DNA of 64,000 bases, from contig NC_015474.1 in the NCBI RefSeq assembly GCF_000211475.1, forward strand, positions 1,364,001-1,428,000, in the 5' to 3' direction. Below, piece by piece: positions 1-64,000 of this stretch. The position numbers and the translations under genes were made by a program. Position 1 is the stretch's first letter; every line of letters starts with the position of its first letter. The notes below the pieces were generated by a model that was not told the origin of the DNA, ran no database searches, and was given only the letters and a program-made list of their open reading frames with translations. Source of the DNA: Pyrococcus sp. NA2. GTDB taxonomy: Archaea > Methanobacteriota_B > Thermococci > Thermococcales > Thermococcaceae.

Positions 1-624
1 GCTAAAATCCTTGAGACCATAGTTTTAGCTTCAAACGAGCTTTGTGAAGGACAGGCTATGGATTTAGAATTCGAGAATAGGGAGGCGGTAACAATAGAAG
101 AATACATGAACATGGTTAGTGGAAAAACTGGGGCTTTATTCGAAGCCTCGGCGAAAATTGGAGGGATAGTTGGAAGTGAAAGTGAGGAATACATAAACGC
201 TCTTGCGAGATGGGGTAGAAATGTAGGAATAGCCTTTCAGATATGGGATGACGTTCTCGATCTGATAGCCGATGAGAAGAAGCTTGGAAAGCCTGTAGGG
301 AGTGACATAAGGAAGGGTAAGAAGACCTTAATAGTTGCTCACTTCTTTGAGAACGCAGATGAAAAAGCCAAGGAGAGATTCCTAAAGGTCTTTGGAAAGT
401 ATGCTGGGGACGTTAGGGGAAGTGGCATAATAGAGGAAGATGTGAAAGCGGAGGTTATGGAAGCAATAGAATTATTAAAGGAGTATGGAAGCATAGATTA
501 TGCAGCTAAAGTCGCCAAAGAACTTGTAGATAAGGCAAATGAAGCGTTAAGCATCCTTCCAGAGAGTAAAGCCAGGAGAGATCTTGAGTTACTTGCCAAT
601 TTCATTGTTGAGAGGGAGTATTGA
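1..624 (+). CDS. idsA: Polyprenyl (geranylgeranyl/farnesyl-type) diphosphate synthase, C-terminal part
   Basis: The reading frame is open from base 1, so the gene enters from outside the window and its N-terminal half, including the first Asp-rich motif, is missing. The visible part holds the GQAMDLEFE segment that follows the catalytic core and the second Asp-rich motif FQIWDDVLDLIAD, which binds Mg2+ and the diphosphate of the homoallylic substrate. In archaea these enzymes chain isopentenyl diphosphate into the C15-C25 prenyl diphosphates used for ether lipids. The family is certain. Product chain length cannot be read because the residues before the first DDxxD are not in view. Confidence 0.93.
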   Translation, partial: AKILETIVLASNELCEGQAMDLEFENREAVTIEEYMNMVSGKTGALFEASAKIGGIVGSESEEYINALARWGRNVGIAFQIWDDVLDLIADEKKLGKPVGSDIRKGKKTLIVAHFFENADEKAKERFLKVFGKYAGDVRGSGIIEEDVKAEVMEAIELLKEYGSIDYAAKVAKELVDKANEALSILPESKARRDLELLANFIVEREY

Positions 625-827
625 ATGGACAAGTTCGACTTGGAGTTGGAGAAACGTAAGTTGGGTCTCCTCTCATAGTTTTTCCTTTGTTATGGGAAGC
701 ATTAAAGTTCATGTCACGTTCTCATGCTAAAGGGAGACATACTCTCAAACCTCTTTATGAACTTCAAGGTCAGTAACCTAAAATTCATTTCATCTAGTGA
801 GCGGTAAAGTTAAAAAATTAAGGTTTC

Positions 828-839
828 CGAAAATTTTCG
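828..839. repeat. 12-bp perfect palindrome just upstream of the NAD kinase start
   Basis: CGAAAATTTTCG ends seven bases before the ATG at 846, where a leaderless archaeal promoter would have its start region. A bound protein here could block transcription initiation. There is no second copy near by and no known consensus match, so an operator role is only a suggestion. Confidence 0.3.
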
Positions 840-845
840 ATTTTC

Positions 846-1679
846 ATGAAATTTGGCATAGTTGCAAGAAGGGATAAGGAGGAAGCCCTTAAGCTTGCCT
901 ACAGGGTTTACGATTACCTCAAGGTTAAAGGTTATGAGGTTATAGTTGATTCTGAGACCCATAAGCACTTTCCATATTTCAGAGATGAAGATGTTGCAAG
1001 GCTTGAGGACTTTGATGTTGACTTTATAATAGCCATTGGAGGAGATGGGACAATTTTAAGGATAGAACACAAAACCAAGAAGGATATTCCCATATTAAGC
1101 ATAAACATGGGAACTCTCGGATTTTTAACGGAGGTAGAACCTTCAGAAACATTTTTTGCTATAAATAGACTCTTAAGAGGGGAGTATTATATAGATGAGA
1201 GGATAAAGCTCAGAACCTACATTGATGGGGAGGCTAGAATCCCGGATGCATTGAATGAGGTTGCAATACTAACCGGAATTCCAGGGAAGATAATTCATCT
1301 GAGATATTACGTTGATGGCGGATTAGCTGATGAGGTTAGGGCAGATGGACTGGTTGTCGCGACACCAACTGGTTCAACAGGATACGCGATGTCAGCTGGA
1401 GGTCCATTTGTCGATCCTAGACTTGACGTAATAATAGTAACTCCCCTCTTGCCCCTTCCAAAGACCTCCGTTCCAATGATAATTCCCGGATACTCGACGA
1501 TTGAAATTGAGTTCGTTACGAAAAGGGAAGTGATACTTGCTGTTGATGGCCAATATTATGAGCACATATCTCCTGATGTTGAGATTACAATTAAGAAGAG
1601 TCCCAGGAAGACGAAATTTGTTCGCTTCACAAAGGAGATATATCCAAAGTACACTATGAGAATAAAGGAAAGGCATTAG
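846..1679 (+). CDS. nadK: NAD kinase (ATP/polyphosphate NAD kinase family)
   Basis: Phosphorylates NAD+ at the 2'-hydroxyl of adenosine to make NADP+. The 277-residue length is normal for the archaeal family. The diagnostic GGDGT loop is at about residues 65-69, followed by NMGTLGF and the conserved [15 protein letters not shown] segment at about 178-192. No Shine-Dalgarno sequence precedes the ATG, which suits a leaderless transcript. It converges on homoserine dehydrogenase, an NADP-binding enzyme, and the two stop codons share four bases. The family assignment is secure; the phosphate donor preference (ATP or polyphosphate) is not visible. Confidence 0.95.
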
Positions 1680-2632
1680 CGTAAGTTAGGAAACTTAAGT
1701 GCTGCCTTTATTATGTCTGTAAAGACACCACTAGCAGTTACCCTTCCTCCTCCCCCAGGTCCTTTTAGAACAACTTCTAAGTTATTCGTCTTTATTATAG
1801 CTGCATTCATCACTCCAGATACGAGCAGAGGACTTTCACTCTCGAGTTTTCTCGGCATAACTTTGACTCTGCCCCTCGAGATTTCGGCCACAAGTCTAAC
1901 ATTTCTAGCGTCTCTTACTTCTCTAATGCCAATTCTTTCCTCCTCCTCTGGAGGTTCTCCATAGGAAACCCAATGCAATATCCTAGCTTTATAATAAGCA
2001 TCTATTCCATCTATATCCTTTGATGGATCCTCCTCAAGGATTCCAAGGGATTTTGCCTCTTTTACGGCTTCATCTAAACTCATTCCCTTCTCCATACTTG
2101 TAAGTATGAAGGTTGTGCTTGCATTAAGGACTGCTTTAATCTCTTCTATTCTCTCCCCAAGTAAATTCTCTCTTAGCAGTCCAATTATTGGAGTTCCAGC
2201 CATTACAGTTGACTCGAAGAATATACCTACCTTATTTTCTCTGGCCATGTCAATTAATTCCTTATAGTGTTCGGCTATTGGAGGTTTGTTGCTAGTGACG
2301 ATGCTCACACCCTCTTTGAGGGCAAATTCGTAAAGTTTGAATGCCCCGTCCCAACTACTTACATCCACAAGTATATCTGGTCTAACTTCCTCAATGAGTT
2401 CCTGGGGTGTGAAGTTATACACCTCATAATCTCCCATGCTACTTAGTTTTCCCGTTGATTCCTTAACTTCCTTGGCCTCAAGAATGTCAAAGTCTCCCCA
2501 AATCGTGCCACTTCTGTCTGTTATTGATATAACTTGAAGTTCGATGTTATAAATTCTCGGACTCTCTGCTATAATTTCAGCCAGAGCTCTTCCAACGGTT
2601 CCAAATCCAAAAATTGAAATTTTGACTTTCAT
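1676..2632 (-). CDS. hom: Homoserine dehydrogenase (monofunctional)
   Basis: Reduces aspartate semialdehyde to homoserine on the route to methionine and threonine. The N-terminal Rossmann loop GFGTVG is at about residues 9-14, followed by the SNKPP motif near residue 113 and the catalytic-domain segment around [10 protein letters not shown] near 140. At 318 residues it has no ACT or aspartokinase domain. It lies 1.7 kb downstream of the methionine operon on the same strand, separated by a symporter gene and a T-rich terminator, so it is probably its own unit but serves the same pathway. No SD is visible upstream of the ATG; an AT-rich box about 25 bases upstream suggests leaderless initiation. 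Confidence 0.95.
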
Positions 2633-2643
2633 GGGAGGTTCTT

Positions 2644-2688
2644 CGAAAAAAGAATTAAAAATATTTTGAGAAAAAGATTGAAAATATG
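2644..2688 (-). terminator. T-rich archaeal terminator after the symporter gene
   Basis: Read on the minus strand, the gap between the symporter stop and the hom start contains three runs of five to six T separated by short A/T stretches. U-tracts of this kind end transcripts in Thermococcales. The same AT-rich gap must also hold the hom promoter. Confidence 0.5.
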
Positions 2689-4143
2689 TCAGGCTTTTTC
2701 TGGCTTTAAAACGTATGTTGAAATTACTGCAACTATCAACGTGACTATAAAGTTCATGAGCCTAACTGAAACCTTTGCATCAAGTCCAGAGCTTATCCAG
2801 AATACAGTAAACACTAGTCCTGCTATAATTGTCGGAGGAACAGCCTTTCCATGGAATTTCTTCCAGAATAGAGTAAGTATCACGATAACTGAAAACGTGT
2901 CACCTATACCCGCCCATGTGTATCCCACTATTGTATATATTAGGTGAGAAGGGACAATGTATGCCATTATAAGGGCTATCACTCCTAGGGTTATTGTCGT
3001 TAATCTCGAAACCATGAGGCTCTTCTTGGGATCAGTCTCATTCTTGTATAAATAAGGCCTTACTATATTCTCCGAAAATTCTGTTGAGGACAAGATTAGT
3101 AGCGAGTCAGCTGTAGATAACATTGCTGCAACCGCACCAGTTATGAAAACAGCGGCTATTGCAGGTGGGAATAATTTAAGCATTACAGATGGCATAACTT
3201 GCTCTGGATCCTTTAGACCCTCTGGTCCAAATATCGCCAGCCCAATCCATCCAATCATAAGAGCTCCAATGTATGCAAGGATTGTCCATGCAATTCCAAC
3301 GTTTCTAGCGACTTTTGCATTTTTCTCATCTTTTATTGCCATGAATCTTATGCTTAACTGTGGCATTCCTCCAAGATAACCGAAGAACCATGAGAACTCA
3401 GCTATTACAAAGATTATCGCAGCTGATCCAGCCAATCCTCCAAGGATCGTTGAGTATTTAGTACCTGCTTTGGTCAATGCCTCTGTGATGGATGTTGCAT
3501 ACAGTTCAGGATGGTGAGCTATGTAGAGGATTCCAACTATAGGGGCTATAACCAAAGTTGCTATCATGACTATTGCTTGAACTGTATCCGTGTAGGCTAC
3601 ACTCTTAAGCCCTCCCATGACAGTGTAAGGGAGTATTATCAAAGCTGTTATCAGCATTCCAATCTTGGGATCAATGCCAAAAAGTGTATTCAGTACTTTT
3701 CCACCTCCCAAATATTGGGCTCCAACGTAAAAGAAGAAGAAAAATGTTATCGTTGCACTACCTAGGATTCTTATCCATTTCTCAGCTTCCGGATGTCTTT
3801 TTGCTATATAATCAACGAAAGTAACGGCGTCATATTTCTCAGCCTCTCTCCTAAGCCTCCCTGCAAATATTGCCCAAGCAACTATTATTCCGAGAACACA
3901 TCCAACTGCTGGCCAAATAGCTGCTAGACCGGCTGCGAATGCAAATCCTGGCAACCCTAATAGACACCACGCTGACTCTCCAGTAGCACGCTCGGAAAGT
4001 GCCGCGACCCATCCAGGTAGTTGTCTACCTGCTATTGAAAAGTCTTTGTGACTTCTTGCTTTTCTACCTTGATAAATTCCAACGCTAATAAGAAAACCCA
4101 GATAAAGGACAAGAACTGTTAATATTTGAGTCCTTGCTTCCAT
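2689..4143 (-). CDS. Sodium:solute symporter family (SSS, PutP-like) permease
   Basis: An integral membrane protein of 484 residues with about 13 hydrophobic segments, the usual size for SSS transporters. The early segment with RQLPGWVAALSERATGESAW (about residues 40-60) is the conserved SSS region of TM2, and the ADSLLILSSTEF stretch near 370 is a family signature around the Na+ site. It probably imports a small solute such as proline or another amino acid with Na+; the substrate cannot be told from sequence. The start ATG has a good SD (GGAGG) nine bases upstream. It follows the methionine operon after an AT-rich gap and has its own promoter region. Confidence 0.88.
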   Translation of the reverse strand: MEARTQILTVLVLYLGFLISVGIYQGRKARSHKDFSIAGRQLPGWVAALSERATGESAWCLLGLPGFAFAAGLAAIWPAVGCVLGIIVAWAIFAGRLRREAEKYDAVTFVDYIAKRHPEAEKWIRILGSATITFFFFFYVGAQYLGGGKVLNTLFGIDPKIGMLITALIILPYTVMGGLKSVAYTDTVQAIVMIATLVIAPIVGILYIAHHPELYATSITEALTKAGTKYSTILGGLAGSAAIIFVIAEFSWFFGYLGGMPQLSIRFMAIKDEKNAKVARNVGIAWTILAYIGALMIGWIGLAIFGPEGLKDPEQVMPSVMLKLFPPAIAAVFITGAVAAMLSTADSLLILSSTEFSENIVRPYLYKNETDPKKSLMVSRLTTITLGVIALIMAYIVPSHLIYTIVGYTWAGIGDTFSVIVILTLFWKKFHGKAVPPTIIAGLVFTVFWISSGLDAKVSVRLMNFIVTLIVAVISTYVLKPEKA

Positions 4144-4300
4144 ATGTACATCGCCTCCAAACTTGTACTATAGAGAATATTGTCATACATATATGGAGAA
4201 AATTTATTTAAAAATTTTTTCAATAAAATTTGACAAACAAAAATAATAAAATTGAAAAATTGAGATCTTTCCCGGCTTCCAGAAGAAAAAAGTAACAAGG
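4144..4300 (-). promoter_or_regulatory. AT-rich gap: terminator of the methionine operon and promoter of the symporter
   Basis: On the minus strand the first bases after the methionine synthase stop include a T6 run (from 4291 back to 4286) and further T5 runs, followed by a very AT-rich segment that can supply the TATA box of the symporter. The individual TATA box cannot be picked with confidence. No ORF or RNA motif was seen. Confidence 0.4.
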
Positions 4301-5317
4301 CTAGATATCTTTCAATGTTCTAAATTCTGTACTCGTCTTTCCTTCCTTCTCAAGTTCCTTCCTCACTATCTTAACGGCCTTCACCATGTTTACGAGTTTC
4401 TGGTACGCTATTTTTCTGTCCAACAGCTTTAGTCCACAATCTGGATTTATGTATAGCCACTCTGGTTCTAAGTATTCAAATGCCTTCTTTATGGCCCTAA
4501 CTATCTCTTCAACGCTCTCGATTCTCGGGTTGTGGACGTCGACAACACCAAATCCAAGTTCCTTGTTTGAGAGCTTTTTGAGGAAGTCCATGTCTCTGAA
4601 CTGCCTGTTAGCAAATTCCAAGGCAAACTGTGTAACCTTGATATCATCGAAGTAATCAGCAAGGAGATAGTAATTCGAGTAACATACATGCAACCCGACC
4701 TTTATCTTGATACCCTTCACGGCTCTATTGATTGCATCAACTGCCAAGGGTACCTCATCTGGATGGTTCAGCATTGCTGGTTCATCAAGTTGTATGTATA
4801 GAGCTCCATGATCTTCAAGTGTCTTGAGTTCCCTGTTTATTATCTTCGCAAGATCCATTACGAAGCTCTCCTTGTCTGGATAGTACTCATTGAAGCTCCA
4901 TTCAGCTATTGTGTAGGGACCGGTTATTGGGACCTTCACTATCTCCCTAGTCGTATTCTCCTTGACCCATAGGAATTCATCTAAAACGAGTGGTTCCTTG
5001 TACTCAAGCTTGTCAACGGCTGCAGCTTTGTTGAAGTATGCATTGCCCCAGACTCTAACTGGACCGTAGAATCTGAAGCCTCCAATCTTTGAGGTAAAAT
5101 GCTCAGTCATTTCACTTCTCCACATCTCTCCATCCCAAGGAATATCGACTCCAGCTCTCTCATGCTCCCTCAGAACTGCAACGCTTGCATCCTTGACAGC
5201 CTCTTTAAAGTCCTCTTCTGGTATCTTTCCTAGGTCTCTTAACTTATACATCCTAAGTAACCATCTGGGCTTGGGATAACTTCCAATAACACTTGTGGGA
5301 AGGATTGGGAGTTCCAT
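4301..5317 (-). CDS. metE: Core MetE-type methionine synthase (C-terminal, zinc-binding half)
   Basis: Homologue of the catalytic C-terminal barrel of cobalamin-independent methionine synthase, 338 residues. The zinc ligands of MetE can be matched: a His-x-Cys in GLHVCYSNY at about residue 210 and a late Cys in PDCGLK near 295. It should transfer a methyl group to homocysteine, but as a stand-alone core its methyl donor is uncertain; stand-alone MetE cores in other prokaryotes are folate-independent. The start at 5317 is chosen over an upstream ATG at 5341 because GGAGGTGA lies 5 bases before it and it removes the overlap with the previous gene, whose stop is at 5319. Last gene of the methionine operon. 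Confidence 0.88.
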   Translation of the reverse strand: MELPILPTSVIGSYPKPRWLLRMYKLRDLGKIPEEDFKEAVKDASVAVLREHERAGVDIPWDGEMWRSEMTEHFTSKIGGFRFYGPVRVWGNAYFNKAAAVDKLEYKEPLVLDEFLWVKENTTREIVKVPITGPYTIAEWSFNEYYPDKESFVMDLAKIINRELKTLEDHGALYIQLDEPAMLNHPDEVPLAVDAINRAVKGIKIKVGLHVCYSNYYLLADYFDDIKVTQFALEFANRQFRDMDFLKKLSNKELGFGVVDVHNPRIESVEEIVRAIKKAFEYLEPEWLYINPDCGLKLLDRKIAYQKLVNMVKAVKIVRKELEKEGKTSTEFRTLKDI

Positions 5318-5318
5318 T

Positions 5319-6248
5319 TCACTCACCTCCAAGCTTTCCAAGTAACTTTAATTTTCTCCAGGCGACGCTTTCAGGTAGGAAGTCAAGCAAGGTGTTCGGT
5401 GTTACGTAGATCTTTTCAAATCTGTTCATGTATTTCCTAAGCTTATCTCTCAGTCTGTCAGCTCGTTCCATCTTTGTTTCCCTTGCGTTCACGATTCCGA
5501 GTCCAACTTCGCCTTCCACGCCTTCAGGTAGCTCTCCCTCTACAAGATCGACGTTTAGAATAACTCCCTTTGGAATCACTTGAGGGGTTCCAAAATATGT
5601 CACCACCCAGAGCTTCTTTATCCTTGCAAGGTCCTCGATCGCTGACTTTGCAACATCTTTACTTACGTGCTCTTCAACTTCTCTAGTTGCCTTGGACAAC
5701 TCAGCTGCTAGAGCTGGCTCTTGAAGCTCTACTATCTGAACATCGAGCTCCTTCATTAATTCTCCTATGACTCCCTTGTATGCCTCAACGAGTTCATCCA
5801 AGGTTTTGTAATACTCATTTATTGAGTGGTACGCGAGAGTAACTGGTCCAGGAAGTACAGCCTTTAGAGTTGCCTCTGGATACACTTCCTCTCTTATTTC
5901 CTGGGCTATCTTTATCCATTCTGGAATTGGATTCTCTTTTAAGGATAGATCTCCTTTAACTACTGGTGAGCGATAGAAGAAGTTGTTCTCGTAGAACTTG
6001 AAGAGTCCATTGACTTCAATCCCGTCAATGTATCTTATCAGCGGGTTAAAGATGTCATCCCAGCGATAGAGACCGTCGGTTATTATCTTTATATTGGCCC
6101 TCTTTAGGTTCTCAAAAGCCTTCTTAGTGTAGGCTCTGTAAGCTTCCTCGAGCTTCTCTTCGCTGAGCCTCCCTATTAGGTACTGCTCTATCTTCTTTGC
6201 TAATCCAACTGGTCTTGGAAGACTACCTATCAAGGCTGGAACTATCAT
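5319..6248 (-). CDS. MetE-related protein lacking the zinc site (partner half of methionine synthase)
   Basis: A 309-residue TIM-barrel protein related to MetE, beginning with the barrel-start motif LIGSLPRP, equivalent to VIGSYPKP in the next gene. The positions that carry zinc ligands in MetE are replaced: the His-x-Cys strand reads VVTYFGTP and the late Cys loop reads VTPNTLLD. It therefore probably cannot activate homocysteine alone and may bind the methyl donor or act as a structural partner of the downstream core MetE. Start and the preceding gene's stop overlap as ATGA, implying translational coupling. Family is confident; role is inference. Confidence 0.8.
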   Translation of the reverse strand: MIVPALIGSLPRPVGLAKKIEQYLIGRLSEEKLEEAYRAYTKKAFENLKRANIKIITDGLYRWDDIFNPLIRYIDGIEVNGLFKFYENNFFYRSPVVKGDLSLKENPIPEWIKIAQEIREEVYPEATLKAVLPGPVTLAYHSINEYYKTLDELVEAYKGVIGELMKELDVQIVELQEPALAAELSKATREVEEHVSKDVAKSAIEDLARIKKLWVVTYFGTPQVIPKGVILNVDLVEGELPEGVEGEVGLGIVNARETKMERADRLRDKLRKYMNRFEKIYVTPNTLLDFLPESVAWRKLKLLGKLGGE

Positions 6249-7276
6249 TTACCTCCCCCCAAACTTTCTTTTATTAAATCTAAGGCCTCGTTGAGCTTCT
6301 CCTCCCAGGAGGAGTCATCGAAGATTATCAGATTAATCCCTCCCAATTCTAAGGTTGACACTTCCTCAACGATATCCTCAAATTTACTTCCAGTTTCAAC
6401 TCCCATCTTTCTCAATAACCCTTCAAGTTCCTCCGTGATCGGATACAGAAGGGAAACAATCACGGGTATCTCTCTTCCGGAATACTTGAGTGACTCGGCA
6501 ATTATCTCTGGGATTCTTCTAACTACTTTGACGTTTGCAACCACTTGCGTGAATATTAAGTCAGCTCCAGCTATCACTTTTCTTGCCAACCTTTTTCCTT
6601 CTAGCTTAACGGAATAACTTGGATTCATTGTTGCAGCTATGAATGGTCTTTCCTTGATGTTCAAGGTTTCTCCAGTTGGCATTATGCCAGAGAACATCAA
6701 TTTTGCCAGTTTTATCATATTTGCAGAATCGAGGTCAAACACTGGCTTCGTATGAAGTAGAAAGCCTGGCCAGTCGCCAGTTGTTAAAAGCACTCCTTCG
6801 AAGTCAAGCTCGATTGCAGTTCTTATCTCAGCAGCTATTGCAAGAGCATTTCTATCTTTCCCGGTTATGTGTGGCATAACTTGAAATCCTTGGAGCTTTA
6901 GCCAGGTTGCGAGAGCCGTTGGAGAAATGTGTGGGTAACCTAGGGGATTGTCTGGAATCGTGAATAAATAGCCCCTCTTCTCAAATTCTCTTACTCCTCT
7001 CTCGAAGAGTCTTAAGGGAAATTCAACGGATATTGCCTTATTCTTCTCGAGGGCTTTTATAAACTCGCTATCCTTAATCTTAACTTCCCTGGGAGTCGAT
7101 TTTTCCATCTCCACTATAATTGGATGTTCCATTAAGAGGGAAGCTCCATCCAGTAACTCGAGCCTCTTAACTACCTCCACCCAGGGACATCTCCTCCCAT
7201 CCACCTCACATATGCCATTCAATGCTCCTCCGCAGGGGCCATTCAAAAGATCCTTAGGACAGCCCGGAACTCTCAT
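6245..7276 (-). CDS. MetV-MetF fusion: methylenetetrahydrofolate reductase-like protein with N-terminal four-Cys module
   Basis: Residues 1-32 carry Cys6, Cys15, Cys23 and Cys30 around an NGPCGG motif, typical of the MTHFR_C/MetV module that partners MetF in acetogens. Residues from about 60 onward form a MetF-like barrel with TTGDWPG near the flavin site and a late NLIIFDDSS strand. It would reduce a methylene-pterin to a methyl-pterin, feeding methyl groups to the two MetE-like proteins. In many bacteria MetV and MetF are separate genes; here they are fused with MetV first. A strong SD (GGGGGTGG) precedes the ATG, and the start overlaps the stop of the upstream gene by 4 bp. The in vivo pterin is not known from sequence. 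Confidence 0.82.
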   Translation of the reverse strand: MRVPGCPKDLLNGPCGGALNGICEVDGRRCPWVEVVKRLELLDGASLLMEHPIIVEMEKSTPREVKIKDSEFIKALEKNKAISVEFPLRLFERGVREFEKRGYLFTIPDNPLGYPHISPTALATWLKLQGFQVMPHITGKDRNALAIAAEIRTAIELDFEGVLLTTGDWPGFLLHTKPVFDLDSANMIKLAKLMFSGIMPTGETLNIKERPFIAATMNPSYSVKLEGKRLARKVIAGADLIFTQVVANVKVVRRIPEIIAESLKYSGREIPVIVSLLYPITEELEGLLRKMGVETGSKFEDIVEEVSTLELGGINLIIFDDSSWEEKLNEALDLIKESLGGGK

Positions 7277-8376
7277 TTAACCACCCCCAGGGCTCTATCT
7301 AAATCTTCTATGAGCTCATCAATTGGTTCTAATCCAACGGAAAGGCGAATTAACCCCTCTGTAATTCCCAAAACTTTTCTCTGTTCTTCGTCCATGCTCT
7401 TAGCGGCACTCTTGACTGGATAAGTTGCTATGCTTTCAACTCCCCCTAGGGAGGGGGATGGGAAGATCTTCCTGAGTTCTCTTAAGAAGGACACCGCATT
7501 TGACTCACTACCTACATCAAAGGTTACTACTGCCCCGAATAGATCCCTCTCAAATAACTTCCTTGCAATACTATGGTAGGGGTCATCCTTAAGACCTGGA
7601 TAGTGGACGTCCTTAACCTTTGGGTGCTCCTTAAGGAATTCCGCAATTGCTTGAGCACTCTTACACTGTCTCTCAAATCTGACCTCAAGTGTTCTCATCC
7701 CTCTTTCGATCATCCATGCCTCAAATGGCTGAATTATTGTTCCTAATCTCCTTCTCCAATCCCAGAGATCTTGTATGAATTCACCATTCCAGAGCAGAGC
7801 CCCACCAACTACATCATTGTGTCCAGCTATATACTTCGTTAGGCTGTGGACAACGAAATCTGCGTTATCTTTAAGTGGCTTGTACAAGAGGGGAGTTACG
7901 AATGTGTTGTCAACAACTATCGTTGCACCAACCTCTTTGCATCTCTTTATTACCTCAGGGACATCAATAACCTTCAAGGTTGGATTTGTCATCGTTTCTA
8001 CGAGAACTAACTTAGTGTTCTCATCTATAGCTTCAATTAATGACTCCGCATTGGGATAAGCAAGGGTGGTATTTATCCCAAATTTTCTAAGCAATTTTGC
8101 AAGCTCTATCGTTGTTCCATAACCCTCCATGGAGAGAACTATATTGTCGCCGGACTCTAGCAAGGAGAGATAGACTGTCGCTATGGCCGACATACCGCTG
8201 TTGAAAGCGAGAGCATGATCTGAACCCTCAAGTTTAGCGAGCTTAGCCTCTAAATTCATGATTGTAGGGTTTTCTTCCCTAGAATACTTTAGATCAGTAT
8301 TTCTATGGGTTTTATAAGCATCACCAACCTGCCTAAATACCGCTGTTATGTAGAGTGGCTCATGAAGAGGCTTCAT
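7273..8376 (-). CDS. Cystathionine gamma-synthase/gamma-lyase family PLP enzyme
   Basis: Cys/Met-metabolism PLP enzyme, 367 residues from the chosen start. Landmarks are the YSREENPT substrate loop, FNSGMSAI cofactor phosphate cradle, ETMTNPTLKV, DNTFVTP and the PLP lysine in HSLTKYIAGH. The operon with homocysteine-methylating proteins suggests that it supplies homocysteine or cystathionine, but synthase, lyase and sulfhydrylase activities cannot be separated by eye. The frame is open to 8520, but a TATA box at 8408-8413 places transcription start near 8384, so the 8520 start is excluded. ATGs at 8379 and 8376 follow GGGGGT, and 8376 has the better spacing. First gene of the methionine operon. 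Confidence 0.9.
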   Translation of the reverse strand: MKPLHEPLYITAVFRQVGDAYKTHRNTDLKYSREENPTIMNLEAKLAKLEGSDHALAFNSGMSAIATVYLSLLESGDNIVLSMEGYGTTIELAKLLRKFGINTTLAYPNAESLIEAIDENTKLVLVETMTNPTLKVIDVPEVIKRCKEVGATIVVDNTFVTPLLYKPLKDNADFVVHSLTKYIAGHNDVVGGALLWNGEFIQDLWDWRRRLGTIIQPFEAWMIERGMRTLEVRFERQCKSAQAIAEFLKEHPKVKDVHYPGLKDDPYHSIARKLFERDLFGAVVTFDVGSESNAVSFLRELRKIFPSPSLGGVESIATYPVKSAAKSMDEEQRKVLGITEGLIRLSVGLEPIDELIEDLDRALGVVK

Positions 8377-8407
8377 CATGACCCCCTGCATTGACTCATG
8401 GCAAAGC

Positions 8408-8420
8408 TTTATATCTTTTT
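8408..8420 (-). promoter_or_regulatory. Promoter of the methionine operon (BRE + TATA)
   Basis: On the minus strand AAAAAGATATAAAGC holds an A-rich BRE (8414-8420) followed by TATAAA (8408-8413). Transcription would start about 25 bases on, near 8384, giving a leader of only about 8 bases to the ATG at 8376. Confidence 0.7.
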
Positions 8421-8486
8421 CGACATAATTTACTGCATTAATTATAACTATTGAGAATATAACTTTCCGAAGTAACAAATGGGAAA

Positions 8487-8496
8487 TAGTTATAAA
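8487..8496 (+). promoter_or_regulatory. TATA box of the NSUN methyltransferase gene (leaderless)
   Basis: TAGTTATAAAT has its TATAAA at 8491-8496. The ATG at 8519 is about 25 bases downstream, exactly where transcription should begin, and no SD precedes it. The mRNA is probably leaderless. The TATA faces away from the methionine operon promoter about 80 bp off. Confidence 0.7.
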
Positions 8497-8518
8497 TTGG
8501 TAGGATTGAGCTCTTAGC

Positions 8519-9871
8519 ATGGAACTATTCTACAGGGTCACAATCCAAGAGATAGTTGCTGATGCCCTAATGCTGGTTGAGGAGAAGGAACTCTCATCGA
8601 AGCATGCCCTTGAGAGGATATTTAGGAAGGTTGAGGGGAGAGATAGGGAAACGGCGAGAGGAATAGCTCATGCCTACGTTTTTGAAATAGAGAAGTGGAG
8701 AGCAAAGATAGATTTCATAATAAATTCTGTGCTTAAAGGTTCTAGAGTTGAAGATTTAGACCCATATCTAGCAAATCTCCTTAGAATAGGCGTTTTTGAA
8801 ATGAAATTCAAGGGCGTCAATCCGGCTATAGCAACGGACTCGATAGTTAGGGTAGTCAAGGAGAAATTCGATTTAACGAGAGCGAAGTTTGCCAACGCAA
8901 TACTCAGAGAGGTGGAGAAGTTCAACGTTGAAAAGGCCCTTAGAAAACTAAAGGAGAAGGACAGAATCGTGTGGTTATCAATTAGATTCTCTCATCCAAG
9001 ATGGTACGTTGAGTACGTTGTTAATCTGCTCGGATATGATGAAGCTGTGAGGCTCTTGCTGAGTAACATGAGACCTCAGAGATATTACGTGAGGGTGAAC
9101 ACCTTGAAGGCAGACGTTGATAAGGTTAGGAAATATCTTGAAGATAATGGCGTTAAGGTCTCTTTGACTCCAGTTGATGATGTTCTTAAGGTTTTAGATT
9201 ATGAGAAACCTGTAACAAAGCTTGAATGGTATAAAAAGGGCTACTTTGTGATCCAAGACTTGGCTTCAGCCTACGTTGCCCATGTCCTGAATCCAGAGCC
9301 GGGAGAGAGAGTTCTTGATCTCGCCGCTGCCCCTGGGTCGAAAACATTTCATGCAGCGGCTTTAATGGAAAACAAAGGAGAGATAGTGGCTGTGGACTAC
9401 TCTTATGACAGGCTCATGAAGATGAAGGAAAGGATGAAAATATTAGGCGTTAAAAACGTTAAACTTGTTCACGCGGATGGTCAGAGCTTTTTGGATAAAG
9501 ATAAGTTTGATAAGGTTATACTGGATGCTCCATGTTCGTCTTCTGGAACTTATAGACAGTTTCCAGAAGTGAAGTGGAGATTTGATGAGGAGAAAATAAA
9601 GAGGATAATTAACGTTCAGAGGAACATGCTCTTAAATGCTTACAGGAATTTGAAAGAGGGTGGGGAGATGACATATTCAACGTGTTCAATCAGAATAGAT
9701 GAGAATGAGGAGAATGTCATCTTCGCTTTGGAAAAGGGATTCGAGCTCGTTGACTACAACTTTTCTTGGGGAGATAGAGGATTCCTGGAGATTGGAGAGA
9801 AGGTATTCAGAACGTGGACTCATAAACATGATTGCAACTCATTCTTTATAGCAAAGCTCCGTAAGCCTTAA
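8519..9871 (+). CDS. NOL1/NOP2/Sun (RsmB-type) RNA m5C methyltransferase
   Basis: SAM-dependent RNA cytosine-C5 methyltransferase of 450 residues. Residues 1-140 form a helical NusB/RsmB-like N-terminal domain. The Rossmann core has the SAM loop LDLAAAPGSKT near residue 263, motif IV DAPCSSSGTYRQFPE near 340, and motif VI TYSTCSI near 387, whose Cys is the nucleophile. RsmB in bacteria modifies 16S rRNA, and archaeal relatives modify tRNA or rRNA; the target here cannot be decided. The NusB-like domain sets it apart from shorter archaeal Trm4-type enzymes. Confidence 0.92.
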   Translation: MELFYRVTIQEIVADALMLVEEKELSSKHALERIFRKVEGRDRETARGIAHAYVFEIEKWRAKIDFIINSVLKGSRVEDLDPYLANLLRIGVFEMKFKGVNPAIATDSIVRVVKEKFDLTRAKFANAILREVEKFNVEKALRKLKEKDRIVWLSIRFSHPRWYVEYVVNLLGYDEAVRLLLSNMRPQRYYVRVNTLKADVDKVRKYLEDNGVKVSLTPVDDVLKVLDYEKPVTKLEWYKKGYFVIQDLASAYVAHVLNPEPGERVLDLAAAPGSKTFHAAALMENKGEIVAVDYSYDRLMKMKERMKILGVKNVKLVHADGQSFLDKDKFDKVILDAPCSSSGTYRQFPEVKWRFDEEKIKRIINVQRNMLLNAYRNLKEGGEMTYSTCSIRIDENEENVIFALEKGFELVDYNFSWGDRGFLEIGEKVFRTWTHKHDCNSFFIAKLRKP

Positions 9872-9889
9872 GTTAGGATTGCCTAACTT
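9870..9889. repeat. 8-bp perfect inverted repeat with 4-nt loop between NSUN and MBL genes
   Basis: AAGTTAGG, loop ATTG, CCTAACTT. It begins inside the TAA stop of the methyltransferase and ends 6 bases before the ATG of the next gene. There is no trailing U-run, so it is not a classical terminator. It could be an operator, an RNA processing hairpin between two co-transcribed ORFs, or a translational control element for the downstream start. Confidence 0.5.
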
Positions 9890-9895
9890 CATGAC

Positions 9896-10558
9896 ATGAA
9901 GTTGATAGTTCTCAATGACAATGTTCCCTCAAAGGGATTAATGAATGAGTGGGGATGGAGCGTTCTGGTTGAGGGAGATGCAAGATTCATATTTGATGCT
10001 GACACGAATCCCCTGGTTTTAGCTCACAACGCTAAAATCCTCAACGTGAATTTAAGGGGACTTGAATTTGCCGTCCTAAGTCATTGGCACTATGATCACT
10101 ACGGTGGTCTTCCCTATATAGCAGAGCTCAACCCAGGAATAAACCTCTATGCTCCTCCCGAAGGAATGCCAATGGCCATGAGGTGGGGTTTCAATCCAGT
10201 TCCAGTTTTTAAGGGAGGATTGCTTAGGAATAACATTTACACCTCAGGAACTGTGGATGGATTTGAGCAGGCTATTGGAATAGAGACTAACTCTGGACTG
10301 GTCATTATAGTTGGTTGCAGTCATCCAGGAGTCGATGTGATGGTGGAGAAGACATTGGAAGTTGTAGGATATAAAAAAGCTTACCTAGTTATAGGTGGTT
10401 TTCACTCTCCTCCGATTTTTAGGTTAGAGAAACTGGCAAAACTAAGTGAGCTTATAGCTCCGGCACACTGTTCAGGAGATGTTGCAAAAACCTTCTTGAA
10501 GAGGAAGTTCAAAGAGAAATATGTTGAAGTAAAGACTGGAACAATAATAAAGATTTAG
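9896..10558 (+). CDS. Metallo-beta-lactamase-fold hydrolase (COG1237-like)
   Basis: A 220-residue MBL-fold protein. The metal motif reads SHWHYDHYGG at about residues 62-71 (HxHxDH with a tyrosine insert as in this group), with GCSHPGVD near 140 and a late FHSPP and APAHCSG region supplying the remaining ligands. Members of this group are often labelled as a pterin-pathway phosphate synthase (RFAP synthase); that label is weakly founded and is not adopted here. Substrate unknown. It follows the NSUN gene by 24 bp with a hairpin in between. Confidence 0.8.
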   Translation: MKLIVLNDNVPSKGLMNEWGWSVLVEGDARFIFDADTNPLVLAHNAKILNVNLRGLEFAVLSHWHYDHYGGLPYIAELNPGINLYAPPEGMPMAMRWGFNPVPVFKGGLLRNNIYTSGTVDGFEQAIGIETNSGLVIIVGCSHPGVDVMVEKTLEVVGYKKAYLVIGGFHSPPIFRLEKLAKLSELIAPAHCSGDVAKTFLKRKFKEKYVEVKTGTIIKI

Positions 10559-10610
10559 CCCTAAAAGTTAATTTTGGAGTTGACCAATTAATATATTTGG
10601 GGATAGAAGT

Positions 10611-11090
10611 ATGAACAAAAGAAAATTGTCCAAAAAGGATTGGGAAATTATAAAATTATTAAAGAAAAATGCAAGGATAAGTGATGCCGAGATAGGGAGA
10701 AGAATTGGATTGTCAAAATCGGCAGTTAGGTGGAGAAGGATAAATCTACAAAAAAGTGGATGCTTGTTAATTTCGGCCTATCTAAGGTTTGATAAGTTAG
10801 GGTATAACTATGCCTTTGTTCTTGTTAAGATAAAACCCGATACGCCCAGAGATGAAGTACTTATGTTTAAGAAACTTCTAATGGAAAATGAGCATACATT
10901 TGAAATCTATGAAGTCCTAGGTGATTACAATCTTCTTGTCGGAGTATTTGGAGAAGACATATTTAAGTTAAAGGAGAATATCCAGAAGTTAATAATGGGT
11001 CAAAGTTGTGTCCAGGAATATAAAGTTCTTCTTGGTGCTAAAACATTGAAAGGTCTTGAAGTGCCTTTTGAAGATGCATTGGAAGACTGA
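10611..11090 (+). CDS. Lrp/AsnC family transcriptional regulator
   Basis: A 159-residue regulator with an N-terminal helix-turn-helix (ISDAEIGRRIGLSKSAVRWR, about residues 22-41) and a C-terminal RAM domain with the beta-strands YAFVLVKIK and FEIYEVLGDYNLLVGV. Such proteins form dimers and octamers and bind amino acids or related effectors. GGGGAT lies 6-7 bases before the ATG. It faces a DUF371 gene across a 305-bp gap. Target genes cannot be inferred. Confidence 0.9.
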   Translation: MNKRKLSKKDWEIIKLLKKNARISDAEIGRRIGLSKSAVRWRRINLQKSGCLLISAYLRFDKLGYNYAFVLVKIKPDTPRDEVLMFKKLLMENEHTFEIYEVLGDYNLLVGVFGEDIFKLKENIQKLIMGQSCVQEYKVLLGAKTLKGLEVPFEDALED

Positions 11091-11352
11091 TCTCTCTTAG
11101 CTTAAGGGACGAGAGTTTAAGTTACCTCAGAATTATCCCGAGAGAATGTTAACGGTTGTTTTTAAAATTACAGAATGATAGTTTAAGTATTGTTTTTCTT
11201 CTGAAGTTTTGCCCCTTAGAGGAGAGATGCGATAAACCCTCCAAGACCTCGAAACGGAGTTTCATCGTTTAAAATTGTCCACGGACTGAACTGAAACTGG
11301 TGATTTCGCTCTTCATAACGTAGAAGGAACGGGGCTTTTGGAACAAAAAGAT
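11091..11352. other. Gap between convergent genes with no assigned gene
   Basis: No credible ORF on either strand. The first part is AT-rich with T-runs (around 11160 and 11193) that can end the Lrp transcript. From about 11210 to 11345 the composition becomes noticeably more GC-rich, with short complementary patches such as CTCC/GGAG around 11239-11257, which could indicate a structured RNA. No complete C/D or H/ACA pattern could be drawn here; the clear C/D RNA starts just beyond this stretch. Confidence 0.4.
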
Positions 11353-11409
11353 AAGGTCAGCTATGGGCGTCCTTCATCACACCTCAGCCTTCCGACTATT
11401 CATCATCTA
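11353..11409 (-). ncRNA. C/D box guide sRNA overlapping the end of the DUF371 gene
   Basis: All four boxes are present in order on the minus strand: C box ATGATGA (11406-11400), 12-nt guide (11399-11388), D' box CTGA (11387-11384), 3-nt spacer, C' box GTGATGA (11380-11374), 13-nt guide (11373-11361), D box CTGA (11360-11357). These spacings match Pyrococcus C/D sRNAs, which bind L7Ae, Nop5 and fibrillarin to direct 2'-O-methylation. By the D+5 rule the D' guide would target the fifth base of CCTTCCGACTAT (a C), and the D guide the fifth base of CTATGGGCGTCCT (a G). The C box encodes the last Asp-Glu of the DUF371 protein, and its TAG stop lies in the first guide. RNA ends are approximate. Confidence 0.9.
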
Positions 11410-11818
11410 CAATTAGTTCAATTATTGCAACAGCATTTGGATTCTTAAGCCTTTCAATAATTCTCCTGTCTATATCTTTGGCAGCTTTATTTGCTCTTAT
11501 TGCAAGCGTTCTTCCGTCAATATATCTACTTTTCCTGATTACAATTGAAACGTCACTATCAAGGATAAGCCTTGGATCTCCCCACGCTATTATTTCATCG
11601 ACAAGTTCTTCAACCCTAATGATAATCCTTATCCTTTTTCCCTGTTTCAATGCATCCTTAATGTCTTTAGAAAGATCCCTAAGGGCTTTGTTGGCAGATA
11701 TACAAATTATACAGTCTCCCCTAGGAGTCAAAAAATTTTCCTTAGTTATTTCAAGGGTCGATTTATGGGTCGCTTTAACGTTTTCGTGTCCTTTGCACAT
11801 GATTATTTCTCGGAGCAT
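11396..11818 (-). CDS. DUF371 family conserved archaeal protein
   Basis: A 140-residue protein of the COG2090/DUF371 family, recognised by GHENVKATHKSTLE near the N-terminus and RGDCIICISANKAL near residue 33. Function unknown. The first ATG is kept because it preserves the residues preceding GHENV found in relatives; no strong SD is visible. The end of the gene doubles as the 5' part of a C/D box RNA. Upstream lies a secreted protein gene on the same strand 31 bp away. Confidence 0.82.
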   Translation of the reverse strand: MLREIIMCKGHENVKATHKSTLEITKENFLTPRGDCIICISANKALRDLSKDIKDALKQGKRIRIIIRVEELVDEIIAWGDPRLILDSDVSIVIRKSRYIDGRTLAIRANKAAKDIDRRIIERLKNPNAVAIIELIVDDE

Positions 11819-11849
11819 CTAGGTTAAATTAAGTAAGAGAATAAAAAAT

Positions 11850-12767
11850 TTACCATAGCTCTTTGATAACCTCACGAATCTCCGTGTTGTTGCAATATAG
11901 TATACTAATCCTATGGCCTCCAGGAAAATGAGCTAGCTCTAAATAAACAGCTTTATCATCTCCTACTAACAGTGATGCTCCTATCATTCTACCAAATGGA
12001 TTTTGGGTGATATCTGATGGTAGGGCAAAGGCACTATTTTCCTTCCAACCCGAATTCTTGAAGGCCTTTCTCAACTCTTCGTATACCTTGGATGCATCTT
12101 TAGGCCTATATACAAAAATTGCAAACTTACAACCCTTGTAATTTCCCTCTAGCTTGTCTAGGTAGCCAGATAATTTAATACCTCCAGCCTCAAGCCACTC
12201 TTCAGTCCTTTTGCCTCCACTTTCAGGATTAAAGATATCGGAGAATTTCCTCCCCAGGGGAGTGAAGAGATAGAGTATCTTTTCTGGGCTTGGGCCAAAG
12301 ATCACGATACAATTCTCCACAGCTTTAAGTTCATTTCTGGGACCCTTTGCCAATATAAGAACGTAATTATAATTTATATATTGATAAAACAGAAGGAAAG
12401 TCTCGTTTCTTGCTCCCCTATATAAGAAACCTCCAATGTTCCTAAGCTTCAAACTCTCCTTTATTTTCCTCTCTGCATTTAAGGCTGAGGTTGCATTTGG
12501 ATATAAGAAAACATAGACTTCGGTTTTATTTGCCAATAGGGATAATACCGGCTGGGCATTAGGAAAGTTAATGGTGATATTGGACTCTTTGACTGTGAAA
12601 TATTTTTCAAGGTTCTCTGTTATCTCCGAGGATATCTCTTCAGTATGAAGGGATGGACGTTCAACACTTATTGTTACATTGGGAAAGTTAGGGCTTGTCG
12701 ACCTAGTAAGTAGTGCTAAAATGACCAGAAAAGTTAGTCCTATGATTGTCAATGACTTCCTTTTCAT
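11850..12767 (-). CDS. Membrane-anchored secreted protein of unknown function
   Basis: A 305-residue protein with one N-terminal hydrophobic segment (about residues 6-21, LTIIGLTFLVILAL) that acts as signal anchor or signal peptide, and a soluble extracellular rest rich in beta-strand and Asn-X-Ser/Thr sites. No family recognised. The frame is open to a GTG at 12779, but the ATG at 12767 has GGTGG about 8 bases upstream and is preferred. A minus-strand TATA (TTATAAAG near 12781-12788) sits too close for the SD to be fully within the leader, so the exact promoter is unsure. Confidence 0.65.
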   Translation of the reverse strand: MKRKSLTIIGLTFLVILALLTRSTSPNFPNVTISVERPSLHTEEISSEITENLEKYFTVKESNITINFPNAQPVLSLLANKTEVYVFLYPNATSALNAERKIKESLKLRNIGGFLYRGARNETFLLFYQYINYNYVLILAKGPRNELKAVENCIVIFGPSPEKILYLFTPLGRKFSDIFNPESGGKRTEEWLEAGGIKLSGYLDKLEGNYKGCKFAIFVYRPKDASKVYEELRKAFKNSGWKENSAFALPSDITQNPFGRMIGASLLVGDDKAVYLELAHFPGGHRISILYCNNTEIREVIKELW

Positions 12768-12889
12768 AATAGAGTCCACCTTTATAATATCGCAGGAGTG
12801 AGTTTAAAACATTGTCCTTAGAAATATACCTCCAGACCCAGTCGAATAATTAGAATATAAATTGAAACAGCAGATCACTTAAGACGTGA

Positions 12890-13228
12890 CTACCACTTGA
12901 TTTTAAATTCTCTCCTAGTTTTTGCCTCTATCTGAGCTAGTATTCTCTTTAATTTGGCATCATCAATTTTTTCAGTTATTTGTCCTGCTTGATAGAGCTG
13001 TACAAGTATTAACTCAACTTGTCTTGCAAGCTCTGGTCTAACGAGTTTAACTCTCGCCAACCTCTCTCTAGCTTCTGGAGTTAGTATTCTTCTAAGTATC
13101 GCCTGAATTTGAGCTTCAATTATGGCTTGCTGTCTAGCTTCTTCCTCTTGGGCTCTCTGTTGCTCTAGATATTTCCTTTGAAGTTCCATGAGCTTTCTTC
13201 TTCTTATCTCTTCAATATCCTCAGCCAT
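12890..13228 (-). CDS. PDCD5-family DNA-binding protein
   Basis: A 112-residue archaeal PDCD5 homologue. It starts with a highly charged helix (IEEIRRRKLMELQRKYLEQQ) and contains the family core ILTPEARERLARVKLVRPE (about residues 47-65) and the C-terminal KTRREFKIKW. Archaeal members bind nucleic acid; the cellular role is not settled. Divergent from the DUF835 gene across a 175-bp gap that must hold both promoters. Confidence 0.92.
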   Translation of the reverse strand: MAEDIEEIRRRKLMELQRKYLEQQRAQEEEARQQAIIEAQIQAILRRILTPEARERLARVKLVRPELARQVELILVQLYQAGQITEKIDDAKLKRILAQIEAKTRREFKIKW

Positions 13229-13412
13229 GCTCTCACCAGAGTTAGATCTCGATACAACGTTAAAAATGTATTGTCATCTTGTTCATTCGACCTCACTTAC
13301 AAGTGCCTAACTATCAAGGACACATATACAATGTTGGTAGCTTTGTCCCATTTTTAAGCCGAAATGTTAATATCTGTGAGTGTTATAATTCCTTAATGTA
13401 GGGGTGTGTAGT

Positions 13413-14162
13413 TTGTTAGGACCTACAAGTTACGAAACTATGAAGTTTGGTGCAGAGTTAATCGCATTTGCCTCAATAACAATAGTCTCCTATTTGGTAT
13501 TCTCAATGCGTAGATTTCTTGCAAATTCATTTGGACGTAAGGTTAGTAACTATACAGTTCTTGGAGTTCTAATTTTCTGGAGTGGTTATCTTGTCAATCT
13601 CTTAAATGAGATAGTTCAAACGCATTTCATGAAAGTTCTCGACGACGTTTTAGTAGCCACGGGGTCTTTCATATTTGTTATTTCGGCCTTTCAGTTAGTT
13701 AAGGGGTTACCTTTGAGTGCTAAACCTGGGAAAGTTAAGATTATTGGAAGTTCAATACCTTCAGGAGCATATTACGTCACTGGACTGGCCATAGAAGAGC
13801 TTCTCAGGATGTTGTCTGGAAAGAGGGTCCTCGCAATTACTAGGAATCCAGCTATATGGGAAAATCTGGGGATTCCCTATATTTGGTTAAGCAATATACA
13901 CACTCCAAATTCAATAGAGCCAACAAAACTTGCTCCCCTTCTTCATCATGTTCTTGCAAATTCTGACCGTGAAACGTTCGTGGTTCTTGATAACATTGAC
14001 TATATCCTCCTATATAATGGTCCTGAGGCAACTCTGAAGTTCCTTTTAGCACTAAAGGATAATCTTTTATCAAAAAATGGAGGGCTTATAGTCTTTGCTG
14101 ATCCAAGATCTTTACCTTCACAAGTTTTTGGTGTAATAGAGAGGGAGTTCTTGCCATTATGA
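13413..14162 (+). CDS. Membrane protein with C-terminal DUF835 domain
   Basis: About 249 residues. The first 100 contain three hydrophobic segments (around residues 13-28, 47-62 and 78-95), followed by a cytosolic DUF835 domain (about 107-249) with GAYYVTG, ILAITRNPAIW-like and FVVLDNIDYIL motifs. DUF835 looks like an inactive P-loop/KaiC-like fold typical of Thermococcales membrane sensors; function unknown. No ATG sits near the promoter. TTG at 13413 has GGGGTG 6 bases upstream and is preferred, with GTG at 13404 and ATG at 13440 as alternatives. Confidence 0.75.
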   Translation: MLGPTSYETMKFGAELIAFASITIVSYLVFSMRRFLANSFGRKVSNYTVLGVLIFWSGYLVNLLNEIVQTHFMKVLDDVLVATGSFIFVISAFQLVKGLPLSAKPGKVKIIGSSIPSGAYYVTGLAIEELLRMLSGKRVLAITRNPAIWENLGIPYIWLSNIHTPNSIEPTKLAPLLHHVLANSDRETFVVLDNIDYILLYNGPEATLKFLLALKDNLLSKNGGLIVFADPRSLPSQVFGVIEREFLPL

Positions 14163-14204
14163 TCACAAATCAGCGATAACCAAATTTAAGAAGAGGAAAA
14201 AGGA

Positions 14205-17200
14205 CTATTCTTCAACTTTTTCAATACCTATCTTTGCCTGAACTTCGGGCCATTCCACTACATATCCGCTTGCTTTTCCGAATATCAGCTCGGTTGCTCT
14301 GGTCTCCTTCTTTATGTATTCCAGGTTCTCCTTAAGCAACTCTACATTCTCATCGGTGGTTTCTATCGTTACCACAATGCGGTCGTTAACATCCAAATCA
14401 AGCCTCTTGCGCATCTCCTGTATTCTCCTGATGAACTCCCTGGCTAAGCCCTCCGCTAGAAGTTCCCTAGTGAGGGTTTTATCAACGAAAACCCTCCCTC
14501 CTTCGAATTCCTCAGCAACAAGGAAGTCTGGTAGGTGGTCCTCTACTATTAGATACTCCTTGGTTAGGTGGAATGTCTTTTCTCCTATTTTAACATCAAG
14601 TTCACCCTTCTCATAGATCTCCATTCCATGCTTGCTTATCCACTCGGCTATTATCTTTGCATCACTCTTGAACTCTGGTCCAAGCTTTGCAAAGTTCGGC
14701 TTTATAACTAGCTCCCTCTCCACCTTTCCAACTCTAACTTCCTTGGCGTTAAGTTGATCCCTTAGTATTCTGTTGAGCCTTTCGACGGCTTTCCTGACCT
14801 CCTCCTTGTTGGTCTCCACTATTATCCTCCTGACGGGATATCTCAATTTTATCCTAGCCTTTTGCCTTGCAGCTGATCCAGCCTCGACTATCCTCCTTAC
14901 GTATTCCATCTCCCTCTCTAGCTCTTCATCTATTCTCTCCTTTTCAGGCTTTGGCCAGTCGAGCATGTGAACGCTCTCAACGTTGGTGAATGGTCTTATC
15001 AGGTTTTGGTAGATCTCCTCAGCTATATACGGTGTGAATGGAGCCAGAAGTCTGGTTAATACATCAAAGACTTTCCATAGAGTGTAGTAAGCCGCCAATT
15101 TGTCTGGATCCTCTCCCTCCACCCAGAGTCTCTTCCTTATTAATCTGACATACCACCTGCTTAGATCCTCGACAACAAAGTCATATAGAGCTCTGGTAGC
15201 CTTTGTTAGGTAGAACGTCTCTATTCCATTTTCGACTTTCCCTATGAGACTGTTAACTCTGCTCAAGATCCATTTGTCTTCTTCTCTGAATGGGAGTTTT
15301 TCTGGTTTAAGTTTTCTTGGGTTAAAGTTGTCCAGGCTCATGTAGGTTGATGCTAAGACGTAAACGTTCCAGAGTATGTTGAGCATTCTCCTTACTTGCT
15401 CTATGCCCTTCCAGCTAAACCTGAGGTTCTCCCAGGGATTGGTTGCCCAGAGCATGTAGAACCTGAAAGTGTCCCTTCCAGCTTTCTCAACAACCTCTTC
15501 AGGCCTTATTATGTTTCCTAGGCTCTTGCTCATCTTATCCCCCTTCTCATCCAAAACGTAACCGTGCATGGCAACCCTTCTGTAGGGAACCGTGTCGAAG
15601 GCTACTATACTTGCGGCCTGCTGTGAATAGAACCACTTAGTAACTTGATCTTCCCCCTCAACTATGAAGTCAGCTGGCCATAGCTTTTCGAAGAGCTCTT
15701 TGTTTCTTGGATAGCCAAGGGAGGCCCAGCTTGCTATTCCACTATCAAACCAAACATCGACGACGTCCTTTACCCTTCTCATCTCCTTACCGTTAACCTT
15801 TATGATAAAAGCATCCACGTAAGGCCTGTGTAAGTCCTCAGGTCCGAGCTTCTCCTCTATAACTCTAAGTTTCTCGTTATAATCCTCGGGGAGCTCTATT
15901 CTCTCGCCGTTGACCTCTATCGCAACGGCAAGCTCAACAAGCTCTTTCCAAGAGCCAACAACGTATATTTCTCCATCTTCACTCTGCCATATTGGAAGTG
16001 GGATTCCCCAGTAGCGCTGCCTGCTTATCACCCAATCTCCACTATCCCTGACTCCGTTGTCAAACCTTATCTTTACCCAGTCTGGATACCATGTAACTTT
16101 CTCGTCGTTCTCCTTGATTATCTTGTCCTTAACCTTGCTTATCTTAAGGAACCACTGATCCGTTGCTCTGAATATCAGCGGAGTCTTACAACGCCAGCAA
16201 TGCGGATACTTGTGCTCTATTTCTCCGGCTTTGACGAGATAACCTTTCTCTCTAAGCCTCTCAATTATCTTAGGATCGGCATCTTTAACGTAAATTCCCT
16301 TCCATTCTCCCTCAGTATACTTACCCTGGTCATCTAATGGGCTATAAACTGGAAGTCCATACTTTTGTCCGACCTCAAAGTCCTCCTCACCGTGTCCTGG
16401 AGCCGTGTGAACCAACCCAGTACCTTCTTCCAGCGTTACGAAATCTGCTAAGATGACCCTGTGAGCCCATTCATATTTCTCCCTGAACTCCTTTTGTCTT
16501 GGGTATTCATCCATTAGGATGTGGACATATCTGAGACCTTCCAAGTCCTTACCTTTGAACTCTTCGACGATTTCACCTTTAACTCCAACTTCATTAAGAA
16601 CCTTATCTGCCAACGCCTTTGCAAGTATCCAGTACTCTTCCTTCCCGTTAAATTCAACTTTGACCTTGACGTATTCGTAGTCTGGATGAGCGCTTACCGC
16701 TAAGTTTGCTGGCAGTGTCCAGGGTGTCGTTGTCCAAATTAGGAGATACTCGTTCTCTTTGCCCTCTATTGGAAACTTGACGTATATACTTGGATCTTTC
16801 CTTAATTTGTACTCCCCTCTAACTTCGTGTTCAGCTAGAGCTGTCTCACATCTTGGGCACCAGTGTAGAACTCTCTTGTCTTTTACAAGCAATCCCTTCT
16901 CCCAGGCCTTCTTCAATGTGAACCAGGCGGACTCTATGTACTCGTTCTTTATCGTCATGTATGGATTGTCCCAGTCCATCCAAACGCCAAGCATCTTAAA
17001 TTGTTCTGTCATTATCTTGAGGTTGTTTAAAGCGAACTCTTTACACTTCTTTATGAAGTTCTCAACTCCAATCTTCTCCTCTATTTCCTTCTTGGTTTTA
17101 AGGCCCAAAGCCTGCTCAACTTTGACCTCTATTGGAAGACCATGCATATCATACCCGGGCTGTCTCCATACATTATATCCCTGCATTGTCCTAAAGCGGA

Positions 17201-17408
17201 TTATCATGTCCTTTATTATCTTATTCCAAGCCGTTCCAAGGTGTATTGCACCGCTAACATATGGTGGCCCATCCAGGAAATAATACTTTGGCCCGTTTTT
17301 CCTTAGCTCTTTTACTTTCTCATATATTTTGTTCTCTTGCCAGAACTTTTCTACTTTCTCCTCTAGCTTTTCTGGATTGTATTCTCTAAACTCGGGCTCC
17401 CTTATCAT
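14205..17408 (-). CDS. ileS: Isoleucyl-tRNA synthetase
   Basis: Class I synthetase of 1067 residues charging tRNA-Ile. It has the HIGH-type motif in SGAIHLGTAWNK, the CP1 editing domain threonine-rich peptide TTTPWTLPANLAV, the class signature DVWFDSGIASW, and KMSKSLGN. The C-terminal anticodon domain is of the archaeal/eukaryal type without the bacterial C-terminal zinc finger. The frame runs on to 17465, but ATG 17408 is preceded by GGGGGTTCTG and begins at the usual IREPEFREYNPEKLE, so the 19 extra residues are rejected. Convergent with the DUF835 gene, with only a short T-rich gap. Confidence 0.97.
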   Translation of the reverse strand: MIREPEFREYNPEKLEEKVEKFWQENKIYEKVKELRKNGPKYYFLDGPPYVSGAIHLGTAWNKIIKDMIIRFRTMQGYNVWRQPGYDMHGLPIEVKVEQALGLKTKKEIEEKIGVENFIKKCKEFALNNLKIMTEQFKMLGVWMDWDNPYMTIKNEYIESAWFTLKKAWEKGLLVKDKRVLHWCPRCETALAEHEVRGEYKLRKDPSIYVKFPIEGKENEYLLIWTTTPWTLPANLAVSAHPDYEYVKVKVEFNGKEEYWILAKALADKVLNEVGVKGEIVEEFKGKDLEGLRYVHILMDEYPRQKEFREKYEWAHRVILADFVTLEEGTGLVHTAPGHGEEDFEVGQKYGLPVYSPLDDQGKYTEGEWKGIYVKDADPKIIERLREKGYLVKAGEIEHKYPHCWRCKTPLIFRATDQWFLKISKVKDKIIKENDEKVTWYPDWVKIRFDNGVRDSGDWVISRQRYWGIPLPIWQSEDGEIYVVGSWKELVELAVAIEVNGERIELPEDYNEKLRVIEEKLGPEDLHRPYVDAFIIKVNGKEMRRVKDVVDVWFDSGIASWASLGYPRNKELFEKLWPADFIVEGEDQVTKWFYSQQAASIVAFDTVPYRRVAMHGYVLDEKGDKMSKSLGNIIRPEEVVEKAGRDTFRFYMLWATNPWENLRFSWKGIEQVRRMLNILWNVYVLASTYMSLDNFNPRKLKPEKLPFREEDKWILSRVNSLIGKVENGIETFYLTKATRALYDFVVEDLSRWYVRLIRKRLWVEGEDPDKLAAYYTLWKVFDVLTRLLAPFTPYIAEEIYQNLIRPFTNVESVHMLDWPKPEKERIDEELEREMEYVRRIVEAGSAARQKARIKLRYPVRRIIVETNKEEVRKAVERLNRILRDQLNAKEVRVGKVERELVIKPNFAKLGPEFKSDAKIIAEWISKHGMEIYEKGELDVKIGEKTFHLTKEYLIVEDHLPDFLVAEEFEGGRVFVDKTLTRELLAEGLAREFIRRIQEMRKRLDLDVNDRIVVTIETTDENVELLKENLEYIKKETRATELIFGKASGYVVEWPEVQAKIGIEKVEE

Positions 17409-17559
17409 TTCAGAACCCCCCTGAAAATTGTAGGATAAACTAACCGAGAAGAGTTTAGAGGGCATTCAAGCGATGATAAATAGATCCCTCCTCATTTGCA
17501 TCGCCCAAAGTTGGGTACGAAATTTATAAGTTTTATTTGGACATATTTGACCAGAAATG

Positions 17560-17567
17560 TTTATAAA
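17560..17567 (+). promoter_or_regulatory. TATA box of the DUF438/hemerythrin/PAS gene
   Basis: TTTATAAA. The expected transcription start is about 17589, which excludes the ATG at 17567 and fits the ATG at 17603 with a leader of about 14 bases. Confidence 0.65.
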
Positions 17568-17602
17568 TGTTGAATATGACATGTGTCATGAAGGGAAGGA
17601 AT

Positions 17603-18910
17603 ATGACCGAATTACTGAAAAGTGAATACAAAAAGGAAAAATTGAAAGAATTGTTATTGAGACTTCACAAAGGAGAAGACATTGAAGAGTTAAAGGAGCA
17701 GTTTAAGAGCTTATTGGGGAGTATATCGCCCCTAGAGATACCTCTAATAGAGCAGGAACTTGTAAGAGAAGGTATATCTCCCAGGGAGATAGCTAAGATG
17801 TGTGATTTCCATGTTGAGTTGTTTAGGAGTTCAATACTAGGAGTTGAGGAAGATGTTGAAAAGGACCTTCCAGACGGACATCCGTTAAAAACCCTGTATC
17901 AAGAAAACCGGGAGATCCTTAAAGATAGCGAGATGCTTAGCCTTTACGCTAGGGCTCTCAGTGAAAACGTCATTGATGTTCTTGAAGGGATAATTGCTGA
18001 TTTGAGAAAGGTTGGAGCAACTCATTACACTAGGGAGGAGATGCTGATATTCCCATACATAGAAAGGAGAGGGCTAACGGCTGTAGCCACCGTTTTATGG
18101 TCGAAGCATGATGAGATTAGGTACATGATAAGAAGGTTGGCGACCCTGCTCAAGAGAAGAAGGGAAATATCGTGGGAAGAATTTTCTAGAAAATTTAAAG
18201 AAGAAGCTCAAAGGACATCAATGGCACTAAGCGACATGGTATTCAGAGAGAACAACATTCTATACCCAACCCTTAAGGTTCTACTTAGCGATGGAGAGTG
18301 GAAGGCAATAAGAATGCAGGAGGAAGAGATTGGGTACTATAAAGTCAAGCCTAAGGAGTGGGATCCTGGAGTTAGACCTATTCATCCCTGGGAGATTGAG
18401 GATGGTCTCAGTGCTGAAAAGATACTGAGCCTTCCTCAGGAGATTCAGAAAGTTCTTAACGCTAAACAACTTGAATTTGACTCCACAAAGCTCAAGCGTG
18501 AGAATGATATTGATCTTGGAACCGGTTACTCGAACGTTGAAGAAATAAAGGCAATATTTGAGGCCTTGCCTGTGGATATAACATTCGTGGATAGCAATGA
18601 TAGGGTGAGATTTTTCTCTCCAGGAGAAAGGATATTCACGAGAACGCTCTCGGTATTGGGAAGACCGGTTCAACTCTGTCATCCACCCAAGAGCGTCCAC
18701 ATAGTGAACAAAATCCTTAAGGCATTTAAAGAGGGAAGAAGGAAGGAGGCAACATTTTGGATAAAAATGGGTGAAAAGTACGTCTACATAAAATACATTC
18801 CCCTATTCAGTAAGGATGGAAGATACCTGGGGACCTTAGAGATAACTATGGATATAGCTCCATATAAGAAAATTGAAGGCGAGAAGAGACTTTTAGACTG
18901 GAAAGATTAA
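17603..18910 (+). CDS. DUF438 - hemerythrin HHE - PAS domain protein
   Basis: A 435-residue soluble protein with three modules: DUF438 (about 1-75, ending KMCDFHVELFRS), a hemerythrin-like HHE helical domain (about 92-230, with HPLKTLYQEN, HYTREEMLIFPYIERRG and LWSKHDEIR supplying His/Glu ligands for a di-iron site), and a C-terminal PAS/PAC domain (about 310-430, LPVDITFVDSNDRVRFFSPG). This architecture suggests an oxygen, NO or redox sensor, but there is no kinase or output domain; it may act through partner proteins. The start is set from the TATA box and a GGGAAGG stretch upstream. The stop overlaps that of TYW3. Confidence 0.88.
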   Translation: MTELLKSEYKKEKLKELLLRLHKGEDIEELKEQFKSLLGSISPLEIPLIEQELVREGISPREIAKMCDFHVELFRSSILGVEEDVEKDLPDGHPLKTLYQENREILKDSEMLSLYARALSENVIDVLEGIIADLRKVGATHYTREEMLIFPYIERRGLTAVATVLWSKHDEIRYMIRRLATLLKRRREISWEEFSRKFKEEAQRTSMALSDMVFRENNILYPTLKVLLSDGEWKAIRMQEEEIGYYKVKPKEWDPGVRPIHPWEIEDGLSAEKILSLPQEIQKVLNAKQLEFDSTKLKRENDIDLGTGYSNVEEIKAIFEALPVDITFVDSNDRVRFFSPGERIFTRTLSVLGRPVQLCHPPKSVHIVNKILKAFKEGRRKEATFWIKMGEKYVYIKYIPLFSKDGRYLGTLEITMDIAPYKKIEGEKRLLDWKD

Positions 18911-19494
18911 AGTGAGTTGGCAATGTTTTCCTCAAGTCTTTTTAATTTCTCCTTGAACCTCCTGAGTTGTGAATTTGCAATTTCCACGACCTTCTTTATG
19001 TATTCCTGACTGACGAGGACTTTTCCATTTTCACCTAAAAACACATCTAACCTCTCCGTGGATCTTATCTCTACAATCAACTTTCTGTCGCTTATGCTCT
19101 TTATGTTAGAATATTTAAAGCCAGAGGATACTGCCAAGTTAACCAGTCTCACAGCATCTTCAAGGGTTCTTGCACCCACGTGTAGGATGGGGCTCCTTAC
19201 TAGGAGCCAGAGTTGACCTTCTTTGTGCTTTTCTATTGCCTTAAGCACTTCCTCCAGGGAAACTTCCCTGTGCCATTTTCCAAGCCACTTGGCATTAACC
19301 TTATCCCCAAAGTTCGGCATTTCCATTACGGAGATTCTTCCAGAGCAGGATGAGGTAGTAAAATAGTTTGGCTTACTGTTTATCTTCTCAAGTAACGGAA
19401 TTACATCCTCATCTACCTCTCCTCTTCTCAAGGCTATCTCTAGACTTAGGAGGGCTTCCTTTTTTGCTCTCTCAAAGTTTTCTGTGAACTTCAT
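18907..19494 (-). CDS. taw3: tRNA wybutosine-synthesizing protein TYW3
   Basis: A 195-residue TYW3 family protein, a SAM-dependent methyltransferase step in making wybutosine derivatives at position 37 of tRNA-Phe. Hallmarks are the YFTTSSCSGRI motif near residue 48 and the later LLVRSPILHVGART segment. ATG 19494 is chosen over a TTG at 19503. Alone on its strand before the acetamidase gene, with a 23-bp gap. Symbol taw3 is the archaeal name for TYW3; subfamily (Taw3 1 or 2) not determined. Confidence 0.92.
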   Translation of the reverse strand: MKFTENFERAKKEALLSLEIALRRGEVDEDVIPLLEKINSKPNYFTTSSCSGRISVMEMPNFGDKVNAKWLGKWHREVSLEEVLKAIEKHKEGQLWLLVRSPILHVGARTLEDAVRLVNLAVSSGFKYSNIKSISDRKLIVEIRSTERLDVFLGENGKVLVSQEYIKKVVEIANSQLRRFKEKLKRLEENIANSL

Positions 19495-19517
19495 TGTTCT
19501 CAAATGGGAGAAAAGAG

Positions 19518-20408
19518 TTAAGGCTTAATAAAGCTTTCAAGCGTTATATAGCTTTTCGGTATCTTTATCCTTACTGTCTTCCTGGGATCAACAAGCTGGC
19601 TTATCTCTACGTCCATAACTAGACTGGCAAGCATATACGCTTCATCCCAGCTAATGTTGTTAGCCCTTCTCAAGGCTTCAACGCCGAGGCTTACACCTTC
19701 CTCTATGGCTCTATCTAGATTTTCATATGATACCAGGAGATAGAATGCATCCTTTGTCTCCAGTAAAGGCCACTCTAGTGAACCTTCGAGTGGCGTTACC
19801 CTAACTGTAACTTCTCCGGAGACTTCACAAGCTGAGACGCATACCTCTCCATCTCCCATGACGGCGTGAAGATCTCCTATAGCTAGGTAAGCTCCATCCT
19901 TAAATATTGGGAGGTAAAGGGTAGTTCCTTTCCTTATTAGGTTTGTGTCCATGTTTCCTCCATGTCTTCCTGGAGTTCCGGTCGGAACTTCTTCATCATA
20001 TGCAACACCTATGACTCCTATCATTGGTCTAGCTGGAATCTTTATGTTCTTGAAGTATACGAAGCCATTTTCGACCTTGCAGATCCTTGTACTAGGTTTC
20101 TCAACCTTTTCACCTAAAACTCCTGCTCCTGGAGCCGTTACTATTACTCCCTTTCCTTCGACTTTTATGTCAAGGATGTCAACCTTTAATATCCCTCCTC
20201 TCTTAGCTCCTTCAACGTATAGAGGTCCAGTGGCTGGATTTACTCTAGAAAAGTCTAACTTGTCAATGGTATCCTCTTCTGATTTTATTTGTCCTCCAAG
20301 TGCATCTATAGTTTGAAAGACAACGATTTCTCCTGGTTTTGCTCTGGCAACTTCCTTCATGTTTGGACCAAATGCATATACATGCTTGTCCCTTGGGATA
20401 ACTATCAT
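19518..20408 (-). CDS. Acetamidase/formamidase family protein
   Basis: A 296-residue member of the FmdA/AmdA family, which hydrolyses short-chain amides to acid and ammonia. Family marks are NPATGPLYVEGAKRGG near residue 57, RHGGNMDTNLI near 149, and GDLHAVMGDGEV near 181 (metal-binding Asp/His region). Natural substrate unknown. GGTGAACCCC precedes the ATG. Divergent from RNase J across a 79-bp promoter gap. Confidence 0.9.
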   Translation of the reverse strand: MIVIPRDKHVYAFGPNMKEVARAKPGEIVVFQTIDALGGQIKSEEDTIDKLDFSRVNPATGPLYVEGAKRGGILKVDILDIKVEGKGVIVTAPGAGVLGEKVEKPSTRICKVENGFVYFKNIKIPARPMIGVIGVAYDEEVPTGTPGRHGGNMDTNLIRKGTTLYLPIFKDGAYLAIGDLHAVMGDGEVCVSACEVSGEVTVRVTPLEGSLEWPLLETKDAFYLLVSYENLDRAIEEGVSLGVEALRRANNISWDEAYMLASLVMDVEISQLVDPRKTVRIKIPKSYITLESFIKP

Positions 20409-20487
20409 TGGGGTTCACCTTAATTAGCTAAAATACTACAACCTTATAAATTAGTTCTTTAAATCCAGTGGTGTGGAGGAGAGGGAG

Positions 20488-21810
20488 ATGATAAAGATCT
20501 ACACGCTTGGTGGTTATGAGGAAGTTGGGAAGAACATGACGGCCGTTGAATACGATGGCGAGGTGATAATAATAGATATGGGCATTAGGCTTGATAGGGT
20601 TCTCATTCATGAGGATGTTGAGTTTCAAAAGATGAGCTCCAAGGAGCTAAGGAAGCTCGGGGCAATCCCAGACGATAGGCCTATAAGAGACAAAAAAGTT
20701 GTGGCAATAGCTCTCTCTCATGGACACTTAGATCATATAGGTGCCGTTGGAAAACTTGCCCCCCATTATCCCGATGTTCCCATATATGGGACTCCCTACA
20801 CGATAAGACTTGCGAAAAGTGAGATAAAGAGTGAACAATATTTTGAAGTGACGAACCCCTTATATGAGACAAATTATGGGGAGATAGTCCAGGTAAGTGA
20901 AAACCTCGCCATAGAATTTGTTCAAATAACTCATTCTATTCCTCATTCTTCGATAGTTGTTATTCACACCCCCGAAGGGGCAGTTGTCTATGCCTGTGAT
21001 TATAAGTTCGACAATAACCATCCATATGGCGAGAGACCAGACTATAAACGACTAAAGGAGCTTGGAAAGGAAGGGGTTAAAGTATTGATTGCTGAATCAA
21101 CTAGGGTAGCCGAGGAGACAAAGACTCCAAGTGAGGCAGTTGCAAAGATGCTCCTTGAGGATTTCTTTCTTTACGAGGGAATGGATGCTGATGGACTAAT
21201 AGCTACAACATTTGCCAGTCATATCGCTAGACTTCAGGAGCTGATAGAGATAGCGAACAAGATGGGTCGTCAAGCAATTTTTATAGGGAGATCTCTGGCT
21301 AAGTACACTGGAATAGCCAAGCAACTCGGGTTAATAAAGATGAAGGGATCTAGAGTGCTCAGGAGCCCGAATGCAATTAGCAAAGTTCTCAAAGAGGTCT
21401 CTCAAGCTAGGGAAAATTATTTACTAATAGTCACCGGACACCAGGGAGAACCGGGAGCTATATTGACTAGGATGGCCAATGGCGAACTTTACGATATAGG
21501 ATCAAGAGATACAGTTGTGTTTTCAGCGGGTGTCATACCGAATCCCCTGAATGTAGCCCAAAGGTATGCCTTGGAGACCAAGCTTAGAATGAGAGGAGTG
21601 AGGATGATAAAGAACCTTCACGTTTCTGGACACGCAAGTAAGGAGGATCATAGGTATCTTATTAGAATGCTCAATCCAGAGTACATAGTTCCCGCTCATG
21701 GAGAATTTAGAATGTTGACTCACTATGCTGAGCTTGCGGAGGAAGAGGGTTACATGATAGGTAAGGATGTATTCATTTCAAGGAACGGCCACAGGATTGA
21801 AATTGACTAG
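20488..21810 (+). CDS. Archaeal RNase J (beta-CASP 5'-3' exoribonuclease)
   Basis: A 440-residue metallo-beta-lactamase/beta-CASP ribonuclease. The HxHxDH motif is in ALSHGHLDHIGAV near residue 77, the beta-CASP region follows with CDYKFDNNHP and ATTFASHIARLQE, and the late HVSGHASKEDH and PAHGEFRM provide the last metal ligands. Archaeal RNase J from Thermococcales degrades RNA 5' to 3' and prefers 5'-monophosphate ends. The start at 20488 is set by the SD GGAGGAGAGGGAG directly upstream; a GTG at 20473 lies inside that SD. The stop shares CTAG with the convergent radical SAM gene. Confidence 0.95.
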   Translation: MIKIYTLGGYEEVGKNMTAVEYDGEVIIIDMGIRLDRVLIHEDVEFQKMSSKELRKLGAIPDDRPIRDKKVVAIALSHGHLDHIGAVGKLAPHYPDVPIYGTPYTIRLAKSEIKSEQYFEVTNPLYETNYGEIVQVSENLAIEFVQITHSIPHSSIVVIHTPEGAVVYACDYKFDNNHPYGERPDYKRLKELGKEGVKVLIAESTRVAEETKTPSEAVAKMLLEDFFLYEGMDADGLIATTFASHIARLQELIEIANKMGRQAIFIGRSLAKYTGIAKQLGLIKMKGSRVLRSPNAISKVLKEVSQARENYLLIVTGHQGEPGAILTRMANGELYDIGSRDTVVFSAGVIPNPLNVAQRYALETKLRMRGVRMIKNLHVSGHASKEDHRYLIRMLNPEYIVPAHGEFRMLTHYAELAEEEGYMIGKDVFISRNGHRIEID

Positions 21811-23450
21811 TAGGCTTTTGCAAGTAGTTTTTCTCCCACCTCCTCCAGGGTTCCATAGTATCTTGGCATGTATAGGAGCGGAATACGGAGTACAACACTC
21901 TCATCAACCCAGTTTATTTCTGTCAGTGCTTTTGGTTTTCCGTGTTTTAGTATCTCCTCCCACACTCTCTTATTTATTATGCACCCAGGATCATCCCCTA
22001 AGAGGTCTAACGTGTAGTGATAAGCCCTAGCCCTACACCCACCACAAATATTCCTATACGGACACCTCCCACACTGACCCGTAAAATTATCCCTATTCCT
22101 AAGCAAGTTGAATATTCTACTGTTTTCCCAAATCTCCTTGAAGGGTCTATTTCTTACATTGCCCACAGGAATTGGAAGGAATACGCAAGGAACTACAGTT
22201 CCATCAGGTTCTATCCCAGCGTAAATCCTTCCAGCACCACAACCACCAATAAACTCCGCCAGAGTCTTTACTGCAGAGTTCTCACCAATATAAAAGTGTG
22301 CTGGAGTGACGTTCTTGCCCCTTGATTCTATTAAAGTTACCCTCGCGTATTGAGGTGCAGTGGTTAAGATCTCTAGCTTTCTCTTCTTCATCTGCCTATA
22401 TAGCTCTTTCATGAATTCTTCTCTCTCCTCCGGAGTTAAGTCAACCTTAATCATGTCTTCAGCTCTGCCAGTTGGTATTAGGTTGAAGAATATCACCCTC
22501 TTAACTCCAATACTTTCCGCCAGGTCCAATATGTCATCCAGTTCTTGATAAGTCTCCTTATCCATTATGACGGCCATTCCATGACTTATCCCTAGCTTTA
22601 CAGCATTTTCTAAAGCTTTAACTGCCCTTTCCCAGGCCCCAGGAATTCCCCTAAACTCGTCATGCTTTTCGGGCTTTGCTGAGTCAACACTCACCTCAAC
22701 ATACTTAATTCCAGCCTTTATAGCTTCTTCGAGCTTTTCCTTGTCTGCAAAGGTCCAGCCATTGGTGGCTACAGATGTATGAATCCCTCTAGAGGAGAGC
22801 TCTTTAACAACTCTTAAGAAGTGAGGATGGATTGTGGGCTCTCCTCCACTTAAGGCAACAGCTGCAACTCCAGCCTTATCGAGCTGGTCAACAAGCATTA
22901 ACTTTTCTTCAAGCGATAACTCTGTTGATAACGGTTTATCTGCTCTCTGGTAGCAGTGCTTGCATCTAAAGTTACACATATTAGTGAAGTTCCAGACTAT
23001 AAGGAACGGAGCGGCCAACTTTTGGGGAACTGTAACTCCATACTTTGCTATCCCCTCCAAGACGACCCATATTCCTCTTCTAATGTGAGGATCTTTGAGA
23101 AGAGCTTCTTTAACGGCCTCTTCATCTCCCCTCGCTAATTTAATTCCAATTTTTAGGAGGAGTTTTAAAACGTCAGCTTGAAATCTCAACATTAGTGGAC
23201 ACTTTATAGTTTCCCCAGCGTAAATGCTTAGTGCCCAGTAGAGAGCTGGAAGGTTTCTTCCATTTATTTCGTACCTCTTAAGCATAGGCTTAAGTAACAT
23301 CCTTGAGATTGGATTGCCCAAGGTTATCCTAAATGCAGTTAGTGCCGTTGCTACGTTATTTTTACCTTTAGGGGGTGTCGTATTCATAGCTTTGGGGAAA
23401 GGTTCCTTTAAAGCTTCGCCAAGCATTTCTTCGTTCATTTCTATCCCCAT
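21807..23450 (-). CDS. Radical SAM/SPASM-domain protein
   Basis: A 547-residue radical SAM enzyme with an unusually long N-terminal extension of about 165 residues. The [4Fe-4S]-SAM motif is in NMCNFRCKHCYQ (CxxxCxxC) near residue 174, followed by ALSGGEPTIHP. The C-terminal SPASM-like region has CGRCPYRNICGGC and a further Cys near residue 478 (DDPGC) for auxiliary clusters. It resembles the AhbC/AhbD and peptide-modifying groups but lacks a visible peptide substrate gene next door. Function unresolved. Start may be ATG 23450 or ATG 23438; GGGGAT before the latter is a weak SD. Confidence 0.85.
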   Translation of the reverse strand: MGIEMNEEMLGEALKEPFPKAMNTTPPKGKNNVATALTAFRITLGNPISRMLLKPMLKRYEINGRNLPALYWALSIYAGETIKCPLMLRFQADVLKLLLKIGIKLARGDEEAVKEALLKDPHIRRGIWVVLEGIAKYGVTVPQKLAAPFLIVWNFTNMCNFRCKHCYQRADKPLSTELSLEEKLMLVDQLDKAGVAAVALSGGEPTIHPHFLRVVKELSSRGIHTSVATNGWTFADKEKLEEAIKAGIKYVEVSVDSAKPEKHDEFRGIPGAWERAVKALENAVKLGISHGMAVIMDKETYQELDDILDLAESIGVKRVIFFNLIPTGRAEDMIKVDLTPEEREEFMKELYRQMKKRKLEILTTAPQYARVTLIESRGKNVTPAHFYIGENSAVKTLAEFIGGCGAGRIYAGIEPDGTVVPCVFLPIPVGNVRNRPFKEIWENSRIFNLLRNRDNFTGQCGRCPYRNICGGCRARAYHYTLDLLGDDPGCIINKRVWEEILKHGKPKALTEINWVDESVVLRIPLLYMPRYYGTLEEVGEKLLAKAY

Positions 23451-23577
23451 TAAGAGCTAATTCAAAAGAATATTGATAAACCTTTTGGTTAAAATATATC
23501 AGTCATTTTTAACATATATAATATATCCAAAAAATTTAAATATTAGTTGTCCCAAGTTATTATCGAGGTGTCATGAA

Positions 23578-23895
23578 ATGGCTTCCGCAAAAACAGGCAT
23601 GTGGACTGCCATTCTGGGTGCTTTGTTGATACTGCTGGATGGTATTCTAGTGCTAGCAAATAAGACCTTCTATGGTTGGCACTATGGCGGAGTTTCGGCT
23701 GTTGGCTGGATAGAGATACTACTTAGCCTCATAATAATGGCACTTGCATATTACTACAAGAGCAATAGAAAGGCCATAGGTTGGACAATCGTAGTATTGG
23801 CGTTAGTGACGATGCCCTTTGATGGAGGCTTCTGGACAATAGGTGCCTGGATCTCACTAATAGGTGGAGCAATAATAGCAACTGCCTCCTCTTGA
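23578..23895 (+). CDS. Small four-helix membrane protein
   Basis: A 105-residue protein made almost entirely of four hydrophobic segments, with a short positively charged loop (YYKSNRKAIG) in the middle. Function unknown. ATG 23578 has GAGGTG 7 bases upstream and a TATA-like AATTTAAATA about 45 bases upstream; the frame is open further upstream to 23473 but this would run through the promoter. Strong T-rich terminator follows. Confidence 0.72.
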   Translation: MASAKTGMWTAILGALLILLDGILVLANKTFYGWHYGGVSAVGWIEILLSLIIMALAYYYKSNRKAIGWTIVVLALVTMPFDGGFWTIGAWISLIGGAIIATASS

Positions 23896-23896
23896 C

Positions 23897-23938
23897 CTTT
23901 TTATTTTTACGTTTTCATAACATTTTTTAATTTTTTAG
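23897..23938 (+). terminator. Multi U-tract terminator
   Basis: Four T-runs (T5, T5, T6, T6) with little G or C follow the stop of the small membrane protein, matching the hairpin-less U-tract terminators of Thermococcales. It separates that gene from the regulator gene at 23966. Confidence 0.65.
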
Positions 23939-23965
23939 CCTTCCAACTTCTAGGGGGGGTCATTA

Positions 23966-24442
23966 ATGAATATGACAAAGGATGAAAAGAGGTTCATTGA
24001 ACTTGTTGAGAGGATAATGGAAAGGTGGGGTTATGACAGGACTGTTGGGAGGATATATGGGATATTGCTGTTAAGTAATAAGCCCCTCACGATTTCTGAG
24101 CTAGCTAGTATAACGGGACTCAGTAGATCTTCGGTTTCAATAGCTCTCTCTAAACTTTCTCGAGATTATCTAGTTACCTACACTAAAGAAAAGAAAACTA
24201 AGTATTTTTCAGCCGTTCCGGCTTTTCTGGAAAAGTTTCTTCAGCAGCCCAAAGACATTTTAGAGAGGGAGATAAAGCCTCTCAAAGAGGTAATAACAAG
24301 GTTGGCCGAAAAATCCCAGGAAAATGAAAGAACAAGGTTTGAAGCTATTTTGGCAGACCTCTTAACTTTGGAGTGCGTTCTAAAGAAGATAATTGAACTT
24401 GAAGAGGTAGAAAGTGAATGTTTAAAGAAAAGACATTCTTAA
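23966..24442 (+). CDS. GbsR/MarR-like (COG1510) winged-helix regulator
   Basis: A 158-residue protein with a winged helix at about residues 25-95 ([26 protein letters not shown]) preceded by a helix with [18 protein letters not shown], the pattern of the COG1510/GbsR-Mj223 group, and a C-terminal helical dimerisation arm. A strong SD (GGGGGGTC) precedes ATG 23966. It lies 44 bp upstream of pxpABC on the same strand, so it may regulate 5-oxoproline use, though the link is only positional. Confidence 0.85.
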
Positions 24443-24486
24443 AAGTTGAAGTCTCTAGTTACATTTTCTCTAATAGGGGTGATATT

Positions 24487-25260
24487 ATGAAGAAGGTAGA
24501 TTTGAACTCCGATCTTGGAGAGAGCTTTGGAAGGTATAAATTGGGGATGGATGAGGAAGTTATGAAATACATTACCTCGGCAAATGTAGCCTGTGGTTGG
24601 CATGCTGGAGATCCATTGGTAATGAGAAAGACTGTAAAGTTGGCCAAGGAGAATAACGTTGAAGTTGGAGCTCATCCTGGTTACCCAGATCTAATGGGAT
24701 TTGGAAGAAGGTTCATGAAGTTAACTCCTGAGGAGGCTAGGAACTATATTTTGTATCAGATAGGAGCCCTTTATGCTTTTGCAAGAGCTGAGGGCGTTGA
24801 GTTGCAACATGTTAAGCCACATGGTGCACTTTACAATGCAATGGTGAAGGATGAAGAACTAGCAAGGAGTGTCATAGAGGGAATACTAGACTTCGATAGA
24901 AACTTGATCCTGGTAACTCTTTCAAATTCGAAAGTTGCTGATATCGCTGAGGAGATGGGTCTTAAGGTTGCCCATGAGGTGTTTGCGGACAGAGCTTATA
25001 ATCCAGACGGAACGTTAGTGCCCAGAGGAACACCCGGTGCAATAATAGAGGATAAGGAGGAGATAGGGGAGAGGGTAATATCAATGGTAAAGGATGGTGG
25101 TGTTAAGGCGATAAATGGGGAATGGATTGAACTGAAAGTTGACACGATATGTGTTCATGGGGATAATCCAAAGGCTCTTGAAATTACTGCTTATATAAGA
25201 GAGATATTAGAAAGAGAGGGGGTTAAGGTAGTTCCAATGAAGGAGATAGTGAGGGGTTAA
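24487..25260 (+). CDS. pxpA: 5-oxoprolinase subunit A (LamB/YcsF family)
   Basis: A 257-residue TIM-barrel protein of the LamB/YcsF family, subunit A of the ATP-dependent 5-oxoprolinase that reopens pyroglutamate to glutamate. It begins with [12 protein letters not shown] and carries [11 protein letters not shown] and the GAHPGYPDL motif near residue 58. ATG 24487 follows GGGGTG 6-7 bases upstream; an upstream ATG at 24418 would overlap the regulator gene. First gene of pxpABC, useful at high temperature where glutamine and glutamate cyclise spontaneously. Confidence 0.92.
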
Positions 25261-25261
25261 A

Positions 25262-25942
25262 ATGATTCAAATAAAACCAGCTGGTGATTCAGCCCTCTTA
25301 ATATCTTTTGGCGAGACTATAGATGAGGAGATAAACAATAGAGTCCATTCTTTGGCCAAAATCATAGAAAGTATTCCTCCAGAGTGGCTGATAGAAGTTG
25401 TTCCAGCATACTCATCTCTTCTGGTGGTTTATGATCCTTTAAAGGTAAGTTACAGGGAGGTAAGGAATAAAATTAGCTCAATGCTAGTGCAAGCGACCGA
25501 GAAAATTAAGGGGAAGAAGGTTGAGATCCCAGTTGCATACGGTGGAGAATTTGGGCCAGACATAGAGTTCGTTGCAAAATATAATGGACTTACTGTTGAT
25601 GAAGTAATAGAGATTCACTCAAAGCCCCTATATAGAGTCTATTTCCTGGGCTTCCTTCCAGGATTTGCTTACCTAGGAGGGATGGATGAGAGAATAGCAA
25701 CCCCTAGATTAGAAAAACCTAGAGTGAAAGTTCCGGCTGGAAGTGTTGGGATAGCTGGAAAACAAACAGGTTGGTACGCAATAGAAAGTCCTGGAGGCTG
25801 GAGGATCATAGGAAGAACTCCATTAAGAACATTCAATCCTGAGAGAGTTCCACCTAGCATAGTTCTCCCTGGAGATTATGTGAAGTTTATTCCAATAGGC
25901 GAAGATGAATTCTGGGAGATATATAGGGAGGAGTGGAAATGA
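25262..25942 (+). CDS. pxpB: 5-oxoprolinase subunit B (KipI-like)
   Basis: A 226-residue carboxyltransferase domain subdomain 1 protein. Family marks are PAGDSALLISFGE at the start, the YFLGFLPGFAYLGG motif near residue 129, and AGSVGIAGKQTGWYAIESPGG near 160. Works with PxpA and PxpC to hydrolyse 5-oxoproline with ATP. One base after the pxpA stop; overlaps pxpC start as ATGA, showing coupled translation. In Bacillus relatives KipI inhibits a sporulation kinase, which is irrelevant in this host. Confidence 0.92.
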   Translation: MIQIKPAGDSALLISFGETIDEEINNRVHSLAKIIESIPPEWLIEVVPAYSSLLVVYDPLKVSYREVRNKISSMLVQATEKIKGKKVEIPVAYGGEFGPDIEFVAKYNGLTVDEVIEIHSKPLYRVYFLGFLPGFAYLGGMDERIATPRLEKPRVKVPAGSVGIAGKQTGWYAIESPGGWRIIGRTPLRTFNPERVPPSIVLPGDYVKFIPIGEDEFWEIYREEWK

Positions 25943-26928
25943 TAGAAATAATATCCACACCATCTCCATTGTTAATTCAGGATCTCGGAAGAAAAGGATA
26001 TCTAAAATATGGTGTCCCAACTTCTGGTCCTATGGATGAAATTTCCGCAAGGTTAGCTAATTATCTCGTTGGAAATCCAGACGAAGCACCCCTTTTAGAG
26101 TTTACACTTTCCGGGCCTACAATAAAGTTCCACTCCTCAGCAGTCTTCGCGATCGCAGGTGATGTTAAGGCATACTTAAATGGAATTGAGATAGAACCAT
26201 GGAGAAGTTACTGGGCCAAAAGAGGAGATGTCTTAGAGGTGGGTAAACTGAACTCTGGAATGTATGGATACATAGCGTTTGCTGGGGGCATAGAATGCCA
26301 GAGGATTTTGGGTAGTTGTGCAACTTACATTAGGGCAGGTTTTGGCAGACCTCTCAGGCCGGGAGACAGGTTAAAACTTGGGTATACCATACTCACGAGA
26401 AAAGCAGGCAAGTTCCTGCCGGAAGATCTTATTCCAAAGTATAAAAACGTAATTAGAGTTGTTTTGGGGCCAAATCTAGAAAACTTTACAAAGGAGGGCA
26501 TAGAGACCTTTCTAACTTCAGAATACACAGTTACCAAGGAATCAGATAGGATGGGTTACAGGCTTGATGGGCCAAGAATCCAACACTCTGAGAAAGGACC
26601 TGATATAATCACCGAGCCAATCCCCTTGGGCTCAATTCAAGTGCCCGGAAATGGGAAGCCGATAGTTATGCTCGTTGATAGACAGACAACTGGTGGATAT
26701 GCAAAAATAGCCGTCGTTACTAGGGTTGACTTACCCTCAATTGCTCAAAAAAGGCCTGGAGAGAATGTTAAGTTTAAGGAAGTTAGCGTTGAAGAGGCTC
26801 AAGATCTATTAAGGAGGAGAGAATTAATAATGAAATCCATTAGAAAGGCCTTAAACGAGGAAGGTTATTTATTTAGAATAAAATTAAAAGAGTTTGAGGA
26901 TTTAGTTTTTGCGTATCTTGACGAATAA
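25939..26928 (+). CDS. pxpC: 5-oxoprolinase subunit C (KipA-like, carboxyltransferase subdomain 2)
   Basis: A 329-residue biotin-dependent carboxylase-like domain protein, subunit C of 5-oxoprolinase. It begins with the conserved PLLIQDLGRKGY and has GPMDEISARLANYLVGN, YIAFAGGIE and VDRQTTGGYAKIA motifs in the expected order. ATG 25939 overlaps the pxpB stop; a GTG two codons earlier is possible but less likely. Last gene of the pxp operon. Confidence 0.92.
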   Translation: MIEIISTPSPLLIQDLGRKGYLKYGVPTSGPMDEISARLANYLVGNPDEAPLLEFTLSGPTIKFHSSAVFAIAGDVKAYLNGIEIEPWRSYWAKRGDVLEVGKLNSGMYGYIAFAGGIECQRILGSCATYIRAGFGRPLRPGDRLKLGYTILTRKAGKFLPEDLIPKYKNVIRVVLGPNLENFTKEGIETFLTSEYTVTKESDRMGYRLDGPRIQHSEKGPDIITEPIPLGSIQVPGNGKPIVMLVDRQTTGGYAKIAVVTRVDLPSIAQKRPGENVKFKEVSVEEAQDLLRRRELIMKSIRKALNEEGYLFRIKLKEFEDLVFAYLDE

Positions 26929-26965
26929 CTTAAAAGTTAAATCCCTAGACTAAGCCTTGATAAAC

Positions 26966-27274
26966 ATGGGAGGAAAGATATACGTTAAAATCTATAGGAT
27001 TCAAGGTGAAGTATTACTTGCGGCATGTGATGAAGAACTATTAGGAAAAACATTTAGAGAGGGAGAGCTCAAACTTGAAGTGAAGGAAAGGTTTTATAAG
27101 GGGGAGCTCGTCGATTTAGATGCCCTTGAGGAGTTACTTGCTGAGGCCACAATCGCGAATTTAACGGGAGAAAGGGTAGTTAGGAAGGCAATAGAGCTCG
27201 GTTATATTGATGAAAGTAGGGTTTTAAGAATACAAGGAATTCCCCATGCTCAAATGGCAAAGATGCTGTTCTAG
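26966..27274 (+). CDS. DUF424 family protein
   Basis: A 102-residue archaeal DUF424 protein, recognised by the order of VYRIQGE-like start, CDEELLGKTFREGELKLEV, and a C-terminal NLTGERVVRKAIELGYI segment. Function unknown; the gene is often beside translation genes, as here with nmd3. ATG 26966 has no SD; an AT-rich box near 26929-26938 would place transcription start at the ATG, suggesting leaderless expression. Confidence 0.82.
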   Translation: MGGKIYVKIYRIQGEVLLAACDEELLGKTFREGELKLEVKERFYKGELVDLDALEELLAEATIANLTGERVVRKAIELGYIDESRVLRIQGIPHAQMAKMLF

Positions 27275-27284
27275 GTGATGCAAT

Positions 27285-28442
27285 ATGAGATTTTGCTATA
27301 GATGCGGGATTAGTGAGGAGGAGGGAGGTCCTCTAATAAATGGTCTTTGCCAGGTCTGCTTTAGAAAAGAAAATCCAATTTTGGTCATTCCTACTGAAAT
27401 AAATACTGAGTTGTGTCAAAATTGTGGGAGCTATAAGAAGAGAGGGGTTTGGGTTGATCCAAAGAATTACGAACTCGAGGCCTTGATATTTGAGGTTGCT
27501 GAAAATGCCCTAGTTGAGGCCATAGAAGATAACTTGAAAGTTAAGGAATTTGAGATAGTTGAATGGGACGAATTGGATGAGATAGAGGATATTCCAGTAA
27601 ACAAGGCCTTTGTTGCCTTTAGGGTTGCAGATTACCATATAGAATACTTTCCGGCTATAGTCATTTATGAGGTCAGGGCAAAGGGAAGAATACATGAGCT
27701 CCAAGTTGAGCCTCATGATGAAACTGTCGTGACTACAGTTTACGTTAGACAAACGGTCTGTCCTAGATGTCAAAAGTTCTTAGCTGGTTACTATGAGGCC
27801 ATACTCCAGGTGAGAGTTGAAGATAGGGAATTTACGAAAGAGGAGAGAGAAGAGATCACTAAACTAGTCCAGGAGAAAGTTGATGAGATAATGAAAAGAG
27901 ATAGAATGGGCTTCATACAGGACACAATAGAGAAGGAAGAGGGAATAGACTTCTACATGGGTTCGACCAGTGCTGCAAGGAAGCTGGCGAATGCAATTAG
28001 GGAAAGGTTTGGAGGAACAATAAGTGAAGCATACGAGCTAGTTGGACTTGACAGAATGACTAGTAAGGAGGTTTATAGAACCAGCGTGACTATAAGACTT
28101 CCAAAGTTCAGGAAGGGAGATGTCGTTGAAGATAGGAGAGGAAAAGTGTACCTGGTTGAGAGTGTAGATGGAAAGGGGATGAGGCTTAAAGACCTTGAAA
28201 CATGGAAAAGTGAGCATTACGATTGGAAGACTATAAAGAGAGAGAAGGTTGATCTTGCAAATTACGAGGAGAAAAAGGCAATGCTTGTAAGTAAAACTCC
28301 ATCAGAACTTCAATTTATGGACATGGAAACTTATGAGACTTTTGAGGTATCAAAGCCAAGCGATGAGCTTAAAGAGGGGGAAGTTTACAGCATAGTGAAA
28401 GTTAAGGGAAGGATGTATGTCAAGGGGAGGGAAGGAGAATGA
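27285..28442 (+). CDS. NMD3 homologue, ribosome-associated protein
   Basis: A 385-residue archaeal NMD3 relative. In eukaryotes NMD3 is the 60S export adaptor; in archaea it is presumed to act in large-subunit assembly or quality control. The N-terminus has zinc-binding CxxC pairs (CYRCG, CQVCF, CQNCG, CPRCQ), then the conserved VTTVYVRQTVCPRC and the DFYMGSTSAARKLAN segment. It lacks the eukaryotic C-terminal nuclear shuttling tail. The stop overlaps the start of cutA as ATGA. Confidence 0.9.
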   Translation: MRFCYRCGISEEEGGPLINGLCQVCFRKENPILVIPTEINTELCQNCGSYKKRGVWVDPKNYELEALIFEVAENALVEAIEDNLKVKEFEIVEWDELDEIEDIPVNKAFVAFRVADYHIEYFPAIVIYEVRAKGRIHELQVEPHDETVVTTVYVRQTVCPRCQKFLAGYYEAILQVRVEDREFTKEEREEITKLVQEKVDEIMKRDRMGFIQDTIEKEEGIDFYMGSTSAARKLANAIRERFGGTISEAYELVGLDRMTSKEVYRTSVTIRLPKFRKGDVVEDRRGKVYLVESVDGKGMRLKDLETWKSEHYDWKTIKREKVDLANYEEKKAMLVSKTPSELQFMDMETYETFEVSKPSDELKEGEVYSIVKVKGRMYVKGREGE

Positions 28443-28747
28443 TAATAGTTTACACGACATTTCCTGATTGGGATAGTGCTGAAAAAGTCACGAAAAAGCT
28501 TTTAGAAGAGAGATTAATAGCATGCGCAAACTTAAGGGAGCATAAAGCTTTTTATTGGTGGCAAGGGAAGATAGAAGAGGACAGAGAAATCGGAGCAATC
28601 TTCAAGACAAGAGAAGAACTTTGGGAGGAAGTTAAAGAAAGAATAAAGGAACTTCACCCATACACCGTTCCGGCGATAATAAGAATTGATGTCAAAGATG
28701 TCAATGAGGATTACCTGAAGTGGTTGATTGAGGAAACTAAAAAATGA
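28439..28747 (+). CDS. cutA: CutA1 divalent-cation tolerance protein
   Basis: A 102-residue CutA1 protein that forms extremely stable trimers and binds divalent metals such as Cu2+. It shows the family-defining TTFPDWDSAEKV, RLIACANL, YWWQGKIEED and TVPAIIRIDV. The sequence is close to, but distinct from, what I remember of P. horikoshii CutA1. Translationally coupled to nmd3. The last codons, including the TGA stop, form the C box of a downstream C/D box RNA. Confidence 0.96.
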   Translation: MIIVYTTFPDWDSAEKVTKKLLEERLIACANLREHKAFYWWQGKIEEDREIGAIFKTREELWEEVKERIKELHPYTVPAIIRIDVKDVNEDYLKWLIEETKK

Positions 28748-28797
28748 TGAATACGGGGCCACCTGAGTGGTGATGATGTTTCTCCCATGGCTGATTA
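28744..28797 (+). ncRNA. C/D box guide sRNA between cutA and metG
   Basis: All boxes are present in order: C box ATGATGA (28744-28750), 12-nt guide (28751-28762), D' box CTGA (28763-28766), 3-nt spacer GTG, C' box GTGATGA (28770-28776), 14-nt guide (28777-28790), D box CTGA (28791-28794). It directs 2'-O-methylation with L7Ae, Nop5 and fibrillarin. By the D+5 rule the D' guide would methylate the fifth base of GTGGCCCCGTAT (a C), and the D guide the fifth base of CCATGGGAGAAACA (a G). The first TGA of the C box is the cutA stop, and the convergent metG stop codon begins right after the D box, so the RNA fills the whole intergenic space. Ends approximate. Confidence 0.92.
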
Positions 28798-30951
28798 CCT
28801 AATTTTTGCTCCAAGTTTCACATCTTTATCTGGCATCAATAGTGCAACCTTCTCCCCGTCGTCAGCAGCCAAAAGCATTCCTTGGCTCTCTATTCCTCTC
28901 AACTTCTTTGGTTCTAGATTAGCAACGACGATAACGTACCTGTTAAGCAGCTCCTCCTTCGTATAATACTTCTTTAGTCCTGCAACTAGCGTTCTTACTT
29001 CATCTCCAAGATCCACCTTCACCACGTACAGCTTGTCGGCATTTGGATGATCTTTGACTTCAATTATCTTCCCAACCCTCAGATCGAGCTTTGCAAACTC
29101 CTCGAACTTCACGTACTTACCTTTCTCTTCTCCTCCTAACCTTAAGTCTTTATAAACTCTCTTTAGAATTGTCTCAGCTTCCTCACCAAACTTCTCCTTT
29201 GCAACTTTTATTACCTCTTCTCTCTTGTAATATTTGTCAAGCAGTACTCTAGCTCCCTCTGGGTTCCCCCTGGCCATGTAATTTAAGATGAAGTATATTA
29301 TCTGATCATCTGTTACCTTCTTGAATAGTATCTCGGCTTTCCTTACTCTATGCCCTGGTTCTATCTCCTTAAACTCCCATCTCTTGACTTCTTCGAGGTT
29401 GAGAAGGTGCCATATCTTCTCACTTGCATCTGGAAGGAACGGCTCTAAGAGTATTCCAAGGGCCTTAACTATCTGGAGGGAGATGTTGACTGTTGTGGCG
29501 GTCTTCTCTCTATCTTCTTTGGCGGTTTTCCATGGCTGTTTGTGATCAAAGTACTTGTTTCCAAAGGATGCTAAGTTCATGACCTTCTTGAGCGCATCCT
29601 TAAAGCGGTAATTCATTATTAACTCTCCAACTTCTTCAAACGTCTTCTTAATCTCGTTTAGTGCTTCTTTGTCAAGTTCATCAAGTTCTCCCCTTTCTGG
29701 AACAACACCATCGAAGTATCTGTTAACGAAGGTCATTGCTCTGTGAACGAAGTTACCTAAGTTGTTTACTAGCTCCTCATTGATTCTTACCTTGAAGTCT
29801 GCAAAGCTGAAGTCTGAATCCCTCGTTTCGGGCATTATCGTTGTAAGGTAATATCTAAGGTAATCAGCGGGCCACACTTCAAGGAATTCATGAACCCAGA
29901 TTGCCCAGTTTCTACTTGTTGAGAACTTTCTGCCTTCTAAGGTTAGATACTCATTGGCTGGAATATCATAGGGTAGATTCCACTCAGCTTCGACCTCATT
30001 ATCCTTGTATTTCCCGTATGCCATCAAGAAGGCTGGCCAAAATATCGCATGGAATGGAATGTTGTCCTTTCCTATGAAGTGGATAACCCTAGTCTGGCCA
30101 TCTAAATTTAGCCAGTACTTCTTCCACTCATTGGGTTTCCCTATCCTCCTAAAGTATTCAATTGTTATACTTATGTATCCAATTGGAGCCTCAAACCAGA
30201 CGTATAGAACCTTATCTTTCATCTCCTCTAATGGAACGGGAATTCCCCAATTAAGATCTCTTGTTATTGCTCTCTCCTCCAGTCCCTCCTCTATCCAACT
30301 TAAAACCATGTTCTTAACGTTTGGCTTCCAATGCTGATTTTCTATCCACCTCTTTAGTCTTTCAGCGAAGTCTTGCATTTTTATATAATAATGAGCAGAA
30401 TCTCTAAATGAAATTGGTCTTCCACAGATGGCACACCTTGGATTTATCAATATCTCTGGAGTTAATGGCCTTCCACAAACCTCACATTGATCCCCTTTCT
30501 GATCTTCAGCCCCACAGTATGGACATGTTCCAATAACGAACCTATCGGGCAGGAACATTTTGTCATGCTCACAATAGGCCTGTTTTGTGACCTTTTTTAC
30601 TAAGTGACCATTTTCTAGTGCTTTAAGGAAGAATTCCTGGCTCAATTTATAGTGAATTGGGAGTTCAGTTCTTCCAAAGAAGTCAAAGCTTATCTTTGCC
30701 CTCTGGAAGGTTATCTTTATATGTTCGTGAAATTCATCAACGATCTCCCTTGGGCTCTTACCTTCCTTCAGTGCTCTAAATGAGATGGGTGTCCCATGTT
30801 CGTCTGTACCGCAAATGAAAACAACATCCTCCCCTTTAAGTCTCAAATACCTTACAAAGATGTCGGCAGGTAAGTATGCCCCCGCTAGATGTCCTGCATG
30901 GATTGGACCATTAGCATATGGTAAGGCCGAGGTAACCATGTAGCGAACCAT
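28795..30951 (-). CDS. metG: Methionyl-tRNA synthetase with C-terminal tRNA-binding domain
   Basis: Class I synthetase of 718 residues. The HIGH-type motif is in NGPIHAGHLAGAY at residues 14-26, zinc knuckles CPYCG, CEVCG and CAICG lie between about 140 and 175, and the KMSKS-type loop reads KFSTSRN near 338. The C-terminal 110 residues form an EMAP-II/Trbp111-like tRNA-binding domain (LDLRVGKIIEVKDHPNADKL). SD GGAGGTGG precedes the ATG. Convergent with cutA, separated only by a C/D box RNA. Confidence 0.97.
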   Translation of the reverse strand: MVRYMVTSALPYANGPIHAGHLAGAYLPADIFVRYLRLKGEDVVFICGTDEHGTPISFRALKEGKSPREIVDEFHEHIKITFQRAKISFDFFGRTELPIHYKLSQEFFLKALENGHLVKKVTKQAYCEHDKMFLPDRFVIGTCPYCGAEDQKGDQCEVCGRPLTPEILINPRCAICGRPISFRDSAHYYIKMQDFAERLKRWIENQHWKPNVKNMVLSWIEEGLEERAITRDLNWGIPVPLEEMKDKVLYVWFEAPIGYISITIEYFRRIGKPNEWKKYWLNLDGQTRVIHFIGKDNIPFHAIFWPAFLMAYGKYKDNEVEAEWNLPYDIPANEYLTLEGRKFSTSRNWAIWVHEFLEVWPADYLRYYLTTIMPETRDSDFSFADFKVRINEELVNNLGNFVHRAMTFVNRYFDGVVPERGELDELDKEALNEIKKTFEEVGELIMNYRFKDALKKVMNLASFGNKYFDHKQPWKTAKEDREKTATTVNISLQIVKALGILLEPFLPDASEKIWHLLNLEEVKRWEFKEIEPGHRVRKAEILFKKVTDDQIIYFILNYMARGNPEGARVLLDKYYKREEVIKVAKEKFGEEAETILKRVYKDLRLGGEEKGKYVKFEEFAKLDLRVGKIIEVKDHPNADKLYVVKVDLGDEVRTLVAGLKKYYTKEELLNRYVIVVANLEPKKLRGIESQGMLLAADDGEKVALLMPDKDVKLGAKIR

Positions 30952-31025
30952 TTTAACCCACCTCCATTTCCTTAACTCTAAGCCTGCATTTAAACATTAC
31001 GAAGAGTTATCAAGTTAATAACATA

Positions 31026-31880
31026 TTATGTATACTTTTGCATATCAATTGTGAGCTCAATCCAGTTTTCTCTCCCAACCTTATAGAGCTTTACGAGGCC
31101 CATCTGTTCTAATCTCCTTATCATCCTCCAGACTGTTGTCTTTGGTAAGTTTAGAGCCTTTCTCAGCTCGGCCTGTCTACATCTTCCACCACTTTGGATT
31201 AGGTATATTATTGCATTCAGCTCATCGTCATTTAGGTTATACTCTCTGGCAAGTCTTCTGAGCTTATCCTCGGAGTACTTTTTCTCTACCTTTCTCTTGT
31301 TTTTTAGCATAATGTATCCCCCGATCACTCCAATCCCAGCGATTCCGACTAGAGCAAAAATGAGAAAATAGTTATGCCTCCTTCTCGGTAAGATTGATTC
31401 GAATGTGTAGTATATCGTTATATCTCCAGGCCCAACCACAATCGTATTATTTGAATACTCTATCGGTATGTCAGAAACGTGGATTACAATTGCATCCTTT
31501 GGGAAAATTATCTTTACAGGAGATTGAGTTACGTTGAGTTTGAGTTCCCATATGGCTCCCTCTCTTTTTGTGTAATTTCTTACTGTGTATACTAAAATTA
31601 CTCTCTTGCTTCCAAGGGCTTCAATGCTCAGAAACTTTCCCCTGATCTCATAATTCAAGGGCGTTCCGTTACTGGATGTTGCGATTATGTCCATAGCCTC
31701 TCCAAGGGTCTCAACGGTGATGTAGATGTCATAGTCTTCAGGATATATCACTTCTTTCACGGTTATTGAGTTATCCTTCCACACGATGATGCTCATGTTG
31801 TCAACTATGAAGGCCGAAGATGGGGATAATGCTAAGCTTAAGAGTAAAAATGCTATAAAAACCAAAATCTTAATTTTCAC
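31026..31880 (-). CDS. Signal peptide - ectodomain - TM - winged-helix membrane regulator
   Basis: A 284-residue protein with an N-terminal signal peptide (about 1-23), a beta-rich extracellular domain to about 165, one TM helix near 168-192 (NYFLIFALVGIAGIG), and a cytosolic MarR-like winged helix at about 210-280 (CRQAELRKALNLPKTTVWRMIRRLEQMG). This one-component layout links an outside signal to a DNA-binding domain held at the membrane. Ligand and targets unknown. It ends a two-gene unit with the secreted helical protein 1 bp upstream. Confidence 0.82.
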   Translation of the reverse strand: MKIKILVFIAFLLLSLALSPSSAFIVDNMSIIVWKDNSITVKEVIYPEDYDIYITVETLGEAMDIIATSSNGTPLNYEIRGKFLSIEALGSKRVILVYTVRNYTKREGAIWELKLNVTQSPVKIIFPKDAIVIHVSDIPIEYSNNTIVVGPGDITIYYTFESILPRRRHNYFLIFALVGIAGIGVIGGYIMLKNKRKVEKKYSEDKLRRLAREYNLNDDELNAIIYLIQSGGRCRQAELRKALNLPKTTVWRMIRRLEQMGLVKLYKVGRENWIELTIDMQKYT

Positions 31881-31881
31881 T

Positions 31882-32841
31882 TTAGCTTCCCTCCTCTCTG
31901 ATTATGTAATCAAGAATTTTACTGGCTCTCAAGATTCTTAGATAAGCTGTCTCATACCTTTTAAGTTTTATATCTTCCTTTGCAAGGTTCAAGTCTGAAA
32001 TCGCGATTTTAACTAGTTCTTTGAATTCGCTGTTTTCATATTGTTTTGCGACCAGTGATAGTTTCAGTATCAACAATCTGTTGTTTTCTTTAAACAACCT
32101 GGTAATTATCTTTTTGTGATATTCGTCAAGTTTCCTCTGGAACGAAATGACAAAATCGAGATTCTCCTCCAGGAGTAGAAACGCTTCTATTTCTCTTCCC
32201 TCTTTGATGAGTTCCTCCGCTCTTTTGATAATATCTTCAATTTTTGCAATTTCATTTTCAATATTCGCGTATTCGGAGTAATTGAGGGCCACACTAACCT
32301 GAAGAGCGTACTTCATTGTTCCCTTATAACTGGAAAGTAGTAAGTTCAATTTAGTTTTTGTAGTTACTGAAGGAGGAGTTTGCACATACAAGGGAAGTTT
32401 AGCCTCTGCACTGTTGATGTATTTCTCGGCTTCCTTCAAGTTCCCCTGCTTTAAGTTTTCTTCTGCCTTTTTGATCAGCTCCACGATTGGCTCGGCATTT
32501 GTCTTATTCAAGAGAGATATGTAAAATTTTAGCCTATCTATTTTGCCTTCAATTTCAAAATTTTCTGGAACATTTACGTTTTCTTCCATTAATTTAGAGA
32601 TTACATTGTAATTTGTTGTATTCATAATTGCAAATGCACTCGTTAGTTCTCCCTCTCTAATTAACTCTTGAACTTTGTCCCTTGTATTTTCTAGGTTTCC
32701 TTCTAATTCTCCATATCCAAGAATCTTGCATACTTCGATAGAATTGGCCAAAATTTTAACTAAACTGGAACCATTATAATACGCGAATGAGACACTTGAC
32801 ATCAGAACGATTAGGATCACAGAGATACCTAACTTTCTCAT
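31882..32841 (-). CDS. Secreted helical-repeat protein paired with the membrane regulator
   Basis: A 319-residue protein with a signal peptide (about 1-20, ISVILIVLMSSVSFA) and an otherwise alpha-helical mature part rich in Glu, Lys and Leu, suggesting repeated helical hairpins or coiled coil. No family recognised. ATG 32841 is preferred over a TTG one codon earlier. Separated from the downstream membrane winged-helix gene by one base, so the two are almost certainly co-expressed and may interact outside the membrane. Confidence 0.7.
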   Translation of the reverse strand: MRKLGISVILIVLMSSVSFAYYNGSSLVKILANSIEVCKILGYGELEGNLENTRDKVQELIREGELTSAFAIMNTTNYNVISKLMEENVNVPENFEIEGKIDRLKFYISLLNKTNAEPIVELIKKAEENLKQGNLKEAEKYINSAEAKLPLYVQTPPSVTTKTKLNLLLSSYKGTMKYALQVSVALNYSEYANIENEIAKIEDIIKRAEELIKEGREIEAFLLLEENLDFVISFQRKLDEYHKKIITRLFKENNRLLILKLSLVAKQYENSEFKELVKIAISDLNLAKEDIKLKRYETAYLRILRASKILDYIIREEGS

Positions 32842-32984
32842 CAATTTTCATCCCGATACTTACCGTTAGATTGATAATCCTTAAAGATTTCGCCTGAACT
32901 GTCTTCTGTCAATGCTTTTTGTTATGGGCCCTATAATATGGGAAAAACGGAACGTTTTTAAGTTATCATCCTTGACTACCCTCC

Positions 32985-34106
32985 ATGGAAAAATATGGGG
33001 TTGTGCTTGGTAAAAATCCTGAGTTGAGTATAGTTGAACTTAAGGCCTTTTCGAGGAGATTTAAACTTGGGCTTAGAATCGTTGAGGAATTTATAAATAA
33101 GCCCAATGAGAGTTTTGTAATAGTCCAAGCTAAGGATGAAATAGAGAGGTATTTTAGGTGGATAGGTGGTTCTTTAAAGCTCGTTAGGATAGTTGGCGAG
33201 GGATTTGATAGTATTAGGCTTCTTGAATACTCAAAGTTATTCACAGTAAGCGTCTATGGAAAGAAGATCAGCTGGAAAGAATGGAGGAAGCTTGGTTCTT
33301 TGGTTAAAGAGAGGTTTAAAGAAAAAGGTTCCTCAAAGTTTTTCAAGCCAGCGAATGTTTACTCAATGCCAAGTGAGCTTATACTGAAAGGATTCCCAGA
33401 AATTAAAGATGTTGTATTCTTTTTCCTGGATGATAATGTTCTCATTGGGGAGACAATTAGGGTCGTTGATCCATTCGAGTTGAAAAAGCTTGACATTGAA
33501 AGGCCCGTTGTTAGATCCACCATCTCAATCCCTCCAAGATTAGCCAGGATAATGGTGAACCTTTCCGAGATCAGGAAAGGAAACGTGTTGGATCCATTCT
33601 GCGGTACGGGAACAATACTTATGGAACTCACATTACAGGGGCTAAATGCCTATGGAAGTGATATAAACGAGGAGAGAATTAGAGAGACGAGGAGGAACAT
33701 TGAGTGGTTAAAGAGAGAATTCAACGTGAGAAAATATCCAGTTCTTAAGGTATGTGACGTTAGGAAACTTAAAAAGTGCTTCCCGAGAACTAGATTCACA
33801 GCTATAGTTACTGAGCCATACATGGGCAAACCCCTTAAGGAGAAGCCAACATGGAATGAGGCAGTTAGGCTTTCTAGATCCCTTGATAAACTCTATTATC
33901 AAGCATTTGAAAGCTTTGCAGATGTCCTTAAGAGAGGTGCGAGAGTAGTTTTCGTCTTCCCAGCATTCAATTTGAGCAGTGGCGAGATCTACAGAAAGGA
34001 TAGGAGATGGCTAGAGGAGTTAGGATTTGAAGTTTTATATAGGGTAATCGACATGGAAGAGAGACATAGGATAGCTAGAGATATCCACGTTCTTAGGGTA
34101 AGGTAA
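32985..34106 (+). CDS. Trm11/Trm-G10-like SAM-dependent RNA methyltransferase (COG1041)
   Basis: A 373-residue protein with an N-terminal substrate-recognition half (about 1-180) and a C-terminal Rossmann methyltransferase. The SAM motif is LDPFCGTGTILME near residue 203, with YGSDINEE following. The catalytic motif IV reads TEPYMGKPL near 281, instead of the DPPY/NPPY type expected for N-methylation of guanine. This points to a family variant with a different mechanism or target. A TATA-like TTTTTAAG near 32954 suggests a near-leaderless mRNA. Target RNA unknown. Confidence 0.8.
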   Translation: MEKYGVVLGKNPELSIVELKAFSRRFKLGLRIVEEFINKPNESFVIVQAKDEIERYFRWIGGSLKLVRIVGEGFDSIRLLEYSKLFTVSVYGKKISWKEWRKLGSLVKERFKEKGSSKFFKPANVYSMPSELILKGFPEIKDVVFFFLDDNVLIGETIRVVDPFELKKLDIERPVVRSTISIPPRLARIMVNLSEIRKGNVLDPFCGTGTILMELTLQGLNAYGSDINEERIRETRRNIEWLKREFNVRKYPVLKVCDVRKLKKCFPRTRFTAIVTEPYMGKPLKEKPTWNEAVRLSRSLDKLYYQAFESFADVLKRGARVVFVFPAFNLSSGEIYRKDRRWLEELGFEVLYRVIDMEERHRIARDIHVLRVR

Positions 34107-34143
34107 ATATGCTAGTTTGGACAAACTATAGTTGGGTGTTAGC

Positions 34144-34686
34144 ATGCCCGAAGAGGCGTTGATAGTTGTTGACATGCAGAGGGATTTCATGCCAGGAGGA
34201 GCTCTTCCCGTTCCAGAAGGGGATAAGATAATACCGAAGGTAAATGAATATATAAGGAAGTTTAAAGAAAAAGGTGCCTTGATAGTTGCAACAAGGGACT
34301 GGCACCCAGAGAATCATATAAGCTTTAAGGAGAGAGGAGGACCTTGGCCAAAGCATTGTGTTCAAAACACTCCAGGAGCGGAATTTGTTGTTGACCTACC
34401 AGAGGATGCAATAATAATTTCCAAGGCCACAGAACCTGATAAAGAGGCTTATTCTGGTTTTGAGGGCACGAATCTTGCTGAGATCCTTAAAGATAATGGA
34501 GTGAAGAGGGTTTACATCTGTGGAGTGGCCACTGAATATTGTGTTAGGGCTACGGCACTTGATGCACTCAGGCATGGATTCGAAGTTTACTTACTTGTAG
34601 ATGCCGTGAAGGGAATAAGGCCTGAAGACGAAAAGAAAGCAATAGAGGAGATGAAAGAGAAGGGAATCAAGATTATGACTCTTTAG
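34144..34686 (+). CDS. pncA: Nicotinamidase
   Basis: A 180-residue cysteine hydrolase converting nicotinamide to nicotinate for NAD recycling. The triad is visible: Asp in VVDMQRDF (residue 10), Lys in ISKATEPDK (about 94), and Cys in VATEYCVRATA (about 133). Metal-binding Asp52 and His54 sit in TRDWHPENH. ATG 34144 is chosen over a TTG at 34132 because homologues start MPEEALIVVDMQ. Convergent 14-bp overlap with the AI-2E family gene. Pairs in pathway terms with the NAD kinase at the left end. Confidence 0.96.
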   Translation: MPEEALIVVDMQRDFMPGGALPVPEGDKIIPKVNEYIRKFKEKGALIVATRDWHPENHISFKERGGPWPKHCVQNTPGAEFVVDLPEDAIIISKATEPDKEAYSGFEGTNLAEILKDNGVKRVYICGVATEYCVRATALDALRHGFEVYLLVDAVKGIRPEDEKKAIEEMKEKGIKIMTL

Positions 34687-35653
34687 ACTGCAATCTCTTC
34701 CATTCTTTTAACATTTCTAGGGCAACATTAAGCACTATCGGCCCAATAATCAGGCCTTTAAGGCCTAAACCCAACGTTCCTCCGATCATTCCTATCAGAA
34801 CTATCACTTCATTGAACTTCGCCTCCCTGGCAACCAGCTTTGGTCTAATTGTGAAGTCGGGAAGAGGGGAAACCAGGGAAAATCCATAGACTGCCAGTCC
34901 AATCGCCGTAAGCAGATGCCCCTCTCTAATTAGGTACAGGGAACCAATTAGCCATATCATCCATCCCTCAAAGAGTGGTACAAAGGAAAACAAAACCGTA
35001 AGCAAGCCTGCCAGAATTGCCGTTGGTATATCAGAGACCCTAAAGAGCAGGAAACCCAAGGTCATTAGGATTCCCTTCGCAATGTTCAGCAATAGCCATA
35101 CCCTAACTAGAGCCTGCAATGTCAAATTTCCCTTACTTATTATCTTCATTAGCTTCTCATCTTCAAATGTGAGTAGGCTTTTTGCCTCTCCCATTTTAGT
35201 TAGGAAGAAGTACACAAAGGCCAAGTAGACGACAACTTGAAGTAGATATTTTGGAACTGAAAATGTCACAGATATTAGAGATTCCTTACCGACCTCAATC
35301 AGCTTATCAGTGGCATTTTTAATGAGCTCAAATATGTTTGAAGGGATAAATGGAATTTCAATTGTCAAGTTTTCCAGATTTGAGAGGTAATTATAGGCTT
35401 GGCTGATAACTGGAGTTAATGTGTATATTAACACAACGAGAATCATCAAAGCTCCAAACAGTAGGATTGAAGTTAGAACTATTGCTGAATTCCTTGATCC
35501 TATCCTTTTTTCAAGTTTGGCATGGATTGGAGTCAAAGCGTAGGCAGTTATAAATGCAAAGAACAAGGGAGAGAAAAATGGGGCTATCGTTTTGATCGCA
35601 AGTGCAATTATTATTAAGGCAACTGCACCTATCACGATATCATTCATGTTCAT
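34673..35653 (-). CDS. AI-2E family (UPF0118/PerM) membrane transporter
   Basis: A 326-residue protein with about eight TM helices and the family's usual clusters: an N-terminal pair (IIIALAIKTIAPFFSPLFFAF), a long central loop, and the C-terminal GLKGLIIGPIVLNV motif. Family members export quorum signals, Na+/H+ or unknown small molecules; the substrate here is unknown. The start overlaps the end of the HIT gene by 14 bp (or 8 bp if the second ATG at 35647 is used), so the two are coupled. Confidence 0.85.
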   Translation of the reverse strand: MNMNDIVIGAVALIIIALAIKTIAPFFSPLFFAFITAYALTPIHAKLEKRIGSRNSAIVLTSILLFGALMILVVLIYTLTPVISQAYNYLSNLENLTIEIPFIPSNIFELIKNATDKLIEVGKESLISVTFSVPKYLLQVVVYLAFVYFFLTKMGEAKSLLTFEDEKLMKIISKGNLTLQALVRVWLLLNIAKGILMTLGFLLFRVSDIPTAILAGLLTVLFSFVPLFEGWMIWLIGSLYLIREGHLLTAIGLAVYGFSLVSPLPDFTIRPKLVAREAKFNEVIVLIGMIGGTLGLGLKGLIIGPIVLNVALEMLKEWKRLQSKES

Positions 35654-36095
35654 TCATTGCCCTCCTTAGCTTCTCGATTTTTTCAGGAGATAGTCTATTT
35701 TTAATCCATCTTTCCTTGTTTACCATGTTCTCATCGGGAATATCTAGCACGGCTTTCCTAATTCCACCTTTTGGGAATTTACAATCCCCCCTGAACCTCG
35801 GGATCACATGTATGTGAACATGCTCAACCGTTTGACCAGCAACTTCTCCAATGTTAATTCCAATGTTAAATCCTTCCGGATTCAAGACTTCCTTAAGGGC
35901 TCTCATGGCAATTTTAATTCCTTTAAGGATGGCAGTTTCCTCATCTCTCGTTAACTCTTCAATGTTAGTTACGTGTCTCCTTGGAACTACGAGTAGATGT
36001 CCAGGATTTGCTGGATAGTTATCTACCAAGATCCTTATTTCATCTGTCTCATAAATCACGTTTTCCCTCTTTGGATTGCAGAATGGACACTGCAT
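35640..36095 (-). CDS. HIT family nucleotide hydrolase/transferase
   Basis: A 151-residue histidine-triad protein. The N-terminus has a CPFCNPKRENV zinc-type pair, and the catalytic triad is HVHIHVIPR near residue 97. HIT proteins act on nucleoside monophosphate esters or dinucleoside polyphosphates; exact substrate unknown. First of a two-gene unit with the AI-2E family gene; tRNA-Tyr lies just upstream in the opposite direction. Confidence 0.93.
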   Translation of the reverse strand: MQCPFCNPKRENVIYETDEIRILVDNYPANPGHLLVVPRRHVTNIEELTRDEETAILKGIKIAMRALKEVLNPEGFNIGINIGEVAGQTVEHVHIHVIPRFRGDCKFPKGGIRKAVLDIPDENMVNKERWIKNRLSPEKIEKLRRAMNEHE

Positions 36096-36139
36096 AGGTT
36101 AAATTATTCAATGTGAAGTTTAAAATCAATCGCGAAAAC

Positions 36140-36147
36140 TTTATAAA
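36140..36147 (+). promoter_or_regulatory. TATA box of tRNA-Tyr
   Basis: TTTATAAA preceded by CGAAAAC, a good BRE-TATA. Initiation is expected near 36170, giving a 5' leader of about 19 bases to be trimmed by RNase P. Confidence 0.75.
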
Positions 36148-36188
36148 CCAACTTTGAATGAGATGTTCATGGGGGTTAACAGTAGGGT

Positions 36189-36266
36189 CCCGCGGTAGCC
36201 TAGCCTGGTAGTGGCGGCGGACTGTAGATCCGCAGGTCCCCGGTTCAAATCCGGGCCGCGGGACCA
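36189..36266 (+). tRNA. tRNA-Tyr (anticodon GTA)
   Basis: A full cloverleaf can be drawn: acceptor CCCGCGG/CCGCGGG with the C1-G72 pair that is the archaeal tRNA-Tyr identity element, D-arm from 36198, anticodon stem GCGGA/TCCGC with loop CTGTAGA, T-loop GGTTCAAATCC, discriminator A and an encoded CCA. There is no intron. Its 3' half is duplicated, in degraded form, 1300 bp downstream. Confidence 0.97.
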
Positions 36267-36275
36267 CCAGAAACT
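36227..36275 (+). repeat. attL-like copy: 3' half of tRNA-Tyr and short flank
   Basis: From the anticodon loop to a few bases beyond CCA, this segment matches 37526-37575. Across 36231-36270 it has 31 of 40 bases identical at a constant offset of exactly 1300. SSV-type archaeal integrases recombine in this part of a tRNA gene. Confidence 0.7.
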
Positions 36276-36443
36276 CTCTTAAAAATTCTGCTCGTTATAA
36301 TATTCCAAGACAAATTAGGGGACATTGAGAATGTTCTAGGTGCGATAGAACTTGAGAAAATAACTAAACTGGCTCTTATAGTGAAATGGAGTTAGTTGAA
36401 ATGTGATTTTCCAGCTCTCACTTAACCTACCTCTTTTGATCAT

Positions 36444-36775
36444 TCAGAGTGTGAGTATATAATTAGAAACATCATTTCTTCCAAGGATTTTTAAGTTTTG
36501 CTCTAGTTTCTCAATGACTTTTTCAAGTACAGCAATTTTGTCTTTGCTCTCATTAAACTCTTCCTCTCATTTTTTCTATGAGTGAGTAGATCATGTTTTG
36601 AGGAAAGCACCCTATACTCACTATGCCTTCCTTGTCTTTAATCTTTACAATACCTATGTAGAAGCCGTATCTCTTTTTCGTCCACCAAAGACAAGTATTC
36701 TGTAGCCTTCGAGTTCAGCTATCCTAATTGTCTCTCAAATTTTTCGTCTTTCTGGTGTAGTGATAGCAAACGCTG
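36444..36775 (-). pseudogene. Frameshifted remnant of an unknown protein
   Basis: On the minus strand three consecutive segments in different frames read like one protein: an AELEGYRILVFGGRK-like start, then RYGFYIGIVKIKDKEGIVSI followed by GCFPQNMIYSLIEKMRGR, then a charged helix LEKVIEKLEQNLKILG ending at a TGA (36444-36446). At least two frameshifts are needed to join them. The C-terminal helix looks like a coiled coil. No family recognised. Confidence 0.55.
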
Positions 36776-36812
36776 AACTAATTTTCTCTTTCGAGACTCT
36801 GAAGAGAGAGCA

Positions 36813-36989
36813 ATGGAAAAGGTCGTGAACTACGCTGTGGGAATGATAGCTTCCTCTGGAATATTAAATGATCCAAAAAGAAAACATTCCTTCATAATTG
36901 CATTGGAAGCAATGGCAGGGCTAGCAAAGGGTATGGCAGATTTACTGAAAGAACTTCCTTGGCTTTTTCTTTCTTTTTTTTACAAATGA
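36813..36989 (+). pseudogene. Short ORF, probably the remnant of a helical protein
   Basis: A 58-codon frame beginning MEKVVNYAVGMIASSG with a helical middle (ALEAMAGLAKGMADLLKEL) and an odd hydrophobic C-terminus encoded by a T-rich stretch, suggesting that the natural end was lost. No SD at the start. It overlaps the start of the antitoxin pseudogene. Could be part of the same element; function unknown. Confidence 0.35.
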
Positions 36990-37242
36990 GTAATCCAATA
37001 TCGGAGATCGTAATGGTGACTGTGACAAGTAAGTACAAGTTACTATCCTCAGGGAAGTGAGAGAAACTCTTGGAATAAAAGCTGGGAGATAAGGTTGTGT
37101 TTGTTAAAACAAAGGGAGACATGTAATTAAACGTCTCGAAGACTTTGTTAGGGAGATGGCAGATCTTACAAAGGATATTGACAAGACTGTGGATGAAATG
37201 AAAGAAGGGCTCAGCAAAATGTTTAGTGAGGCTCATGAATGA
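36986..37242 (+). pseudogene. Frameshifted AbrB/VapB-type antitoxin
   Basis: Starts MSNPISEIVMVTVTSKY and, after a frame change, continues REVRETLGIKAG, then with further single-base slips KVVFVKTKG, VIKRLEDFVREMADLTKDID and MKEGLSKMFSEAHE before TGA. This is the standard SpoVT/AbrB swapped-hairpin domain (VTIPxEVRETLGIKxGDKV) followed by the toxin-binding tail. At least three indels disrupt it. The end overlaps the following PIN gene as ATGA, the usual vapBC arrangement. Confidence 0.75.
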
Positions 37243-37530
37243 AGGTTGTTCTTGATATGAGTGTTTTCCACAACTGGAAATTTTTTTTACTTTGGCTCAA
37301 GGATTCACGTACTCTCCAGTGACAAGTGCACCAATTTAAAAAACTTGAAAAACTTTGAAGAAGGAAAAAGTGTTGTTGACACTCTATTCAATAGCATTGG
37401 AATCGAGGTTGTGGAATTTGACAAGGAGTGTGCAGTTCAGTAAGTGGAACTTGCAACTGGGAGATTGTGTATCGTTCCCTGAATTGCTGGGTTTAAAGTT
37501 GTTACATCCAATTCAATCTGTGCCTGATCT
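37239..37530 (+). pseudogene. Disrupted VapC-like PIN-domain toxin
   Basis: Begins MKVVLDMSVFHNW, the PIN start with the first catalytic Asp, then breaks. Later fragments in changing frames include LKNFEEGKSVVDTLFNSIGI, VVEFDKECAVQ and VELATGRLCIVP, which are typical of PIN toxins with mid-domain acidic residues, and end near FKVVTSNSIC. Several stops and slips make it nonfunctional. Its 3' end runs straight into the decayed tRNA copy. Confidence 0.65.
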
Positions 37531-37575
37531 TGAAGGTTCCTGGTTCAAATCTGGACCGCAGGATCACGAGAATTT
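37526..37575 (+). repeat. attR-like degenerate copy of the tRNA-Tyr 3' half
   Basis: GGTTCAAATC (37542-37551) and the flanking arms copy the tRNA T-arm and acceptor, but with nine differences in 37531-37570, seven of them transitions. The acceptor strand reads CCGCAGGATCA instead of CCGCGGGACCA, so no functional tRNA could be made. It marks the distal end of the decayed element. Confidence 0.7.
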
Positions 37576-37576
37576 C

Positions 37577-37841
37577 CTCCAATTACTGCAAACAGATTAG
37601 GACTAGTATTCATTGAAGTATCAAGTTACAATTTCTAAGAAGCCGAAGAAACTCTTGAGACATATGCTTAATGGCTCCAAGCGGAGTAATACCATGAACC
37701 TTCATCTTCATTTGATTGACATTCTTCCTGGCTTTCCTATATTCCAAACTTTAGAGGGGCATTCCTCTCGCATAATCAATAAAAATAAGAGACACTTTAA
37801 CCGGTGCAACAAGAGGAGTTCATGTAAAAATGAGAAAGAAA
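37577..37841. other. Non-coding stretch after the decayed element
   Basis: An 80-codon ORF is open at 37613-37855 but has no SD, poor composition and runs into the permease gene. Its start KYQVTISKK resembles an AbrB antitoxin N-terminus, so this may be another scrap of a second antitoxin. Nothing else supportable was seen. Confidence 0.35.
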
Positions 37842-38633
37842 TCATGACCTTTTAACTAAGAGATCGCGCCTTAGGGTTCTCTTGGCAATTAATAGCGTCA
37901 TTCCAAGTATTAAGGCCGTTGCTGGTGGGATGTAAATGGCCATCTTTGGAATATAGAGCGGAAACAGTGTGGCAATTACGAAGAGAATTATTGGGGGTGA
38001 GGAAGCTAGAAGAATCGCTGGATTGTTGGAGGATAGACTGGAGAATTCTATGGAGGCTATAGAAGGCTTGATGACTGGAACCAAAACAGCAAGGCTTGAA
38101 GATAGCAATATTATAATCGGGTTCAAGATGAACATTATGGCGTAGAACGTAGATGGCAACTGGAATTCTACTCCGTATATAAGTTTATACCCAAGGATTG
38201 TAGCTAAGCCAACGAGGGAGTACAGGAAGTACGCCAGAAGGGAGACTGTGATAGTTGACAAGAATATCGCCTTGATGAACTCGTTGATGTTTCTACAGTA
38301 TGAGAGGATTATCTCGATGTTCCCTGAGACCTTTTCATAGAGAATGGTTTTCAGGGGTATCGTTGTAGTCGTTGTTGTAGCTAGAACTCCAATAAGTAAG
38401 GGAAGTTCCATTATAAGGAATGCAATGTCTAGGGATGTTTCACTCAGAGGCATGTGGAAGTAGTCTTCAACCAACTTGACTAACGATTTCTCTGTGATTG
38501 ACGTATATGGGAGGTATTTTGAGAGGAGAGACACAACTATTAACACCGCCCACATGAAAACCATATCTAGGAGATTTTTCCTTTTAAACATGAACTTGAG
38601 CATCCTTTTCATGTATGCTTTTCTCAACGTCAT
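37842..38633 (-). CDS. ABC transporter permease
   Basis: A 263-residue membrane protein with about six TM helices, typical of ABC-2-like export permeases, including a long extracytoplasmic loop after TM1 (YTSITEKSLVKLVEDYF). No substrate hint. ATG 38633 is chosen because GAGGTG lies 6 bases upstream; the frame remains open to a GTG at 38642. It overlaps the ATPase gene by 50 bp, so the pair is translationally coupled. It is the last gene before the decayed element. Confidence 0.78.
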   Translation of the reverse strand: MTLRKAYMKRMLKFMFKRKNLLDMVFMWAVLIVVSLLSKYLPYTSITEKSLVKLVEDYFHMPLSETSLDIAFLIMELPLLIGVLATTTTTTIPLKTILYEKVSGNIEIILSYCRNINEFIKAIFLSTITVSLLAYFLYSLVGLATILGYKLIYGVEFQLPSTFYAIMFILNPIIILLSSSLAVLVPVIKPSIASIEFSSLSSNNPAILLASSPPIILFVIATLFPLYIPKMAIYIPPATALILGMTLLIAKRTLRRDLLVKRS

Positions 38634-39333
38634 CCTCAACACCTCTTGAGATCTTCATGTACAGTTCATACAGGTTAACTCCCTCCACCTCATCTCTTGT
38701 GTAATCCGCTATTATTCTACCTCTTTTTATGAAGAGTAGCCTATCAAATATAGGCTCAACTTCTCTGAGAAGATGTGTAGAGTATATCACGGGAATATCC
38801 TTTCCCATACGCTTAATCAGGTTCATGAGATTGTACGAAACCTCTGGGTCAAGATTCGCAGTAGGTTCATCTAAGATAAGTAACTCTGGCTCAATGAGGA
38901 ATATTCTAGCCAACATCACTCTGCGCTTTTGTCCTTGGCTTAAGGATGAACCAAGCTTATCTTTTATCTCTTCCAGATCAAACATCTTAATGACTTTTTC
39001 GACCGAGGAATCTGGAACACCATAGAATTCGGCCCAATATTCTAGGTATTCATGCACGGTCATCTCTGGATACGGAAATGAATTTTCGGGAAGTAAGCCT
39101 ATCTTACTCCGAATTTCATCCGCTTCAGGAGAAAATAAGTCAATTCCATAAACGAGAATCCTGCCAGTTATCGGCTTTAATATCCCTGCAACTCCTCTAA
39201 GAAACGTTGTTTTCCCAGCACCATTGGGCCCAAGTAGACATGTTATTCCCTCATCTATGCTTAATGATTCAACTTCTAGCACGGGTTTCCCGGCATAACC
39301 TAGTTTAACATTCTCAAACTCTATGATTGGCAT
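38584..39333 (-). CDS. ABC transporter ATP-binding protein
   Basis: A 249-residue ABC ATPase with Walker A GPNGAGKTT near residue 35, signature LSQGQKRRV near 130, Walker B LLILDEPTANLDPE near 151 and the switch His in YSTHLLRE near 184. The GILKPITGRILVYG and PYPEMTVHEYLEYWAEFYG segments are typical of drug/peptide/polysaccharide ABC-2 exporters. SD AAGGAGGTC precedes the ATG. Forms a transporter with the permease gene downstream. Confidence 0.95.
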   Translation of the reverse strand: MPIIEFENVKLGYAGKPVLEVESLSIDEGITCLLGPNGAGKTTFLRGVAGILKPITGRILVYGIDLFSPEADEIRSKIGLLPENSFPYPEMTVHEYLEYWAEFYGVPDSSVEKVIKMFDLEEIKDKLGSSLSQGQKRRVMLARIFLIEPELLILDEPTANLDPEVSYNLMNLIKRMGKDIPVIYSTHLLREVEPIFDRLLFIKRGRIIADYTRDEVEGVNLYELYMKISRGVEDDVEKSIHEKDAQVHV

Positions 39334-39527
39334 GTTTCTGACCTCCTTACTAAAATTTCATCAATGCCCTGTTTAGAGATTAACTAACCAAGTTCTAATC
39401 TTTTAGTAACTTAAAATGTATATAAGTTTTTTGTTCTAATGATAATTCAGTTATAAAAATCTATGGGAATAGCTAACGTTGCCAACAATTTTTAAATCTA
39501 AAACATTTCCATAGATAGCGGGAGGCC

Positions 39528-40451
39528 ATGAAGATAGTTCCATTAGCTTCCGAGAGTTTGGGTGTTAGAAGTTTGGCCCTCTTTTTGAAGATAGGAAAAG
39601 TTGGCATATTAGTTGACCCTGGAGTAGCCTTAGGTCCTAAGAGATATTCATTGCCTCCAGCTGAAGCCGAGATGAAGGCTTTACTTATGTCCAGGGAGAA
39701 GATACAAGAATATTCCAAAAAAGCCCAAATAATAACGATATCTCACTATCACTACGACCACCACACTCCTTTCTTCGAGGGCCTCTACGAGAGTTCCTCG
39801 GAGGAAAAGGCAAGGGAGATCTATACAGGAAAGTTACTCCTGATAAAGCATCCGACTCAAGACATAAATGCAAGCCAGAAGAAGAGGGCAAATGAGTTCT
39901 TGAAGTATGCGAAGGATATAGCAAAGGATATTAAGTTTGCCGACTCCCAGAGTTTTGACTTTGGAGACTTCAGAATAGAGTTCTCTCCTCCAATACCCCA
40001 TGGTAGAGAAGGGTCTAGGCTTGGCTATGTCCTCATGGTGCTCGTGGACGATGGAAAGAAGAGCGTTCTTCATGCAAGTGATAGCCAGCTCATAAATGAC
40101 AAGGCCATCGATTGGATAATCAAGAAGAATCCCGATGTTCTTATAGCTGGGGGCCCGCCAACTTACCTCTCTCACAGGGTTGGAAACGTCAGAAAGCTCG
40201 GAGTTGAAAATATAAACAAGATAATAAGGGAGACGAACGCTGAATTAGTGATAGACCATCACATAGTTAGAGATAAAGGTTATGAAAAGTTCTTTGAGGA
40301 GCTCGATAAGAGGCCCTCGACATTTGCGGAGTTCCTGGGAAAGGATAGTGCACCTTTAGAGGCTTATAGAAAAGAGCTTCACAAGATTCAGAAGGGAGAA
40401 GATGTTGAGATTCCGAATGGAATTAAGAAATTTTTGAAAGAGCTAAAATGA
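39528..40451 (+). CDS. UPF0282 metallo-beta-lactamase-fold protein
   Basis: A 307-residue MBL-fold protein of the UPF0282/COG2248 family. The metal motif is ITISHYHYDHHTPF near residue 67, HASDSQLI supplies a middle Asp ligand near 182, and LVIDHHIVRD near 242 supplies the last His. Function uncharacterised; the fold suggests a hydrolase or nuclease. GGGAGG precedes the ATG and TTTAAAT near 39490-39496 is the TATA box. The stop overlaps the helicase start by ATGA, so the two proteins are probably made together. Confidence 0.85.
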   Translation: MKIVPLASESLGVRSLALFLKIGKVGILVDPGVALGPKRYSLPPAEAEMKALLMSREKIQEYSKKAQIITISHYHYDHHTPFFEGLYESSSEEKAREIYTGKLLLIKHPTQDINASQKKRANEFLKYAKDIAKDIKFADSQSFDFGDFRIEFSPPIPHGREGSRLGYVLMVLVDDGKKSVLHASDSQLINDKAIDWIIKKNPDVLIAGGPPTYLSHRVGNVRKLGVENINKIIRETNAELVIDHHIVRDKGYEKFFEELDKRPSTFAEFLGKDSAPLEAYRKELHKIQKGEDVEIPNGIKKFLKELK

Positions 40452-43063
40452 TAGAGGAGATATTTAAGGGACTTGAGAGCGAGATAGTCCACGTTCACGA
40501 GATACCTCCAAGGAAAGGTAAGTATGGAGAATTTAGATTCAGGAACAGAGAGATTAACGAGTTAGTTGAGAGGCTTGGCTTTAAACTCTATTCTCATCAA
40601 GTGAGGGCGTTAGAACTCTTGTACTCTGGCAAAAACGTTGTGATCTCAACTCCAACGGCAAGTGGAAAGAGTGAGGTTTTCAGATTGTACATCTTTGATT
40701 CCTTCCTTACTGACGGCTCTTCAACGTTCCTTCTAGTTTATCCAACCAGGGCCCTCATAAACAATCAGATCGAGAAGTTTGAGAGGGAAAATGACATCTT
40801 TGAGGAGATAACTGGAAAAAGAGTGAAAGCTGCTATATTGACTGGAGATGTTGAGTGGTTCGAGAGAAAGAGGATAACCAGGGAAAGGCCAAACGTTATT
40901 TTCACGACACCTGATATGCTTCACTACAACATTCTTCCAAAATGGGTCGACTACGCATGGTTGCTGAAGAGGTTAAAGCTCCTTGTGGTTGATGAGCTCC
41001 ACACATATAGGGGCGTCTTCGGGACTAATGTTGCCTACGTTTTCAGGAGACTGTTCTTTAGATTGAGAAGGTTAAATGCTAGGCCTCAGATATTAGCACT
41101 TTCAGCAACTCTTCGGAATCCAAAGGAATTCGCTGAGGCTTTCTTTGGATTCGAATTTGAGGCCATAACTGAAGCTGGGAATCCAAGTCCGAGGAAGTAC
41201 ATAATAATGTTTGAGCCAACGAGATTCACGGGAGAACAGCTAATTAGACAGGTTGTTGAGAGGTTAATTAAAAACGATATAAAAACATTGATCTTTTTTG
41301 ACTCTAGAAAGGGAACTGAGAAGGTTATGAGGCTTTTTCTTCTTTCTGATTTCTTTGACAAGATAACCACATACAAGGGGACTTTAACTAAAACAGAGAG
41401 GTTTGAGATTGAGAGGAAGTTTAGGGAAGGAGAATTGAAAGCCCTCTTGACTACCAATGCCCTTGAACTTGGCATAGACATAGGAGACCTAGACGCCGTT
41501 ATAAATTACGGCATTCCTGCAGATGGTCTATTCTCGTTGATTCAGAGATTTGGAAGGGCCGGTAGGGATCCAAATAGAGTGGCCATAAATGGGGTGATAC
41601 TAAGGAGGAACGGCTTGGATTATTACTATAAGGAGCACTTTGAAGAGCTCGTTGAAGGGATAGAGAAGGGCTTGGTCGATAAGATACCTGTAAACCTGGG
41701 GAATGAGAGGATAATGAGAAAGCATCTGCACTATCTGGTGAGTGAGTTAGGTTTCCTTGAGAAGGATGAAGTACCGAAGAACTGGATTAGAGTTATTGAG
41801 CAACTTAAAGCTGAGAGGAGTGTAGAAGAGGTTGAGAATAAAATCACTGGGAAGAGAGAGTATAGGAGCATTAAGCCACCGGTTTATTCATCAATAAGAA
41901 CTACGGGAGACGAAACTTTCTTCCTTGTTAAGGACGATGAGAGGGTAAGATCCGAAGTGAGAAGTAAAAGAGGCTCAGAACTTCTAAGATTCATAAATAC
42001 CCTCAGAGCAAGGCGTCTAATAATAGAGGAGGTTGATGAGCTCGAGTTCTATAGAAGTCTGCTGCCAGGGATGGTTTATCCTTCAAGAGGGAGGCTGTAC
42101 ATGGTGCTTGATAGAGTACAGGTTGAGAAATTTCACTTCATTTTCGCCAGGGAGATCCCAATGCATGAGGATTTGGAAACAAATGCTAAGAAGGAGGAGA
42201 TAATTGAGATCCTCGAGACGTATGAAGGTAAAAATGTAGGACCAGTTAGGGTATTCTTTGGGAGGGTCAAGGTTAGGCAGATATTTGGTGAGTACATGAT
42301 CAGGGGAAAAGACGTTGACAGGCACATTGAGAGACTTGAAAGTCTAAGGGATGAGGGTATATTAAACGCATCCATAAGTAGAAGTCCCTTTGAGGAGTGG
42401 CTTAACTTTGCTAGAGTCGTCTTTAATGAACCGTTCTCAAGGGAGTTTGAAACCGAAGGAGTGTGGCTGATATTCCCCTCGGAAATAAGGAGCATTCCAG
42501 CTCAGGAGTTTAGAACATTCTTCTCAATTGCCTATCAGCATGATCCTGAACTTGCAATGTTCCTATATAACAAGCTAGATAGGAACAGATTGATCTCCTT
42601 ATTCCTTGGGGCAACTACCCACTATATAAGGAGAACTATTAGGGAATACGCGAGAAGAAGAGGACTTGGGGAAGAGTTTGAGTTCGCGGTTAAAAAGATG
42701 ATTGACAGTAAAGATGGCATAGGCTCAGGACTCCATGCGATTGAACATAATCTAATCAAGATAGCACCTGTTGTAACATACGTTGACTCGAGAGAGCTTG
42801 GTGGTTATAGTTATGAGAGTTTTGATGGCCTTCCAGTTGTATTCATTTACGACGGTAACGAAGGAGGCTCGGGGATAGTCAAGTCACTATACGAGAACAT
42901 TGAGAAGCTCATGAGGAGAAGTTTTGAGCATATAAGTAAATGTCCGTGTAAAGACGGATGTCCTGCATGTATATATTCTTCCAAGTGTGGAACCTTTAAT
43001 GAGTTTCTGGACAAGTGGATGGCCCTAAAGATATGGGAGCACGTTCTTGATCATAAAGCTTAA
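40448..43063 (+). CDS. Superfamily 2 helicase of the Hrq1/MrfA type with C-terminal Cys cluster
   Basis: An 871-residue DEAD/DEAH-box helicase. Walker A is TPTASGKSEV near residue 71, motif II VVDELHTYRG near 181 (DEVH-like with Leu), SATL near 220, and the second RecA domain has TTNALELGIDIG and QRFGRAGRDPNRV. The C-terminal region has the DUF1998/MrfA-type cluster CPCKDGCPACIYSSKCG, which binds zinc. Relatives repair interstrand cross-links or bulky lesions. Coupled to the UPF0282 MBL protein upstream, which might be its nuclease partner. Confidence 0.9.
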   Translation: MIEEIFKGLESEIVHVHEIPPRKGKYGEFRFRNREINELVERLGFKLYSHQVRALELLYSGKNVVISTPTASGKSEVFRLYIFDSFLTDGSSTFLLVYPTRALINNQIEKFERENDIFEEITGKRVKAAILTGDVEWFERKRITRERPNVIFTTPDMLHYNILPKWVDYAWLLKRLKLLVVDELHTYRGVFGTNVAYVFRRLFFRLRRLNARPQILALSATLRNPKEFAEAFFGFEFEAITEAGNPSPRKYIIMFEPTRFTGEQLIRQVVERLIKNDIKTLIFFDSRKGTEKVMRLFLLSDFFDKITTYKGTLTKTERFEIERKFREGELKALLTTNALELGIDIGDLDAVINYGIPADGLFSLIQRFGRAGRDPNRVAINGVILRRNGLDYYYKEHFEELVEGIEKGLVDKIPVNLGNERIMRKHLHYLVSELGFLEKDEVPKNWIRVIEQLKAERSVEEVENKITGKREYRSIKPPVYSSIRTTGDETFFLVKDDERVRSEVRSKRGSELLRFINTLRARRLIIEEVDELEFYRSLLPGMVYPSRGRLYMVLDRVQVEKFHFIFAREIPMHEDLETNAKKEEIIEILETYEGKNVGPVRVFFGRVKVRQIFGEYMIRGKDVDRHIERLESLRDEGILNASISRSPFEEWLNFARVVFNEPFSREFETEGVWLIFPSEIRSIPAQEFRTFFSIAYQHDPELAMFLYNKLDRNRLISLFLGATTHYIRRTIREYARRRGLGEEFEFAVKKMIDSKDGIGSGLHAIEHNLIKIAPVVTYVDSRELGGYSYESFDGLPVVFIYDGNEGGSGIVKSLYENIEKLMRRSFEHISKCPCKDGCPACIYSSKCGTFNEFLDKWMALKIWEHVLDHKA

Positions 43064-43116
43064 ATACCTCAAAATTTTTAGTTAATTTTGGTAAGAAAAA
43101 AATGGGGTGGTGAAAG

Positions 43117-43875
43117 ATGGTATACGTGGCGGTTCTTGCAAACATTGCAGGGAACTTTCCAGCACTTGCAGCCGCTTTGGACAAGATAGAGGAGTTCAAA
43201 GAGAGTGGTTATGAGATCGAGAAGTACTACATACTGGGCAACATAGTTGGATTGTTCCCATATCCAAAGGAAGTCCTTGAGGCAATAAAGAATTTAGCGA
43301 AGGTTAATAATGTCAAGATAATTAGAGGAAAATATGATCAGCTTATAGCTATGAGCGATCCTCACGCTGAAGGGCCAGAGTACATAGATAAGCTTGAGAT
43401 ACCAGATCACCTTAAGAGAACCCTCAAGTACACTTGGGAAAAACTTGGTCATGAGGGCAGAGAGTGGCTGAGGGATCTTCCAATATACTTGGTTGATAGG
43501 ATTGGAAAGAATGAAGTTTTTGGTGTCTATGGAAGCCCGATAAACCCCTTTGATGGTGAAGTCTTACCAGATCAGCCAACTAGCTACTATGAAGCAATAA
43601 TGAGGCCCGTGAAGGAGTATGAGATGCTGATTGTCGCAAGTCCAAGATATCCCGTTGATGCAATGACCATGTATGGCAGGGTTGTTTGTCCTGGAAGTTT
43701 AGGATTTCCACCAGCTAGAGAACATAAGGCTACATTCGCCTTAATAGATGTGGAGAGCTTGAAGGTAAAGTTCGTCGAGGTTAGCTATGACAAGAAGATC
43801 ATAGAGGAGAGAATAAAAAGCGAGGGACTGCCAGAGGAAGTCATAAAGATCTTATACCACGGAGGAAAAGCTTGA
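43117..43875 (+). CDS. Calcineurin-like fold protein with degenerate metal site (probable pseudo-phosphoesterase)
   Basis: A 252-residue protein with the overall motif order of YfcE/MJ0936-type metallophosphoesterases, but the metal ligands are replaced. The DxHGN motif reads ANIAGN (residues 8-13), GD reads GN in ILGNIVGLFP, GNHD reads RGKYDQ, GHTH reads ASPRYP, while the structural NPGSVG survives as CPGSLG. It is unlikely to hold two metals or hydrolyse phosphoesters. SD GGTGGTG upstream and intact frame show it is expressed, so it may be a binding or regulatory protein. Ends in a 35-bp convergent overlap with the flippase gene. Confidence 0.8.
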   Translation: MVYVAVLANIAGNFPALAAALDKIEEFKESGYEIEKYYILGNIVGLFPYPKEVLEAIKNLAKVNNVKIIRGKYDQLIAMSDPHAEGPEYIDKLEIPDHLKRTLKYTWEKLGHEGREWLRDLPIYLVDRIGKNEVFGVYGSPINPFDGEVLPDQPTSYYEAIMRPVKEYEMLIVASPRYPVDAMTMYGRVVCPGSLGFPPAREHKATFALIDVESLKVKFVEVSYDKKIIEERIKSEGLPEEVIKILYHGGKA

Positions 43876-45133
43876 CATCTTTTATCTCTATTCCAATGTA
43901 CAATGCCAGGAGAATTAGGGGATTTAGATACTTTGTCATAAACTGGAGAAGGATTGCTATAATTAAGGGTTCCATGATCCTCATACTTACTTTAAATTCT
44001 TTTTTTGCCTTCATAAGGACGAGAATTAGGATCGTTAAGTAGCCGAGTATCAACCCCGTAAGCGTTCCATAGACCCCATACCTTGGAATCAAGATGGCCC
44101 ACGAAATTAGAGAGACCAATGCACCAAGAGATGCATATGTGGAAGAATGTCTTATGAAGCGCGTTGCGCTAAGCAGGTTTATTAAAGGGTTATAAGCGAT
44201 GTAGAGTTCAACGGCAATCAATGCAAATAATAGGGAGGTTCCAACTTTCGTATTGAACATCATCTCTATAACTCCCTGGAATGCTAGGAGGAGAAATGCC
44301 AACGTTGCTGAAACGAATGAGATAAGCCTTGTGGAAATTTCTGCAAGGTCTTTTGATCTGTAACTCTCTCCTTTTCCAAAATCATAGGCAAATATTGGTA
44401 CAATCGCAGACTGCAATACCTGGGGTAGATAGGACAGTAAGAACGAAGTTGAAAGGACTGCTGAGATTATTCCAGCACTCTCACTTCCTGAGAGTTTCTC
44501 TGTCATAAAATAGGGCCCTTGGATTAGGAATATTCCAGAAATAGTGCCCAGGAAGGCCCATCCAGAATACTTCGCAAGTATTTTTATCTCCTCCCTCCTA
44601 AACTTCCCAACAAGCCCGTTCTTCACAATGTATCCTAGTCCAAGTACCGATATTGTACCAAGGAATAGATAATAGGGAAGTAGCACTCCTCCAAAAAATC
44701 CCACAAGAAATGACATGAAACCAAGTATCGTTATATATGCATATATTTCTCCCCTATGAAGGCCATAAATGAAAGATCTAAATGTTAGCTGGATTGCTCT
44801 GAGGGTTGATAGTATCGCAACCTCAAAGTTAATTGGGATGAGCGATAACCCTAGCAAGGGAGTAATGAATGATATGCCCGTTATTCTCTTTATCCTATCT
44901 ACATCTCCCCTTCCAAGGAATTCTGCAGTGTACTTCCCAAGTCCTATTGAGAACAACGCTAGGAATCCAGCAATTAAGAACGCTTGAGATATCGTTGAAT
45001 TAACGTTACCTAGTACGTTCATTCCATACTTCCTACTTATTATAACATTGTACAGGAATCTACTACCTCCAAAGAGTGCCAACGCTACTAAGCTAGCTAT
45101 TGAATGCCTAACTATCACCCTCTTTCTATCCAT
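43841..45133 (-). CDS. Polysaccharide/lipid-linked oligosaccharide flippase (MATE/MVF-like)
   Basis: A 430-residue membrane protein with about 12-14 TM helices, of the RfbX/Wzx or polysaccharide biosynthesis type. The start RHSIASLVALALFGGSRFLYN and the following VNSTISQAFLIAGFLALFSIGLGKY are characteristic. It probably moves a lipid-linked glycan across the membrane, e.g. for surface or N-linked glycans. No glycosyltransferases are next to it. Divergent from proS. Confidence 0.8.
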   Translation of the reverse strand: MDRKRVIVRHSIASLVALALFGGSRFLYNVIISRKYGMNVLGNVNSTISQAFLIAGFLALFSIGLGKYTAEFLGRGDVDRIKRITGISFITPLLGLSLIPINFEVAILSTLRAIQLTFRSFIYGLHRGEIYAYITILGFMSFLVGFFGGVLLPYYLFLGTISVLGLGYIVKNGLVGKFRREEIKILAKYSGWAFLGTISGIFLIQGPYFMTEKLSGSESAGIISAVLSTSFLLSYLPQVLQSAIVPIFAYDFGKGESYRSKDLAEISTRLISFVSATLAFLLLAFQGVIEMMFNTKVGTSLLFALIAVELYIAYNPLINLLSATRFIRHSSTYASLGALVSLISWAILIPRYGVYGTLTGLILGYLTILILVLMKAKKEFKVSMRIMEPLIIAILLQFMTKYLNPLILLALYIGIEIKDVKLFLRGIRSL

Positions 45134-45212
45134 GGCTTTAGCTTTGAATGGAAGGTTAAAACGCTAACGAAAAATTAAAAATTTATTAGTCAGGCTAACT
45201 TTAGGTGGTCTC

Positions 45213-46655
45213 ATGGTGGAGAGAAAAAGGTGGATGGAGGATTTTAGTGAGTGGTTCAACCAGGTTATAGAAGAGGCAGGTATTCTTGACAAGAGGTATC
45301 CAGTTAAGGGGATGAATGTTTGGCTTCCATATGGTTTAAAGATAATGCGAAACATAGAAAGATTTATCCATGAGGAGATGGAGAGAACTGGCCATCAGGA
45401 GGTTCTCTTTCCAGCTTTAATTCCTGAAACTGAGTTTAAGAAGGAGGCCGAGCATATAGCTGGATTTGAGGGGGAAGTTTTTTGGGTGACTCATGCAGGT
45501 CATGAACCTCTAGACGTTAGGCTCATCCTTAGGCCAACCAGCGAGACTGCAATGTATTCGATGTTTGCTTTATGGATAAGATCCCATGCCGATTTACCCC
45601 TTAAGGTCTATCAAATTGTCAATGTCTATAGGTATGAGACGAAGCATACTAGACCTTTGATAAGGGTTCGTGAGATCAGCAGATTCTTTGAAGCTCACAC
45701 AGCTCATGTAGATTTTGAGGATGCTGAGAGACAGATAAGGGAGGACTTGGAGATATTCGATAATCTCATGAAGAAACTTGCAATAGCCTACATAATATCG
45801 AAGAGACCTGAATGGGACAAGTTCCCTGGAGCCTATTACTCGTTAGGGGCGGAAGTTGTGATGCCTGATGGTAGAACGCTCCAAATTGGAACTATGCATA
45901 ACTACAAGCAAAACTTTGCGAAAGCTTACAATATAATGTACGAAAAAGAAGATGGAACCCACGACTATGTGCACCAAACAACCTTCGGAATGAGCGAGAG
46001 ATTATTGGCTGCCGTTATAGCAATTCATGGTGACGATAGGGGAATTGTTCTCCCACCAACGATAGCTCCGATCCAAGTTGTAATAGTCCCAATACCGAAG
46101 AAGGGAAGTGAAGAAGAGGTCTACAAGTATGCTAAGGAAATTGAAGAAGAATTAAAGATGGCCGGAATTAGAGTTCACTTGGATCTAAGAGATAAGAGAC
46201 CAGGGTGGAAGTTCTACGATTGGGAACTTAAAGGTGTTCCCGTTAGAGTTGAGGTTGGCCCAATTGACGTTCAGAACTCAACCGTAGTTCTGGCAAGGAG
46301 GGATAAGCTGGAGAAGATAACCGTCAAGAGGGAAGAGCTAGTTGATAGAGTTAGGGAACTCTTCGATGATATAATGAAATACCTATATGAGAGAGCCAGG
46401 GAATGGTTGGAAAGCCACATAAAGAGAGTGAAGACGATAGAAGAAGCGAAGGCCGTTTTTGAGGACAGAAGGGGAATCGTTGAAATACCCTGGTGTGGAA
46501 GAGAAGAATGTGGGCTTGAGATGGAGGAAGAATTAGATGCAAAGATGCTTGGAATACCGTATCCTGAGGAGAAGGCCAAGGCTCCTGAAGGAGCTAAGTG
46601 CCCAATTTGTGGAAGGGAAGCTAAGTTCATTGCAAGGTTCGCAAGAACTTACTAG
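45213..46655 (+). CDS. proS: Prolyl-tRNA synthetase (archaeal/eukaryal type)
   Basis: Class II synthetase of 480 residues without the bacterial insertion editing domain. Motif 2 is in [18 protein letters not shown] near residue 143, motif 3 is around [14 protein letters not shown] near 264, and the anticodon-binding domain follows from about 285 ([12 protein letters not shown]). The C-terminal zinc-like domain ends in the conserved ARFARTY with Cys residues CGREECG and CPICGRE. GGTGGTC precedes the ATG and an AAATTTATTAG box near 45178 is the promoter. Confidence 0.96.
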
Positions 46656-46665
46656 GTGTTTTCCC

Positions 46666-47223
46666 ATGATAATTCTTTTAACTGGCATGCCAGGCTCGGG
46701 AAAGGGTGAGGTAGCAAAGGCCTTTAAGAATAGAGGGATTCCCGTTATTTCCATGGGTGATGCAATTAGGAGGGAAGCTGAGAGAAGAGGAGTTCCTAAG
46801 ACGCCCGAAGGTCTTAAGAAGGTCAGCTTAGATGTTAGAAAGGAACTCGGACCAGGAGCGGTTGCACTCCTTACAATCCCAGAAGTGAGGGCTATCCTTA
46901 ATTCTTCCAAAATAGTTGTCATTGAAGGAGTAAGAAGTCCAGCAGAGCTCGAAGAGTTTAAAAAGGCCTTCCCCAAAGAGGAAATAATAATTCTGGCTGT
47001 TCACTCTCCTCCAAAAATTAGGTTTGAGAGGCTTAAGAAAAGGGGGAGGAGTGATGATCCTAAAACCTGGGAAGAATTTATGGACAGGGATAAAAAGGAA
47101 CTTGGCTTTGGGATAGGAGAAGTCATAGCACTTGCGGATTACATCATAGTTAACGATTGTGAATTTAAAGAATTCCAAAGAAGGATCGAGGAGACGATTT
47201 CTAGGATACTAAATCAAGGATGA
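46666..47223 (+). CDS. UPF0200-type P-loop nucleotide kinase
   Basis: A 185-residue P-loop protein with Walker A GMPGSGKGEV near residue 7, GDAIRREAERRGVPKTPE near 30 and a late RSDDPKTWEEFMDRDKKELGFG loop. This is the UPF0200/AAA-kinase family, related to dephospho-CoA and nucleoside kinases; the substrate is unknown. ATG 46666 is at the natural MIILLTGMPGSGKG start; the frame is open within proS further up, but that part is a shadow of proS. Follows proS by 10 bp. Confidence 0.85.
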   Translation: MIILLTGMPGSGKGEVAKAFKNRGIPVISMGDAIRREAERRGVPKTPEGLKKVSLDVRKELGPGAVALLTIPEVRAILNSSKIVVIEGVRSPAELEEFKKAFPKEEIIILAVHSPPKIRFERLKKRGRSDDPKTWEEFMDRDKKELGFGIGEVIALADYIIVNDCEFKEFQRRIEETISRILNQG

Positions 47224-47250
47224 TGATGGTTGTTCAATAATTTAAGTAAG

Positions 47251-47282
47251 ATTTAAAAGTAGTTAGTTGGGTATTTATAAAG
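47251..47282 (+). promoter_or_regulatory. Tandem TATA boxes upstream of tbp
   Basis: Two candidate TATA boxes precede tbp: ATTTAAAAG at 47251-47259 and TTTATAAAG at 47274-47282. From the first, initiation near 47280 leaves the SD GGGAGGTG in the leader. From the second, initiation near 47302 would lose it, giving a leaderless mRNA. Two alternative leaders for TBP's own gene could give an autoregulatory switch. Confidence 0.45.
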
Positions 47283-47306
47283 GATTTTTAAATGGGAGGT
47301 GTTAAG

Positions 47307-47882
47307 ATGGTAGATATGAGCAACGTTAAGCTTAGAATAGAGAACATAGTTGCTTCCGTTGATCTTTTTGCACAGCTTGACCTTGAGAAAGTCTTAGATA
47401 TATGCCCAAATTCAAAGTATAATCCGGAAGAATTTCCCGGTATCATCTGTCGCTTTGATGACCCTAAGGTTGCTCTTCTGATCTTCAGCTCTGGTAAATT
47501 GGTTGTTACAGGTGCAAAGAGCATTCAAGATATCGAGAAGGCCGTTGCAAAGCTTATTCAGAAACTCAAGGGGATAGGGGTTAAGTTTAAGAGAGCTCCT
47601 CTAATTGATATCCAAAACATGGTCTTCAGCGGTGATCTTGGTAGAGAATTCAACCTTGACAACGTTGCGCTAACTCTGCCCAACTGTGAATACGAGCCTG
47701 AGCAGTTCCCTGGAGTAATTTATAGGGTGAAAGATCCGAGGGCCGTTATACTACTCTTCTCATCAGGAAAGATAGTCTGCTCAGGTGCAAAGAGTGAAGC
47801 TGACGCATGGGAGGCAGTGAGGAAGTTATTAAGGGAACTCGAAAAATATGGATTAATCGAGGAGGAAGAGGAGGAGCTCTAA
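47307..47882 (+). CDS. tbp: TATA-box-binding protein
   Basis: General transcription factor TBP, 191 residues, made of two imperfect repeats of about 80 residues: the first with [17 protein letters not shown] and [11 protein letters not shown], the second with [17 protein letters not shown] and [11 protein letters not shown]. The acidic tail EEEEEEL is typical of Pyrococcus. It binds TATA boxes with TFB to recruit RNA polymerase. GGGAGGTG precedes ATG 47307; an ATG at 47292 further up is rejected because it places the SD inside the ORF. Stop shares CTAA with the convergent peptidase. Confidence 0.98.
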
Positions 47883-49774
47883 GCTTTCTTTAGGTGCTTT
47901 TCCATCCACTCAACTATTAATTGGAGTCTCCTAACCCTGTGCTTTGGCTTTCCACTCCTGCTCAAATCATGATTCTCCCCAGGAAATATCGCTAGTTCCA
48001 CTTCCTTTCTTAAATACTTAAGTGCTATGAACAGCTGCAAAGCCTCTGGAAGCCAACAACGGTAATCCTCCATTGAATGGATTATTAGTAGGGGAGTTTC
48101 AATGTTAGGTGCATACTTTAATGGACTCTTCTCCAAGTAGCCATCTAAATTATTCCAGGGATCTCCACCTATCTGATCTGGGGCAAAGTAGTAGCCTATG
48201 TCGGTTGTTCCGAAGAAGCTTATCCAGTTAGAAATTGACCGTTGCGTTACCGCTGCCTTGAACCTCTTTGTATGTCCAACTATCCAGTTCGTCATGAACC
48301 CTCCATAAGAGCCCCCTGTAACTCCGATCCTCTCGGGATCAATGAAATTGAATCTCCTTATCGCTTCATCCACTACCTCCATTAAATCTCTGTAATCTCT
48401 TTCTCCATAATGTCCCCTTATATCTGCAAACTCTTCGCCATATCCATCGCTTCCTCTCGGGTTTGAGAATATTACGACGAAACCTTTTGACGTTAAAACG
48501 TGGAACTCATGCATGAATGCGTAACCATAGGCCGTCTTGGGACCTCCATGTATTTCAAGAATGGCAGGATACTTCCTTCCTGGCTCGAAGTTTACAGGTC
48601 TCATTACCCAAGCATCGATCTCAACGCCATCCGAGGCTTTAACCTTGAAGTGTTCTGGCTTTGAAAGCCTGTAATCTTTAATCCAATCGTTGAACGTTGT
48701 AACCTTGACTTCCCTCCCATTTCTTAACACGTAAAGCTCAGTTGGTGTTGTTGCATCTTGAGCCGTGAAAGCTATGTAATCTCCAATGGTAAAGCTCTCA
48801 ACGCTTCTATCTCCCCCAACAATGCGCTCAACTTTTCCCTCTAAGTTCACCCTGAAGAGATTTGCCCTCGGCCCATCCGTTGCAACGTAATACACCCAAC
48901 CATCCTTAAAGATCAGCTCAGCTCTCTGACTCCCGCGAACATCGCTGTTCAATGAGTTGTAAGCTGACCTGTCTAAATCCCTGGTTAGCTTTCTGAGTTC
49001 TTGGGTCTCTGGGTTGAAGTGATATATGTGTGCATTTGTTGCGAGTCCCCTCTCGAGGGTGTTGGCCTTAAGTATGAATGTTCCATCGTTTAGAGGGACA
49101 AAGTCAAGTATCCTCCACATTCCTGGGGTTATTCTCTGAACTTTCTTTCCATCGAGGACATAGACATCGCTTATCATCGGCTTTCTTTCTCTATCCTCCT
49201 GGGCTATGAAGTACAGTTTTCCCTTGTGAAATCTCAGCGAGAGAACGTCTAAGTTCTTAGGGGTAATCCTTCTCTTTCTACCGTTCTCAACGTTGACAAT
49301 GTAAACTACGTTTCTTTTTCCGTAAATCCATCCAGCTCCATTGAACCAGAATGGTATCTCCCTTATTATGTGCACGTCATCCTTCTTCTTTTCAACTTCA
49401 ATTGGAGTTATTACAGCTATCTCTTTTCCACTCTCGGCGAATCTAAAATCCTTTATCCCGTTCTTGAATCTAGCAACTAATCTTGCCTCTCCTCCATCAG
49501 TTGGAATAATGTAGAGCTCCCCTTCCTTGCTTTCCTTGTCCCTCTTTGACGTGAACGCTATGAACTTACCATCTGGGGAAAACCTTGGATTTCCATCCTT
49601 ATCTCCCGAGGTAAATTGCCTAACCCTCTTCCCATCGTAGAGGTACAGCTTTGAGAAATAGTCATCCTTCTCCAAGCTGATTTCTGTCACCTGAAATACG
49701 ACTTTCCTTTTAAAGGCGTCTAAGTTTCCTACTAGCTTAAACTTCTCGAGATCCTTCTCACTAAGGCCCCTCAT
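47879..49774 (-). CDS. Acylaminoacyl-peptidase-like S9 serine peptidase
   Basis: A 631-residue prolyl oligopeptidase family enzyme with an N-terminal seven-bladed beta-propeller (about 1-370, with repeated [12 protein letters not shown]-like strands) and a C-terminal alpha/beta-hydrolase. The nucleophile is Ser in [13 protein letters not shown] near residue 468, with catalytic Asp near 550 (HSMEDYRC) and His near 599 ([10 protein letters not shown]). Removes acylated amino acids or cleaves short peptides. No signal peptide, so cytosolic. Confidence 0.95.
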
Positions 49775-49803
49775 GAACGTTCATTTGTCTCTATCTTAAA
49801 AAG

Positions 49804-50211
49804 CTATTCTATGGGAACCCCATCCTTGGTTCTCGGTGCAAGCCACTTCATGAGTTTCTGAGGTTCCTTGGTTCTTATCGTTATTGTTATTGGCCCAAGA
49901 GGGGACTCCTCATTGAAGTTCACTTTGCCAACGTAAGCAACTTGCTTGTGAACCTTTATTATTATCTCTTCTCCAAAGTATCCCTCTTCGAGCATCATTC
50001 TAGCTGTATCCAGTATCTGTTGCCCTCTAAAAAGCTCGTATAATCTTTGAAGTGCTCTCTTATCATTTGTTCTTCCAACTAAGATCATGTACTCTCCCTT
50101 ATCAAAAGCTTCAAATTTCAGCCCAGGGACTAAATTTAGCATTGCCTTCTTGACTTTCCTTATGTCCTCTGTTGGATATACATAGGCTTCGACTTCCACT
50201 TCCTCGAACAT
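49804..50211 (-). CDS. UPF0201 (COG1325) RNA-binding-like protein
   Basis: A 135-residue UPF0201 protein, recognised by [20 protein letters not shown] at the start and [17 protein letters not shown] in the middle. The family has an ACT-like/RNA-binding fold and has been proposed to be linked to the archaeal exosome; function not proven. The ATG at 50211 matches the family's start [10 protein letters not shown]; upstream ATGs at 50217 and 50220 are possible. Divergent from tyrS. Confidence 0.85.
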
Positions 50212-50313
50212 GCTCATCATTAACGAACCATTATATTAAGTTAAAAAACGTTTGGTTGATGAGGGAAAAATCCCTTAAATACATCCCATACAAGGTAAAT
50301 GGCAGGTGATGAT

Positions 50314-51441
50314 ATGGATATAGAGGAGAGGGTCAATTTAGTAATGAGAAAGCCTACGGAGGAGGTACTCACGGTTGAGAACCTTAGGCATCTCTTCGAA
50401 GTTGGAGCTCCCCTTCAGCACTACATCGGATTTGAGATAAGTGGATACATCCATCTCGGAACGGGGCTTATGGCTGGGGCAAAGATAGCTGACTTTCAGA
50501 AGGCTGGCATAAAGACGAGGGTGTTTCTAGCTGATTGGCACAGCTGGATAAATGATAAGCTTGGAGGAGATCTCGAGGTTATTCAGGAAGTTGCTCTCAA
50601 GTACTTCAAGGTCGGAATGGAGAAGAGCATAGAAGTAATGGGAGGGGATCCCAAGAAAGTTGAATTCGTTCTTGCGAGCGAAATATTGGAGAATGGTGAT
50701 TATTGGCAGACTGTTATAGATATATCAAAGAACGTTACACTAAGCAGGGTCATGCGTTCAATAACAATTATGGGAAGACAGATGGGGGAAAGTATAGATT
50801 TTGCAAAGCTAATCTACCCGATGATGCAGGTCGCTGATATATTCTACCAGGGTGTGACAATAGCTCACGCTGGAATGGATCAGAGAAAGGCTCATGTCAT
50901 AGCGATAGAGGTAGCCCAGAAGCTTAGATACCACCCAATAATTCACAAGGGGGAAAAGCTAAAGCCTGTTGCGGTTCACCATCACCTCTTACTTGGTCTC
51001 CAGGAGCCTCCGAAGTGGCCCATAGAGAGCGAGGAAGAATTCAAGGAGATAAAGGCACAGATGAAGATGAGCAAGAGCAAGCCATATTCAGCGGTTTTCA
51101 TTCACGATACTCCTGAGGAAATAAGAGAAAAATTAAGGAAGGCGTTTTGCCCAGCTAGAGAAACTAGGTACAATCCAGTTCTCGATTGGGTAGAATACAT
51201 AATATTCAGGGAAGAACCCACGGAATTCACGATTCATAGGCCAGCAAAGTTTGGTGGAGACGTAACTTACACAACCTTCGAAGAGTTGAAGAAGGACTTC
51301 GCTGAGGGTAAGCTTCATCCACTCGACTTGAAGAATGCGGTTGCTGATTATCTCATAGACCTGCTGGAACCAATCAGGAAGTACTTTGAGAAGCATCCAG
51401 AACCACTTGAGCTGATGAGAAGTGTTAAGATAACTAGATAA
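50314..51441 (+). CDS. tyrS: Tyrosyl-tRNA synthetase (archaeal/eukaryal type)
   Basis: Class I synthetase of 375 residues that charges the tRNA-Tyr encoded at 36189. The HIGH-type motif is in EISGYIHLGTGLMAG near residue 42, and KMSKSKP near 251 is the KMSKS loop; the tyrosine pocket is in YPMMQVADIFYQG. The ATG at 50314 is preferred because GGTGAT lies just before it and homologues start MDIEER; an ATG at 50299 contains that SD. CCTTAAATAC near 50272 is the TATA box. Convergent 8-bp overlap with the CYTH gene. Confidence 0.96.
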   Translation: MDIEERVNLVMRKPTEEVLTVENLRHLFEVGAPLQHYIGFEISGYIHLGTGLMAGAKIADFQKAGIKTRVFLADWHSWINDKLGGDLEVIQEVALKYFKVGMEKSIEVMGGDPKKVEFVLASEILENGDYWQTVIDISKNVTLSRVMRSITIMGRQMGESIDFAKLIYPMMQVADIFYQGVTIAHAGMDQRKAHVIAIEVAQKLRYHPIIHKGEKLKPVAVHHHLLLGLQEPPKWPIESEEEFKEIKAQMKMSKSKPYSAVFIHDTPEEIREKLRKAFCPARETRYNPVLDWVEYIIFREEPTEFTIHRPAKFGGDVTYTTFEELKKDFAEGKLHPLDLKNAVADYLIDLLEPIRKYFEKHPEPLELMRSVKITR

Positions 51442-51925
51442 GTTCTATGTATAGCCTGGGTTCTACATCTTCTTCCCTTAGCCCGAGTCTCTTTGCAATT
51501 TCCCATATCCTCCTTTTAGCACTTTCCACATCCTCGGAAATTACTTCTATATCCAGGAAGTCCCCGGCTTTTTCAACTCTGTTCAACTCGAATGTCACAT
51601 CGTTTAGTTTGTAAATCAACCTCTTCTTCTTAATGACTCCTTGAACTTTCAGGCCTAGTCTTTTAAACATCTCTGTGGCCTTTTTGAAATCTTCAACTTC
51701 AAATTCAAGCTCATAAAACTCTTCATTTCTCTCATCTAGAATCTCCTTGTAAGTTATGTATGCTTTTCCCAAATTGTGGATTGCTCTAACTCTTAATAAC
51801 TTTGGCTTGGGTAGTTCAAAGTATACATCTTCCTGTTCCTCAGCTCCCTTAAATTCAGCTCCAAGTTCCTCTATTTTCTTCTTTATCTCCTCAAAGTTCA
51901 CCCTAAATTTAACCTCTATCTCCAT
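51434..51925 (-). CDS. CYTH-domain (class IV adenylate cyclase/ThTPase-like) protein
   Basis: A 163-residue CYTH protein. The diagnostic EIEVKFRV at residues 2-9 gives the ExExK motif, with LRVRAIHN, TYKEI, YELEFEVEDF and FELNRVEKAGDFLDIEVIS supplying the remaining tunnel residues. Such proteins hydrolyse triphosphates (tripolyphosphate, ThTP) or make cAMP; archaeal members are mostly triphosphatases, but the substrate here is undecided. Its ATG follows the Lrp stop without a gap. Confidence 0.9.
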   Translation of the reverse strand: MEIEVKFRVNFEEIKKKIEELGAEFKGAEEQEDVYFELPKPKLLRVRAIHNLGKAYITYKEILDERNEEFYELEFEVEDFKKATEMFKRLGLKVQGVIKKKRLIYKLNDVTFELNRVEKAGDFLDIEVISEDVESAKRRIWEIAKRLGLREEDVEPRLYIELI

Positions 51926-52414
51926 CTACACCCCCGCCAGGAATCCAGCTAGCTCTTCTCCTTTCTTTATCTCTGAAATTGGTAACACTGTGACGCTCCT
52001 CAAGGTTGGTATTGACTCTATATTCTCCTCAATAAACTTGAAGAGGTTTTCCTTGTTTTCTCCTCCAACCAATGCAATTATCTTCTCCTTTCCGCTTTTC
52101 GCAACGAAAAGAACTTCTTGGAACCCTGAAAGCGTTTTAGTTACGTACTCCATGTATCTATCCAAGAAGTCCTCGATTATTGGTTTATCAACCTCAAGAA
52201 CAACTAAGGCCAGTTCTTTAGGCTTTATTGGTTCCCCCAAAATTATTGTGTACTTCTCTATTATTCCTTTTTCTTGGAGTTTCTTTATTCTAAAGTGAAT
52301 TGTTGATTCAGGTTTTTTTAACTGGTTACTGATCTCGGCAATTGTAAGTCTCGCATCCTTCTTTAACAACTTCAATATGGCCCTGTCAAGATCATCAAGT
52401 GTTGTGCTCACCAT
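51926..52414 (-). CDS. Lrp/AsnC-type transcriptional regulator
   Basis: A 162-residue protein with an N-terminal HTH ([23 protein letters not shown], about residues 23-45) of Lrp type and a longer, divergent RAM-like C-terminal domain with [13 protein letters not shown]. It is the second Lrp-type protein in this window, distinct from the one at 10611. The start overlaps ubiX by 20 bp and its end adjoins the CYTH gene, forming ubiX-lrp-CYTH. Targets unknown. Confidence 0.88.
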
Positions 52415-52952
52415 CCTCTATCATCCCCCATCTTCTGTAAAGATTATGGTCAATCCCCAATAGGTCAAGGATTTTCCCAATTATAAACTTTATCATATCG
52501 TCAATACTCTGAGGTCTTACATAAAATGCTGGAGACGCTGGCATGACAATTCCTCCAGCTTGGATAATTTTTAACATATTTTGGACATGAATCAAATTTA
52601 AGGGAGTCTCCCTTATAAGGAGTATTAACTTTCGCTTCTCCTTTAATGCAACATCCGCTGCCCTCGTTATCAAATTGTAAGCAAATCCATTTGCAATTGC
52701 TGCCAAAGTCTTCATTGAGCATGGTGCAATAACCATTGCGTCAAAAGGATATGAGCCCGAGGCTATTGGAGCAAAGAGATCGTCTTCATCAAAGTCGGGT
52801 TTTATTTCGATTCCTGTTTCATATTTAGCGACTTTAATTCCCGTTTTAGATGCCAATAATATAACATCATGGCCAAGTTCCTTGAGGACTTCTACCAGTT
52901 TTATCCCATATATTGCCCCGCTTGCACCTGTTATCGCAACGATAACCCTCAC
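52395..52952 (-). CDS. ubiX: UbiX-type flavin prenyltransferase
   Basis: A 185-residue UbiX/Pad1-like flavoprotein. The FMN-binding start [21 protein letters not shown], the [14 protein letters not shown] segment near residue 77 and [23 protein letters not shown] near 97 define the family. It makes prenylated FMN, the cofactor of UbiD-type decarboxylases; no UbiD is in this window. First gene of the ubiX-lrp-CYTH unit; divergent from the DacZ-like gene. Confidence 0.92.
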
Positions 52953-52984
52953 TTACTCACCCCCCTAGGCTTTCATTCCCAACG

Positions 52985-52993
52985 TTTATAAAG
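52985..52993 (+). promoter_or_regulatory. TATA box of the DacZ-like diadenylate cyclase gene
   Basis: TTTATAAAG at 52985-52993 predicts initiation near 53015, leaving a leader of about 7 bases before the ATG at 53022. GGTG lies at 53015-53018. Confidence 0.65.
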
Positions 52994-53021
52994 TTACGAT
53001 TTTTATCAAGAATTGGTGTAG

Positions 53022-53834
53022 ATGTTGGATGTCTTCAAACTTCTAATTTCCAAAGCTCACGAGATAGCTCGGGAGGTAGGTGCAAAGGTCATTGTGTTAA
53101 TCTATCCTCCAAATAGTGAGCTCGAATTGAATTTTCCTGGTGATATTGTAGTGGTGGGCAGAGATGTTAACGTAAAAAGTGAGAATGTAAAGATGTTGCC
53201 ATTCTCAGTTTCAATAGGCCTGCAGAACCTCCTTAGTTTAGTTTCTGCCTTCCTTAAAAGTAGTGGGATTGCGGAGAGTGGCGAGCCATTTGTGTATGTA
53301 ACAAGGGATAGTTTGGGAGTGAAGGTTGTTGAAGATAAGGTATTATTAATGAGTGGTGAATTTTTTGAAAGCTATGGGGAGGTAATAAATAGGGTTCTTG
53401 AGATAGCAATAGAGCTGAGTATTGAGGGGAGAGAGGGAGTTCCGGTGGGAACTATCTTCGTTATAGGAGATACAAAGGAGGTTATGAAACACTCTCATCA
53501 GCTCGTTCCAAATCCCTTTAAAGGCCATCACTTAAATATTTTTGAGCCAAAGGTTAAAAACATAATAAAAGAATTTTCATTCTTAGATGGAGCATTTATA
53601 ATTTCATCAAGAGGTAGAGTAGTTGCTGCTGGTAGGTATCTTGATGTTGATCCAAAGAGGCTAGATGTTACTTTGCCTCAAGGACTCGGTAGTAGACACT
53701 TGGCATCAGCTGCAATAACAAAGGTAACTAAGGCAATTGCAGTCACATTATCTGAGAGCGGAACGATAAGAATTTTCAAAAATGGTCAGATGGTATTTGA
53801 ATATAACCCGAGATTGTCATTTAGATCCCTTTAA
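53022..53834 (+). CDS. dacZ: DacZ-type diadenylate cyclase (DisA_N domain)
   Basis: A 270-residue protein with a C-terminal DAC domain (about 145-265): DGAFIISSRGRVVAAGRYL carries the DGA motif near residue 189, and QGLGSRHLASAAITKVT carries the RHxAA-like motif near 225. The N-terminal half has the pyruvate-kinase-like fold described for the euryarchaeal DacZ family. Makes c-di-AMP from two ATP, a nucleotide linked to osmotic/K+ balance in archaea. No phosphodiesterase or riboswitch-type sensor lies beside it. Its 3' end overlaps the convergent coiled-coil gene by 18 bp. Confidence 0.86.
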   Translation: MLDVFKLLISKAHEIAREVGAKVIVLIYPPNSELELNFPGDIVVVGRDVNVKSENVKMLPFSVSIGLQNLLSLVSAFLKSSGIAESGEPFVYVTRDSLGVKVVEDKVLLMSGEFFESYGEVINRVLEIAIELSIEGREGVPVGTIFVIGDTKEVMKHSHQLVPNPFKGHHLNIFEPKVKNIIKEFSFLDGAFIISSRGRVVAAGRYLDVDPKRLDVTLPQGLGSRHLASAAITKVTKAIAVTLSESGTIRIFKNGQMVFEYNPRLSFRSL

Positions 53835-54122
53835 TTGTTTCTTTAACTCTTCATTTTCCCTTTTTAATCTCTCCCTCTCTTTTTTCATAATTTCATTATC
53901 CCTGGAAGCTTTCTTAAAGTACTCCCTTAATTCATCTATCTTGCTCTCCATTTCTCTTAACTTTTCCTCAAGCTTTTTCTTCTTCTCCTTTAAATATTGC
54001 TCGTACTCAGCAATTAGGGTTCTCCTCACCTTTTCAATGTTTGTGCTTATTAAGGCCTCAATATCCTCCTCCTTTAGTCTCTTGAACTTTTCTTTTGGGA
54101 TTATTATTGTTATTTCCCTCAT
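53817..54122 (-). CDS. Small coiled-coil protein
   Basis: A 101-residue protein, two-thirds of which (about residues 33-97) is a Glu/Lys/Leu-rich coiled coil. The N-terminus (MREITIIIPKEKFKRLKEED) is short and may be a small beta-element. Its ATG overlaps the stop of cmo, so it is co-translated with the aor-moaD-cmo cluster. No function assigned; could be an assembly or tether factor of that cluster. Confidence 0.65.
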   Translation of the reverse strand: MREITIIIPKEKFKRLKEEDIEALISTNIEKVRRTLIAEYEQYLKEKKKKLEEKLREMESKIDELREYFKKASRDNEIMKKERERLKRENEELKKQLKGSK

Positions 54123-55240
54123 AGGAACTTGCCCATATATTCAAAGGGAATTGGACATAAAATTATTCGCCTGCTCCATAGACAGTCGCCACAACTTGGC
54201 GACGTTCCCCAGCAATCTTGAATGGTGTCCTTAGCAAATGAACATGAGGTGTTAAGTGGACAATCCACACAGGATGGATATGCAGAGGCTTTAACTATTA
54301 ACCTGAAGAACACATAATCTCTGCTTGTCCAAATCTCCTTTAGGCTCTTTTCTCTAACGTTACCAAAGGAATGTGCAACTACCTTCTTTTCCCTTCCAAA
54401 TATAACCTCTGGATATGTGTGAAGGAACCTATAACATGGAGCCACTTCTCCGTCCCACCTTATTACGGCAACATTATTTTCGACGAACTCACAATACCTT
54501 TCAGTTCTCAGCTTGAATTCGGCTATCCTCATAAATGGCCCACCGTTGGCTATTCTCTGGAGTTCATTGACGATTGAGGACATGTCAACGCTCCCATCGT
54601 ACAAGACAAGCTTCGAATGCTCTTTAGTTAGGGGAAGAATATTTGATATTAGAACCGAATCGACGCCTAAATTCCTCAAGTAAAGGGCCATTTTTGGGAG
54701 ATCCCTATAATTTTCTTTAGTTGCAACTACTTCAACGCCAATCGTTGGCTTCTCACTCTTGTATTTCCTCTTTAATTCAACTAACTTCTTGATTCTATCC
54801 TCAACGATCTTAGATGTCACGTGGCCAAGTTTTATTAAATTCTGTGCCGTTGGTATAACGTCCATTGAGAAGTAAACAAGATCAACTCCAAGCTTTACAA
54901 ACTCTTCAAGCACGTCATCTTTTAATAGAACGCCATTCGTACTCATTCCAAGAGCAAAGCCTCTCCTCTTAACTTCTCTGACCATTTCCATAAACTTTGG
55001 ATGAAAAGAGGGCTCTCCTACTCCCCCAAAATATATCATTTTAAGCTCTGGAAATTCCTCTGCATCATCTAGAATTTTAAGGAAGAGATCCCAGTCCATG
55101 TCACCTTCTTCATCTTCCCAGAATTGTTTAAAGCACATCTCACATTTTAAGTTGCAACGATTCGTTATTTCGATGTAGAGATATTTTAGATCAGGCTTTG
55201 GTTCCACTGTTACCTTGGCACCCCACAGCTTAAATTCCAT
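54119..55240 (-). CDS. cmo: Radical SAM/SPASM protein of the aor cluster (cofactor-modifying protein)
   Basis: A 373-residue radical SAM enzyme. The cluster motif is ITNRCNLKCEMCFKQ (CxxxCxxC) near residue 29 followed by FGGVGEPSFHP; the C-terminal SPASM-like region holds CVDCPLNTSC and CWGTSPSCGDC for auxiliary clusters. Genes of this type next to tungsten aldehyde:ferredoxin oxidoreductases have been named cmo (cofactor modifying) in P. furiosus; the reaction is not established. Its ATG is preceded by GGAGGGGGG, which at the same time encodes the glycines at the end of MoaD. Confidence 0.85.
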   Translation of the reverse strand: MEFKLWGAKVTVEPKPDLKYLYIEITNRCNLKCEMCFKQFWEDEEGDMDWDLFLKILDDAEEFPELKMIYFGGVGEPSFHPKFMEMVREVKRRGFALGMSTNGVLLKDDVLEEFVKLGVDLVYFSMDVIPTAQNLIKLGHVTSKIVEDRIKKLVELKRKYKSEKPTIGVEVVATKENYRDLPKMALYLRNLGVDSVLISNILPLTKEHSKLVLYDGSVDMSSIVNELQRIANGGPFMRIAEFKLRTERYCEFVENNVAVIRWDGEVAPCYRFLHTYPEVIFGREKKVVAHSFGNVREKSLKEIWTSRDYVFFRLIVKASAYPSCVDCPLNTSCSFAKDTIQDCWGTSPSCGDCLWSRRIILCPIPFEYMGKFL

Positions 55241-55496
55241 TTAACCCCCCTCCAGCTGGCGGAAAGATACTGACAACATCTCCATGCTTGAGTTTGGTGT
55301 TTAATCCTTGGAGATGTTCTATGTTATGGCCATTAACCAGAATCAAGTAACCTCCTTCAAGTTCTTCTCTCACCTTGGGATACTTTGCATATATCTTTTC
55401 AAGAAGTTCACCAACGTTCTCTGCTTCTTCCTCAAAGATTCTCTTCCCTATGATGTCAATTAAGGTTGCAAAAACCTTAACTTTAACCTTGGCCAT
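55230..55496 (-). CDS. MoaD/ThiS-like beta-grasp sulfur carrier with C-terminal extension
   Basis: An 88-residue beta-grasp protein (VKVFATLIDIIGKRIF start, ILVNGHNIEHLQGL, HGDVVSIFPPAGGG). MoaD proteins normally end in Gly-Gly, whose carboxylate becomes a thiocarboxylate for pterin dithiolene formation. Here the reading frame continues four residues past the glycines (LNGI) before TAA. Sits between aor and cmo, so it probably supplies sulfur to tungstopterin. SD GAGGTG precedes the ATG. Confidence 0.88.
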   Translation of the reverse strand: MAKVKVKVFATLIDIIGKRIFEEEAENVGELLEKIYAKYPKVREELEGGYLILVNGHNIEHLQGLNTKLKHGDVVSIFPPAGGGLNGI

Positions 55497-55528
55497 TTAA
55501 ACACCTCAAAAATTAAATAAGAAAAGGG

Positions 55529-57352
55529 TTAAATAAACTCTTCGAGACCGAGCTCTTTAAGCTTCTCCTCTGGAATTCTACCGTCTTCTGTCCAACCTCT
55601 GAGCTTGTAATATCTTGGTAGCATCTCCTTAAGTCTAACCACGTGTCCCTTATTTGGTCCCTCTGGCATTGGCTCCTCAAGGAGCCTCTTTGGTAGTGTG
55701 TCCTCCTTGAGAGGATCAAGCCCAGCCTTCAAGTTGAAGAGCCTCTCAGCGTTCCATATTCTCTCTCCAATCTTGAGGTAGTCTTCGGTCGAGAAGTCCC
55801 ATCCTAAGGCTGCATTAAGCATGTCCCTGTAGTCATCGGCTCCAAGTCCAAACGTCGTGAATAGACATAGGCCAGCGGCATCTATAAGTGCCGTGAGATC
55901 CTGGAAGAGAATTACCATCTTAACCTTCTCGTCACTTATGTCGTGTGGATCCATCTTATAGGGATAGCCAAGTATCTCCGGGCTTATCATGTACTGCTTT
56001 ATGTGGCATCCTCCTCTGTTGTTCGTTGCATAACCTAATCCATGACCCTCGGCGCCTCTCGGATCGTAAGCAGGTAATTCCTGCTTCTTAACTCCCATAA
56101 AGTATTCCGTTCCGTTGAACCTTTCAGCTAATCTGTAGCCTCCTTCAGCTAAGATATCTCCGAATCCTTCTCTCTTGGCTATCTTATGTATCCAGTAGTG
56201 GAGAACTTCCGTGTTTCCAAACCTAAATGGTGGTACGTTCTCTCCTCCAATGTCCTCTTGTTTTATTAGACCTCTCTCATAGAGTTCCATTGCCGTTGCA
56301 AGCGTTCCTCCTAAGCTTATGGTATCCATTCCATATTCGTCAGCGAAGTGATTTGCCTCTATTATGCTCGCCAAATCGTTTATTCCTAAGTTAGCTCCGA
56401 GAGCCCATGTGCTCTCGTACTCTGGTCCCTCAGTTTCTCCTATTGAGGGGAGATAGTTGACCCTTCCACATCCTATTGGACAGGCAAAGCATGGCTTGTT
56501 CCTAACTAAGTATTTAGCGGCCATTGCCTCACCGCTCTGCTCATATGCATACTCAAACACTCCAGTTTGGAAGTTTCTAGTTGGATACAGTCCATGTTCG
56601 TTTATTATATTAACGAGAACTGCGGTTCCATATTTTGGAAGACCTCCGCCAGCAACAGGGTCTTTCTTCAACTTCTCTATTTTCTCCCTAACAACTTCCA
56701 TGAACTTTCCTTTGTCTGCAACCTCGACTCTCTTATGGCCTCTAACTACTATAGCCTTTAAATTCTTGCTACCCATAACTGCTCCTACTCCACCCCTTCC
56801 AGCAGCTCTATGCCCATTGTTCATAACGGCTGCAAATCTAACTTTATTTTCTCCTGCAGGTCCTATAGAAGCTATTTGGACATTTTTGTCCCCCACTTCT
56901 TCTTTCAGCAGCTTCTCAGTCTCGCTAACTACCTTGCCCCAAACTTTACTTGCATCTCTTATCTCGACGCTTTCGTCGTTTATGTATATGTAAACTGGAT
57001 GATCTGCCTTCCCTTCAACTATTATGGCATCCCACCCAGCAAACTTTAACTCAGCTCCAAAGTAACCTCCAGAATTGGCCATCGCTATGTATCCTGTTAA
57101 TGGACTCTTCGTTATTACCATGTACCTTCCACCTGTTGGAGCTGAGGTTCCTGTCAAAGGACCAGTGGCAAAAATTAGCTTATTTTCTGGAGAGAAAGGA
57201 TCAACTGTGGGGTCCATTTCCTTTAGGAGGTAATAGACTCCAAAACCTCTAGTTCCAAGCCACTTCTTTGCAAAGTCTTCATTGAAGGTTTCTTCTTTTA
57301 TTGTTCCATCAGTAAGATTTACCCTTAGTATCTTTCCCCAGTATCCAAACAT
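55529..57352 (-). CDS. aor: Tungsten aldehyde:ferredoxin oxidoreductase
   Basis: A 607-residue AOR. It closely follows the P. furiosus AOR as I remember it. The tungstopterin domains contain GRYMVITKSPLTG and MNNGHRAAGRGGVGAVMGSKN; the [4Fe-4S] ligands are CFACPIGC near residue 288 and a Cys in DAAGLCLFTTFGLGADDY near 492. Oxidises aldehydes from amino acid fermentation with reduction of ferredoxin. ATG 57352 is chosen because GGTG lies 6 bases upstream; an in-frame GTG at 57364 is four codons earlier. First gene of aor-moaD-cmo-coiled-coil. Confidence 0.95.
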   Translation of the reverse strand: MFGYWGKILRVNLTDGTIKEETFNEDFAKKWLGTRGFGVYYLLKEMDPTVDPFSPENKLIFATGPLTGTSAPTGGRYMVITKSPLTGYIAMANSGGYFGAELKFAGWDAIIVEGKADHPVYIYINDESVEIRDASKVWGKVVSETEKLLKEEVGDKNVQIASIGPAGENKVRFAAVMNNGHRAAGRGGVGAVMGSKNLKAIVVRGHKRVEVADKGKFMEVVREKIEKLKKDPVAGGGLPKYGTAVLVNIINEHGLYPTRNFQTGVFEYAYEQSGEAMAAKYLVRNKPCFACPIGCGRVNYLPSIGETEGPEYESTWALGANLGINDLASIIEANHFADEYGMDTISLGGTLATAMELYERGLIKQEDIGGENVPPFRFGNTEVLHYWIHKIAKREGFGDILAEGGYRLAERFNGTEYFMGVKKQELPAYDPRGAEGHGLGYATNNRGGCHIKQYMISPEILGYPYKMDPHDISDEKVKMVILFQDLTALIDAAGLCLFTTFGLGADDYRDMLNAALGWDFSTEDYLKIGERIWNAERLFNLKAGLDPLKEDTLPKRLLEEPMPEGPNKGHVVRLKEMLPRYYKLRGWTEDGRIPEEKLKELGLEEFI

Positions 57353-57431
57353 AGAATACACCAAATTGAATATCTACATTTGTTCGTATAAAATTTTTCG
57401 AAAATAAAAGTATTCTCTTCAAATGTCAATG

Positions 57432-57734
57432 TTAAGTATGAATGTTAACCCATCTATCTAGGGTGACAGGGTTTCTCTTGAGTAACTTTAGTGTTAAAAC
57501 GTATAACCTTCTGCCATTCTTTGCCTTCCTAATCCTAATTTCTCCCATTTCTTCCAAGAATAATAAGACTTCTTTGGCCTCTCCCTCCTTAATTCCGAGC
57601 TCCTTTTCAACAATCTCCCAGTAATGTCCTTCCCCAGCAAGTTTTATTAGCTCATTTAATATTTCTCTAGCTGCCGAAATCTTTCTCTCTCCTGAGGATA
57701 CCTTGAACTTTTTATACTCATCTCTAATTGACAT
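57432..57734 (-). CDS. Small winged-helix-like hypothetical protein
   Basis: A 100-residue protein with a middle helix-turn-helix-like segment (YWEIVEKELGIKEGEAKEVLLFLEEMG) and a wing-like RIRKAKNGRRLYVLTLKLL. Probably DNA- or RNA-binding, but the family is not recognised. It lies 80 bp upstream of aor on the same strand, so it may be a regulator of that cluster; this is positional only. Confidence 0.6.
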   Translation of the reverse strand: MSIRDEYKKFKVSSGERKISAAREILNELIKLAGEGHYWEIVEKELGIKEGEAKEVLLFLEEMGEIRIRKAKNGRRLYVLTLKLLKRNPVTLDRWVNIHT

Positions 57735-57834
57735 AAGGTATAATTTGAGCTCCTCTTATTTAACTTCTTCGACTAGCTAAGTTCTCGGCTCTTAGCTAAC
57801 GATTTTGCCGATAAGATATTGGAAGTTGAAAACC

Positions 57835-57842
57835 TTATAAGG
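57835..57842 (+). promoter_or_regulatory. TATA box of the sugar nucleotidyltransferase gene
   Basis: CCTTATAAGG places a TATA at 57835-57842, itself a near palindrome. Initiation is expected near 57862 and the ATG at 57874 has CAGGTGG 5 bases upstream. Confidence 0.6.
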
Positions 57843-57873
57843 AGGAAGCTTTAAGAATACATCAGGTGGTTAC

Positions 57874-59115
57874 ATGAAAGCCGTAATTCTTGCGGGAGGA
57901 TTCGGAACCAGACTAAGGCCAATTTCTTCAACGAGACCAAAACCGATGGTTCCAGTTCTTGGAAAACCTAATCTTCAGTATATACTTGAGGCCTTAGAGA
58001 GGGTTAAGGAAATTGACGAAGTGATATTGTCCGTTCATTATATGAGAGGAGAAATTAGGGAGTTCATACAGGAAAAGATGCAAGATTATCCTAAGGATAT
58101 ACGGTTCGTAAATGACCCAATGCCCCTTGAGACGGGTGGTGCACTTAAGAATGTAGAGGAATACGTTAGCGACGATTTCCTGGTGATTTATGGGGATGTC
58201 TTCACGAACTTTGATTATTCAGAGCTAATAGAGGCTCACAAGAAGAATGATGGCCTAATAACAGTGGCTCTAACGAAAGTTTATGATCCTGAGAGATTTG
58301 GGGTTGTAATTGTTGACGAGAACGGAAAGATAATAGATTTCGAAGAAAAGCCAAGGAAACCAAAGACGAACTTAGTTGACGCTGGAATATATGTCGTCAA
58401 TAGAGACGTTTTGAAGGAAATACCGAAAAACAAAGAAGTTTATTTTGAGAGAGAAGTACTTCCAAAATTCGTGAGCCAGGGAGTTGTTTATGGATATAAG
58501 ATGCCTAAGCATTACTATTGGGTAGATTTGGGCACACCAGAGGACTTCTTCTATGCCCATCAGATAGCACTTGACGAACTTGCAAGGGAAAATGGTTACA
58601 TGACGCTTGGAGAGAACGTTGAAGTTCCTGAAGACGTTGAAGTCCAGGGTCCAGTGTACATAGACGAGAACGTTAAAATAGGACATGGGGTGAAGATAAA
58701 GGCTTATACCTACATAGGACCAAACACCATAATTGAGGATAAAGCCTATCTAAAGCGCTCAATCCTTCTTGGACATGACATAATAAAAGAGAGGGCCGAG
58801 CTCAAGGACACAATACTAGGAGAGGGTGTAATCGTTGGTAAAAATGTAATAATTAAGGAAAATGCCGTCGTTGGGGATTATGCTAGAATATATGATAACC
58901 TCGTTATCTATGGAGCCAAGATTCTTCCCTGGAAAAAAGTTGAGGAGTACGAGGCTTACATAAAGATAAAACTTGATCCAACAAAAGTTAGACCTGAGTT
59001 GACCCCTGACAGGTGTCCACTTGGTCTCCCTGAGTGCATTTATAAGAAATTTAAGGCAATAGCTGGCGAAAAGCCACCTTGTGACGAGTGCATAGAGAAC
59101 CAGTGGCTCTTCTGA
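57874..59115 (+). CDS. Sugar-phosphate nucleotidyltransferase with left-handed beta-helix tail
   Basis: A 413-residue enzyme. The N-terminal nucleotidyltransferase has LAGGFGTRLRP at residues 6-16, with the conserved PKPMVPVLGKP next and VIYGDVFTNFD near 107. From about 250 a hexapeptide-repeat beta-helix follows (PVYIDENVKIGHGVKIKAY). The last 60 residues add a Cys-rich end with CPLGLPECIYK and CDECIENQW that looks metal-binding and is unusual for GlmU-like enzymes. It activates a sugar-1-phosphate with NTP; sugar and nucleotide are not decided (glucose, mannose or GlcNAc types are possible). Confidence 0.88.
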   Translation: MKAVILAGGFGTRLRPISSTRPKPMVPVLGKPNLQYILEALERVKEIDEVILSVHYMRGEIREFIQEKMQDYPKDIRFVNDPMPLETGGALKNVEEYVSDDFLVIYGDVFTNFDYSELIEAHKKNDGLITVALTKVYDPERFGVVIVDENGKIIDFEEKPRKPKTNLVDAGIYVVNRDVLKEIPKNKEVYFEREVLPKFVSQGVVYGYKMPKHYYWVDLGTPEDFFYAHQIALDELARENGYMTLGENVEVPEDVEVQGPVYIDENVKIGHGVKIKAYTYIGPNTIIEDKAYLKRSILLGHDIIKERAELKDTILGEGVIVGKNVIIKENAVVGDYARIYDNLVIYGAKILPWKKVEEYEAYIKIKLDPTKVRPELTPDRCPLGLPECIYKKFKAIAGEKPPCDECIENQWLF

Positions 59116-59154
59116 TCTCAAAACTTTTTGGAAAAAATTAATAATCCCCTATTC

Positions 59155-59170
59155 CCCCCTCAAGTGGGGG
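59155..59170 (+). promoter_or_regulatory. G/C hairpin over the aspS ribosome binding site
   Basis: CCCCC (59155-59159), loop TCAAGT, GGGGG (59166-59170). The 3' arm is the SD of aspS, whose ATG begins at 59177. If it lies in the transcript it could hide the SD; but a TATA-like AATTAATAAT near 59137 would place initiation around 59163, in which case the stem is cut. Regulatory role is unproven. Confidence 0.35.
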
Positions 59171-59176
59171 CGTAGG

Positions 59177-60493
59177 ATGTTGAGAACTCATTATTCTAAT
59201 GAGATAACGGAGGAGCTCAACGGTCAGAAGGTCAAGATAGCCGGCTGGGTTCAGGAAGTTAAAGATCTGGGAGGGATAAAATTCGTCTGGGTGAGGGATA
59301 GAGAAGGAATAGTCCAGGTGACGGCCCCAAAGAAAAAAGTTAATCAAGAGATATTCAAGACGATACCAAAACTCAACAGCGAAGATGTAATTGTCGTTGA
59401 GGGGATTGTTAATTTCACTCCTAAGGCCAAACTTGGCTTTGAGATAATTCCAGAGAAACTCGAGATTATAAGTAGGGCAAAAACACCCTTACCCCTGGAT
59501 CCAACTGGGAGAGTTAAGGCAGAACTCGATACGAGGCTTGACAACAGGTTCATAGACTTGAGGAATCCAAAAGTTATGGCAATATTTAAGATAAGATCGG
59601 GAGTCTTTAGGGCCGTTAGAGAATTCTTTTATGAGGAAGGCTTCATAGAAATTCACACTCCAAAGATCATAGCAACTGCAACTGAGGGAGGTACCGAGCT
59701 ATTCCCCTTGAAGTATTTTGAGAAGGACGCCTTCTTGGCTCAGAGTCCTCAGCTATATAAGCAGATGATGATGGCCACCGGTCTTGATAGGGTGTTTGAG
59801 ATAGCTCCAATATTCAGAGCTGAAGAGCACAATACGACGAGGCATTTAAATGAGGCTTGGAGCATAGATGCGGAGATGGCCTTTATAGAGAGTGAGGAAG
59901 AAGTTATGGATCTTCTCGAGCGTCTTGTAGTTTACGTTGTTAATTATGTAAGGGAGAACCATGAAAGAGAGTTGAAGATACTTGAGTTCGAGCTCGATAA
60001 GCCTAAACAACCTTTTCCTAGGTTAACATATGACAAAGCCTTAGAGATACTCAAGGACCTTGGCAAGGAAATTCCCTGGGGTGAGGACATAGATACCGAG
60101 GGAGAGAAGCTCCTGGGAAGGTACATGTTGGAGAATGAAGGCGCCGAGCTCTACTTCATCTACAAGTATCCAAGCGAAGCTAAGCCATTCTACATAATGA
60201 AGTACGATGACAAGCCCGAGATATGTAGGGCCTTCGATTTGGAATACAGAGGGGTTGAGATAAGCTCTGGAGGGCAGAGAGAACATAGACATGACATTCT
60301 AGTTCAACAGATAAAGGAGAAGGGATTAAATCCAGAGAGCTTCGAGTTTTACTTAAAGGCTTTTGAATATGGAATGCCACCTCATGGTGGCTTTGGACTT
60401 GGAGCTGAGAGGTTAATCATGAGAATGCTTGATATAGGAAACATCAGGGAGGTAATATTATTTCCAAGGGATAGGAGAAGGCTGGTTCCCTAG
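59177..60493 (+). CDS. aspS: Aspartyl-tRNA synthetase (archaeal type)
   Basis: Class II synthetase of 438 residues. The N-terminal OB-fold anticodon domain (about 1-100) starts with [21 protein letters not shown]. Motif 2 [20 protein letters not shown] is near residue 212 and motif 3 [15 protein letters not shown] near 410. Archaeal AspRS may or may not also charge tRNA-Asn; the deciding residues were not assessed. Ends with CTAG shared with the convergent GH57 gene. Confidence 0.96.
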
Positions 60494-62283
60494 TCAACTC
60501 CCCTATGTTCGCACCACTCTTTATTTTCCCACTTTCCATGCATCTCTCCAGGAATGTGTCCAGTATCTGGAACCGCTTCCTTAAGATCGTAGAGTATCTC
60601 TATGACCTCTTTCATCTCATCTGGAAGATCCCTCTTGCCAACGTAAAGTGAGGCCCTAGTTATTACATTGTACTTGCTATTCGGAACTTCACTTTTTAGT
60701 GAATCGAACCAGGCTTCCTCACTAGTCTCCCATCCCTCAAGGCCCTTCAATCTGAAGAGGTCGTAGTCATAATAGAGTTGGGGAAATGCTAACAACTTCA
60801 TGTATTCCAGGAATATGTAATTGGCTCTTTCTCTGTTCTCCTCAATGTAAAGCTCCATGAGCTCGATTAGAGCCTTGCTTATCACAGCCACATTTTCAAA
60901 TGTTACCCTAGTGTCAATGTTCTCCCAAAATCTGGGGCATGAGTGGTTTGATAGAAGCATTAAGTAGTATATTCTTCCAAGCTTTAATGCTAGAGAGGGG
61001 TCAACATTACTTATGGGTTCCATGACATAATCCACGCTCGTATCCATCTCAAAGTATTCGTAATGCTCCTTAAAGAATATTCTTGCATACCTCACGAGAA
61101 ACTCCTTTATGGCATCTATGTCGTTAATTCCTTGAGATTTGAGCATGTCTATTACTCCGAACCTAATGGTTCTGTTTAGCTCTCTGAAGAGTTTCATAAA
61201 TGCATACTTCCAGAGCTGAGAGACTTTCCTCCCCTTATATTCCCTACTTATTACCGAATTATCTTCCCTTCTTATCCCAGTCCATCTCATGTCACTAGTT
61301 CTGCCATCCAAGCTTAGATCGAAGTAATCACTCCAGCTTGAGTAATCCTTAACATTTATCCTAAAGCTCTCGCTACACTCTCCAGGGAGACCTTTATATT
61401 CTCCCCTAATCTTCCTCCTAACAAATTCAGCAACGTTGATTATTTCCACTCCCCTTTCCCTAAGTTTGTCTATCCAAGTTAGAAACTTGTCAAGTTGCTT
61501 GGGATTAGATACGAGGCTCTCTAGATCACTTGAGAGAAAGACAAGGTATTCTATTCCCTGCTTCTCTTTAAAAACATCCACACATCCTTCGGCAATTGCC
61601 CTTGTTAGACCTTCCACATCAAGAGTGTTGAATGCAAATGCATCGCTTATCGTGTGCACCCTACCGAACACAAAGGCACTACTATCGTCACAAAGATATT
61701 TGTTGCATGAGAACCTTGCTTGGGGAATGTTAACTCCTATGAACTGCCTCTCATCCAGGAGGAAGATTACATCTTTGTCCGTTGCCTCCCTAATTATCTT
61801 TGCCGTTTGTTTCGTTATAACGTTCTCAGGTAGCCAAAATGCAACGACATCTTTTCTCGCTATGAACGGTCTATAGAAATCAAAGGAAATTTTTGCCAAT
61901 ATTTCCTGTTCAAAGACGCTTAAATGAGGCATTATTGGATGGAAGGGCACCGTAACTACGGGTTCTGCATAAGTATCAAGGGTCTCCACAATTTCCCCAT
62001 AAATCCTTGGCTTATATTTGAGTATCATATACAATGTAAAGGGCTCAAAATCAACGCTTATGGAACCCTCCTCAAGCATTTTTAATGTATCATCGACATA
62101 CTCATAGGCCTTTATCATAGCTCTTGTCCAGTTCCTACCTTTCACTTCCTCCTCCCTTATCTCCAGAGCCACTGGACTCAATCTTTCTGAGTACTTTATG
62201 GGATCCCAACCCGATCCATCATGAACATATATTATGTCCCCAGGTTGATACGCATGAAAGTGGTAGGTAAACTTCATGAACAC
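60490..62283 (-). CDS. Glycoside hydrolase family 57-like protein
   Basis: A 597-residue GH57 relative. The first conserved block FTYHFHAYQPGD (residues 4-15) corresponds to the family HxHQP motif with a Ala-Tyr insert; AFWLPENVITKQ near 161 and the FLSSDLESL stretch near 248 are candidates for the remaining family blocks. The C-terminal half is helical. Substrate unknown; it differs from the family amylases and branching enzymes. GTG 62283 has GAGGTGG 6 bases upstream; ATG 62277 is an alternative. Overlaps the 134-residue gene. Confidence 0.82.
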   Translation of the reverse strand: MFMKFTYHFHAYQPGDIIYVHDGSGWDPIKYSERLSPVALEIREEEVKGRNWTRAMIKAYEYVDDTLKMLEEGSISVDFEPFTLYMILKYKPRIYGEIVETLDTYAEPVVTVPFHPIMPHLSVFEQEILAKISFDFYRPFIARKDVVAFWLPENVITKQTAKIIREATDKDVIFLLDERQFIGVNIPQARFSCNKYLCDDSSAFVFGRVHTISDAFAFNTLDVEGLTRAIAEGCVDVFKEKQGIEYLVFLSSDLESLVSNPKQLDKFLTWIDKLRERGVEIINVAEFVRRKIRGEYKGLPGECSESFRINVKDYSSWSDYFDLSLDGRTSDMRWTGIRREDNSVISREYKGRKVSQLWKYAFMKLFRELNRTIRFGVIDMLKSQGINDIDAIKEFLVRYARIFFKEHYEYFEMDTSVDYVMEPISNVDPSLALKLGRIYYLMLLSNHSCPRFWENIDTRVTFENVAVISKALIELMELYIEENRERANYIFLEYMKLLAFPQLYYDYDLFRLKGLEGWETSEEAWFDSLKSEVPNSKYNVITRASLYVGKRDLPDEMKEVIEILYDLKEAVPDTGHIPGEMHGKWENKEWCEHRGVD

Positions 62284-62687
62284 TAACTTCCACCTCTGAG
62301 GAAGCCTTTGAGAAATCTTGGGAGTTCAGTCCCTCTAAAACCGCCTAGGAATTTTGGGATTTTTTCTTTTCTTGGGAGTCCTGAATCTTCCAAGTCTTCG
62401 TTAAGAAGAACATTTAATCCTGTCACTTCAGTCTCGGCCTCTTCTTTTATTAATCCACCATAAATCCTTCTTAACCTTTCCCTTCTTCCTATTTCTTTGC
62501 CTTCTCTGTAAGCTTCTCTCACCTTATCATATAATTCAAGTTCTATGGCTTCCCTATATATACTCTCAAGCACCTCACGAATCCATCCTGACCATTCAAT
62601 GTGACCATAAAGGCCAACATAAATGCCGAAAAGATAAGCCCTCCTGATCACGTTCTTCTCCTTTAGTATCTCATTAACATCCAGCAT
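62283..62687 (-). CDS. Helical protein of unknown function
   Basis: A 134-residue basic, mostly helical protein (IRRAYLFGIYVGLYGHIEWSG; YDKVREAYREGKEIGRRERL). Its last 30 residues are glycine/basic-rich and probably disordered (PKFLGGFRGTELPRFLKGF). No family recognised. Its stop overlaps the GH57 gene start, and its start lies 1 bp from the stop of the KaiC-like gene, so it is the middle gene of a three-gene unit. Confidence 0.6.
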   Translation of the reverse strand: MLDVNEILKEKNVIRRAYLFGIYVGLYGHIEWSGWIREVLESIYREAIELELYDKVREAYREGKEIGRRERLRRIYGGLIKEEAETEVTGLNVLLNEDLEDSGLPRKEKIPKFLGGFRGTELPRFLKGFLRGGS

Positions 62688-62688
62688 T

Positions 62689-63399
62689 TCAAACTACCTC
62701 GAATGGGGATTTGTTATATACAACTAATCCCTTGTCAGTAAACTTAAGTAGCTTTAGGTCAGAGTCATGTCTAGTGCCTCTCATCTTGAATATTTGAATT
62801 GCCCTGATCATCTTCCCCTGATGCATGAAATAATGGAGCATTATTATTCCACTAACCAAGAAATGCTCCTCAGAATATTTGTCAAGTTCCATCATTTCTG
62901 CTATCAGATAAGCAGTGATGCCAAGATCCTCAAGCCCTCTAATGAACTTTGCAAGCTCGACTCTTTTTTCAACTGGATCTTGGCGAGGGAAATCTATTGC
63001 AGTTAGGGGATCTATAACGAGTCTCGTTATTCTCTCATCTTCCACTATCTCTCTTATTCTAGACAGAACACTCCTCCAACTTGGAACCCTTGTAGATTCC
63101 CTCCAAAGAATTGGGCCAAGATCATACAACATTAACTTCCAGCTGTTAACGTAAACGTAGATAGATGGATCAAATCTCACCATATCCTTAACGACGTCTT
63201 CGGGATCATGAATTAAAGAAACGTAAGCTACCTTTTCACCCCTCCTAGCTCCTTCAAGAAGAAACTGCATCCCAAAAGTTGTTTTACCACTTCCTGGGGG
63301 CCCAGTAACCAGGTAGACTCTTCCTGGGATTAGACCTCCCTCTATTAGCTCGTCGAGACCCTTAACACCCGTCGAAATTCTCTCATAGTATTGTTGCAT
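62689..63399 (-). CDS. KaiC/RadA-like single-domain ATPase
   Basis: A 236-residue RecA-fold ATPase. It begins RISTGVKGLDELIEGGLIPG, with Walker A VTGPPGSGKTTFG near residue 30 and Walker B-like LVIDPLTAIDF near 125. It has the fold of archaeal KaiC-domain proteins, which are often signal-responsive ATPases, but only one domain. ATG 63399 is chosen because it begins at the family start and has GAGGAGCGTG about 8-12 bases upstream; the frame is open to 63504 but that part is hydrophobic nonsense over the promoter. First gene of the GH57 unit. Confidence 0.82.
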   Translation of the reverse strand: MQQYYERISTGVKGLDELIEGGLIPGRVYLVTGPPGSGKTTFGMQFLLEGARRGEKVAYVSLIHDPEDVVKDMVRFDPSIYVYVNSWKLMLYDLGPILWRESTRVPSWRSVLSRIREIVEDERITRLVIDPLTAIDFPRQDPVEKRVELAKFIRGLEDLGITAYLIAEMMELDKYSEEHFLVSGIIMLHYFMHQGKMIRAIQIFKMRGTRHDSDLKLLKFTDKGLVVYNKSPFEVV

Positions 63400-63486
63400 T
63401 CTCTTCACGCTCCTCAGGCCCCATGATTTAAGTAATGTACAAATGTTAATAAAGGTATTGAAATCGAACAATATTTGGTGGTAAAT

Positions 63487-64000
63487 GTGATATTTGATGC
63501 ACATTCAGATTTACCAACCTACGTTTACGAGGAAAGAGAAAAGGGAAAAACAAGAGTTCTGGAAAGCAACTTTGAAAAGTTCTTTACTGGGATATCAGCT
63601 AGAGTCATGAGCGTTTGGAGTAGGCCCGAAAAAAGGCCCACAATACTCAGATATTCCCTAGAAGCGTATAACAGGCTTTTTAAGGATGTTGCTGAAAGTG
63701 AGAGATTCACCATAGTTGGGAGTGTAAAGGAAATGGATGAAGCTATAAATTCGGGCAAAGTGGCCTTATGGCTTGGAATGGAGGGAGGGGAACCCATTGA
63801 AAGCTTAGATATCCTAGAAGTTTTCCATTCCATGGGTCTAAGAGTCCTTACTCTGACATGGAGCTTGAGAAATCAGATAGGAGACGGTGTATTTGAGAGA
63901 ACAAAAGGAGGATTAACGAATTTTGGTGTTGAAGTTGTAGGGAAATGTGAGGAGCTTGGAATAGTAATAGATGTCAGTCATATAAATGAACAAGGGTTCT
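63487..64000 (+). CDS. Membrane dipeptidase (M19 renal dipeptidase family), N-terminal part
   Basis: The frame starting at GTG 63487 runs off the right end of the window, giving 171 residues. It shows the M19 metal motif FDAHSDLPTYVY (His and Asp ligands at the N-terminus), LGMEGGEPIES with the bridging Glu, LTLTWSLRNQIGDG and IDVSHINEQG, in the expected order. It hydrolyses dipeptides, in archaea probably cytosolic. GGTGGT lies 6 bases before the GTG; no ATG start is available near by. Divergent from the KaiC-like gene. Confidence 0.92.
   Translation, partial: MIFDAHSDLPTYVYEEREKGKTRVLESNFEKFFTGISARVMSVWSRPEKRPTILRYSLEAYNRLFKDVAESERFTIVGSVKEMDEAINSGKVALWLGMEGGEPIESLDILEVFHSMGLRVLTLTWSLRNQIGDGVFERTKGGLTNFGVEVVGKCEELGIVIDVSHINEQGF

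Follow-up and report, generated by a model that had tools for sequence, protein, structure and literature searches.

Between cutA and the convergent gene metG, the genome of Pyrococcus sp. NA2 has a gap of 47 bp in which C/D box motifs run up to the stop codons on both sides. Does this gap encode a guide RNA, what would that RNA modify, and how would it be made? We addressed these questions in a 64,000-nucleotide stretch of the genome around the gap (the window; Table 1) and in related genomes.

The cutA-metG gap is filled by sR35

An earlier note on this DNA had claimed that a C/D box guide RNA fills the whole gap, reusing the cutA TGA stop in its C box and meeting the metG stop right after its D box, and all of this is borne out. 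The sequence matches the Rfam family sR35, a Pyrococcus C/D box sRNA, above the 60-bit gathering threshold, both in the window (E = 3.7e-17) and in a search of the whole genome (63.3 bits; 1.86 Mb, single contig). The match extends by a few bases into the ORF on either side, and the metG ORF ends at 28795-28797 (TTA on the plus strand). The boxes have the order that defines archaeal C/D box sRNAs, namely C (RTGATGA), D' (CTGA), C' (RTGATGA), and D (CTGA), with guides of 12 and 14 nt and a spacer of 3 nt, and the D' guide, directly upstream of the D' box, is complementary to 23S rRNA. Length, boxes, and both guides equal those of the Rfam family; a few bases differ from the model consensus, two of them in the D guide (28777 and 28788). 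At the level of sequence, sR35 is confirmed as a genuine, already catalogued C/D box guide RNA and does not represent a new kind of RNA.

Table 1. Features of the sR35 locus and the second C/D box RNA of the window (positions are those of the window).
Feature	Position	Strand	Basis
sR30 (RF01134), only other C/D RNA found in the window	11355-11410	-	Rfam
NMD3-family gene, 4-bp overlap with cutA start	27285-28442	+	ORF; Pfam PF04981, E = 1.9e-53
cutA (CutA1 family), presumed carrier of sR35 at its 3' end	28439-28747	+	ORF; Pfam PF03091, E = 2.1e-35
sR35 C/D box guide RNA, whole Rfam match	28740-28796	+	RF01123, 77.1 bits (gathering score 60)
C box ATGATGA, holding cutA stop TGA (28745-28747)	28744-28750	+	sequence, ORF list
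D' guide ATACGGGGCCAC, predicted target 23S C1846	28751-28762	+	complementarity, conservation
D' box CTGA	28763-28766	+	sequence, Rfam alignment
3-nt D'-C' loop (compact spacing)	28767-28769	+	sequence; relatives 3-4 nt
C' box GTGATGA	28770-28776	+	sequence, Rfam alignment
D guide TGTTTCTCCCATGG, weak candidate target 23S G1858	28777-28790	+	target scan
D box CTGA	28791-28794	+	sequence, Rfam alignment
metG, convergent; stop adjoins D box	28795-30951	-	ORF; Pfam PF09334, E = 3.4e-160

The overlap of the NMD3 gene with the start of cutA makes it probable that NMD3, cutA, and sR35 form one transcript, which we infer from this gene arrangement. Nine nucleotides past the D box, inside the 3' end of metG, lies a T5 run (28803-28807) at which the sense transcript could end. 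This run is not kept in two relatives with the same gene order. The NMD3-cutA pair itself is present in 9/9 Pyrococcus genomes; in the other genera examined, no NMD3 gene turned up within about 1.5 kb of cutA.

The D' guide is predicted to target 23S rRNA

In C/D guides, the fifth-nucleotide rule sets the target base. The D' guide forms 10 contiguous Watson-Crick pairs (guide positions 2-11) with 23S rRNA positions 1843-1852, and by this rule the predicted target is 2'-O-methylation of C1846 (23S CTGGCCCCGTAA, aligned to about E. coli 1683). Ten pairs were reached by 1.5% of shuffled guides against 16S and 23S rRNA, which is moderately significant when taken alone. A 9-nt core of the D' guide, TACGGGGCC, is invariant in 15/15 orthologues while the loop and the D guide vary; in two orthologues from a second genus, g5, the base next to this core is changed and a G-U pair replaces the A-U pair. 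On the sequence side, the earlier note had staked its reading on a guide that is conserved and matches a stable RNA, and the D' guide is both.

The 23S target sequence is intact in the sampled genomes that carry sR35. It is also intact in genomes without sR35 (the Pyrococcus genome G011 and genomes of g3 and g4), so the site alone does not determine whether the guide is present. In one g2 genome the site is changed. A scan of the D guide against 16S rRNA, 23S rRNA, and tRNAs found nothing above shuffled controls, which means that, of the two guide matches anticipated in rRNA or tRNA, the D' match stands and the D match does not exceed chance. Some first-pass rRNA matches were located in the flanks of rRNA loci and were dropped. 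RiboMeth-seq data of P. furiosus are deposited as GSE153501 (PMC7758197).

sR35 is conserved in two genera at different loci

Among 94 Thermococcales genomes, true sR35 is present in 8/9 Pyrococcus genomes and in 7/7 genomes of g5. A strict D'-guide pattern had no matches outside these two genera in the 94 genomes, and reversed-pattern controls gave zero; the Pyrococcus copy in G007, the C box of which is ATGAGGA, misses this pattern. RF01123 matches in 86/94 genomes at first suggest a broad conservation, which we rejected: the weak matches (about 20-34 bits) mostly span positions 4-44, and with the sequence GATGATGAGTCTGGAGCCCCCTGA they resemble sR23. An sRNA of T. kodakarensis named Tko-sR35 (PMC9014305) was likewise left out as an orthologue, as numbering differs between schemes.

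All eight Pyrococcus copies follow cutA, and their C boxes either contain the cutA stop or begin no more than 1 nt after it. Only the present genome, G006, and G008 have the stop within the C box; in the other five (G004, G005, G007, G009, and G010) it ends at most 1 nt before the C box. metG is the convergent neighbour only here and in G004 and G006. The comparison of the cutA-metG gap proposed in the earlier note therefore has a divided outcome: the RNA is conserved, but the tight fit between these two genes is common to only three of the eight sR35-bearing Pyrococcus genomes, and conservation does not extend to the gap itself. G011, the ninth Pyrococcus genome, retains the NMD3-cutA pair and has no sR35. 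The examined cutA loci of g3, g4, and g5 also have no sR35, and there cutA runs straight into another conserved ORF.

In g5, sR35 is flanked by an aldo-keto reductase gene and an RNA-ligase gene (Pfam RNA_ligase plus the Pab1020 C-terminal region), and about 30-33 nt before the C box all 7 orthologues carry TTTATTAA or CTTATTAA. The guide RNA is thus conserved while its apparent mode of expression differs, being cutA-linked in Pyrococcus and seemingly dependent on its own TATA-like element in g5.

The gene directly downstream of sR35 in these g5 loci (L009 and L012-L017, around position 1500) encodes an ATP-dependent RNA ligase of the Pab1020 family. The ATP-dependent RNA ligase TK1545 of T. 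kodakarensis is needed for circularisation of C/D sRNAs (PMC9014305). The regions upstream of RNA-ligase genes in nine genomes of g1 (Pyrococcus), g2, g3, g4, and g6 contain no C/D pattern.

Overlap with a stop codon is ordinary

The layout of sR35 is an ordinary one, already described for many archaeal guide RNAs. According to a passage of PMC7994747 that cites Tripp et al. 2017, 25% of archaeal C/D genes overlap the 3' end of an ORF, almost half of those have the stop in the C box, and most archaeal C/D sRNAs are trimmed from longer transcripts. The earlier note suggested that mRNA 3' ends give rise to some Pyrococcus guide RNAs; by the account of PMC7994747, this is the accepted view for archaea rather than a discovery. 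With the sRNAs described there sR35 shares the stop inside the C box and the presumed processing from mRNA; it differs in that a convergent gene also ends at its D box and no spare intergenic DNA is left.

The genome of Pyrococcus sp. NA2 fits this pattern. In 14 of its 36 matches to RF00095 (snoPyro_CD), a subset of all C/D RNAs, an ORF stop on the same strand falls in or shortly before the RNA (ORFs of at least 90 aa; stop between 12 nt upstream and 5 nt past the RNA), compared with 4.6% of random positions at the same loci. Seven of the 36 have a TGA stop at RNA positions 6-8, the same C-box register as in sR35. The double layout recurs at 714474-714529 and 701248-701303 of the same genome, where the C box also contains a TGA stop in sense orientation and a convergent ORF terminates at the D box (positions 54-56).

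A second stop-overlapping case had been proposed near 11353 of the window. The RNA found there, sR30, does overlap an ORF stop, as sR35 does, but this stop is a TAG at RNA positions 12-14, just past the C box, and not a TGA inside it. The C box of sR30 is therefore coding sequence and supplies the last codons of that ORF.

Expression route and alternative readings

We are highly confident that sR35 is a Pyrococcus C/D guide RNA with a D' guide directed at 23S C1846, and that it is most likely promoterless and released from the 3' end of the NMD3-cutA mRNA. Together with L7Ae, Nop5, and fibrillarin it would assemble into a C/D sRNP, the proteins of which would shield the C/D body while nucleases trim the remaining transcript; the D' guide would then pair with 23S rRNA and direct the 2'-O-methylation of C1846. 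Part of this reading had been anticipated as the lack of a separate promoter and terminator. For the promoter this agrees with what we found, as the best TATA-like match upstream of sR35 in this genome has 5 of 8 positions of a crude consensus, whereas for the terminator the T5 run inside metG leaves the claim uncertain.

The same upstream region speaks against a weak promoter of sR35's own inside the 3' coding region of cutA, from which a genuine sR35 would be transcribed independently of the cutA mRNA. By the same crude consensus, the region about 20-45 nt upstream contains no good TATA-like element in 7/8 Pyrococcus orthologues, where the best candidates match at 4-6 of 8 positions, and most archaeal C/D sRNAs have no promoter of their own, with only about 20% of the genes possessing one according to PMC7994747. 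The g5 orthologues, which are apparently promoter-driven, indicate that the gene can work in this way, and G004 has an AT-rich candidate, ATTATTTA, with 7 of 8 matches; even so, we consider such a promoter improbable in the present genome. That there is no RNA at all, and that TGATGA and CTGA merely recur by chance as stop-like motifs at two convergent gene ends, has a negligible probability. Box-like words are indeed enriched at gene ends because C and D boxes contain TGA, but the full C-D'-C'-D pattern occurs twice in the window (sR35 and 11357) and never in 50 shuffled windows, the Rfam E-value is far too low for a chance match, and the guide is conserved in two genera at unrelated loci, with the g5 copy away from any cutA stop.

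A further reading concerns the D guide, which could also direct methylation of 23S G1858, 12 nt away from C1846; sR35 would then be a double guide for two linked positions. GGGAGAA at 23S 1858-1864 matches D guide positions 5-11 and is the most suggestive candidate, and double guides with linked target sites have been described (PMC7994747). Seven contiguous pairs, however, are reached by 75% of shuffles of this genome's guide, and the D guide differs in the g5 orthologues, which makes methylation of G1858 a doubtful, if possible, second function.

Implications

The NMD3 family is linked to ribosome biogenesis. Release of sR35 would remove the cutA stop, and it is conceivable, although we regard it as a long shot, that each transcript would serve either as NMD3/CutA mRNA or as a 23S methylation guide, which would tie their expression together; in g5, sR35 would be uncoupled, driven by a promoter of its own next to the RNA-ligase gene. 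The most useful addition made here is the contrast between cutA-linked and apparently promoter-driven orthologues, which provides a clean natural pair in which the production of C/D RNAs can be tested. With the same guide at the 3' end of a gene in Pyrococcus and behind a TATA-like element in g5, selection appears to keep the RNA and not the gap between the genes.
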